Assembly (NCBI GenBank): GCA_003833135.1
Contig: QZLH01000786.1
Span: forward strand, 9,819 to 59,756
Reading direction: 5' to 3'
Length of the DNA: 49,938 nucleotides
Source: Oehlia diaphana
Taxonomy: Eukaryota > Glomeromycota > Glomeromycetes > Glomerales > Glomeraceae
The notes beneath the pieces are model-generated. The model saw only the letters and a list, made by a program, of their open reading frames with translations, had not been told where the DNA came from and ran no database searches. Made by a program: the position numbers and the translations under genes. Shown in pieces: positions 1 through 49,938 of this stretch; the first letter of the stretch is position 1, and every line of letters starts with the position of its first letter.

Positions 1-108
1 TATTAGATTATAGGCTACTATTAGATTATAGGTTACTATCAGATTATAGGTTACTTTTAGATTATAGGATACTATCAGATTATAGGTTACTTTTAGATCA
101 TAGGTTAC
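1..108. repeat. 18-bp tandem repeat, six copies
   Basis: Six consecutive 18-bp units are read from base 1, of the form tattagattataggttac, with one to four differences between units. The array may continue to the left of the window. It stops at about base 108, just before a large palindrome, and the motif ggctac in unit 1 reappears at the palindrome ends. No coding potential is seen. Confidence 0.85.
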
Positions 109-124
109 CATATAATCTAGGGCA

Positions 125-172
125 AGTAGCCGGTACCATATGATATAATTATATCATATGGTACCGGCTACT
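125..172. repeat. Perfect 48-bp palindrome
   Basis: The sequence from 125 to 172 equals its own reverse complement with no mismatch and no spacer; the centre lies between 148 and 149 in tataattata. Each arm begins with agtagccggtaccatatg. It could extrude as a cruciform or be the terminal part of a palindromic mobile element. It lies directly beside the 18-bp tandem array. Confidence 0.95.
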
Positions 173-1364
173 GACATTGCGATTACCGATGTTTCAATAT
201 GACTACAAAATAATTCATTTGTTATCTTTTAAATTTTCAATATTTTCTTTTGCATAAATATCCGATCAATACTAATTTTTTTATTTTATTTATTGTATAT
301 GGATTATACGATTCAATATAATTTTTAAATTGGAAGAAAAAAAAAAGACATGTATTAATAAAGAAGAAATAGAAAAAACATGGCATTTAACAATGAATTC
401 AAATTTGGAAATGCTTATGGCATCATTGAAGATCGACAGCGGATCATTCCCAAAAATTACGATTTCTCAAAAAAATTTCACAATTTTAATAAAGGAAGGG
501 TTAGGGTCTTAAGGAGAACAAATTAGAAGCTAATAAAGTTCTAGAATCTTAGAATCTTTGAAAAAGAAAAAAAAAAGTTGCATTTTAACTAAGGAATAAT
601 TTCCTTTTTAATTCACAATTTTAACTTAAAAAAAAAAATTTAATTCTCTTCAATTCTTTTTTTTTATGTTGCGTATATATGCGCTATACGTACACACGTA
701 TCATACCAAATAAAGTTTTTTTTGTAACAACAGTGAAGCTTTGTTTAAAACGTACTTAAAAGGGACTCCTTATCATTCAATGTTTACTTTTTTTTTTTTT
801 TTTTATTTTACAAATAAAGTTTGATTCAAAAAATTTTAACTTTTTAAAACTCACTCCCCTTTTCAAATAATATCGTTTCAACTTTCTATTATTGTTTCAG
901 TATATGGTGATTATATTATATTTTAATAAATTTCTCTCTCTTTTTTATTTAATTCAAACGGAATTAATATCCCGATTACTTTGTTAATCTATATTTAGGT
1001 ACAATGATTAAATAAATAAAGTCGGACTTTCTTATTTATCCTTTTGTAAAAAAGAATTTTTTATTTATAATCCTTATAAATAAATAAAATAACAATAATA
1101 ATAACAATAATTTTACAATATATACATAAATTACATTATATACGTACATACATATTTATTTATTTACTGTCATTTAGCCAAAGTATTTTTTTTTTTTTTT
1201 TCTTAAAAAAAAAAGTCAAAAATCAAGAGAGAGAGAGAGAGAGAAAATAAATTAAGAAAAAAAAAATCATCCTTCAAGAAAAAAACCGGTCAAATAAAAA
1301 AAAAATCAGTTATTAATCATTTTATAGTATTATTTATTTTTTTTTGTGCTGTATAAAAATAATC
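173..1364. other. AT-rich intergenic region 5' of REX4
   Basis: About 1.2 kb with many A and T homopolymers. A 60-codon open frame at 330-512 has no recognisable domain and is not called. A GA dinucleotide microsatellite occupies 1226-1244, about 120 bp upstream of the REX4 start, and could lie in its 5' leader or promoter. Nothing else is recognisable. Confidence 0.6.
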
Positions 1365-3442
1365 ATGGAAAAAGTTGGATTAAAAAGTCAAGAATTGAAT
1401 TTAAATTTGATATCTTTAGATAAATTTGAACAATTACCTCAGGTAACAATAATAACAATATTTTTCTTATTTTTTCTTTAAAAATAAGAATTGATAATTG
1501 GTAAACATTATTTTTATTTATCTTATTTATAATTAGAAAAAACAAAGTGAAAGTGAAACGAAAAATTTAAAGAAAAAGAAAAAAAGGCATCAAGGAAAGA
1601 AGTCGTAAGTATGAAATTTTTTACAAGTTTAAATTTTTATTTTATTATTTAATAAATATAATATTTTTTTTTTTTTTTTGTCTAGATCGGATAATAGTAA
1701 TTCTATTATTAAAGTATCATTTGAAACTACGGAGACAGAATCCACAACATCCAAAACGCTCGCAACATTCAAAGCACCCACAACATCCAAAGTATCCACA
1801 ACGTTCAAAACAACCACGACGTCTAAAACATCCACAACGTCCAATACACCCACAGCACCCACAGCACCCACGGAAATCACAGAAATCACGGTACCCACGG
1901 TATCTACAGTGTGCACGTCACCACTACCAAATAATAAGCATATCAATGCAGCGATAAAAAAGAATCATGAATCTGCAAAACTTCCTCTTCCGTTTCGACC
2001 TCCTAAAGAACGAGTACAGCCAACTACTCAACCATTTTATCCATATTCATATCCACATTCACATCAAATGAATACACAAAGATTTCAATTTTATCCTCAA
2101 TATCCGCAAATGAATATGAAAATATTACAACCTTCATACTATTTACCCAAAAAACCAACAGAGAATGTTCAACCCCATCTTTTTATAAATCCTAAAAATC
2201 GAAAACAAATAGAAATAGGTAAGCAATCATGCTTTATTATTAATCTTAAGAAATAAATACGAACAAAAATATTCAAAATCCTATTTCTGCACCTAAAGAG
2301 AAACCACCACTTCTTTTTCCTAGGAAATCTGACTCTCAGAAAGTAACATATATGATCCCGGATATGAAAATAGAATCAAAGGATTACGGTTCAATATCTT
2401 TTCCATCAACGGAATTATGGTTTAATCATTTAAATTCAGATATGACAAGGTATTTTTTATAAACGTAATTTTTCTTAAAAAAAATAAATATTTTAAATCT
2501 AATTTATAATTTCTACCTAGTCTTTCACGTACACATGAGAATAATCATTGTATTGCAATTGATTGTGAAATGGTTGGTGTTGGAGAAAAAGGAAAATATT
2601 CTGTATTAGCGAGAGTTAGCATAGTAAATTATTATGGTGAAGTATTACTTGATAGATTTGTTAAATCTAGGAGGGAAATTACCGATTATAGAACTCAGTT
2701 CAGTGGAATTACGCCGGAACTATTAGCAAATGGTAATTATTTATTATATTCGTTTATCCCGCTATAATTTTTGAACCTTATTAACTTTTCATTATAAATA
2801 GCAAGTGAATTTAAACAAGTACAAAAAGAAGTTGAAGAGATTATGAAGGATCATATTGTAGTCGGCCAATCAATCTATTTTGATTTCAAAGTAAGTTATT
2901 TCATCCTATATTTTCTACAGTTTTTATATTTTCTGTCTTACAATTATAATTTTTAGGTACTTAAAACTAGACATCCAGAACATCTGATTCGAGATACATC
3001 ACATTATAACACAATACTTGGTATCAAAACTGAGAAAGGTGTTACGCCATCTTTAAAAAAATTGGCCAAAGATGTTTTAGGTATCAATATTCAAGAAGGT
3101 GAACATGATTCAATTGAAGATGCAAGAGCTTCTATGATACTTTATAGGTTTCGACAAGCTGAGTGGGAGGAACATTTAAAAACGAATGGATTTCCGAGGC
3201 CAAAAGAATGTAAATTTTGTGATTCATCATCTCATGCTTCCAAGAGATGCCCATATAATAAACAAAAATTAAAAAATGATAAAAATAATTTGGATCAAAA
3301 TATAAAGAATAATGATGGAATTGATTATGATGAATATAATAGAGATCCTAATACTTCTAAATATTATTCATATCGTTATCCTAATAATTATAGTGCTAAT
3401 TATGCGCCGGTTACGCATCAACATTATAATATAATTAGTTAG
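1365..3442 (+). CDS. REX4: REX4-like 3'-5' RNA exonuclease
   Basis: The model joins 1365..1442, 1537..1604, 1686..2218, 2251..2449, 2521..2732, 2802..2890 and 2957..3442, giving 554 residues. It is a DEDDh exonuclease of the REX4/ISG20L2 group, which trims RNA 3' ends during rRNA maturation in the nucleolus (family knowledge). Visible motifs are ExoI DCEMVG (D307, E309), ExoII with D391 in [11 protein letters not shown], and ExoIII H443 and D448 in [13 protein letters not shown] basic N-terminal stretch ([11 protein letters not shown]) fits nuclear or nucleolar targeting. Residues 60-125 are a Thr/Ser/Pro/Lys repeat. The C-terminal part carries a CCHC zinc knuckle ([14 protein letters not shown]), an addition to the usual domain plan. 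The intron after 2218 is either 32 nt (acceptor 2250) or 80 nt (acceptor 2298); both keep frame. A possible poly(A) signal AATAAA is at 3460. Function is secure; exon 3 and 4 borders are less so. Confidence 0.88.
1736..1920 (+). repeat. Degenerate short repeat coding Thr/Ser/Pro-rich segment of REX4
   Basis: Imperfect direct repeats built from 9- to 18-bp units related to acatccaaaac/acattcaaa encode TTSKxST-like residues. Because the unit length is a multiple of three, long open frames also appear in another forward frame and on the reverse strand across this stretch; these are shadows of the repeat. It is likely an intrinsically disordered, length-variable linker. Confidence 0.7.
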
Positions 3443-3777
3443 CTTTTATTTTTTCAATGAATAAACATTTTTTTAAAGTAAAACCTTTTCATAATGCATT
3501 GAAAAATGATTAGTATTTGAATTCGATTCCATAGAACTTTTTAACAAAACGCGTAAAGATATCAGATATTACAGAAGAAAATTTAATTAATATGCCATTA
3601 TTAGTTCAAATACATATATATAAAATAAATGTATAAATATTTCTATGACAGTATTCATATATTTCGCAATTATAATCAAATTCGATAATAATAATTAATA
3701 ATAATATAATAATAAATAATTAATAAAATAATCTAAGAGGGAAGAATTTTCGCGATAATATTCACGTTCGCCATATT
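3443..3777. other. Intergenic, simple AT sequence
   Basis: Contains the REX4 3' end and an AAT/TAAT-rich simple stretch around 3670-3735. No gene is seen. Confidence 0.6.
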
Positions 3778-4013
3778 TGATTCACTCGTATTTCTCCTAT
3801 ATACCTCCCCTATATACCCATATTACTCCCATTCACTCATACTTCTCCTACTCACTCATGCTTCTCCCTATTCATACCCATACTCATACTTCTCCCTATT
3901 CGCCCTTATTCATACCCATACTTCCCCTACTCACTCATACCTCCCCTATAAACCTATATTTCTCCTATTCACACTCATACTTCCCCTATTCACTCATACT
4001 TCTCCTACTTCCC
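3778..4013. repeat. Minisatellite of about 20-bp CTCATACTTCTCCTATT-like units
   Basis: Roughly a dozen degenerate units related to cactcatacttctcctatt follow one another, read with the pyrimidine-rich strand on top. Variants include acccatattactccc and cccatacttcccctac. The array overlaps the 3' end of the F-box gene on the opposite strand and supplies its last codons and stop. The open frames across it on both strands come from repetition, not from a separate gene. Confidence 0.75.
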
Positions 4014-5511
4014 CACATCTGGACCACCCTTTAAGCACACCATTATTGACAAATTCTTCAAAAATATTTATAGTTTCTTTACTTAATTGTAAATCAACAT
4101 TAATACTAATATATAATGGTTTTTTAATTAATTTTTGTCTTTTATCATTCTTTTTACCCCAATTATCTAAAAAATTTTTTAAATCTTTGGAATGAAGAGT
4201 CCAAGAACCTCTAAAATGTAATTCTTCAATATTATTATTATTATCAATTAATTCTATTAATAAATCAAAAACACATTTTAAATCCAAAAGACGCCAACTA
4301 AATTGACCTAATACAGCTTCAAAAAAGATTCCTTTCAATTTATTACCACAAGTTGTTAATAATCTCTTTAAATAATTTAATGAATCATCTTTATACCAAA
4401 CTGTAACAAATTCTAATTGAGGACAATGTTTAATTAAAGCTTGCCAATAAGGTTTAATATGATATAATGAAGGTATTGGTAACGTATCAATTTCTATAAT
4501 TTTAAGAAACCCATTTGTATTATTAATTAATTTTGTATAAATATCTAAATATTTTCCATTAACATTTCTTATTACTAAAGTTTCTAATAAAGGAAAGGCA
4601 CAATTATCCAATAATTCTAATTTTGAATTAATTTCTTCTTCCAAATCAATTTGAAGATGTTTTAAATTAATTAATTTAGATAAGATTGTTGAAGGAATAC
4701 AAATATGTTCTTCTAATCTAATACTAGATAATGAAGGATATTGTGTACCAATAGCTTCACCAATTAATGGACATTGTACACCTTCTGGAGAAACCAATAC
4801 AATTTCTTTTAAATATTTTTGCATAGAAATTAATGTAACTAAACCTTCATTATCACCATCACATAAATTAATAACAATTTTTTTAATATCAGAACAAGTT
4901 TGAGCTAAATCTAAAAATAATTGAGAAGATTTTGATGTTGAACATTCTAATTCTACCAAATGAGATAAACATGTACCTCTATTAAGATCATGATTATAAT
5001 AATCAAGTAATGATATATTTGGTAATTCTAAATATTTTATTGTTGAACATCTAGTAATAAATAATTTCCATAATTCATTTTCTACTAAATTTCCTTTATG
5101 ATAATATGATACATTTGTTAAAATTTCTTCTTTTCCAATTATTTGAGGTATAATTTCATATATATCTTGACATGATATATTTTGACAATATCCAACATAA
5201 TCAAATAATGTAGGTTCACATTCTTCTAATGGAATCATTGGAGGATAAATTCCATTTTGTTTAAATAATATAATAGATTCTTCTGATAAACATGATAATA
5301 AAGTTCTAGTAATTGTCGTCCAAAATCCTGGATCACTATTATACGTTCTCTTTAATTTAAATGGATCTCTCCATAATATAGGTATTACCGTTTCACACCA
5401 TAATCTATTAACCAATAAAAAGGTTCTTAATGATTTTTTTTCTTGTGAAAGATTTTCGAATATTTCTCGAAGGCAATCTGCTGGTAATCGTACTTTAATT
5501 GTTTCTTGCAT
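3994..5511 (-). CDS. F-box protein with LRR-like C-terminal region
   Basis: Intronless, 505 residues. The N-terminus (LPADCLREIFENL, then LRTFLLVNRLWCETVIPILWRDP) is a clear F-box, residues about 9-55, which in this family binds Skp1 and places the protein in an SCF ubiquitin ligase. Residues 150-480 hold irregular leucine-rich repeats (for example YLELPNISLLDY, LKHLQIDL, LETLVIRNV, IEELHFRG) that would form the substrate-binding part. The style matches the large F-box family of arbuscular mycorrhizal fungi; the substrate is unknown. Odd feature: the last residues (about GWSRCGEVGEV) and the stop are encoded by the adjacent minisatellite, so the C-terminus was probably set by repeat growth or an insertion there. 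Confidence 0.85.
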   Translation of the reverse strand: MQETIKVRLPADCLREIFENLSQEKKSLRTFLLVNRLWCETVIPILWRDPFKLKRTYNSDPGFWTTITRTLLSCLSEESIILFKQNGIYPPMIPLEECEPTLFDYVGYCQNISCQDIYEIIPQIIGKEEILTNVSYYHKGNLVENELWKLFITRCSTIKYLELPNISLLDYYNHDLNRGTCLSHLVELECSTSKSSQLFLDLAQTCSDIKKIVINLCDGDNEGLVTLISMQKYLKEIVLVSPEGVQCPLIGEAIGTQYPSLSSIRLEEHICIPSTILSKLINLKHLQIDLEEEINSKLELLDNCAFPLLETLVIRNVNGKYLDIYTKLINNTNGFLKIIEIDTLPIPSLYHIKPYWQALIKHCPQLEFVTVWYKDDSLNYLKRLLTTCGNKLKGIFFEAVLGQFSWRLLDLKCVFDLLIELIDNNNNIEELHFRGSWTLHSKDLKNFLDNWGKKNDKRQKLIKKPLYISINVDLQLSKETINIFEEFVNNGVLKGWSRCGEVGEV

Positions 5512-6575
5512 TATTATTTAGAAGTATTATATTATAAAAAGGGGGTAGATAAGTTATATTAACAATGTTTTGATAATAAATTTTTTCCTTTTCTCTTAAA
5601 ATAAAAATTAAAATTACCTAGTACATAAACAATAAAGTAAGAATGATTTCGTCAAAAAAAAAAAAAATAAATAAAAGAAAAAAAGTAAAACGGGTTTAAT
5701 TTATGTTTAAAGTTTATGCCTGCAAATGAACCAATAACGATTCGTTGCATGAACGTGTAACGCTAAACACGAGTGTATGCGAGTATGATGTTACTCAGAT
5801 ATGCAACTAATTAATTAAAAATTGGTCACAAAAAAAAAAAAAATAAAAAAAAAATTTCTAAATATAATACCAATAAATCCAGGTTTTTTTTTTTACGATT
5901 AATAATAAATTATAATAAATATGAGGTAACACCGTACTGTGCCACATTCAAAATAGATTATTATCAAAAATGCTAAATATGGTTACAAATAAACATTTCT
6001 CTCATCTTGAAATCACTTTTAATTATCGAGAATCCTTATTGTGTACTCAATTTAATTTTGTTTTAAAAAAAACTAGTTACAAATGAATATTAGTCACATA
6101 TATGATCAACGAAACATTTGCAAATCTTTTTTCATTTTTTTTTTATAATAACTTTATTCTTAATTTTATTTATTAATGAAAAAATGAATTTTTTATAATT
6201 ATTTTGCATTTAACGCGTAATTTATCTAATTTGTATTGTAAATTTTTTTTTTTGTTTTTTTTGAACATAAACGTACTAAACTAAAATTACGTAATTTATT
6301 TAAACTACGCATTTAATTACGCATTTAATTAAAACTACGCAAATTTACCTTACGTTATTACGTAATATACTTACATTTTAAAAAGGTATAAGTCATATTT
6401 ATAGAGAAATCCAGATGAAACTCAGACTTTTAAAAGATATCACGTCATTTTACGTAATTTAGTGTAATAAATTCAAATAAAGTTTGCGTTATAAATATGA
6501 GGGAAAATAATAATTGTTTTATAATAAACAGAAAAGTAATTTGGGTATTACAATCATCTAAATTGTGAACAAAAG

Positions 6576-6657
6576 AGGTATAACCCCTTATTATTATTAT
6601 TATTTACTAAATAATAGTATTGAGGGGTCCAAAATATAATATTATATAGTTATACCT
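6576..6657. repeat. 82-bp foldback element with aggtataac termini
   Basis: The left end aggtataac (6576-6584) is repeated inverted as gttatacct (6649-6657). Inside, ccccttattattatt (6584 on) pairs imperfectly with aataatagtattgagggg (ending 6627). Length and structure resemble a non-autonomous foldback element; no clear target-site duplication is seen. Confidence 0.6.
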
Positions 6658-6664
6658 ATGTTGT

Positions 6665-6710
6665 AACGGATGAACCATTTACGGAAAAAAGTTTAAATGG
6701 TTTCTTCGTT
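6665..6710. repeat. Long stem-loop, about 18-bp imperfect stem
   Basis: The arm aacggatgaaccattta (from 6665) pairs with ttaaatggtttcttcgtt (ending 6710); the inner 9 bp (aaccattta/taaatggtt) are perfect and the loop is about 11 nt. It starts 8 bp after the foldback element, so the two may be one compound structure. Confidence 0.6.
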
Positions 6711-7888
6711 AATATATTTTAACTTTTTAGATGATAGATAATCAATGATTAAACAAATCTGCAAGGAAACCCATTTTTTCTTTTTTATTATCATTTTTAA
6801 TTATATCGGCACTATATATTAACCAGAATACCAGGGTTCATAAAAAAAAAAAAAATAATAATAATTTTTCACCAATACAAGAAAGGAATATACATAAAGT
6901 AATTAAAAATAAAATTTCAAAAAAAAGAAAGAAAAAAAAGAAACATTTTCTTTTTTATCACCAATCAAAGAAAAAAAAAAGAATATGTACTGTATATATA
7001 TAATGTATTTAAAAATTTCGATTATTTTATTCATTTCGAAATTTTAAATTTTTAATTCTTTTAATTTTTTTATAATAGTAATAAAAACGTCATTAGTGCC
7101 TCAATAAATTTAAATGCAGGTAAATCAAAATTTTATATTGTTTTTTTTTGGTAGTCCATCCAAGAAATAATCCAGTTTTTTATTGTGATAATACCAAAAA
7201 TACCAATAAGATTTAGGTATTATATAATATATTGTATTAAATTTATTATAATAGATAGGGCTCAAATCGAGATTTCGGTTTGATTATTTAATTTGAGTTA
7301 CACCAATTAAAAAAATTATTGTTTCAAATGAGCGACAAAACAAAAGAAATTTCTGTTATACCTTTGCTAATAAGTAACAATTTAGTTTTTAATTTATTTA
7401 AAATAAAAAAAAACGCATAATCATTAAGGACGAAATAAATTTTTCAATGAGCCTTTTTTTGTTCAACGGGATTTCCCGCAAATTAGAATAAACCATATTT
7501 TAAATAAAGTTCCGTTGTGTTTGTGACATAAAAATTTGCAGATAAGATCAGAGTTTTAATTTATACTTACATAACTCTCATATACCATATAAAAGTGATC
7601 AAACTTTTTTTTTCTTTCTTTTTTCCTTTCCTTTTCTTTCCTTTCCCTTTTTTTTATTACATATTATTTTATTTTTATTTATATTTATTTTTTTTTTACT
7701 AAAGTTTTTGTTTTAAAATGAAAGGAATCTAAATCGACCAATAAAAGTTAAAGTTCTTTCGTAATAAAAATATAAATAAAAAAGCAAAACTAAATAAATA
7801 AAATTTGTCATTCTTTAAATCATAAAATTAATTCCTTTTTTATATATATTATTTTAATGAAATTAATCTTTTTATAGTATTAATTATT

Positions 7889-9106
7889 ATGGGAATTAAT
7901 CTTTCAAAAAAACGTTTACGTCCATTACGTTCGAGCGGTTCAACATCTACAACTACTACAATTAGTTCTTCTGATTCATCTATTTTAACTAGGAACGATT
8001 CTTTTACTAGTCAAGAAGATTTAGAGATAGAACCCCTCTTTCCCTTGAGTAGATCACAGTATGAACAGGTCCAAGCATGGAAAGAACAACACCTTTTATC
8101 TAAAGAAACTTGGGGTGAGCATTTTATAGCACCAGTTAATGAATGGTTAAAATTTGGTGTTAAGGTGCTGGATATGGGGTAAAGTAAAAAAAAAAAATAA
8201 TAAATTCCATTTTTTTTTGTAAAAAAAAAATTTTATAGAAAAATATAAATTTATATTAGAAAAAAATCTTTCTTAAAAAAAAAAAAAAAAAATAGGTGTG
8301 GCACAGGCATGTGGTTAACTGATGTTGGATCAGAGTATCCATTGTCTGATTTTATTGGGGTAGATATTCTGCCTTTAATAATAAAACGACATCCTCCAAA
8401 TGTAGAGTTTATCCAAGCGGACATTAAAATCCGTTTACCATTCCCTGATATGTCCTTTGATTATATACAAATGCGTCATATGCTCTTCTATTTCACGGAA
8501 AATGACTGGAAAAATACGGTAATTCCAGAATTAATCCGTGTTTTGAAACCTGGAGGATACCTCGAAATAGCAGAAGCTGATATTGAATGGTACAATGCTT
8601 CACCACTTACAAAGACTTTAATTAGTGCCGGTACATATACAAAAAGTTTTATTTATTTATTTTTTTAATTTTTTTTTTTAATTATTATATTCTATTTATT
8701 GATATTAGCACATAACGTAATGAGACAAAGAGGAATTGATCCATTCATTATTAATCGAATACGAGAAATTATGGACAACACTGGAATGTTCCAGGAAATT
8801 TATCATAAGACCGCAGATTCTCAGATTGGAAAATGGGAAAAGACTAAAGGTAAATGTTAAAAATGTTTTTTTTTTAAAAAAAAAAAACCTTGTATCACGT
8901 GATTCTAATTAAATTTTTTATTTTCAGGAGAGCGCGTTTTAAAATCTTGCGTGGGGTTATTTACTGGAATTCGAGTTCCATTATGCAGAATATTACAAAT
9001 ATCAGACGAAACGTTTGATAGCTACATAAAACAGTTTAAAGCTGATGTTGATATTTACAAAACATATTGTAAGGTTCATAGGTTTTATGCTGCAAAAAAG
9101 TATTAA
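7889..9106 (+). CDS. SAM-dependent methyltransferase, possibly N-myristoylated
   Basis: Exons 7889..8178, 8296..8630, 8709..8849 and 8928..9106. Class I Rossmann methyltransferase: motif I VLDMGCGTGMW spans the first intron (residues about 92-102), followed by the acidic FIGVDI strand, IQADI, PFPDMSFDYIQMRHMLFYF (motif IV region) and ELIRVLKPGGYLEIAE (post-motif). The C-terminal part after residue 215 is alpha-helical and fits this fungal family. The substrate cannot be told from sequence. The N-terminus MGINLSKK fits the N-myristoylation pattern (Gly2, Ser6, following Lys) and is followed by a Ser/Thr-rich linker of about 45 residues, suggesting membrane tethering; that is inference. All introns have standard GT-AG ends and keep frame. 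Confidence 0.85.
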
Positions 9107-9557
9107 GATAAGTTTTTTAAGATTTTAACATTAAGCATAAGAACATAAGAAAGAATCATAGTATATTATTATGATTGAATATGACAATTGGTTATTTTAA
9201 TAACCTTAAGAGTAAATTCATATTGATAATAAAATAAAGACTTTTGTTTATATATATATATATATTTATTTAAATATTAAGGCTTTTATATCCGTTTTTT
9301 ATCAATCGTCATTATAAGTGCACTTGAAACAAAAATTTTTTTTTTTCCTTAAATTATTAAATCAAGATTATTTTGAGATGATATTTTTAAGGAAGGATTT
9401 TGATTCTTAAATCAATATTAATATAAAAAAAATTATTTATAAAAAGAATATGAAATTACAACCTCATAAAAAAGGCAAAAGTAATATTATTAATTTGTCA
9501 AGCCTATCAAACGAATCCTCTCATAAATAATAATTTCTTTCGATTAACAAAATAATA
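9107..9557. other. Intergenic region
   Basis: Contains the 3' end of the methyltransferase gene (aataaaataaag near 9230), a short TA repeat at about 9250-9266 and AT-rich sequence. No gene is seen. Confidence 0.5.
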
Positions 9558-10085
9558 ATGATGCGATATAATTATAATATTCTCAACTTTCTCGGTTTAG
9601 TGATTCTCCTTATCACAGCAAGTTACATGACAAATGCACAAGAAGTTGGATTGTCGGTACCGATAGTAATGAAATATCCAATCATTTAGGAAATGGAAAC
9701 TTACCCCTACCCGGAATTCAATTACCTGGAAAGTTGGGATAGAAAGTAGTCAACAATTTCCTCAAATGGGAGGAAATACAAGTCGAATGGATTAAGCGGT
9801 TGTTAATAGTAATAATGGTACGGCTTTAGGTAATGGTACGGTCCTTAGGTAATGGTACGGCCTTAGGTAATGGTACAGTTTTAGGTAGTAATCTACCACG
9901 ATTAATGGATTAATGCTAGTAATGTAAGTTCAGCTTCTCCATCTTATACAACTAAAACATCGAGTTTTAATGATAATATATATAATGATAAATATTCTTC
10001 AGCATCATATTGTAGTATAGGAATTTCTGTTGTAGTTTTATTCGTTATAAGCATTATTTTTAATTTAAAGTCACATTATATGTGA
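9558..10085 (+). pseudogene. Broken secreted repeat protein with C-terminal hydrophobic tail
   Basis: The frame opening at 9558 encodes a typical signal peptide (hydrophobic core ILNFLGLVILLITASY, then TNAQE) but stops at 9690 after about 43 residues. The sequence continues in other frames with related content: LGNGNLPLPGIQLPG, SSQQFPQMGGN, a short tandem repeat of Asn-Gly-Thr-x-Leu-Gly at about 9815-9890, a Ser/Thr-rich stretch, and a final hydrophobic segment (GISVVVLFVISIIF) ending at 10085. This is the layout of a surface glycoprotein with a GPI-like or membrane tail. At least three frame breaks are needed to join it, one a single extra base inside the GGTAATGGTACG repeat. Not recognised by name. 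A rapidly changing cell-surface gene or assembly errors in the repeat are both possible. Confidence 0.6.
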
Positions 10086-11122
10086 ATCGATTTGATTGTC
10101 TTACAGCTAGGTTAATTATAGACAGTATTAGGTTAATTATTGTATTACTCCAAATATAAATCGTGTATTATTAATGGGTATATTAATAAATAGTATTAAT
10201 AAATATTAATAATTTTGTTGTCAAAAATGTTAGCTTACTAATGTTGTCGCCGACCGATTTCCGATTTGACGTCACAATTTTCGAGCTATTTAATATTTTT
10301 TTTACATTTCCTCTAAATAATATTTTCTACACAAAATAATTAATTTTCGAATGAAAAATTTTTAAGATTTTTTTTTTTTTCTCGACGGAAAATAAGAAAT
10401 CTAAGTTGACTAATCTGTTCCGTTCTTAGACCGGCCTTAGAAAACTCTGATTTTTCATGGAAAAAATAATTCCGACTTTCCGACTTTTTTTTTGTAACGC
10501 ATGATGTGATACAACGTACAACATTTTGTTCACATCTCATTCAGAGAAAAAACATAATAAATTTAAATAAATGATTCTAGAAAAAAAAGAATGAAACATA
10601 CAAATATACAAAGCTCAATGAGGTTCCTCTTGGATAGATGTTTAGAGTGATTAAAGCGATTGAATTTTTTCCTAAACGTGAAATGATTTTAATCGATGAA
10701 AGTGCTGAAAGTGATCGACTGAATGCAATGGTTATTATATGATCATCCTTCAACGGATTAATGGATAATCCCTGGTCCCATGAACACCATAAGTATTCAA
10801 GTATTCATTGGTGTAACAATATCAGCATGATTTTCTTTCCGCAAATGAGCTTAACAAAGAGAAAAAGAAAAATATTTGTATATTGCTTAATAATTCAAAG
10901 ATTCAAAGATTACAAATCTTTTTTTTGATTAGAAATTCCTAAAATTTCCTTTGATAATAATAGAATCCCTGATCTCAAAGTTTTTATAAATACATCTACA
11001 AATTCCTCGATTTTTTTTTTCCTCAGTTTAAAGCTCAATTAAAGATAATTTAATATAAACATATATCTTTAAAAACACATTTTTATTAAAAATTTTTTTT
11101 TGTTTTTTTTTTTCTCGTAAAA
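10086..11122. other. Intergenic region upstream of the first GST gene
   Basis: About 1 kb without a convincing gene. It contains a perfect TGACGTCA at 10267 and short duplicated stretches (attattaataaat at 10180-10210). The open frame on the minus strand at 10340-10540 has no recognisable domain. No homology to the promoters of the two other GST copies is obvious by eye. Confidence 0.45.
10267..10274. promoter_or_regulatory. CRE/ATF-type palindrome TGACGTCA
   Basis: A perfect TGACGTCA octamer, the consensus for bZIP factors of the CREB/ATF group. It lies about 850 bp upstream of the first GST start; stress-responsive bZIP control of GST genes is common in fungi, but the distance makes this a weak assignment. 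Confidence 0.25.
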
Positions 11123-11867
11123 ATGGCTATTCAACTCATCGGATACCCTATATCTACTTGCACTCTCAGAGTGATAGCTACTCTTAAAGAATTGGGAGTA
11201 TCTTATGAAATCACTCCACCTTCTGATTTCAGCGAACTCAAAACTCCAGAATATTTGGCTACCAAACATCCTTTGTAAATAAAATTTTCTAAATTATCTA
11301 CGTTTTAAAGAAAACATCACAGTAACTAATTTATACATACATATTTTTTTTTTTTATTTTTTTTTAAATAGCGGAAAAATTCCTGTTCTAATTGATGACG
11401 GATTTAAAATTTACGAATCTCGTGCAATTATTCGTTACTTGGTAAACAAATATCAAGGAAAAAAAAATTCTACGATTCTTATTCCTACTGATGTACAAAA
11501 AGCTGGATTGGTAGAACAATTCATTTCAGTTGAAAGCTCTTACTATGATGAGGCTGTACATAAATTGGTTGCCCAAGAAGTATTCACGAAATTTCATGGC
11601 AAAACTCCAGATCCTGAAATTGTTAAGGAAGCTAGAGTAGAAATTGGCAAAGTTTTAGATGTTTATGAAAAATTATTGGAGGGTAAAGATTATTTAACCG
11701 GAGAATTTAGTTTAGCTGATATTTCGCATTATCCTTATACTTATTATTCCATTTCCTCTGGTCATGGTGATTTATGGGAAAAACGACCTAATGTTGCTAG
11801 ATGGTGGAAGAATATTAGCGAACGTGAAGTTTGGAAAGGTATTGTAGCTGAACTTAATCAAAAATAA
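11123..11867 (+). CDS. Glutathione S-transferase, phi-like (copy 1)
   Basis: Exons 11123..11274 and 11372..11867; 215 residues, the normal GST length. Glutathione transferases conjugate glutathione to electrophiles in the cytosol. The N-terminal thioredoxin-like domain has GYPISTCTLRV near residues 7-17 with the phi-type catalytic Ser/Thr position, KHPFGKIPVL with the conserved cis-Pro, and the glutathione-binding DGFKIYESRAIIRYL. The C-terminal helical domain has YLTGEFSLADISHYPY, the N-capping/hydrophobic staple region, and ends in RPNVARWWKNISER. The phase-2 intron after KHP is shared with the two minus-strand paralogues. Of the three copies this one keeps the most canonical active-site loop (STCTLRV). 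Confidence 0.9.
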
Positions 11868-12014
11868 GATATTATTATTTGTACGACTATTATTTTTTAA
11901 GTTATGTTTATTATGTTATTTTTACAATAAGATAAATAAATAAGTGTGTATCAACTTTGATTTATATTAATAAACCTAAATATTGCATAAAATGTTGATA
12001 TTTGTTTTTTGTAC

Positions 12015-12043
12015 AATTCGGGTAATTCGGGTAATTCGGGTAA
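12015..12043. repeat. 9-bp tandem repeat, three copies
   Basis: The unit aattcgggt is repeated three times exactly from 12015 to 12041, about 150 bp after the GST stop codon. Confidence 0.8.
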
Positions 12044-12414
12044 TATCATAAATGAATAATGAAAATCATCTCTTTTTTGTCAATTTATTTTTTTATAAAT
12101 ACAAGAATTTATAAACAAAATAAAATTGTAAAAAATAAATAAAAAAATGAACTAAACTAAAAGAAGAGAAAAATCTACTTCACCAATGAGGTAGTTATGA
12201 ACGAAACTATTTAAGATCTAACCATACACTAGCAAAAGCTTGGTAAGCTGAAACCCGCCCTGCACCTTAACCCTATAAAAAATTATATGTCAAAAAACCA
12301 TACATTTACGTTGGGCGCTACAAAGTAAGATTAGTATAAAATTCTATTATATTTTTACCAAAATAAATATAATTACAAATACTATCTAATGCATCATAAT
12401 GATAATTATTAATT

Positions 12415-13860
12415 AGTGGCATTTTGTTTAGTAGTCCAAGAGGTTAAAAGTTGAAAAAGTGATAACAGTATAATCCCTTTAATTAGATCTATAAAGGTAA
12501 AGAAATTATGATCATAAGTTATTTCCTATATATTAAAACCAATCATAAAATGGAAGTCTTGTATATTATCATTATAAATATTATCTCTAATAATGTTTTG
12601 ATGGCCATCACATGACCACACGTGATTAAAATTTCATCACAATTGGACATTTCTATATTTACTTTTTCATTTGTTCTAATGTAAGAATTTCTTTAATTAA
12701 TAAATGAACCTTTTGCACTTTCACTTTAGATGATGAAATTGAAGTTTCATTTGCTTGTATATCACAATTTAAACATTGAAACATTGAAGTCCAATCAACT
12801 ACTAGACATCTGTATTTTTTATTTCTATTCAAATTAATGAACTTTTCTATTCCTTTAAAAGCAAAAGTTTTAATAAATGATTTCAAGCAGTTTTTAATAA
12901 GGATACCATTTTATTTAAAGAAAATTTTTATTATATATGCATCACACTTAAAGATAGTAATATATCTATTTAATCAAAGTGTGCAATTTTTGCTAATTTG
13001 TCAATATAATTATTATTTCTATCATCTCCATATGTAACAACTTAAATAGCTCTACTTAAAGATTAACTGTAAAATAACTTTACATAAAATATTCCATAAA
13101 AAATTATTATTATTTTTGAAGTATTTATATAATATTTGAATAAATTTTATTTTTTCAACTTTTTAAATTGTGTAATAATGTTAGTGAATCAGCATTAATT
13201 CTAATTTTACTATACTTAAGAATTACATACAAAGCTAATATTACAGCTAACAATTTTCTTTGATATGCTGAAGGTCATTTATCAATTATAGTAGTAAATT
13301 CAACTTAAAGTATATCAAATTCATCATTAAAATGTATAAAAAAGCAACTAATGCTACATTATTCTGATCTTAAATTAATTAAAGATCCATTAGTATAAAA
13401 TTTAAAAATATATTGATGATTATTATTAAAGAAAAATAATAATTTTATATAATTAATAATTCATTTCTTGACTTAAAAAATTCTAATAAATTTAATAAAA
13501 TATTATCTTATCTATTTGTATTGATTATATAATTTTATGTTAATATATTTAATAAAAGATCATATTTTTTTTGCAGTATCAAATTAATTATACATACAGT
13601 ATTATAATTAATATACCCATTAGCTTTAACCCTTGCAATTGTCTGAAAATAATGATTTGTTTCTTTTATTACTTAAAATTATTTTATAATTAAAACCTTA
13701 TTATCTCATTATCATTTTTTTTGTAAATTTTTTTCAATTGAAATATGAGTCATTTCTTTTTTTATAATGGATTGAATCATTCTTTTTTGATCTTTTTTAC
13801 AATTATCACATCACTTCTTGATACTAGAAATTATTTGTTTTTATTTTATGATATTAATAA
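12415..13860 (-). mobile_element. Decayed LINE (non-LTR retrotransposon), RNase H and C-terminal region
   Basis: Reading the minus strand through stops and frame breaks recovers LINE pieces in the right order. At about 13600-13700 is a segment like QTIARVKANGYINYNTVCI that precedes the RNase H domain. At 13400-13200 is RNase H with FYTNGSLI (canonical TDGS), then PSAYQRKLLAVILALYV and KIRINADSLTLL (the DS motif). At about 13030 is GDDRNNNYIDKLAK. At 12886-12659 is the post-RNase H part (FQCLNCDI, LLIKEILTLEQMKK), and at 12640-12420 NHVWSCDGHQN and DLIKGIILLSLFQLL. The catalytic Asp reads as Asn and several expected Trp codons read TGA, so it is dead. The reverse transcriptase domain is missing or too decayed to see. 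It is inserted between GST copies 1 and 2. Confidence 0.7.
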
Positions 13861-14509
13861 ATTTTAGTAATATAACTTTACTTATTTTTTCACCTTTATG
13901 TTACTAATTGATGAATTAACTGTAAAATAATTATGCAAATATTTTTACTTTATTGTGCTTTCCATGTACAAATTTTATTTTGTACCAGCAGTATTAAAGC
14001 TAATTTGTATTTTATTAAAATTAAGTAAATCATTTATATGATAAATACAAAATACTTTCCTATAGCTGTTATAATTAAAACTATTTAAAATAAAAAATAC
14101 ATGTAAAATACATAAAATAAAACAATAAAATGATTTTAAAAAAAAAATTTTTTAGGTTTATTAATTTACTATATAAAATGTAAAAATAATTCAATGTTTT
14201 TTAAATAGATTGAATTTATTAAACTAAAAAGTTTAAAGGTTGTAAAAATATTTTTAAGAATTCAATGAACATTATAATATATCATTTAAAAAATGTTTTT
14301 GTATAAAATATGATGTTAGAAGTTAGCCAAATTTAGGCCGGCATTAAAAATTAAGAAAATTTTGGCCAAAATTATGATTTAAAGATATGTATATATACTA
14401 TATGACTCAATCATGGTTAAAAAAAATATTGAATGTCGATATAAAAAAATTTACATTGGATATATGTAGTATTATAGATATTAGACTCACAAAAAATACT
14501 CCTGATGAC
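13861..14509. other. AT-rich region with short palindrome
   Basis: Probably further decayed transposon sequence. It holds a perfect 16-bp palindrome AATTTTGGCCAAAATT at 14358-14373, preceded by a related aaatttaggcc at about 14328. No gene is seen. Confidence 0.5.
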
Positions 14510-16115
14510 GCCATTATAAATCACATGACCTCATGACGCATTGGCGAATGTTGGTCCGTTAAATATTGACATTGATTATTTAAGTGATTATTTATTAATA
14601 ATACTTTGGGATGGAATACTATCACAAATTGACATAATATGCGGAATCGTTATATAGGTTATTTAAATATTGAATTTATTTGAAGTAAAAAAATATATTA
14701 ATTGCTTATAAAGTATAATCAATTTTTTTTTAAAAAAAAATATTATATATGTTCTGATAATTTATATTCAGTAACAATATTCTTCCAACATTCACGTTCA
14801 TTAAGGTTCTTCAACCATCTAGAAACATTAGGACGTTTATTCCATAAACCACCTTCGCCAGTAGAGTTAATAGCATAAAAAGTAAGAGGAACATGAAGAA
14901 GATCAGCTAAGGAAAATTCTCCAGTTAAAAAATCTTTACCCTCCAATAATTTTTCATAAACATCTAAATTTTTATCAAGTTCTTCGCGAGCTTCGTTAAC
15001 AATTTTAAGATCAGGTTCATTTCCTTGTTTTTTCACCAATATTAATTGCGTAAGCATTTTAACCAGAGGTTGAGTATAATAAGAGGTCTCTACTGAAATG
15101 AATTGTTCTACCAAAGCGGCTTTTTGTACATCAGAAGGAATAAGAACGGTGGAAGATTTAGTTCCTTGATATTTGTTTATCAAATAACGAGCTATTGCAC
15201 GAGTTTCATAAATTTGGAATCCGTCATCGTTGAGAGAAGGAGTTTTACCGCTATTATAAGAAAAGAAGAAAAAGAATCTAATTAGTAACTTGTGAGTTTC
15301 TGTGACGTATGCGACTTCAGTAAAAGAAAAATTGTTTTTTCACTTACAAAGGATGTTTGGTAGCTAAATAATCTGGAGATTTAATTTCTTCGGGAGTTAT
15401 TTGAACGAGTTCATAAGATAATCCTAATTCTTTAAGGACGTAGAATAATATAAGATTAAAAGCAGATGCAGGACGTCCGAAAACTGTAATAGTCATTTTT
15501 CACTAATTTATTTTATACGATAAAAAAAAAAGGGAAAAGAAAATTTTTTATTTTATTAATTAAAAAAAATTATTTTTAACGATATTTTTGAAATCCTATT
15601 TATAAAGTAATTTGATTCTTTAATTAGTAGAATTTAATTAGTATCTTACACATATACTATCTAGATTTGGGATAATTTTTATAATAATATTCGGAGATTT
15701 TGAGATAATTTAACCGATATTTTTTGTAAGCAGATTAATTAGGAAATATTAATCATAAATCGTGGAATACCAATGATTGATTATTTGTCATACCAACTTT
15801 CCATTGTAAATTAACCAGTAGATATTCGGTAAAATCTATGAATATATTACGAATTTTTTAAATAAGTATCTTTAAATTCGAATCTAAATTACTGTAGCAG
15901 TATAGACAAAAATTATGGCAAAATAAATAATTCATATTTAATAAGCTATTATACAATGAATCTAAGACAAGATGAATTAATCAATTAATTTAATTATCTC
16001 ATTAATAGATAATAGTCACATGTTTCTTTTATTTTAACTAATGCAACTATGCGCTTTATGTCTTATGACCAAAATTATATATTCCGAAAACCAGATTCGG
16101 TAACAAATTTTGCCA
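14510..16115. repeat. Segmental duplication, unit 1 (carries GST copy 2)
   Basis: Non-coding flanks as well as the gene match unit 2 (16240-18080). Shared 3' flank: ccgttaaatattga, attaataatactttggga, gacataat, tgcggaatcg, ttgaatttatttgaagtaaaa. Shared 5' flank: tagatttgg, ataatttaaccgatatt, ttaattaggaaatattaatcataaat, aaattactgtagc, gtcacatgttt and cggtaacaaatttt. The period is about 1.8 kb and the units are head to tail. Confidence 0.75.
14743..15496 (-). CDS. Glutathione S-transferase paralogue (copy 2)
   Basis: Complement of 14743..15250 joined to 15348..15496; 218 residues. The same fold and intron position (phase 2 after KHP) as copy 1. The N-terminal motif is VFGRPASAFNLIL, so the catalytic-loop Ser is kept but STCTLRV has become SAFNLIL. 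The glutathione-site motif is DGFQIYETRAIARYL. In KTPSLNDDG the usual IPVL is replaced by TPSL; the cis-Pro remains. The C-terminal domain keeps FLTGEFSLADLLHVP and the RPNVSRWLKNLNERE end. It lies 0.94 kb from copy 3, same strand, within a tandem duplication. Likely a functional but diverged GST; some such paralogues act as ligandins or peroxidases, which cannot be decided here. Confidence 0.87.
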
Positions 16116-16433
16116 TAAATCGGTAAATTTATTTTTATCGGGCATCGGTTAGACTTATACATATAAAAACACTATAATCACAAAATTCGCTTCGGTAACA
16201 AAATTTGCCGACAGCTCGATTAATTAATAAGGTAAATTTTAAAAATGTCGGACCGTTAAATATTGATGTTGATTATTAATAATACTTTGGGATTTCACAA
16301 ACTTTCATTGACATAATACGTGACAGTATGCGGAATCGCGATATAAGGTTAATTAAAAATTGAATTTATTTGAAGTAAAAGAAATATATTAAAGTACGCT
16401 ATTGTTTACACAGTATAATTTACAAAGAATAAG
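15497..16433. other. Spacer between GST copies 2 and 3
   Basis: Contains the promoter of copy 2 and the 3' flank of copy 3, both duplicated in the neighbouring unit. The motif cggtaacaaa(a/t)tttgcc occurs twice (about 16098 and 16193), probably marking the duplication junction near 16120-16240. No gene is seen. Confidence 0.5.
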
Positions 16434-18080
16434 CTACTTATCAGAATCTTTAGTATATTTACTAATTTGTTCTGATAATTTATATTCATCAACAATATTT
16501 TTCCAACTTTCACGTTCGCTAAGGTTCTTCAACCATTTAGAAACATTGGGACGTTTATTCCATAAATCACCTTCACCAGCAGAGTTAATAGCATAATAGG
16601 TAAGAGGAAGATGAATAATATCAGCTAAAGAAAATTCCCCAGTTAAATAATCTTTACCCTCCAATAATTTTTCATAAACATCTAAAGCCTTCCCAAGCTC
16701 TTCACGAGCTTCTGCAACAATATTAAGATCAGGTTCATTGCCTTGTCTTCTCACCGCTATTAATTGCATAAGCAATTTAAATAGAGGTGGAAAATAATAA
16801 GAGATCTCTACTGAAATGAATTGTTCTACCAAAGCGGCTTTTTGTACATCAGAAGGTATAAGAACGGTGGAAGTTTTGGTTCCCTGATATTTATTTGCCA
16901 AATAACGAGCTATTGCACGAGATTCGTAAATTTGGAATCCGTCATCGCTAAGAACAGGAGATTTACCGCTATTAAAAGAAAAGAAGGGAAAGAATCAAAT
17001 TAGTAACTTGTGAAGTATCTGTGACGTATGTAATTTCAATGAAAGAAATTTTTTTTTTCACTTACAAAGGATGTTTGGTAGCCAAATATTCTGGAGTTTT
17101 AATATCTTCGTGGGTTGTTGGAACGTTTTCAAAAGATAATCCTAATTCTTTAAGGACGTAAATTAAGACTAGAGTGAAAGGAGATGCAGGGGCTCCGATA
17201 ACTGTAATAGTCATTTTTCACGAATTTTTTTTTACAACAAAAAAAGGGAAAAAGAAAATTGTTTATTATTATATTTTTTTTTTTTGAAAAATATATTTTA
17301 ATTGAAAATTCGACAAGGTATTTTTTGAAACGTATTTATAAAGAAACTTGATCTTAAATTATTATAAGAATTCGGTCTAAGGGGGAATTTATTTTGATTT
17401 GAAATCATTTTTTTTTTTATGATTCACAACATTAATTATTCTACGCAGTATTCTTTCTTTTTTTACCTAGATTTGGATAGTTTAAAATACATTCACCCGG
17501 TTTCCCGATAATTTAACCGATATTCTAAATTAATTAGGAAATATTAATCATAAATTGGGGAACACCGCAATAAATCACTCAGGAAGTCACATGCCGAGAC
17601 ATGCCGAGACATTTCCGAGAAACTCCCACCAAGCCAATCTATGAACAAATTACGAACTTATTGAATTTAATTTAATTTATTAATAGACGTCCCTAAATAT
17701 TTTTAAATTTGAATCTTAATCTAAATTACTGTAGCGGTGTAGACAAAATTTTCTTTTCTGTTAAAATAAAATAATTCATATTTAAATAAACTAATATGCA
17801 GATGAGTATGATGAATCAAACTTCATATCTTGAATCGTTTTAAACATACTCCATTTATATACTGTATAATTACCTCATTTAATAAACTTGCATTATGACT
17901 ATTCCCAATTCCTACCACTCTAAACTATTAAAAAATTAATAGATCATAGTCACATGTTTAACTTATGCAACTAAAAAGAACTACATGCAGTATATTTACC
18001 AAAATTAAATAATAAGATGCTTTGCTAGTTTGCTTCCCGCACTTGAATAGATTTCGGTAACAAATTTTCGAGTGCTCGTA
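16240..18080. repeat. Segmental duplication, unit 2 (carries GST copy 3)
   Basis: Partner of the unit at 14510-16115; see the shared flanking words listed there. Non-coding identity is clearly lower than coding identity by eye, so the duplication is not recent. Confidence 0.75.
16434..17214 (-). CDS. Glutathione S-transferase paralogue (copy 3)
   Basis: Complement of 16434..16968 joined to 17066..17214; 227 residues. Same exon plan as copy 2 (first exon 149 nt, phase-2 intron). The N-terminal motif VIGAPASPFTLVL keeps the loop Ser; the glutathione site is DGFQIYESRAIARYL after GKSPVLSDD. The C-terminal domain keeps YLTGEFSLADIIHLPLTYY and RPNVSKWLKNLSERE, then runs about 10 residues longer than copy 2 (SKYTKDSDK), which looks like read-through into the former 3' flank. 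A cytosolic detoxification or redox role is expected for the family. Confidence 0.88.
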
Positions 18081-18153
18081 TAACATGGGCTAAATATAGT
18101 TGATTTCATAATAAATCTACTTGTATGGGAAAAAATATTTTTATTTTTTTCGC
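17215..18153. other. 5' flank of GST copy 3
   Basis: Duplicated non-coding DNA shared with the region upstream of copy 2, then unique AT-rich sequence. A direct repeat acatgccgag occurs twice at about 17590-17610. No gene is seen. Confidence 0.5.
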
Positions 18154-18270
18154 CCCCAATTCGTGTTATCTAAATTGGGGACGAAGAAAGTAACTTTTCT
18201 CAATTTGTGAACATCTAATTTGGGGACGAAAAAAGTAAAATTTCCCCAATTCAGATAGCACGAATTGGGG
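18154..18270. repeat. 117-bp foldback element with 28-bp inverted ends
   Basis: The left arm ccccaattcgtgttatctaa plus attgggga (18154-18181) is repeated inverted at 18243-18270 with only two mismatches. Each arm is itself flanked by ccccaatt/aattgggg, and a shorter internal copy of the unit ggggacgaagaaagtaa is present twice (about 18177 and 18223). It is a compound inverted and direct repeat, most likely a non-autonomous element; no coding sequence. Confidence 0.85.
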
Positions 18271-18829
18271 ATAAAAACCACTCCCCCGCCCACATTACAT
18301 GTTGCCCACGTTATCCTCTGCGCTTCAAACTGCCTCATGTGCCTCACTTCACATTGATGACCCACTTAAACTATGTTATCCATGTTGTTATCCTAATGCT
18401 TTTATTTTGATGGGACACCACTTTTTATTCTAAAGCCTATTTGCCATCATGCCTAAAGCGCATTTCTGCTGCTCGTTCTTTGTCGTGCTTATATGCTCAT
18501 ACCTCTGCTCGTATTTGTCATTAACATTAAGATTTTCACATGTCATACTTTATACGCATATGGTTCTAAGGTTGCCTTCAAAGTGCTTCTTACGCTTTGA
18601 TTGGTTTATTACTAATGTAATAGTTGCATGGTAGTTTATAGTGCGTCCATGTTTTAAGGACAGATGTCATTCATATACTCTACTCTTTGTTGCCCTTAAG
18701 TGCTTCCTACTCCGCCCTGCACGTTAGTTATTTTTCATTTTGAAGGTTTTCTTTCATTAGAATAACGGACATTATTCCCTGTGTTGTTACGCTATGAACT
18801 ACGCAATATCCCAAATTCCCAAATAATTG
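18271..18829. other. Less AT-rich intergenic stretch
   Basis: Base composition is visibly more balanced than the surroundings, up to about 19,400, which suggests inserted or formerly coding DNA. Open frames here (for example 18449-18634) show no recognisable domain. Confidence 0.4.
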
Positions 18830-19575
18830 ATAAGTATTACTTGACACCTGAAACACTCCTGAAATCGATATCACAATCTTAAGCAAGAACTAACGATCTC
18901 CCTTCAGACTGACATGAACGTGATTTGTTGGCAAGAACACGATATTGGATTCACTACTGAGCAAGTATCAGTTCTTGTACCCCAACAAAAACGTGAAAGA
19001 CGCTCAAATGAGAAAAGTATTAGAAATATCAAAAAATAAAAAATTCTGATGATGCATTGTTCGAGACTCAACTCTTGATTGATTCAGAGAAGCCAATAGC
19101 AACTGCTTCACTCTTTTTCAATTACGTACTGAGTTGAGAAATTTCAACATTGCGCCTGAAATTATCAATGTAACGAAATATTCTGATATTACTGTGTTAG
19201 CAGCAAGCCAAAAAAGGTGACATTTGAGAAACTAAGGGCATTAACCTTCCTAAATTTATCGCCCTCAAGGCTATACTCGAGAGATTACACCTCTAACAAA
19301 CCTGATAATCTCGCTTTAGTATAATGCTCAGTATGAGGCCCGCTGAAGTAAAACTTTATGCATTTTCAATGGACACGTGACTAGTTTTGCTAAAAGTCGC
19401 TCCAAGAGTGTTAGAACTACTGACATGGATTCAAAAATTAGATTCTGGTATATTACGTGATCCTGGAGTCAAGTGGTTTAATACGTATTTGAAGCAATAT
19501 AATCATAAACTGAGCGATTTACGATTGGTAATTATAATCTCATTTAGAGACAAGATAAATCATCAACAATAAATA
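18830..19575 (+). pseudogene. Decayed recombinase-like repeat gene (SMRPAE family)
   Basis: Translating across frame breaks gives ordered fragments: TELRNFNIAPEII followed by a Lys/Tyr-rich stretch (about 19125-19190), NLALV then SMRPAEVK (about 19300-19350), FNGHVTSFAKSRSK (about 19365) and LELLTWIQKLDSGILRDPGVKWFNTYLKQY (19415-19500). From memory this order matches a very abundant repeat family in Rhizophagus genomes that I associate with tyrosine-recombinase-like proteins; the SMRPAE segment would correspond to the first catalytic Arg region. Many stops and shifts make it non-functional. The family name is tentative; decay is certain. Confidence 0.45.
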
Positions 19576-19820
19576 CATAATGTATTTAATTACAAATCTT
19601 TAATGTACATAAACGCCTGATTAAATGTGATAGTCATATGCACCATGGCAGATTAATAGTTGAACCTTTATTAAAAACTTGCAATTATCCTCCGAGTTTA
19701 GCATGTAGATCTACTATAAATTCGATACTCAATTACTGTTTCATATTAATTGTTTAAAAAACCATCATTATAAAGCGCATCTGTGTACCGGGATTTTACT
19801 ATATTTGTTTGTTATTTTTT

Positions 19821-19940
19821 GAACAAAAGTTATGGTTCTTTACAAATGTTTCAATTATATCATAAAGAAATAATTACATGAAAACGCTTTTATTGTACGT
19901 TATAATGGAATTCATAACCTTTGAATTTTTCTTATAAATA
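19821..19940 (+). promoter_or_regulatory. Core promoter of ubiquitin-like gene A
   Basis: A TATA box TATAAATA at 19933-19940, about 125 bp before the ATG, sits in a context (ttttctTATAAATAgagaata, then tttcttgctttaagcaaaaa) shared with copies B and C. An upstream block gaacaaaagttatgg (19821-19835) is also shared. Conservation across three paralogues supports a real promoter. Confidence 0.65.
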
Positions 19941-20061
19941 GAGAATAGTTTTTTCTTGCTTTAAGCAAAAATCAAACTTTTCGAATCATAAATAATAAAT
20001 AAAATAAAGAACAATCAAATTAAAAAAACAAGCAGTGATAACCTTAAAATATTCTATAAAC

Positions 20062-20409
20062 ATGAAAATCATCATTCGAGCCTGTCAAACTTTTGGAAGA
20101 AATATGTATAGTATTGAGGTCGAAAATTTCGACCAAATTTCATCTGTTAAACAGAAAATATCTGACAAAACAAGTAAATGAAAATTATTTAATTATTTAT
20201 TATTATTATAATGTCCTACGCGCTTCGCTCCGGACAAAAATAAATTTTACTCACCTAAAAAAATTTTTTTTTCTTTAGATATTGATTGTAATAATAAATG
20301 TTTAATGTTTAATAATAGACAGCTAATTCAAGAGATTAAATCGCTGTCTGATTATGAAATTAAACATGAATCCACCCTTCATTTAAGATGTGGACAATAC
20401 GGTTGTTAG
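20062..20409 (+). CDS. Divergent ubiquitin-like protein, copy A
   Basis: Exons 20062..20173 and 20279..20409; 80 residues. It aligns with ubiquitin over its whole length: the second beta strand (MYSIEVENFD), the helix (VKQKISDK), CLMFNNRQL in the LIFAGKQL position, and LSDYEIKHESTLHL in the LSDYNIQKESTLHL position. The first hairpin loop is three residues longer. Instead of LRLRGG it ends RCGQYGC and stops, so no diglycine exists and no residues follow to be trimmed. Of the ubiquitin lysines, K27 and K29 equivalents are kept; K48 and K63 positions are Arg and His. Copy A differs from B and C by Tyr for the first Cys of the final CxC. Its intron carries a short GC-rich hairpin repeat (20212-20236). 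Function unknown. Confidence 0.8.
20212..20236. repeat. Short GC-rich palindromic repeat inside the copy A intron
   Basis: A 25-bp tgtcc...ggaca hairpin with core gcgcttcgctccgg. A near copy lies at 33588-33610 (tgtcc, ttcgtttcgctcc, ggaca). It is absent from the introns of copies B and C, so it was gained by copy A. It resembles the small dispersed palindromes reported in Rhizophagus DNA. Confidence 0.7.
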
Positions 20410-22569
20410 GGTTGTTAATAGATTTACTGATTTAGATTCTTAAATTATTCTTAGATTTGATTCATTTATTTATAAATGTTATTATCAAGTTATTTACCTT
20501 TCAAACAAGCATTTATTTTCATTATAATGTAATTTATTTTTATTTTATTCATCTAATAATAAAAAATTATTTTTTTTTAATCAATAAACATGGATAATTT
20601 TGTAATCTATGGAAAGAATGTTGATGTCTGGACATTATGTCGAATATGTACATATATGAAATTGATATCTTAAACTCGATCAGATTCAAAATCAATTTTT
20701 AAGCATGTTTTGAGCAAATAAAAAAAATACACTTGAGCTTCGAACCATTTAATTACTCATCAAGCTTTACACAACCTCTAGAGATACTAATACAAATATC
20801 ATATATCATATACAGTATGTCACACGAACCATCTGGGTCAATTATTCTTCTTAAACATCACATATAAAACCGCGCTCACAAAACGGAGATGCAAAAAAAA
20901 TGTATATTTCACATCACTTGAACAATGTGAAAAATCGTGTAAATGAATACGTCTTATATTTTGCGTATACATAAGACTGTTTCATCCTTTACAAAAGTTC
21001 ATCTTAAAGAAATTTTTCCGTTGCTACAGAGGAAAAATATGCCTCCGCGAAAGAGAAAAAATACTACAGAATCGGAATTCGGAAACAACAAAGAAGCTTT
21101 GAGCAACCATAAACACAAAGAAGACGGAATATTCATCTAATGAAAAATTAATTCAAACACGCTTTTAAACCTTGGCCCAAATTTAATGTCATTCATTCCG
21201 ACTCCAAGCTCTGCTCAACCACCATTCCCACTCATGATACAAATGTTACTCCCTCAATCCCAAACACCAGTCACAATTCGGACAATTCACAAACGATGGA
21301 CCTATGTTAAAAATTATACATACAAGCAGTTTTCAACACAATTAAACGACAATAATAACCCTGATCTTGACTCCCATACAAAAGAGTAATCTCGACGGAA
21401 AATGCAAGAAACCAGAAAATGCTGCTAGTACATCAATATCATCAAATAAGCATCAAAAAAACCTCATGCAACAAGGATCAAACAAGTAGACATCGTTCGT
21501 ATAGGAGAAACGATGAAAATAATAATATAAGTGTATGGCTTCTGCTTACATAGTGTGTATGAAACTGAAGTTACGCGGTCACTAGGAACGGTGGGTGGTA
21601 CAATGATCTGAGATCATCTTGTGTGATGAGAAGGTGAGGTTGTTTGAGTACTCATTCCAAAACTGCGAAGAAATATAGCATGTGATGAATAGGTTTCTTG
21701 CAAATAAAGAATTAGAAAATGTATTTGAATTAAAAGTTATAGAAATTCTAGACTCCAAAGGAATCAATTCGTATGGTTAAACCTGATGATAATAATTCGA
21801 TAAATACAGTTACAAATTCTGGTTATACATTTAAAAGCGCCGAAGCAAGTAAAAAGAATAATATTAACGAAGACGATAATAATTATATACATTAATCAAT
21901 TATAGAAAAATTTATATAAATTCAGGGAGTATAGTAATCAATGGTTCATGTATTATAAAAATCGAAAATTTTAGATTTTAAATAAAGATTTTAAATAACA
22001 AAGATGTTTTTATTAATAATATATGTATATAATTGAAGCTAAGGGTAAAAAAATTTAAACTATTTATACATATAAACATATAAAGTACGAACGACCATCC
22101 ATTAATTAAACAGATTAACAAATATGGTTCAATGACTGGTAAGTTTATTACATTTTATCTTGATTTGTATATATTTCTTTCTTCTATTTTTTTTTTAGTA
22201 TAACAATAAAAAAACATTTCATCATCATTCAAAACATAGCAATAAGAAAATAATATAATGAATTGTGGCATATCAGTTGATGATAAAAAACCATAAACAC
22301 ATTTTTCTTTACATTTTACACATTGAATTTATTTAAAAAAAAGTAACTTTGATTAAAAAGGAATATACTCCGGCACATAAGAGGGGTTGTTTTATAGTTG
22401 TTAATTTCCCATTACTTATATACATGAGAAATTAGTGAATCGGTATAGCCAGATTCTTTCTATTTGTAGATATCTTAATCTTTATTGGTACAGACAAAGT
22501 ATTAAAATTATTAAAAATAAAAACGTGTGGTTCCATGATATAAACTCGTTAACGTAAAAGAGAACATCA
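20410..22569. other. Gene-poor region with decayed frames
   Basis: Holds the 3' flank of copy A (aacaagcatttatttt shared with B and C). At 21039 a frame starts MPPRKRKNTTESEFGNNK, a basic nuclear-protein-like N-terminus that stops after 33 residues; further short frames follow at 21186-21389 (Pro/Thr-rich). These may be pieces of one broken gene, not recognised. The remainder to 22,569 shows nothing definite. Confidence 0.4.
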
Positions 22570-23455
22570 TCACTTTTTGATAAATTTTTTGATTCTAACC
22601 CTCTTGCTAGCTGCAGAACTATCATCAACACTAACACGATCCTTCAACAACCCAACAACACGTTGCTTCGATGTACTTCGATGAGATTAATTTGGTACTC
22701 GTTACCGCTTGCATCTAGAGTATACATAGTAAAATGCCACTCCGTTCCTGTCGACACAATACCATATAGATAGTCGAAATAATCGTTCCCAAACGCTTGA
22801 TCAGCAGTTCGGTTTTCTTATTTGTTTGGAATGCACTCTCAAATTGCGCCAGATTCTAAAAAATAAAATGCGTTAAAATTATTGAATCTTCAAAAACACG
22901 AATCTGAGTAGTAGTCTTACTGCGTATATCCAATCTTAATATTACGAGGCTTTCCTTAAGGAGGTCTTCTAGAGCTTTGATTTCGACCGGTTGAATCTTC
23001 TCCTGAATATCCTTCTGCAACACTATAGTAATATCTTGGGAAGTGATTTTTTTAGTGATGGCGATTGATGCGCGTAATATTGCTGAAATAAATTCACAAC
23101 GTGTCGCCTCGTTAGCATTGGTCATGGTTTCCACATTAGAATTATATCGTCCATGTAATGACTAAAAGCTTGTCATCATCATTAATTTCCTCGAAGACTG
23201 CGAAAGAAAACATAAATTATTATATCTACGATGAACCATTCCAGAGAGGAGTAAAAATAAGAAGTAATTACTTGAGAAAGGCATGACCAGAAATTTTCTC
23301 CTTACGAAGAATTTTGATATTATCAAGTCTTTTCTTTGCAAATATTCGACAAGTTCTTCTGTATCCAGACCCTTAACAACGGCCGCTATTATTCGAGAAG
23401 GAATTTCTTCTGTAATTGAACTTGGAGAAGAAGGTGTAGAGGCTTGTGAAGACAT
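22570..23455 (-). pseudogene. Broken member of a SAM-domain-like fungal family
   Basis: The minus strand opens at 23455 with MSSQASTPSSPSS, then IPSRIIAAVVKGLDTEELVEYLQRKD. After a one-base shift it continues NIKILRKEKISGHAFL, the signature of a SAM-like helical domain, and reaches a GTAATT donor. Later exons carry TNANEATRCEFISAILRASIAI, IKALEDLLKESL, NLAQFESAFQTNKK, and in shifted frames YFDYLYGIVSTGTEWHF and a final DRVSVDDSSAASKRVRI ending at 22570. From memory this is a multi-copy Rhizophagus family of unknown role, some members being associated with effector-like or signalling proteins. At least three frame breaks mark this copy as a pseudogene. Confidence 0.6.
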
Positions 23456-24387
23456 GGTTTTTATATATGTATGCACCCGACAGGTGTATTTTTTTTTTGC
23501 TTCCGAGGTAAGGCACGCTCAGATAATGAAGAGATTTTTTTGTATCAGCTAATGTATTTACCTCATATATATGCAATTAAGATGTAGTATAGAATTTTCA
23601 ATCGATTATATTACATCACTACACGTGACCTGCTTTCTCGATAAAATAATACTTTTATTCGCACATACTGCACATACTGTATAATGATTTTGCGGGAAAG
23701 TTGGCTGAACTTCCACATACTCCTACACGCTTTATATCTTGCTGGGAAAAAAGATAAGGAGATAAGAAGAGTGATTAGCATAATCGTATGATGCCAAGAA
23801 AGCTTTGTAAGCACATGTACGTGGAATTTTGATTTCTTCTGGCATAGCGATCTCCACGTAAGACACAAAGTTGGTTAACTCGTGTAGATCTCAAAATTAC
23901 AAGGTTCTCAGCCCTTCATAATACATAAATATTATTACTAATATCGATAAGAAATACCATGTACTTCCCTTTTACAGCGTGCTTGGGTTTCATTTTGCGA
24001 TTGTTCTCAATGTAAAAGCATCACGAATAAATATATATGCGAAAATTAATGTCACACAATTTAAAAAATTTCTTCCGAGCTGATGATCACTGCTCCGGTT
24101 GTTGAGGACTCGAATTTTCCACATTAAATATATTTTAAATATATTACTTTATTATAGCAATCATGGCAAGTAATATTAATAATAAATCTGATCAAAGCGA
24201 AACACTTGCTCAATTATATGAAATGCTTTTATATAAGAAGGATAACATCCCTCCAGATCAAGATATTTTAAATTAAAGACACGAACTAGCAATTTCTTCG
24301 ATAGTTACATCGGTAATTTTACAAAAGCTAAGGTTAAACAAGATGCTGGAACCCTGGGCAAGAACGAATAACATTTCGAATCGATAT
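23456..24387. other. Intergenic, decayed fragments
   Basis: A + strand frame from 24163 reads MASNINNKSDQSETLAQLYEML and stops after about 37 residues. A further piece, KAKVKQDAGTLGKNE, can be read near 24330 in another frame. It looks like the 5' part of a decayed multi-copy gene. The rest shows no gene. Confidence 0.4.
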
Positions 24388-24745
24388 TTATGGCGATTTC
24401 ACGTAGGCCATTATCATTTCCAGTCGATAATTGTATGATTCTGCTATTAGCTTTAGAGCTTTACCAGTAAGATCTATACTTTTTTCGGAATCTAAATGGA
24501 TTATATTTGGAAACATGCGCACAATGCCTTTGATTCTTTTATTTGAAAGTGAACGGTAGTGTAATATTTTAAGATGTGCTAGATTCGAGCAATAAATTGG
24601 TTTCACCCAACGTACTACTTTTAAAAAATCTTTTCAATTGATAGTGTTCCTTTGCAGAATAATCATCTTGAACACATATAATGGGATATAAGTCACCCCA
24701 TCCAACTTGATGCGTTTCCATAGAATGGGAGCATTACTTCTATCT
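24388..24745 (-). pseudogene. F-box/LRR protein fragment
   Basis: The minus strand contains LWKRIKLDG (a post-F-box segment, about 24720) and, after a stop, CSNLAHLKILHYRSLSNKRIKGIVRMFPNIIHLD followed by GKALKLIAESYNYRLE, the irregular LRR pattern of fungal F-box proteins. Both ends are missing and a stop interrupts it. Confidence 0.55.
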
Positions 24746-24759
24746 AGATCAAAGGGTAG

Positions 24760-24856
24760 TGATTGGATTATAGAGTGGTAATCAGGTTATAGAATGGTAA
24801 TTAGATTAAGAGTGGTACTATAACGGTATAACCTAATCTAAGCGGTATCCCACTCC
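24760..24856. repeat. Inverted/direct repeat block truncating ubiquitin-like copy D
   Basis: Contains repeated gagtggtaatc/gaatggtaatt/gagtggtac words and an inverted pair gagtggtac (about 24811) and gtatcccactc (ending 24855). Its right end coincides with the point where similarity of copy D to the other ubiquitin-like genes stops. It is a candidate foldback insertion or a rearrangement junction. Confidence 0.55.
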
Positions 24857-24892
24857 TCCGTACGATTGACAAGTTCGAACGATAACTTTCAT
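24855..24892 (-). pseudogene. Truncated ubiquitin-like gene, copy D (5' end only)
   Basis: On the minus strand from 24892 the frame reads MKVIVRTCQSYGG, matching the first 13 codons of copies B and C. Similarity then ends abruptly at about 24855 in a repeat block. No trace of the rest of exon 1 or of exon 2 is found nearby. The 5' leader (ttcaaataatttattccaaa, then ccttcaaatactataaa) matches copies B and C closely, so this is a genuine family member cut off by an insertion or deletion. Confidence 0.75.
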
Positions 24893-24996
24893 TTTATAGT
24901 ATTTGAAGGCTTTTGGAATAAATTATTTGAATTTTTATTATTATTGTTTTATTTATTTATTTATTTTTGATTTTAATGCTTTTTGGTTTTGTTCCC

Positions 24997-25030
24997 TATA
25001 TAAGAATAAACAAGTCATTGAATTCTATGA
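24997..25030 (-). promoter_or_regulatory. Promoter remnant of ubiquitin-like copy D
   Basis: On the minus strand, catagaattcaatga, cttgtttattc and TATATAgggaacaa match the promoter of copy B (gaattcaatgccttg, TATATATAgggaacaa). The TATA element is at 24997-25002, about 105 bp before the ATG at 24892. An apparently intact promoter now reads into an F-box fragment on the same strand. Confidence 0.65.
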
Positions 25031-25069
25031 ACGTAAGATGTTTTATAAGCGTTCATTGTCTATTTGTTA

Positions 25070-27170
25070 ACGATATATTAAATAGAAACTTTATACTACT
25101 AGCTCCGATACAGATGATACGAGCCCGAATGAAAAATGGGTAAAATAGAAAATCAAGGTTAGTAATTACAATGATAACGGAGTTCTTCGTACTATATTCG
25201 TAGTATTTTACTTTTTTGACCTCTCCCATATCTGTTGAAGCCGTAACTGCCTCTATCTGAGTTCGAATAATTCTGTGAATTAGGAAAACTTATGAAGTTT
25301 GCGGGTCTTTGCGCTAAAAGAATTTATTTAACATACGATTTTTTTTAACAGACATAAAAATTATTTATAATTATTATGATCAATAAATGCATGCTTCTGA
25401 AGTTGTACATGGAAAAGGCCTGTTGGCTAAGCAAAAATGAAAACGGGTAGCGGCGTTTTAAAAGAGAATAAAGTATGAAAAATATGCCTGCGACTTTTTG
25501 AAAAATGATATAAAAATATTTATGACTTAATATTGCTAAAGAAATTGCACGTAATAGAGAAGGTGAATGTCTTTTGAAAATTGCCAATAGTAAGGCTTCA
25601 ATGCTCTAGAAATGCGCTAAGGATGTGAAGAATGGAAAAACATGGTGCCCATGATATGCAGTTGAAAATCATCGTGCACCAGTGGTTATAGCTATCCTCG
25701 CAAAGGAGAATTTACTGTATTTGATTAGATGGCTAATTGATGATAAACTCGCGATTCGATTAAGACTATACCTTTGAAATAGATCATGCCAAAAACATAA
25801 ATAGAAATGTACTATCTTCCATCATTCATCGAATGTCAGAACTTGAGAAAAGATGAATCGATGAAGTTGTAATAATATCATCCCAGCTCATTCCCGAATA
25901 CTTGATGTATAAATAATTCAATACGTTATATTTTTTCTTTTCATTTTTTTCTTTATCAATTGACTAGAACTGAAAAAGAGGCATATAGTTAAAACGAACT
26001 CGGATGATTTAGAATCTTAACGCATGAATAAATTTTGTTTATTGTTACAATGAGCATTTCATATTATTCATATTACAAGAGTTGAGAAGGTGTTTTAGAA
26101 GATATATAAAGGGAGTGTTATATTTTCCTTTACCATTTGCTTGTCTTTGGTTTTGCTAAATTTCTATCCAATTTAATAAAAATTATCCATTATAATATCA
26201 TATCACTATTGCTTTAAGATAAAATGATATGTAAAATTTGCAAATGGAAAAGTTTTAAAAGTAACTATATATCTTGAACCACTAACAAACAAAATCGGTA
26301 AAGTTAAACCAAAAATTAATCTCTTCATAATAAGTAGCATTCAGATATGTTTAAAGCTTCGTAAGATAAGAATATAATTGCGATCGAAAAAAAAGGTATA
26401 GATAACAAACGAAGCAAAAGCAGCAGGTAGTAAAACATTAGGTTCTACTTTGGAAATATTTCCGTTTTTATCTTAGTCAAAGTATATTGAAACTTTCTCA
26501 TTCAAGGTTAGATTTGATCCAGTAGCTTTCAGATAGTTCGAATTAATTGAAGACAAACCACAGAAATTTTGTTGAGTTTGGTATAGTTATTTTAAAGGAT
26601 TTGTAAACTTCTTCACAAATATAAGTTTTCGGGATCCATGTTCTACCATGAAGTGACCATTTATTGTTTTTTCGCTTTGGCAAACATCAAGGCAATCAGG
26701 AAATTTTTTCCACTTAAAATCCACATGGAAACCCACATCAAATATTGCGGAAATATGTGGAAAATCTGAATAGTTCCAATATTTCCACAGTATTTTCGGC
26801 ATAGATCGAAGGTTAAAATATGTATGTATGGAATTTCACATGTTTCTAAACTAATCCATATGGATTACATGGACCGGTCTGCCCAAAAATCTCATGAAGA
26901 AACAATGATTTTTAGATACAATACCACATATTTCTGAACTAATCCATATCAGATATGGATTTACGTTCACTTTTATTTCTTAAAAGCAATATCATTTACA
27001 ACGACGCTTTTGTTGATCAACATAATATTAATTAACATATTAGTTTATAATTATCCGCAGCAATATGCGGTTTTTGAATTTCGGAGTTGATATAATAACA
27101 ATATAACAATGCCGCAGATTTGCGTAAATTTCCGATTAAAGTTTTTACTATATTTATTTGTTCGATATTT
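25070..27170. other. Gene-poor region
   Basis: Several short frames exist but none shows a recognisable domain. A + strand stretch near 25760-25920 reads EIDHAKNINRNVLSSIIHRM plus more in one frame and may be a decayed gene. Around 26690-26780 and 26850-26960 are self-complementary words (ttccac...gtggaa; aatccatatggatt). No feature is called. Confidence 0.35.
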
Positions 27171-27301
27171 CAACAAAAGCTATCTTTATGGCGTCTCTTT
27201 TTTTTTTAAAAACAAGTAAATGTGAGATTACAATGTGAAAAATGACATCACAAATAGACAATGAATCATAGAATTCAATGCCTTGTTTTTTCTTATATAT
27301 A
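27171..27301 (+). promoter_or_regulatory. Promoter of ubiquitin-like gene B
   Basis: Shared elements in order: caacaaaagctat (27171), TGACATCA (27243-27250, one base from the CRE octamer), gaattcaatgccttg and the TATA box TATATATA at 27294-27301 followed by gggaacaattttttct. The ATG is at 27434, about 135 bp downstream. Confidence 0.7.
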
Positions 27302-27433
27302 GGGAACAATTTTTTCTTTCTATCAAGCTAAAAAAAAACCAAAAGCATTCAAATCAAAAATAAATAAATAAATTAATAATAATAAAAGAAACTTTAAATA
27401 ATTTATTTAAAAAAACCTTCAATTACTATCAAA

Positions 27434-27773
27434 ATGAAAGTTATCATTCGAACTTGTCAATCATTCGGAGGAAATATGTATAGCGTAGAAGTTGAAGATT
27501 TCGATCAAATATCAGCTGTTAAACGAAAAATATCTGACAATACAGGTAATTAAAACTACGAATTATTATTATTATTTATAATAAATTAAATAAATTTAAC
27601 TCAAAATTTTTTATCATTATTATTATTTTTTTCTTTTTTTAGATATTGATTGTAAAAATAAAAGTTTAATATTTAATAACAGACAGCTAATTCAAGAGAT
27701 GAAGTCGCTATCAGATTATGAAATTCAAAATGAATCCACTCTTCATTTGAGATGTGGACAATGCGGTTGTTAA
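27434..27773 (+). CDS. Divergent ubiquitin-like protein, copy B
   Basis: Exons 27434..27545 and 27643..27773; 80 residues, phase-1 intron exactly where copies A and C have it. Ubiquitin fold: MKVIIRTCQSFGGNMYSVEVE (first hairpin), AVKRKISDN (helix start), SLIFNNRQL (I44 region kept), LSDYEIQNESTLHL, then the tail RCGQCGC. Aligned to ubiquitin, V70 becomes Arg, G75 is kept and the terminal G76 becomes Cys. So classical E1 activation and isopeptide transfer through a C-terminal Gly look impossible. Eight residues of the protein could form thiol chemistry or bind metal only in the tail and at C8 and C41. The final CGC is a C-x-C ending, the form used by doubly prenylated Rab proteins; that parallel is speculative. 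Confidence 0.85.
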
Positions 27774-28906
27774 GATCGATGATTTAGATTTAGAATCTTA
27801 AATTATTTTTAAAATTGATTTTTTTTTACATTACAAGTCATTTAACCTTTAGACAAGCATTTATTTATATTACAATGTATTTTTTTTTTTATTTGTCAAT
27901 AAAGAAACATCATATATTAATTTGCAATAAATACAATATATTCAAGTAATTGTTGGATTGTGTGTTCATAGCCTTAATTTATATTACATTGTCACGATCA
28001 AAAAAACTACACGTTTGTTATTTTTATAAAGAACATTTACTATATACCAATTCGATCAATATATATGAAAAATTTCAGTTAATATTGTATGCTATTATTA
28101 TGAAAATTATACAGTCATACTCTCTAACTCCCCATTTTATACTGAGAGCGAGTTTTCTAATTATTATGAGTATAAAGGCAAAGTTGTTATATTTTAATCT
28201 CGGTTAAGGTAATTTTCTCATGCTTGCAAAAATATGCGCGTATCGCAATTTCATATGGTTTCATGAATTCTGAAGTTCATGTAAATTGGTTACATTTCAA
28301 AAATTTTATTACAATTTCAGAAATTATACAGGTCGATAGTCACGTGAGTGCATTTAGGGAAAACCCTTCATATAAATGTACTTAAAAAATCGTTGTACCG
28401 ATAGAATATGGAAGGTGTACATTTAACATTAAGTCCCAACTTGGGACCAAGCGAAAAGGTGCAATTATAGAGGGTGTGCATTTATAGAGGGTGCATTTAT
28501 AGAGAGTTGATTAACTGTATTCATAATCCATGTTTTGCTGTCTTTAACTGGATTTTATTACTTATATATATATATATAATTCTTCGAAAGAGAATCGGTA
28601 ATTACAATTATAACCTCTCACCTGTCTGGTTACTACCCCAATATTTCAATTATAAAACGCTCCTTTAAGTATAAAGAATGCACCGTACGATTTGTACAGT
28701 ATTGTCAACACTTTGTACTAATTTCATAATCATCAACCCATAGTGGTGTGATTATAGGAGTTGTGAATCAAGCCAGCCGAACCAAAATGGAAATAATACA
28801 TAGATTCAATTAAACAATAGCCATCGGTTATTGTAGAACTGCATTAGGAGTTGATCAACATAATAACAAAATTACAGAAAATTACCATATTTGTTTGTTT
28901 CGATTT
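27774..28906. other. Spacer between ubiquitin-like copies B and C
   Basis: The first 120 bp are 3' flank shared with A and C (gacaagcatttattta). At 28433-28447 is gtcccaa-c-ttgggac, a perfect 15-bp palindrome, followed by a direct repeat gtgcatttatagagggt at 28470-28510. Open frames at 27950 and 28474 have no recognisable content. Confidence 0.5.
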
Positions 28907-29035
28907 GAACAAAAGCTATGGCGTTCTTTTTTATCAAAGTAGATAGTGTATTATAATGTGAAAAATAACATCACAAAAGACGATGATCACTTAAACATTT
29001 TCATTGTGTGTTCATGAGGACTTTTCTTATATATA
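28907..29035 (+). promoter_or_regulatory. Promoter of ubiquitin-like gene C
   Basis: Shared elements: gaacaaaagctatg (28907-28920), taacatcac (28966), TATA box TATATATA at 29028-29035 inside ttttctTATATATAgg, then aattttttcttgctattaag. The ATG is 124-131 bp further on. Order and spacing match gene B. Confidence 0.7.
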
Positions 29036-29158
29036 GGAGAATAATTTTTTCTTGCTATTAAGCAAAAACCAAATCACTTCCAATCAAAAAAAAAATAAAT
29101 AAATTAATAAAAGAAAATTCAAATAATTTATTTCAAAAAACCTTTAATTATTATCAAA

Positions 29159-29486
29159 ATGAAAGTTATCGTTCGAACTTGTCAAATATACGGAGGAAAT
29201 ATGTATAAAGTAGAGGTTGAAAATTTCGATCAAATTTCAGCCATTAAACGAAAAATATCTGACAATACAGGTAATTAAAAGTGTGAAATTTTTAATTATT
29301 ATAACAAACTAAGTAAATTTTATTCACATAAAACTTTTTTATTATTATTTTTTAGATATCGATTGTGAAAATAAAAGTTTAATATTTAATAATAGACAGC
29401 TAATTCAAGAGATGAAATCGTTATCGGATTATGAAATTCAACATGAATCCACTCTTCATTTAAGATGTGGACAATGTGGTTGTTAA
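29159..29486 (+). CDS. Divergent ubiquitin-like protein, copy C
   Basis: Exons 29159..29270 and 29356..29486; 80 residues. It is closest to copy B: changes include I5V, S10I, F11Y, S17K, D22N, V29I, K42E and N67H, while the second exon is nearly identical and the tail RCGQCGC is unchanged. The gene lies 1.7 kb downstream of B in the same orientation and 0.85 kb upstream of a BTB-TLDc gene. Intact frames, equal exon lengths and mostly conservative replacements across A, B and C argue that the family is under selection to be translated. Localisation and targets cannot be read from the sequence; there is no signal peptide or membrane segment. Confidence 0.85.
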
Positions 29487-29677
29487 GAAGAATATTTAAT
29501 TTTAGATTCTTAGATTATTTTTAGACGTTTTAGATTTTCTTTTTACATGTTGTCATTAAACCTTTAAACAAACATTTATTTACATTAAAATGCACTATCT
29601 TTATTATTAATTTTATTAATAAATATAAAATGAAGGAACCGTAAAGTAACATTATACCATTATATTATTAATTGCAA

Positions 29678-29786
29678 TATACAGTAACTCCGAAAAAAAT
29701 ATTCAAACTCCGATTTTTCACATGATATTCAAACTCCGACTATCACAAGAAATAAAATTATTATTTCCAGTACTCTCTACTGTATA
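29678..29786. mobile_element. Possible mariner-type MITE, 109 bp
   Basis: Left end tatacagta (29678-29686) and right end tactgtata (29778-29786) form a 9-bp inverted repeat including TA at both ends, as expected for TA target duplication of Tc1/mariner elements. Inside, attcaaactccga occurs twice (about 29700 and 29729). It carries no coding sequence. Confidence 0.5.
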
Positions 29787-30029
29787 AAAAAAAAATTCTT
29801 AGTAAAACTCCGATAAATGATCATTTTTCTAGTTTTTATTCCGAAGAAACTTAGACACGTGATCATTTTATGAAAAATTTTTTATATGACAGATAGTTTC
29901 TTTACGTTTATGTAAACTTGTCTTTATTTAAGAATATATTGTTTTATAAAACGGTATCTAATTAATCTTTTAATATAAATATCAATGAAAGTATATTATA
30001 CAAATAAAAGGTTTAAATGTTGAATTTAC

Positions 30030-30130
30030 ATTAAATGCCGTATAAGGACAAATCCGAAAAAAAAATCGCACGACTGGTATCAACCATTTCTTTTTTGTAT
30101 TGCCTGGGCCGAAGAGGATCGGCATTTAAT
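30030..30130. repeat. 101-bp inverted-repeat pair
   Basis: An 11-bp perfect inverted pair attaaatgccg (30030-30040) and cggcatttaat (30120-30130) brackets a less AT-rich segment. It lies about 210 bp upstream of the BTB gene. Confidence 0.45.
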
Positions 30131-30337
30131 AAAGGAAAATACTTTGCTATATGCTAGATAAATTCGTTAAGAATTTAATGTTACACAAATCACGAATTAT
30201 GCATTATAAAAGATCTACAGGTTGGAATTTAATCACGTGATAATAAATTTCCAATTTGAGAAACAAAAAATAACAACAACAGATAAGATAAAAAAAAAAA
30301 ATTTTTTTTTGTGTATTTCATTAAAAATTGACACAAT

Positions 30338-32295
30338 ATGACTGATAAATTTTTACCACAATTATCACAAAATCTACTAAATATTTTAGATGATGACGAA
30401 TATTATGATATTACTATTGAAGTTGGTAGTGACCCTTACGTTAAAATATTTCGAGCTCATATGGTTATTTTAAATTATCGTTCCGCTTATTTGAGGAGAA
30501 TGTTATCAACAAATAAAAAACATCTTGATGGAACTTTGGTACATCTCAGATTACCAAATATTTTACCTGAAGCTTTTCATGTGATTTTAAGGTAAGAAAG
30601 ATGTACATTTACATCTATTCTATTTATTTTATTTAATTTAATTTCAAACAAACGTTTTATTTTAGGTATATTTATGGTGGTAGACTTTCTTTAGAAAACT
30701 ATGACATATCAGATATTATTCAAATCTTGGTCGCTGCAGATAAACTTTGTCTTCAAGAGCTAGTTATCCATTTACAATCTTCTTTGATAGAAAACAATAC
30801 AAATTGGATGGAAGAAAACCTTGATTTGGTCTATAAAACAAGTTTTGAGAATATTTCTTTCTTGGAACTACAAAATTATTGTACTGATTTAATTTCAAAA
30901 GAACCAGATAAGATATTTAAGTCACCAAATTTTTCTTCAGTACCAGAAAAACTTTTGATTTCACTTATTAAAAATGATAATCTTCAAATGGACGAGGTAC
31001 AAATTTGGGAACATGTGCTTAAATGGGGATTTGCTCAGCATCCCGAACTTCCACCTGATCATACCACCCTTTCAAAGGATGAATTAAATGTTTTAAAAAA
31101 TACCTTACAGCAATGTATTCCTTTCATTAAATTCTTTAATTTATCTTCTAGAGAATTTTCTGATAAAGTATTACCTTACAAAAAAGTTTTACCAAAAGAA
31201 TTGAAAAAAGAGCTTGTAAATTATTTTTGGGATCGTAATATTGAATCAAAATCTCGTGTAAATAAAGAGGTTAAACCAGTGAATCAGTCAGTATCTCAAA
31301 CGAATAAAGAATCTCAATCAGAATCTCAGGAGATTCAATCAGTATCTCAGACAAACAAAGAATCTCAATTAAAATCTCAGGCGAGTCAATCAGAATCTCA
31401 AACGAATAAAGAATCTCAATCAGAATCTCAGGCAAATCAAATAGAATCTCAAACGAATAAAGAATCTCAATCAGAATCTCAGGAGATTCAATCAGTATCT
31501 CAGACAAAAAAAGAATCTCAATTAGAATCTCAGGCGAATCAATCAGAATCTCAGACGAATAAAGAATCTCAATCAGAATTCCAGACAAATCAATCAGAAC
31601 CTCAGGAGAATAAAGAATCTACACCGGAATCTCAGGCAAATCAATCAGAGCCTCAGATTAACAAAGGATCTCAATTAGAATATCAGGCGAATAAAGAACC
31701 TCAATCGGAATTACAAACAAATGGAGAAACTTCATCTCGCGAAAATAAAGAAATAAAGTCAATTATTGATTCAAAAATTATTACAAATAAACATGCTGAA
31801 TTAATTTCGGGATGGTTTTACAGACCTTCATTATTTAGCTGGGTTTATAAATCAAATTATTATAGATTCAAATTATTATTTCGTGGATCTCGTGATGGAT
31901 TTACACCTTCTAACTTCCATCAGATTTGTGATAATCAAATATCTACTGTAATGATTATTAAAGTAAAAGGTAGTAACGAAATTCTTGGAGGATATAATCC
32001 AATTGCATGGAATCAGAATTATAGCAATGGTGTTACTAAGGATAGTTTTATATTCTCTTTTGAGAATAAAGATAATATTGAAAATTACATTTTGAGTCGT
32101 GTAAAAGATGAAACCTCCGCTATAAAGAATAGTAAATATTGCGTTCCATCATTTGGTGAAAGTGACCTTTTATTATCGGGATTTGATTATCGTTATAGTT
32201 ATTGTAAAAAAGAATCATATGAAAAACCGATCAGAAATACTGAAGATACATTTTCTGTGGAAGAATTTGAAGTATTTAAAATTATAAAAGATTGA
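30338..32295 (+). CDS. BTB-BACK-TLDc protein with 17-residue repeats
   Basis: Exons 30338..30591 and 30666..32295; 627 residues. BTB domain at about 20-125 (YYDITIEVG, FRAHMVILNYRSAYLRRML, LPNILPEAFHVILRYIYGG), BACK domain at about 130-235 (FLELQNYCTDLI, PEKLLISLIKNDNLQMDEVQIWEHVLKWG), a repeat linker at 292-427, and a TLDc domain at about 450-625 (HAELISGWFYR, YRFKLLFRGSRDGF, GGYNPIAWNQ, FIFSFEN). BTB-BACK proteins usually recruit substrates to Cul3 ubiquitin ligases; TLDc domains are linked to oxidative-stress protection and V-ATPase binding. This combination is a greatly expanded family in arbuscular mycorrhizal fungi. The linker is eight head-to-tail copies of a Gln/Ser/Glu-rich 17-mer, unusual for the family and probably length-variable between strains. 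Confidence 0.9.
31285..31692 (+). repeat. 51-bp coding minisatellite, eight copies
   Basis: Eight in-frame 51-bp units encode QSVSQTNKESQSESQEI-type 17-mers; 8 x 51 = 408 bp exactly. The repeat also opens a long frame on the other strand (31271-31588), a shadow. Units 1-2 and 4-5 share EI/SV variants in the same order, which suggests growth by duplication of a three-unit block. Confidence 0.92.
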
Positions 32296-33587
32296 TCCTT
32301 ATATGGTATTTTTGAACTTATGCGTTTCTTTGTATTATAGAATATTACCCAATTTAAATTATGTAATAAACTCATGGCCCGAGGACATATTATAAGTGTA
32401 AATATTTCATTATTTTTTGAAAAACTTAGCAATAATTATTTATTTCAAAGCAGAAAATATGACAAAAAATTAATTTACATTTATAGAGAATTTGTGTATT
32501 TAACTTAATTAAAAATGCTCAAATAATGTCATAATTTTGGTGATATATAATAAAGCTAAAAAATGGTTCAGGTTATTTTTTATTTTAAATCACAAAGAGT
32601 TATAGTAAAACATTACAAGGACTCTATACACTAAAGTCTAAAGTAATTAAAACAACTAATAACCAAAACACGACTGGAATCAGGGTGTTGCCACCTTGCT
32701 CAAAGTAGTTTAAACTAAGAAACGGGCGGAAATCACGTGATTTTAGAATGACCAATCAGGGACTTGTAAATTTTATAAAATAATTGAGATAAATTATATA
32801 AAAAGAATTAAAGAATGTAATTAAAATAGAAAAATTTAATTACAGTGAAAATTTATATTGAGTTTAAATTGAAATTATGATTAATTATAGAGTAGTGTTT
32901 TACTAACATTATTTTCGTAAACTTGTAATTGAACGTGTGGCCAAACTGTGAAAGGTTAAATTTTTTTCTAAGATAATAAATGAACATGTGTGTCTTTTGC
33001 TAAGGTAATAGTTGATCAATATAAAGTAATTCGAAATCGTATAGTCGGTATAGAACAAAAGCGCGATGTAGATGAAATGATCAGGTTTCATGATATGATC
33101 AAAAGATATAAACTAAGATGAATAATCGATCTGTCAGTAATTAAGCACTACGAAGACGCAAAAGAGGAGTAATGGAAACAAGAATCTCATTTTAGAGAAA
33201 AAGTAGAAGCCAAAGAACAACGTGAAATAGTTGGAATATCAACATAAGAAAAGTATGCAACGAAGAACAATAAAAGTAGGATACAACTGAGGCCAAGAAC
33301 CGTTAACCCACATCAAGAGAATAGAGATCAAAAACACGCTCGATTGGATATAATTCCATATCCTGGGTTACATCGCAATGGCATCCCCAACCAGAAAAGT
33401 TTATCATGCAGTACACATTAGATATAGAATATTCTTAAGATTATACCGTAGGACAGAAAAATTTACATGATCGATTTTTTTCCTGTGAAAAATTTTATCC
33501 GTAATTTGTGTAGTACATTTACGGGAATAAAAAACAAAAAAAAATAAAAAAATATGAAATAAATCTTGTAGACATACAGCTGTATAT

Positions 33588-33610
33588 TGTCCTTCGTTTC
33601 GCTCCGGACA
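33588..33610. repeat. Short GC-rich palindromic repeat, second copy
   Basis: tgtcc, then ttcgtttcgctcc, then ggaca: 23 bp with complementary ends, closely related to the element in the intron of ubiquitin-like copy A at 20212-20236. Dispersed copies suggest a mobile or gene-conversion-spread palindrome. Confidence 0.7.
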
Positions 33611-33927
33611 ACAAACCCAATTCTTATAAAAATAAACCTGAACATCGACATTTTAACATCTTTTTAGGAACATAATATTTAAAATGTAACAATCCATGCA
33701 AAAGAATACATTGCGTTCACGAATTCAATTGGATTGGAGAAAAATTTTATTAAAAAAATTTAGTACAATTGTAGGGTCGATCCTTCAGAATTAAAGTTGA
33801 TCAGCACTACCACCATTTCACATGTTATCTATATAATTATGAATTGAATAAATACTTTTTTATTCTTTCTAATACAAATAGTTGTTAACTTCTATTATGT
33901 TTTAGTCATTGGTTACTCCTCTCTTCG

Positions 33928-33957
<30 letters not shown>
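33928..33957. repeat. AAAT microsatellite
   Basis: About seven tandem aaat/taaa units. Confidence 0.9.
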
Positions 33958-33959
<2 letters not shown>

Positions 33960-36280
33960 CTTTCTAATACAAAATCCAAATCCGATCCAATTATTGGATT
34001 AGATCAGCAAACCCAATTCAATTTGTGAATACATACACCCGTTAGGGTATACCCCGATTAGAAATTTGAGTAAAATCTATCAAGTGTGATCCGATTGAAT
34101 CGTGGATCGAGGCGTCACTGAACGCACTAATCGTATGAGTTCATCATGTTTGTTTTTTTCCCGTTTTTGTTCTTGTACATACTTTATATGATACCTTATA
34201 TGATATCATATTAAATTGACTTATGCGTAATTGGTATAATTTAAAGGTTTATTTTTAATTTACCAATTTAAAAGTATACTATCAAAGTTTTTTCAATGAT
34301 AAAGCAACTAGGTAAATTACTAGTACTTACTAGCAAGTGGCTTTAAAGTTGCATGCACAGCCACAAGCCCACAACGGAAATATAATATCTTACGTAATCT
34401 CAATGATTCGGCACTTCCTTTTCTCGAGTAAGCGTGGCTGTGACGACTTTTGAGATAATTATATTTTTTTGCGCCATGCATCATTGCATAACACATTTTG
34501 CGACCGACATAGCATTCACGTGATTATAAATAATCGAATTCAAATTTTAGATCCACAACACGATTTTGTGAAAGTTTCGATAATTTAACTCCCAATATTG
34601 CTTGAATTTTCCTTCAAGAGCTATAGCTCAAAATAGTATTTTTAAAAGTCTTGCGGTCACATTATGATCATTGATATAATTCTTATGCAGTGATATCTAT
34701 AATTAGTAGAGTGAACTTTTAATGAGTTAATTCGCTAAATGAGGCTGTGAATGTCTTGTAACCAAGATAAAGAACCACTTTTTTTTGTCTTTAACTTCAT
34801 TAAATGATTTTTATAAATTTGGTTCCTTTTCCATAACTCACTCCATATGGTATAAAATTGTAATTTAGCTAAAATTCTTGAAATATATATTATAATTCAA
34901 AATTTAGCAATACAGTTTTTTTTTTTTTTGCTTACTCCCGCTGAGTTCCATGTAGTGAAAAAAACATAAACCAATAGTTTAGCCAATTACGGATACTAGC
35001 GAAAGTATTATTTAATTGTTCACGTGATTGTGATTGGGGTGCAACAGGATTTCACCAACACTACTAGCCAATTATGAAATATCGTACGATATGACCAAAA
35101 ATGCAAAAGTAATAGTAAAATTATTGTCAATTTTTAACCAATTGTTAATAATTTATTAAGTTCGAAGAAGTCACGAAATATATTTGTTCGAATCGGATTT
35201 CGATTGAATGTTTCACTAATCACGTTTAATTAATTAAATAATCGGTTAAAAATAAACAACAAAACATTACCGATCTCTCTATATAAGGGAATTTGGTTAT
35301 AAATCAAAAAAAAACCAGTCTAATTAAAAATCTGCATAAAATTTATATGTGATACCCCCCTATGATTTTAGCTGCCATTGCGGTTCGATAGTTTTGCTAT
35401 ATAAGGTGATGAAATATGTAATGTATTGCGGAGAAATTGGTGCAAGTGTCAAATTAATTTATTAGTTATTATGATATTATATAAGGATATAGGATTGTCC
35501 TACTTTTTTATATGGATTTTTATAGTTTAATATATAAATTTTATATTAGAAAAAATTTTAAAAACCAGGTATAAGCATAAAATATGTAATAATGTTATCT
35601 CCGAAAAACGAACAATTGCAAGGTTAGGGCTAAATATACTTATATACTAAGTATAAAAGTGTAGATCAGGAGAGACTACACATTCAATGAGATAAACGTC
35701 TGAGTTTTTGGAATTAACTTTTTTAGGAAATGATTTTTTTATTTATTTTTAGATTTGTATATATATACTCATTATTTTATCATTTTTACAAATCAATTAT
35801 ATTTTTTCCTCTATTAGTATATGTATGTATGTAATATATATACTTAAATGTTTCGCAGAAAAAAAAAAAAATACAAAAATTTAAAATTTCATTCTCTTGT
35901 TTTTATTCGCGAAACTTCTCATAACATTTTTTTATTCCCTAGACTAAAACCTTCTTTGGTCATTATATCTTAATTACTTCCATAAGTTGGATAATCATTT
36001 ATCCAACTAAATATAAATAGAATTTTCTTTTAAAAAAAAAAAAAAAAAATCTTCACCCCTTCCACCCTTTTTATCCGCTGACGTCTATTAAAATCCTATC
36101 TTTTTTTATAATTATAACTTATATCTAAAAAAAGAGATTTTTTAATGACCTCATATTTTTTAATAACCCTTAAAAAAATTCTTAATTGTTTTTATATATA
36201 AAAAAATTTTTCTTAATTTCTTTTATAATCTTTTTGCTCTTGCATAATATTTGTGAAATATAAATTTTAAAATATAAAAA

Positions 36281-39200
36281 ATGTCATCAAATAAAAAGAT
36301 TGATGATTCTATAGAAATGATTTCGTCAAATGAAATACAGGATGTTTCTGCTTCGATATCCCAGAGATTGCCTTATAATGATGATTTAGAATCACATACA
36401 ACTACTAATTTAATAGATGATTCACTTTATAACACGATCGCAGAGTCGTCTAATGGTCCATCGCATAATAGATCAATGTCAAGAAGAGATAGTATTCGTC
36501 ACGCGGTAAATAGATTAAGTACTATGATATCAGGTGGAAACCAAGATGATACTGGTCGTGAGATACCAATTAATCCAAGTAATCCACCTTTAATAGACCC
36601 ACGTACAAAAAAACCATTCATTAATAATTCAATAACAAGTTCAAGATATAAAATTTATGATTTTTTACCAAAACAAATCATTTATCAATTTTCAAAGATA
36701 GCAAATTTTTATTTTTTATTTGTAGCAATATTACAATCTATACCTGAACTTTCTCCAACTGGACGGTTTACCACCATCATACCACTTAGTATATTTATGT
36801 CAATTGCTATAGCTCATGAAGGTTTTGATGATTATCGTAGACATAAACAAGATCAAATAGAAAATAATAAAGAATGTTCTGTATTAAATGTTTATAAGTC
36901 AAATGATTCTACTACTCAACATCTTGGTGTTTGGCGAAAAACTAAATGGAGAAATGTAAAAGTTGGAGATTTTGTTTCTGTTAAAGCTCAAGAATGGATA
37001 CCTGCAGATTTACTTTTACTTCATTCTAAAGGTGAAGAAGGTGCTTGTTATATTGAAACCGCCGCTTTGGATGGTGAAACTAATTTAAAACAACGTCAAG
37101 CTTTAAAAGAAATAAATTCAAGTGTCACTACTCCTGAAGCTCTTGCTAATTTTCGAGGTAATCAATCAAAATATTTCTTTTTTTTTTAAAAAAAAAAAAA
37201 ATTTTTATAATATATACATTTTTAACTACAATTTTTTTTATCATTATTTATATAGCAACTGTTAAAACAGAGAATCCAAATCAAGACTTGTATAATTTTG
37301 ATGGGTCAATTTCTTTAGCAAATAAGAAAACATGTTCACTTTCAAATAATCAAATACTTTTACGTGGAACAATTCTTCGTAACACACCCGAAATTTATGG
37401 ATTAGTTATATTTACAGGAGAAGAAACAAAATTACGTATGAATGCATCAAAAAATATTCGTACAAAAGCTCCAAGTATACAAAGATTGATGAATAAAGTA
37501 GTTATCATCATTTTTTGTTTTGTGATAACTTTAGCAATATTATGTACAGTAATGTCATTATTATGGGACGAAGATATTGGAAATGATTCATTTTACTTAC
37601 CTAAGAAAGGCAAAATTATTAATGCTTTGGCGAGTTTTATCATTTTATTTAATACAATGATTCCAATATCGCTTTACGTTACCATGGAAGTTATTAAATT
37701 AACCCAAGCTTATTTTATTAATAATGATGCAGAAATGTATCATCAAGAAACTGATACACCCGCTGAAGCAAGAACTTCTACAATTAATGAAGAATTAGGT
37801 CAAGTTAGTTATTTGTTCTCAGATAAAACTGGTACCTTAACCGATAATATTATGCTATTTAGAAAAATAAGTGTTGGTGGAAGAGCATTTATGCATGACT
37901 TGGATTTAAGGAGAATTGAAGAAGATGATTTATTGAGAATGATGAAACAACCTCAAAGATCTAAAACGTTTCAAAGATTTATTAAAAGGCTATCATTATC
38001 TACAAGATGGCATAATCGTTCTCAAACTCGTGATACCACGAATGATGGAGATGAAACAATTCAACTTAATCGTAGTGATTCAACACGAAGTGGAAGATTT
38101 TCAATGATAGCACCAAATTCAACTGGTCCCTCACCATTGTATAGACGTGATTCAACTTCGGGAAATTCTTTAAGATCGGTTAAAGGCAAAACAGTTCAAC
38201 AAATGAAATCAACTTTAGATCTATTAACAATTTTGCAACATCAAACTAATACACCATTTTATGAGAAAGCAAGATTTTTCTTATTAGCTATTGCATTATG
38301 TCATACTTGTGTTCCCGAAATTATTGAAGAAACTCAAGATGTATTTTATCAAGCGGCGTCACCTGATGAATTTGCTCTTGTTACCGCAGCAAAAGAATTA
38401 GGATATATCGTTACGGATCGTTCAATGGGTTCAGTTTCTTTAAAAATTAATAATGATGGACCTAATGGATTGCAAGTGCCAGATTCATCTACAACAACGT
38501 ATGAGAATTATAAGATCTTAAATGTTATTGAATTTTCAAGTAAACGGAAAAGGATGTCAGTAATATATCGTTTACCTGATGGAAGAATATGCTTACTTTG
38601 TAAAGGAGCTGATTCAATTGTACTCGAAAGATTAAGAGATCCTGTCAATAAACCAAGAAAGGGTAAAGATAAAAAAGAAAAATACGATGAGGAAAGAAGT
38701 AATGAAAAACGCCCATTACATGGCCTTCGAGTTGATACTAATATTGTTGGTAGAAATGCAAACAATCAATCTGAATCATCAGTAATTTCTTCAATTCCAA
38801 ATACACCAATAACACCTTCATCGACGCATGAATTTTACGCTTCACCAATTTCCGTTAGACAAGCACATGATCGTAGTCTTAGTATAAGAACAGTTGATTC
38901 AGATCGTTCAGTAGTCGATTTACTTCCAATGCACGATGAAAAATGGCTATATAGTCAAACAATGTATCATATTCAAGATTTTGCAACGGAAGGACTTCGT
39001 ACATTACTTTATGCTCATAGATTCATGGATGAAGAAGAATATACAACATGGAATAATTTATATCAAGAAGCATCAACTGCACTTGTTGATAGACAACAAA
39101 AATTGGAAGATGTGGCAGAATTAATAGAACGTGATTTGGAAATTACAGGAGCAACGGCAATTGAAGATAAATTACAAAATGGAGTACCAGAAACAATTGA

Positions 39201-41046
39201 TAATTTACGTAGAGCTGGTATAAGAGTTTGGATGTTGACAGGAGATAAAAAGGAGACGGCTATTAATATTGGATATTCATGTTCATTAATTAAAGATTAT
39301 TCTACAACAATTATTATTGATTCAAATACTGATTTGAAATCAATGATGAAAAGAGCATTAAAAGATGTTAAGAATGGCAGAGCACAACACCCAGTTGCAA
39401 TTGTAGATGGGGCAACACTTATGAAAATTGAAAAGAATCCAGATATGATGGAAATATTTGTTGATCTAGGAATATTGTGTGAAGCTGTTATATGTTGTAG
39501 AGTGAGTCCATCACAAAAAGCTCTCGTAGTTAGAAATATAAGAAGTAAACTAACAAATTCAGTGACATTGGCAATCGGAGACGGAGCAAACGATATTGCT
39601 ATGATACAAGAAGCTCATGTCGGTATTGGAATAACAGGACGTGAAGGATTACAAGCAGCACGATCAAGTGATTATTCAATAGCACAATTTAGATTTTTGA
39701 GTAATTTATTATTTGTGCATGGTAGATGGTCTTATGTTAGAGTATCGAAATTTGTATTAGGAACATTTTACAAATGCATGTGTTTTTATTTAACACAAGG
39801 ATTATTCCAACTATTTACTGGATTTTCTGGTACCAGTTTATATGAACAATGGACATTATCATTTTATAATACATTATTTTCTTCATTACCTGTAATAGTT
39901 ATCGGAATGTTCGAAAAAGATTTAAATATGAAAACGGTACTTGGAGTACCTGAGTTATATAGGTTAGGTCAACGTAATGGCGGATTTAATCTAAAATTAT
40001 TCTTTACATGGATGGGGGCTGGAATATTTCATGCTTTTATTATAATAGGAATACCATTTCTTATACATGGACTTTGGGACGGAGATGAATTAGGAATATT
40101 CGGAACTCCACAATTATATGAATTGGGAATGACGGTATATAGTTGTGTAGTATTTGTTGTAACAATTAAAATTGCTTATTTAGAATGTCATAATTGGTCA
40201 ATAATAACTCATATTACATCAATTTTAACATTAATTGGGTGGTATTTATATCAAACCATTTATTCTTTCTTATATCCAAGGAGTACTGGAGAATATGATG
40301 TTAATGGTACTTTTCAAAGAATTGGTGGTAAATCCGAGTATTGGACTACTGTTATTTTAACTGTTAGTTGTGCTCTAATACCTAATTTATTTGTTAAAGT
40401 AGTTAAAAGTATTATATTACCTACTGATGTTGATATTTATCAAGAAATTGAAAAGGATAAAAAACTTTTAGATAAACTAATTGAAGAAGGAAGTAATAAT
40501 AATGATGATGATATAGAAGGTGGATTTAAAAGTAATAAAGTAAATGAGAATAATAGTGATAAAAAAGATAATGTTAAATCCGAACATAATATTAATGAAA
40601 TTAATATGGATAATATAATTAGGGGTAGTGTTGATGTGAATAGATCTTTAGAAACTAATAATAATTATAATCAAAGTAGTAATGATGCGTTGATGATAAT
40701 GGAAAATGTTAGTAGTTCTCCGACAAGTACAGCAATAAGTATGGCTGTTAGCAACACAACTACGTTATCTCCACATTCTCCTACAAGATTAAGATCTAAA
40801 AATTCTTTAGATAATTTCTCTTTTCCAAAACAAGAACAAAAGAATAATGAAATTCCTCCTCCATCTTATCATTATCATGGAAGCGGTAACGCTAACGCTG
40901 ACAATACAAAAACTATTACTCCAAAAAGTAGTTTTGAAAGTTTTAGTCATTTAAATCATGGTAATAATGGTAGTAATATGGAAACTTTAATTGAAGAAAC
41001 TGAAGATGATTTACAAAGCAAAAGAAGTTCTGGTAATATAATATAA
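36281..41046 (+). CDS. P4-type ATPase, phospholipid flippase (Dnf3-like)
   Basis: Exons 36281..37157 and 37256..41046; 1555 residues. P4-ATPases move phospholipids from the outer to the cytosolic leaflet at Golgi, endosome or plasma membrane. Seen: N-terminal disordered region; DPRTKKPFINNSITSSRYKIYDFLPKQI and TM1-2 with LQSIPELSPTGRFTTI; actuator motif DGETN (264-268); TM3-4 with PISLYVTMEVIK, the P4 form of the TM4 motif; phosphorylation site DKTGTLT (D482); nucleotide-binding KGAD (742-745); GDGAND (1067-1072); then six TM segments. A long low-complexity insert (about 510-600) and another near 750-830 enlarge the cytosolic domains. The segment GFSGTSLYEQWTLSFYNTLFSSLP and IGMFEKDL resembles Dnf3 more than Drs2 or Dnf1/2, from memory. 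The last 180 residues are Asn/Ser-rich. Dnf3-type flippases bind a Cdc50-family beta subunit. Start is the first ATG in frame. Confidence 0.92.
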
Positions 41047-41418
41047 TGACAAAAAAACGCTTTTGTTTTCTTGTATAATTTTATTTATTTATTTATTTCA
41101 TTTCATATTATTTTTCTTTTTGGTTGTACATTAATTTTTAATAGAATTGTTTTTTTTTTTGTTTTATTTTAAAATTTTCTTTATTCCTTTAAAAAAAAAA
41201 ATCTTGTCTAATAAAAAAAAAGGGGGTTTATAAATTACAAATGATTATATTTAATATATTGTATAAACTGTAAAAGTAATAAAGTTTCTTAATAAAAAAA
41301 AAAAAAATATTTTTTTTTAAATTAATTCAATAATAACAAAAAATGCCCAAATAAAATTCTACATCCATTAATAAAACAAAATTTATGACTTACTTAATAA
41401 ACATTAATGTTAAACATT
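41047..41418. other. Convergent 3' intergenic region
   Basis: 372 bp between the flippase and WDR70 stop codons. It contains a poly(A) signal AATAAA at 41278-41283 for the flippase and T-rich/A-rich runs. No gene. Confidence 0.6.
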
Positions 41419-44400
41419 TTAAGGCCTTCTTACAACTTCTTCCTCTTCTTCCTCTCCAGTAGTTTCGGCTAACACAGCTTTTGGCTGGGTTTTCTTATAA
41501 GCTTATTTTTTATAAAATATGTAATAAATAAAATGAAATGAGATCATTTAAAAATTAGGAGTAGGAAAGTATACTTACCGTTACCAATCCACTGAGGATC
41601 ATCTACAATGTAAATAATTTTTTTAATTGTTATTATAAGTCATAACAACTGCAAAATATAAAACAACTAAGTTTTGACTTACCTTCTGATATTGCCGCAT
41701 ATTTCAATAAGGCTTCTCTTGGATCCTCATCTAATTTTTAAATAGATTAGCATATATATATATATATATGAATCTCGAAAAAAAAGACAAACCTCTAGTA
41801 GTATCCTTGATTAATTCTTTCATAATATGTTGTGTCAAACTGCTACCAATTTTGCCACCTTTTCCTGGACCACTAACGGGTAGGTCTAATAATAAAAAAA
41901 AATATTAACTTTTGAGATATTAAATTTATGAAAAAAAATGAAAAAATAACTACCAGGTCTATGTGATGCAACAGGATCTTTTCTTAATTTCTCTCTCTTT
42001 CTCTTTGTCGATTTTGGTCTATCATCTCTAAATATTGCCAATGAGTGTGGTGCAATAATAGGACGATTGATTTCGTAATCGTCTACAGCTCTCTTCTTTG
42101 ACTCTTTGACAACGCAAAGTTTTGCTCCACGAACACTAATATTAGGATCATAAAATACATGAGCTGATCCATCTGCATTCCCGGTAATGATCTGTAAGAT
42201 AAAAATATGTTGTAGTGTAGTGTGAAATAACAACAATAATAACCGAAAAATTTTATACCTGATTAATGCGTGAATGCCATAAAACTCTGACAACACTAGA
42301 TTGTGAAATATCTAAAAAAATTGACTTTTAGCATGAAAGATTTACTACAATCAACGAAATTTGATAAGTTCTTACTCGTTGTTCGCAAAATTTCGAGTGA
42401 TTCACGATCCATAATTACTAATTTTCCATACCCTTCTCCTTTCTTGACCGCGGTACCTTCATAATATTAATTAATATTAATTATATATTAATAAAAGAAT
42501 ATGATGACAAAAAAATTTACCTGTGATAATCATTCTTTCATCAGGACTGAATATTACGTTTGTTTCTGCATTATAAGTTGCAAGTTGATTAGCTTGCAAA
42601 ACTGGTTTTTTAAAGTTTCGTACATCCCAAACTATATATAACGAAGAATATGAGTTTTGATACAATGATAAAGAATAATTAAGTATTTAAAATTTCTCAA
42701 TTCACCTTTTATACAATCATCACCACCCCTAGTTATTAAAGTTGAATTATCACGAGACCACAATATAGACGATGTCTCGCTGTTTGGTTGATGTGCTTTT
42801 TCGATAAGCTAATTGCATAACGTTAAATATTAAAAAATCAAATAATAGTCTTTAATAAATTGTATTTATTTATCTAATTATTTATTTATTATTTTTCGAA
42901 AAAAAAAAAATATATATATATAATTGACTTACATGGGAAGGGCGAACATATGGACCCTTAGCAGCCCACAAAAACAAACCCCCATCTTGAGCAGCTAATA
43001 TTATTTCAAATTAATAATAAAAATAAATAAATAATTAAGCTGTTTAAATCTATAAATTAAAATAAATTTAAAAATAACAAATACCTCCGGCTATATACTT
43101 TGCATCTGGACTATAACATGTTGCTGTTACAACACTCCTTCCGCCACGCTCCTTTGATTTGTGTACAAGTACATCTTTTTGTTTTCTTTTATATTCTGCA
43201 TCCCAAATCCTATAATAATAATGATATAAATTAGACTCTTAATATATAAATCTTTAAGATCATTTTTTTACCTTATCGTACTGTCATGTGATGCTGTTAT
43301 GAATGTCTGTTTATCATTTGGATGCCATCCACCTGAAGTCAAAGCAGCTATATGACCACTTTAATATAAAGATATTTTTTAAGTAAAAATTTGAAAAAAG
43401 AGCAAAAAAAAGAAAGAAAAAATTTGAAATACTTTGTTCTTCGCATGTCTCTTATATACGGATCTCCTTTAATATATTCCTCTCTAAAATTGATAGAAAT
43501 AGTTAGACTAAATTTAAACGTATAAGTTCAAAATACGTAAAGAATCCAATATAACATACATTTCAAATCCATCACGATCATAAATTTTTGCTTGTGCTGA
43601 TCCTGATATAATTAAAAATTGATCTCCACTTAAACTATATTCCAAATGGTGAATCTAAAATTACAATAAAATTTGTCAAATCTATTCAGGCAATAATAAT
43701 TATAACATAAATAACATTAAGTTCTTACTTGATGATCGCCACATGGTCTTATAGTTCTAAAGGGACGTAAAGAAGAATCCATTCCAGCGAAATCCCAAAA
43801 TTTTACATCATAATCATATCCACCTGTTATAAGCCTAGCCCCTGAAGGATCAAGTGCTATAGCTGAAACAGTCTATAATTCAATCTTAGTTAGCCTTTTT
43901 CAGAAATTTTAAATTATAAATTTAAAGAATAACATACTCTATAGTGATCATTTAATTTGATTTCGTGTGAAATAGGTAAAGTATCAAATACACTTTCTTC
44001 TTCACCATCATCATTATCTTCTTCCTCGCTTTCAGTATCTTCACGTTCAACACCTGATACTTCAATGCCTTCGGTTTTTGGACGTTTAGATTTTGATATT
44101 TGTTTTTGAGGTGATATAGATTTATTAATTTCCTATATTAATGAACAATTTCAATAAGCTTGTAAAGAAAGAATTGAAAAAAATTATTGGCCATGGCCAA
44201 AAAACCTCTTGCTCTTTTCTTCTTGTTTTAGAGAAGGCGTCAGAAGTAATATTTGTTTTCTTTTTTACACCAAATGCTGTTGGTAACATTGATCTTAAGG
44301 GATCTTCTATTTCTTCCTCTGCGGCACTATCATCAAGTTTTTCATTAGATAATGATGAATTGGGCTTTTTTCCAAATGATGATGGAAAATATTTGGATAA

Positions 44401-44493
44401 TTCATCTTTTTTTGGCTATTGTTGAAAAAAAAGGGCATATATATTAATATATATATAAGTAAAAAAAGGTACAAAATATGCCTACCAAAGACA
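41419..44493 (-). CDS. WDR70: WD40 protein, WDR70 orthologue
   Basis: Eighteen exons on the minus strand, low to high: 41419..41501, 41579..41602, 41683..41730, 41793..41885, 41954..42191, 42259..42311, 42376..42456, 42521..42631, 42706..42808, 42933..42994, 43085..43209, 43272..43358, 43433..43483, 43560..43654, 43729..43872, 43938..44132, 44206..44415, 44485..44493; 603 residues (animal WDR70 about 650). Diagnostic stretches are TVSAIALDPSGARLITGGYD with DVKFWDFAGMD, EEYIKGDPYIRDM, HDSTIRIWDAEYKRKQKD, GGDDCIKVWDVRNFKKP, YDPNISVRGAKLCVV and the C-terminal GPGKGGKIGSSLTQHIMKEL with DEDPREALLKYA and KKTQPKAVLAE. WDR70 works in the nucleus with CRL4-DDB1 in histone H2B ubiquitylation and repair (animal and fission yeast knowledge). 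The acidic stretch before the propeller is conserved. The start exon is only 9 nt and intron 2 uses a GTTTTT donor, so the extreme N-terminus is the least certain part. Confidence 0.9.
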
Positions 44494-45471
44494 TGATGAT
44501 TACACTAAACGAAAAATTTAAGAGTGGTCAAAACTTCAGATAAATTTAAGTTGATCAAATGATCTGCGATATGCATTGCTTAGTCATCAAATTCTCTAAA
44601 TTAATTCGTCCTTTTAAAAACGAGAGATAATGGCAAATTAATTTATAACGTCGGGTCGGACCTGACGGTCCTCCTCTAATGGATACCACTGCTTTTCTAT
44701 CCCTTGCTACCCTATTTTCAGGTTTTCCACTTGCTGTATATGCTATCAAATTGCCTGATCCAATCGTTCACATCCTCATTTTCCGTTCCGGCATAGTTAC
44801 CATTCCACCAATTCCAAACATAATTACCATCTAATTAGTGATTCAGATATAAAGAGTGACCATTTTTTATTTACTCGAAATTTAAATAAAATTAATGTTA
44901 TAATGTTATAAATAATTGAGCTCTTTCATCAACCTTTTATTTTAAGTGTCATTTCATAATCGAATTCAAGTACTCAAAATTTTATACAGTTTAACACGAT
45001 ATCATTTTTCTGCTATTATAACATTAAGTATTAAAAGTAAATAAATATAAACAATCTTTCTGTTTTCTATTCATTGGATTAATCAAAGATTAAATTCCTG
45101 GACACCCATTTCATTGATTTCATAACCCTATAATTGAATAATTTCTTTGATTTATTACTTTATCAACATCGTATTCGACATCTGTTTAGGATTCTTTTTC
45201 ACAATTTATTGATTTATAATTTATCTAATTGCATATGCTGGTTCTTTCCAACATCTAATAAGATAATGTAAGTCTTCCACGTAAAGCTCTTTCTTGTCCA
45301 TCTTTGATTTCATCTGAAAAAGCAAATATTAGATTATTAGCAAGAACATTTGAATTGAATGGGGGGATGTTACTAACATAAATGAAGTTACACTTAGTAA
45401 CACTTAATAGTACAAATGGGGTAATAAAAAAAAAATCAAATTCTCCCACTCCAAAATTTTAAATTTTAATA
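44494..45471. other. Intergenic region
   Basis: Region between the divergent WDR70 and F-box genes. The segment 44640-44830 is less AT-rich; a minus frame (44555-44749) and a + frame there show no recognisable domain and may be remnants of an inserted sequence. No other feature. Confidence 0.45.
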
Positions 45472-46717
45472 ATGCAGAATCAAAGCGTAGAGCAGGAAGC
45501 CAAACCTATTTCAACCGAACAGGAAACCAAAAGTTTTTCAACCGAACAGGAAGCCATTCCTAATTCGACCGAACATGAAGTTAAAATTAAATCGATCGAA
45601 CAAGAAGCCAATACTAATTTGACTGATCAGGAAGCCAAATATAATTCGACCAAACAGGAAGTCAAATCTAAATTAGCCGAACAGGAGACTAAATCTAATT
45701 CAACCGAACAAGAGACTAAATCTAATTCAACCGAACAGGAGACTAAATTTAATTCAACCGAACATGAAATTAAATCTAATTCAACCGAACAGGAGGCCAA
45801 GTCTAGTTTAGCCGAACAGGAAACGAAATTTAATTCAATCGGACAGGACATCATAAATATTTTTAATTCGACCGAACAGGGAGTCAAAGCTAATTTAACA
45901 GAAGGAATATCGTTAAACAATTTAACGCCATCACCACCACCATCATCATCATCATCTTACTTGTTATCATCACATCTTTTAAATTTAACACAAGAAGTAT
46001 TTATAGAAATATGTGAGAACCTACCCCCAAAGGAGTTATACACATTGACGTTGGTTTGTAAGCAATTTAGAACGATATTATGGTCAAATTCATCTACCAC
46101 ACAACAATTATGGTATAAATCAAGATTGAAATTTGTACCAAAATTTTCAGATTTAAAACCGCCTGGTGATTTGTCCGAACAAAAATTTGTTTGGTTATTA
46201 GATATAGGTGAAACTTGTCAATATTGTGGTAAAAAGATAATAATAGGATCAGAAGAACGTAGACTATTTTGGGAATTTAAAGTATTGGTTTGTTCAAACT
46301 GTGCCCAAAATCAAACTATCAGGTAATTAATTTTTTTATTTTTAAATTATATTTAAATTTAATCACAAATTAATTCTTCTATCAAAAAGTTTTGATAAGC
46401 TAAGGGAATCGGAAAATTACTCAGAAGAGGTTCGTTCATGTTTACCCTGTATTAGTGAGACCATTTTCAGAAATTCATTCAATTTTTTGGTCAATGCGAC
46501 ATCACGGGGATACTATGGAACCAATCCATATTATTGGAAAGCGGATGTATCTCGTGCAGTAAATGAATATAATTCTTTGAGTGAGGTTGAGAGAGAAAAT
46601 TGGGTAAATGAAAAACAAATTGAGTTGAGGAATTATTTGGAAGTTATTGAAGATATGAGAGCAAAAGAAAATAATTCATCACTTGAAAGTTTTATTAAAC
46701 AAATACTTCCTATGTAA
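45472..46717 (+). CDS. F-box protein with 9-residue N-terminal repeats and CxxC motifs
   Basis: Exons 45472..46322 and 46390..46717; 392 residues. Residues 6-148 are about fifteen head-to-tail copies of a 9-mer, consensus STEQETKSN, followed by a Pro/Ser-rich stretch (PSPPPSSSSS). The F-box is at about 168-215 (LNLTQEVFIEICENLPPKELYTLTLVCKQFRTILW), indicating Skp1 binding. Three CxxC pairs follow: C249-C252, C274-C277 and, in exon 2, C300-C303, spaced like a structural zinc site. The C-terminus ends YWKADVSRAVNEY and a helical segment. This layout (F-box, Cys pairs, Trp/Tyr-rich end) is one I recognise from Rhizophagus F-box families; the substrate is unknown. The repeat array precedes the F-box, an unusual place, and makes the N-terminus disordered. 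Confidence 0.87.
45487..45903 (+). repeat. 27-bp coding minisatellite, about 15 copies
   Basis: In-frame 27-bp units of the form tcaaccgaacaggagactaa plus atctaat; one unit near 45860 carries a 6-bp insertion (IGQDIINIFNS). The minus-strand frame 45627-45920 is a shadow of the repeat. Confidence 0.9.
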
Positions 46718-48299
46718 TTTTTTTTCCGAACTTTTATATATATAAGATAATTTATAATTATTGTACTATTAGTTAAATAAATCAAGATATCGCTATGCGA
46801 TTTTAGTGGGCATGGAGAAGATTTATTCGATGACTGATCTCACATCATGATTTGACCAGAATAACAATTAAACTCTTTCGCGTTAAACAAGAATATTTTC
46901 CCTACTCGCCTAATAAATCATTGTTCTCATCAATCATGAATAGCGCCAATAACTTTAAAGTTTAGAATTCCATTTGCCAAGAATCAAAGGCAAAAAGTGT
47001 TACTTAAAATCGTTTCCAAAGGTTTTGACGAAGAAGCATGGTAGAGGGAACGTTGAAAAATTAGTAAATAAAATACTGCAAATTACCGACCAGCCAAAAT
47101 GGAATCACAAGTAATATTTTCACTCTTACGGAAAATATATTAAATTTATTGAAAACTAAAGAAGACTTAACTAAATACTTTAATATTTATAGGGAATGGT
47201 CTAATATGTATCAATTGCTTTTAGATAAAATGAAGAAATGTATATTACACAGTTAAAAATGTTCAAATGACAAGAACTATTTATGAGAACGAAAATGAGA
47301 AGTATGTTTAGTTTCACAAAAATAGAAGAAAGAAGTGAGAGAACTGAGAGAACAACTTACGTTATTTCCTTATGAATTGAAAGATTTCAAAAACCCGCGG
47401 AAAATATTGGTCAGCTTCTCAACGAATGATGATATATTTTTAACTGTGGTTGATGCAATTATAGGATCATTGTTCGTTGATAATTCTGTACCAGTGAAGC
47501 AAAAAAGTGAAAACTACCAAGAAATTGAAGTTGTATATATTTCGATAATTGTTTAATTGTTTAATACTATCTTAATCTTTTTTTTTCTGAAAGCATATCA
47601 GCCATGAGAGTATTACTTTTTTTTCTTTAACATAAATGATTTCTACAACTAGTATGTTTTTATTACTATTACTAATTATGAGATGTAAGATTTCCGAAAT
47701 AGATTGACGACCGTATAAAGTATAAAGCTTCGCAAGAGATGAATAATCTACAGAACAAATTCTAAGAAGAGAAAAAATAAACATTTTCTATTCATCCTTT
47801 AATTTACATACTCCATTATACATTATTTCCAATTGTTCCTAAATATTGCTGCATAATAATATAATACTTTTCCTACAATTCTGAAATTTTGTTTCCTTTG
47901 TATTTAAAAACAGGTATCACAACTCAGCGCGCTGATATATAAAATGAAGAAATTATTATACTCTTATACATACTCTTATACAAAATTATTTGAAGATAAG
48001 CACATCATTATATAGTAGGTCTAAGAATCGAATTTGATATATTACCTTTGAAGAAAATTCACTGCAGCGTTGGGAGATCGAAATATGATCTGTCGTATTG
48101 TCATTTAATCATATTAAAAGCACGTGACTTTTATAAATCTGGCCAAATTTTAATGTCGATCAGAATAATACTCTCATGTAAAATCAACAGAGGTTCTTTT
48201 TTTTAATACTAAAAAATTATAAACAATAGTTTCTTTGAATATTTTGGGAAGTTTATCAAGAAAACTATTTTGATTCCAAATATTCTATTCATTATATAA
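46718..48299. other. Gene-poor region
   Basis: A frame at 47335-47556 (MRELREQLTLFPYELKDFKNP, with DDIFLTVVDAIIGSL) is the best open stretch but no domain is recognised; upstream pieces at 46980-47250 rich in Lys may belong to the same decayed gene. No RNA gene seen. Confidence 0.4.
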
Positions 48300-49260
48300 T
48301 AAAAAAACTTTTCATTATTTCAGAATTCCAATATTTAATTAATATTCTCTGAGTTTAATAGTATATCTTAATTCTTAATATCTTGTCTTTAGCTAATGCA
48401 AATTCCAAAATTTATAAATATAGATTTTAATTATTTAATTTTCACCTTCTTTTTATTAAATCTTAAATCTAAATAAAGTTAAACATATCTTTAAATTAAA
48501 AGTTTTATAAAATAATTATAAATTCTTAAAAATATAGAAATAAAATAAAAATTTTTTAATAAATGCATTTTAAATTTTTTTTATTTAAATAGTATCTTTA
48601 TAAATTATTTGTGATAAAGTTTATCTTAATTACTTTGCAACATCTTGCTTAATTTTATCTCTTTTTTACTAATATTTTTTTTTAATAAATATGAATTTAA
48701 TAAATAATAATATATTAATTTTTTTTTTGTTTTTTTGTTTTTTTTTTCTATATTTATATATATTTAAAATATAATTAAGTTTTATAATTTTTATAAAAAT
48801 ATTAATAATGTTATTTAAAGAATTTAATAGTAAAATTTATAATAAATATTATTTTATTTATTTTATTAAAATTAATTTGCTTAATAAATTTTAATAATAA
48901 CTTTAATTTTTTCTAAAATTAAAATATATATTATTGTATAATATTAAATTATTAATTTATATATTGAAATTATTTATTTATACTTAAAATATTTTTTTTA
49001 ATATATATTTTATATTAATATAAAATATTATATAATATACTAACTATTATTTAATTTTAAAACTTCACAAAAGTTTTAATTTTAATATTACTAATAGTAA
49101 TAGTTATTTAATTTAAATGTTAAATAAACAATTTGTTTAATATTATATTTTATTTATTTTATAATTAAAATTATTTTAATTTTAAGTTTATCTAATATTA
49201 TATAATTTATTATAATAATAAAAAATTATATAATATTAGATAATTATACAGTATATGGAT
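48300..49260. other. Extremely AT-rich block
   Basis: Nearly 1 kb made almost entirely of A and T, with G or C only every 10-20 bases, in contrast to the flanks. No open frame, no clear tandem unit. Organellar insertion, decayed transposon or a structural chromosomal element are possible; no mitochondrial gene is recognisable in it. Confidence 0.7.
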
Positions 49261-49938
49261 CTTGTGGTTTATCAGATAAAGCTACATGCTAAAATAATAT
49301 ATTTCATATATTACCTATCTGATTAGTCATTATAACTACCTAACAATGCACATATAGGATTTTATAGACGATGTCGCCCCCGTCTGCCACCCGTGGACAG
49401 CAAGTGAAACTTTATCTTTCTCTTTTTCATTATATTCTTTATTATGCGCTTGGTTTAGATTTTCATTATTCTTTCATTTCTATACGCTTGGTTTAGGTTT
49501 TCATTACATTCTCTTATTTCTTTTATTTCTTTTTACAAACTGCGATAGTTCTCCCATATCTTATGTTTCTAAAATATTATTTTCAAACTCGGATAGTTTC
49601 TTTTTATGATATTTTCTGGACTTGCATCATTTATATTATTTTAATTATTTAATAACTGAAATCATTAATTATTAATCGTTGTTCATAGTGAAACCACTAT
49701 GATAACTCTTTATTAATATTAATTTCATTCAATATTTTATTATTTTGAACCCAAAAGGCTGAGCCGAAGCTGCTTGACAAAAGTCAAAACTCAACCTTTT
49801 TATACATTTTGGTGTTTCACTAAAACTATTGTAATACTAAATTATTGTGATACTATAAATTATTCTACAATGTTCTACAATGTTCTACAATAATAAACTA
49901 TTTATAAATAAACTAATAATAACTAAACTATAAATAAC
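49261..49938. other. More complex terminal segment with direct repeats
   Basis: Base composition returns to mixed at about 49,250. Contains a GC-rich spot cgatgtcgcccccgtctgcc (49370), two copies of cgcttggttta(g)attttcatta (49447 and 49482), two copies of caaact(g)cggatagtt (about 49537 and 49585), aaaaggctgagccgaagc (49753) followed by a TATA-like tttttataca (49797), and three copies of ttctacaatg (49861-49890). This mix would fit a long terminal repeat or a promoter region cut by the window end; no coding sequence. Confidence 0.35.

What the first reader, a model, noticed from the sequence alone, without database searches (positions are those of the whole stretch)
20062..29486. A cluster of ubiquitin-fold genes with a cysteine tail instead of diglycine
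Three intact two-exon genes and one truncated copy within 9.5 kb encode 80-residue proteins alignable to ubiquitin from end to end (LSDYEIQ.ESTLHL matches LSDYNIQKESTLHL), with +3 residues in the first loop and +1 before LSDY. The tail reads RCGQCGC or RCGQYGC. I know of no described ubiquitin-like modifier with this ending. Identical exon lengths and intron phase, intact frames and shared promoters indicate a live gene family.
Basis: partly seen in the sequence, partly recalled or inferred. Interest (0 to 1): 0.93.

Follow-up and report, generated by a model that had tools for sequence, protein, structure and literature searches.

The report
Cysteine-tailed ubiquitin-derived proteins in a mycorrhizal fungus
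An arbuscular mycorrhizal fungus carries a small family of genes descended from ubiquitin in which the diglycine tail used to attach ubiquitin to other proteins has been replaced by cysteines, so these proteins probably keep ubiquitin's shape but no longer work as ordinary ubiquitin tags.

Summary
Three intact two-exon genes (20062-20409, 27434-27773, 29159-29486) encode 80-residue proteins alignable to ubiquitin end to end; a fourth, on the minus strand, stops after 13 codons. The predicted fold is ubiquitin's; dN/dS among copies is 0.18-0.26. Relatives were seen only in Rhizophagus and Glomus cerebriforme records and two unnamed ORFs.

It shows that the tail is ubiquitin's own, in register (VLRLRGG / ACRLRGC / RCGQCGC), with L71 and G76 both cysteine, plus cysteines at ubiquitin positions 8 and 38. 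These four are in 7 of 7 complete members. The intron has the position and phase of one in this genome's polyubiquitin genes. The window copies also lack E1-contact arginines, K48 and K63.

Best reading: a ubiquitin duplicate turned into a non-conjugatable protein whose cysteines tie the tail to the body (metal or disulfide; untested). Cysteine-ended ubiquitin-fold proteins are in print (UBL3/MUB; Bacteroides BfUbb), so the ending has precedents. New variant of a known kind.

The parts
20062..20173 (+). copy A exon 1
20174..20278 (+). copy A intron (phase 1, GTAAAT..TTTAG)
20279..20409 (+). copy A exon 2 with stop; tail RCGQYGC at 20386-20406
27434..27545 (+). copy B exon 1
27546..27642 (+). 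copy B intron
27643..27773 (+). copy B exon 2 with stop; tail RCGQCGC at 27750-27770
29159..29270 (+). copy C exon 1
29271..29355 (+). copy C intron
29356..29486 (+). copy C exon 2 with stop; tail RCGQCGC at 29463-29483
24854..24892 (-). copy D, truncated: first 13 codons (MKVIVRTCQSYGG) of an exon 1
   Evidence: tblastn and blastn; sequence
24893..25030 (-). copy D upstream region, homologous to the upstream regions of B and C
24741..24824 (-). dispersed repeat 29 bp beyond the break in copy D (7 further partial matches on 6 other contigs)
19927..19946 (+). TATA-like box of copy A, 135 bp before the ATG
27288..27307 (+). TATA-like box of copy B, 146 bp before the ATG
29022..29041 (+). TATA-like box of copy C, 137 bp before the ATG

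Best explanation
These are paralogs of ubiquitin that arose in the Rhizophagus lineage from an intron-bearing ubiquitin gene. Shown: ubiquitin relationship by sequence and predicted fold; the same phase-1 intron as two polyubiquitin genes; a paralog (P) that is still 70% identical to ubiquitin; four shared cysteines at ubiquitin positions L8, P38, L71 and G76 and a +3 loop next to the first; loss in the window copies of R42, R72, R74, K48, K63 and V70; purifying selection among the copies. Inferred: the proteins cannot be activated by E1 and do not form ordinary chains. The four cysteines act together inside one molecule, holding the former conjugation tail against the first loop and the end of the helix, either through a bound metal such as zinc or through disulfides (8 with 71, 38 with 76). 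The result would be a free-standing ubiquitin-fold protein with a fixed tail that works by binding partners, possibly under redox or metal control.
For: C8, C41, C75 and C80 (window numbering) are in 7 of 7 complete members (A, B, C, P0001, P0002, P, P0037) although P and window copy B share only 39 of 79 residues. Of 19 residues derived and fixed in P and P0037, 10 persist in all 5 window-clade proteins compared, and these include 4 of 4 cysteines (p about 0.05, weak). The tails align without gaps: VLRLRGG / ACRLRGC / RCGQCGC. In the second paralog Q the cysteines at 8 and 71 are both absent while those at 38 and 76 are both present, as two pairs would behave. The fifth cysteine (C78) is tyrosine in copy A, so it is not part of the set. 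Ubiquitin L8, I36, L71 and L73 form one surface patch, and residue 38 lies next to 74 in strand register (recalled, not measured). E1-contact arginines and chain lysines are lost. dN/dS 0.18-0.26.
Against: No model coordinates were available, so no sulfur-sulfur distance was measured. The last three residues of the P0001 model, and residues 78-91 of the P0037 model, have pLDDT below 50: the models show a loose tail, not a clasp (they model no metal). The 8/71 and 38/76 pairing rests on one paralog, Q, whose 3' end is unsettled and whose alignment has a gap around position 8. A cytosolic protein would rarely keep disulfides; metal binding is only an idea. One R. irregularis record (P0003) has a tail equal to copy C's with one base missing, which removes C80, so that cysteine is dispensable in that record or the record is in error. 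No transcript or protein evidence.
Confidence: 0.42

Rival explanations
1. Intermolecular thiol modifier: the C-terminal cysteines form disulfides with target proteins, as suggested for UBL3/MUB.
For: UBL3 has two C-terminal cysteines on which its modification depends; its authors suggest disulfide bonding (PMC6158211 passages). Fungal UBL3 orthologues have CCAAX or CXCAAX ends (PMC10511055 passages), and B and C end in CGC.
Against: No AAX after the cysteine; no PF13881 match at E <= 0.001; does not explain the body cysteines at 8 and 38; copy A ends YGC.
Confidence: 0.15
2. [quoted passage not shown] Most likely for paralog P, not for the window copies.
For: BfUbb has a C-terminal cysteine, keeps many E1-contact residues, inhibits ubiquitination in vitro and forms a covalent complex with human E1 under non-reducing conditions (PMC3352274 passages). 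P keeps R42, I44, K48, R72 and R74 and has G76C.
Against: Window copies have lost R42, R72 and R74. P has one residue (K) after the cysteine. Other cysteines unexplained.
Confidence: 0.13
3. Membrane anchor: the CGC end is doubly prenylated by the Rab-type geranylgeranyl transferase, giving a membrane-anchored ubiquitin fold that works like MUB.
For: -CXC is a Rab-type prenylation end (recalled); B, C, P0001, P0002 and P0004 end in CGC.
Against: Copy A ends YGC, P ends GCK; Rab prenylation needs an escort protein that recognises the Rab body (recalled).
Confidence: 0.1
4. Relaxed ubiquitin duplicates without a fixed function, on their way to decay.
For: Truncated copy D; frameshifted tail in an R. 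irregularis record; the genome holds many divergent ubiquitin-like stretches, some with stops (75 matches at E <= 0.01).
Against: dN/dS 0.18-0.26 with Fisher p 1e-3 to 6e-6; intact frames and splice sites in three copies; two 80-aa orthologues annotated in R. clarus; cysteines kept through about 50% divergence.
Confidence: 0.12

Closest known systems
Ubiquitin (PF00240), polyubiquitin genes of the same genome
   Same: Fold end to end; phase-1 intron at G35; ungapped tail register; Pfam PF00240 above cut-off
   Different: G76 and L71 are cysteine; +3 loop, +1 before LSDY; window copies lack R42, R72, R74, K48, K63; single unit, no extension after residue 76 in the window copies
Paralog P on another contig (G000:C153) and its Glomus cerebriforme relative P0037
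   Same: Four cysteines and +3 loop in both; P has exon lengths 112 and 131, the same intron phase and 80 aa
   Different: They keep ubiquitin's R42, R72, R74, K48 and K63, read RLRGCK at the end (P0037 reads on to 91 aa), and lack the +1
UBL3 / MUB (membrane-anchored ubiquitin-fold proteins)
   Same: Ubiquitin fold with C-terminal cysteines instead of diglycine
   Different: UBL3 has a CAAX box, is prenylated and belongs to Rad60-SLD_2 (PF13881; family assignment recalled); window proteins match PF00240, have no CAAX, and have two body cysteines
BfUbb of Bacteroides fragilis
   Same: Ubiquitin homologue with a C-terminal cysteine where ubiquitin has glycine
   Different: BfUbb has a signal sequence and is found in bacterial culture supernatant, and keeps many E1-contact residues; window copies have lost R42, R72 and R74 and carry three further conserved cysteines

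Membership tests
Ubiquitin (conjugatable modifier) | ubiquitin fold and sequence | tested here: met
Ubiquitin (conjugatable modifier) | C-terminal Gly-Gly | tested here: not met
   G75 kept, position 76 is Cys in A, B, C, P0001, P0002, P, P0037
Ubiquitin (conjugatable modifier) | E1-contact arginines R42 and R72 (role recalled) | tested here: not met
   S or C at 42 and G at 72 in the window copies; both arginines kept in P
Ubiquitin (conjugatable modifier) | chain lysines K48 and K63 | tested here: not met
   R at 48 and N or H at 63 in the window copies; K27 and K29 remain
UBL3/MUB | Rad60-SLD_2 domain PF13881 | tested here: not met
   not among matches at E <= 0.001 for A, B, C and P; a whole-genome PF13881 search was inconclusive, its 14 controls found nothing
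UBL3/MUB | C-terminal CAAX box | tested here: not met
   proteins end at CGC or YGC
UBL3/MUB | cysteine-dependent modification of targets | not testable with these tools
   needs non-reducing gels
BfUbb type | cysteine at the position of G76 | tested here: met
BfUbb type | E1-contact residues conserved | tested here: not met
   R42, R72 and R74 lost in window copies, kept in P
BfUbb type | signal sequence for export | not tested
   no predictor was run; the ubiquitin fold starts at residue 1
SUMO / Rad60-SLD | PF11976 as best family | tested here: not met
   PF11976 23.2 (A, below its cut-off of 23.8), 24.9 (B) and 26.5 bits (C) against 45-47 bits for PF00240
Rab-type prenylated proteins | CC or CXC C-terminus | tested here: inconclusive
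   CGC in B, C, P0001, P0002, P0004; YGC in A; GCK in P

The most novel reading that the evidence does not exclude
Ubiquitin has been rebuilt in arbuscular mycorrhizal fungi into a metal- or disulfide-clasped protein: its conjugation tail is locked to its own body by four cysteines, with one surviving intermediate (P) that still carries ubiquitin's E1 and E2 face and could switch between clasped and open forms.
Probability: 0.3. Interest if true: 0.7.

Novelty: new variant of a known kind. Interest (0 to 1): 0.52.

Why it matters
Ubiquitin is among the most conserved eukaryotic proteins. Here ordinary ubiquitin, a possible intermediate (P) and derived copies (A, B, C) sit in one genome, so the steps from conjugated tag to non-conjugated protein can be tested one by one. 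It adds a four-cysteine, fungal case beside UBL3 and BfUbb, which raises the question of whether cysteine tails are a repeated way out of the ubiquitin pathway. A caution: this genome has many divergent ubiquitin-like stretches (75 matches at E <= 0.01 with P), so a divergent duplicate as such is not surprising here; the shared cysteines are.

Tried and rejected
Prenylated CXC end as the main reading: not kept in copy A or in P. SUMO or Rad60-SLD membership: weaker than ubiquitin. Viral origin: one scan of viral contigs with P0001 matched 29 stretches by pattern and confirmed none as a relative (this mode finds close relatives only). A ubiquitin-like fragment near 26240, seen by eye and noted, is dropped: tblastn with ubiquitin and the family did not list it. 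A possible decayed exon 2 of copy D at 23665-23573 (minus) has E 0.09-5 with the four family queries and is not claimed. UBL3/MUB in this genome: the PF13881 search had no ringing control and says nothing. The bacterial promoter scan is not informative for a fungus. Expression: no data; a paper search for the R. clarus locus tags gave 0 papers.

Papers on ubiquitin families in these fungi: I saw listings (titles and abstract starts) of 15 of 1,354, 3 of 3, 12 of 54 and 12 of 85 papers; none listed is, by title and abstract start, about this family, and two papers were looked at by passages only. So 'not described' rests on these, in open-licence PMC papers only.

The gene tree puts the 4 ubiquitin rows apart from the 10 cysteine-family rows (95/95) and holds the 7 window-clade rows together (100/100), but does not resolve P, P0037 and Q; 6 of 11 inner branches are open and Q is a long branch.
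Full report
WHAT IS THERE. The window lies in a 108.8-Mb, 1,672-contig assembly. Copy C is identical over 76 of 76 residues to an R. irregularis record (P0003), so the source is probably R. irregularis or close kin. Copies A, B and C have exons of 112 and 131 nt around a phase-1 intron of 105, 97 and 85 nt and encode 80 residues. A fourth copy, D, is on the opposite strand: homologous upstream sequence and 13 codons; 29 bp beyond the break lies a dispersed repeat with 7 further partial matches on 6 other contigs. Upstream regions align across A, B and C and, nearer the start codon, D, with a TATA-like box 135-146 bp before the ATG in A, B and C.

SELECTION. Nei-Gojobori dN/dS: A-B 0.18, A-C 0.26, B-C 0.21; against P 0.28-0.54, where dS is 0.8-1.6 and unsure. 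Fisher tests of the counts give p 6e-6, 4e-4, 1e-3. Gene conversion among the copies is not excluded.

WHERE ELSE. A search of 5.8 billion proteins with copy B gave 4 proteins: two from R. clarus with neighbouring locus tags (RclHR1_01600016 and 01600017, 80 aa, 91% identity) and two from R. irregularis. A search with P gave 7,964 proteins, of which only the best 120 were listed, almost all of these ubiquitin or polyubiquitin; of the 124 proteins then in hand only P0037 from Glomus cerebriforme (a Rhizophagus by current naming, recalled) was new and carried the loop and both tail cysteines. A family search with the ubiquitin-common parts masked gave 7 proteins among 10 candidates: those 4, P0037 and two unnamed ORFs that hold an exon 1 only (P0125, P0126). 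Nothing outside this group was seen, but the search needs shared 5-residue words and a relative could hide among the unlisted ubiquitins. The P0003 tail equals copy C's with one base missing, and P0004 has a different annotated start.

THE KEY RELATIVE. The own-genome search found a two-exon paralog P on contig C153, with exons 112 and 131, the same phase and 80 aa, sharing 54 of 77 residues with ubiquitin and 39 of 79 with copy B. Its tail is ACRLRGCK. P0037 is its closest relative (64 of 80 residues compared; the annotated protein reads on to 91). The window tail is therefore not an unrelated ending but ubiquitin's V70-G76 in register, with L71C and G76C. The other two shared cysteines fall on ubiquitin L8 and P38, the first beside the +3 loop. 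All four are in 7 of 7 complete members. Rows left out of that count: P0003 (has three, lacks C80), P0004 (annotated start differs; has the other three), P0125 and P0126 (exon 1 only; both have C8), and Q. Paralog Q lies about 0.6 kb downstream of P with the same intron; it keeps cysteines at 38 and 76 and lacks both 8 and 71; its 3' end is unsettled. Of the 44 loci beyond the window genes (L007-L050, some overlapping) read, those whose match reaches position 76 mostly end in GG, divergent ones included, and only P and Q have a cysteine there; several matches stop short. Further matches (75 in all at E <= 0.01) were not fetched.

ORIGIN. The intron lies in the codon of ubiquitin G35, phase 1, in the two polyubiquitin genes examined (C59, C1110), as in A, B, C, P and Q. 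In the tree the 4 ubiquitin rows part from the 10 cysteine-family rows with 95/95 support. A single duplication of an intron-bearing ubiquitin gene, then cysteine gain, then (in the window clade) loss of the ubiquitin surface is the simplest account; this order is inferred.

WHAT IT CAN NO LONGER DO. In the window copies R42 is S or C, R72 is G, R74 is C or Y, V70 is R, K48 is R, K63 is N or H, K11 is N; K27 and K29 remain. E1 and chain functions of these residues are textbook knowledge, recalled. P keeps R42, I44, K48, K63, R72 and R74.

HOW IT MAY WORK. Positions 8, 71 and 36-38 are neighbours on the ubiquitin surface (recalled), and the tail can reach them. Four cysteines kept while half the protein changed, and a loss of two together in Q, suggest they act with one another; a fixed tail is the simplest use. 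Whether by metal or by disulfide is open; there is no measured distance, no predicted clasp, and only one case of paired loss. The share of cysteines among retained derived residues gives p about 0.05.

COMPARISON. UBL3/MUB and BfUbb show that a ubiquitin fold ending in cysteine is a known kind (passages read, not whole papers). The window family is a member of neither: no PF13881 match, no CAAX, no retained E1 face. BfUbb came to notice through a structural match to a Bacteroides ubiquitin-like C-terminal cysteine mutant (8hm2, row 30).

VERDICT. A real gene family of ubiquitin-derived, four-cysteine proteins, conserved among Rhizophagus records and, as far as searched, found only there; a new variant of a known kind; function unproven.

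Noticed in passing
L027:1198-1680 (+), contig C82: Single-exon 160-residue open frame made of two ubiquitin folds ending ARLPGGF, a layout like ISG15 (PF00240 in two stretches). Similar pairs ending in GG plus one or two residues are in L033, L035 and L042.
   Followed up: partly
L019:1486-2200 (+), contig C258: Ubiquitin unit ending LCLRGG followed in frame by more protein; the next presumed exon weakly matches the PARP catalytic domain (PF00644, E 0.004, below cut-off). L026, L032, L036, L037, L044 and L048 look similar after their GG (by eye).
   Followed up: partly
L031:399-711 (-), contig C153: Paralog Q: ubiquitin-like, of the four family cysteines only those at 38 and 76, no +3 loop, reading on past the cysteine (CKKCPSR) to a possible second 5' splice site.
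   Followed up: partly
P0003 (R. irregularis record): Tail RCGHVVVKKNI equals the copy C tail with one base missing: a frameshifted allele or a record error.
   Followed up: partly
window 30338-30595 and 30808-32295 (+): BTB-like open frames with a long SQ-rich repeat stretch next to the cluster (family name by eye).
   Followed up: no
window 14743-15057 and 16434-16769 (-): Two similar open frames resembling the C-terminal half of glutathione S-transferases (by eye).
   Followed up: no
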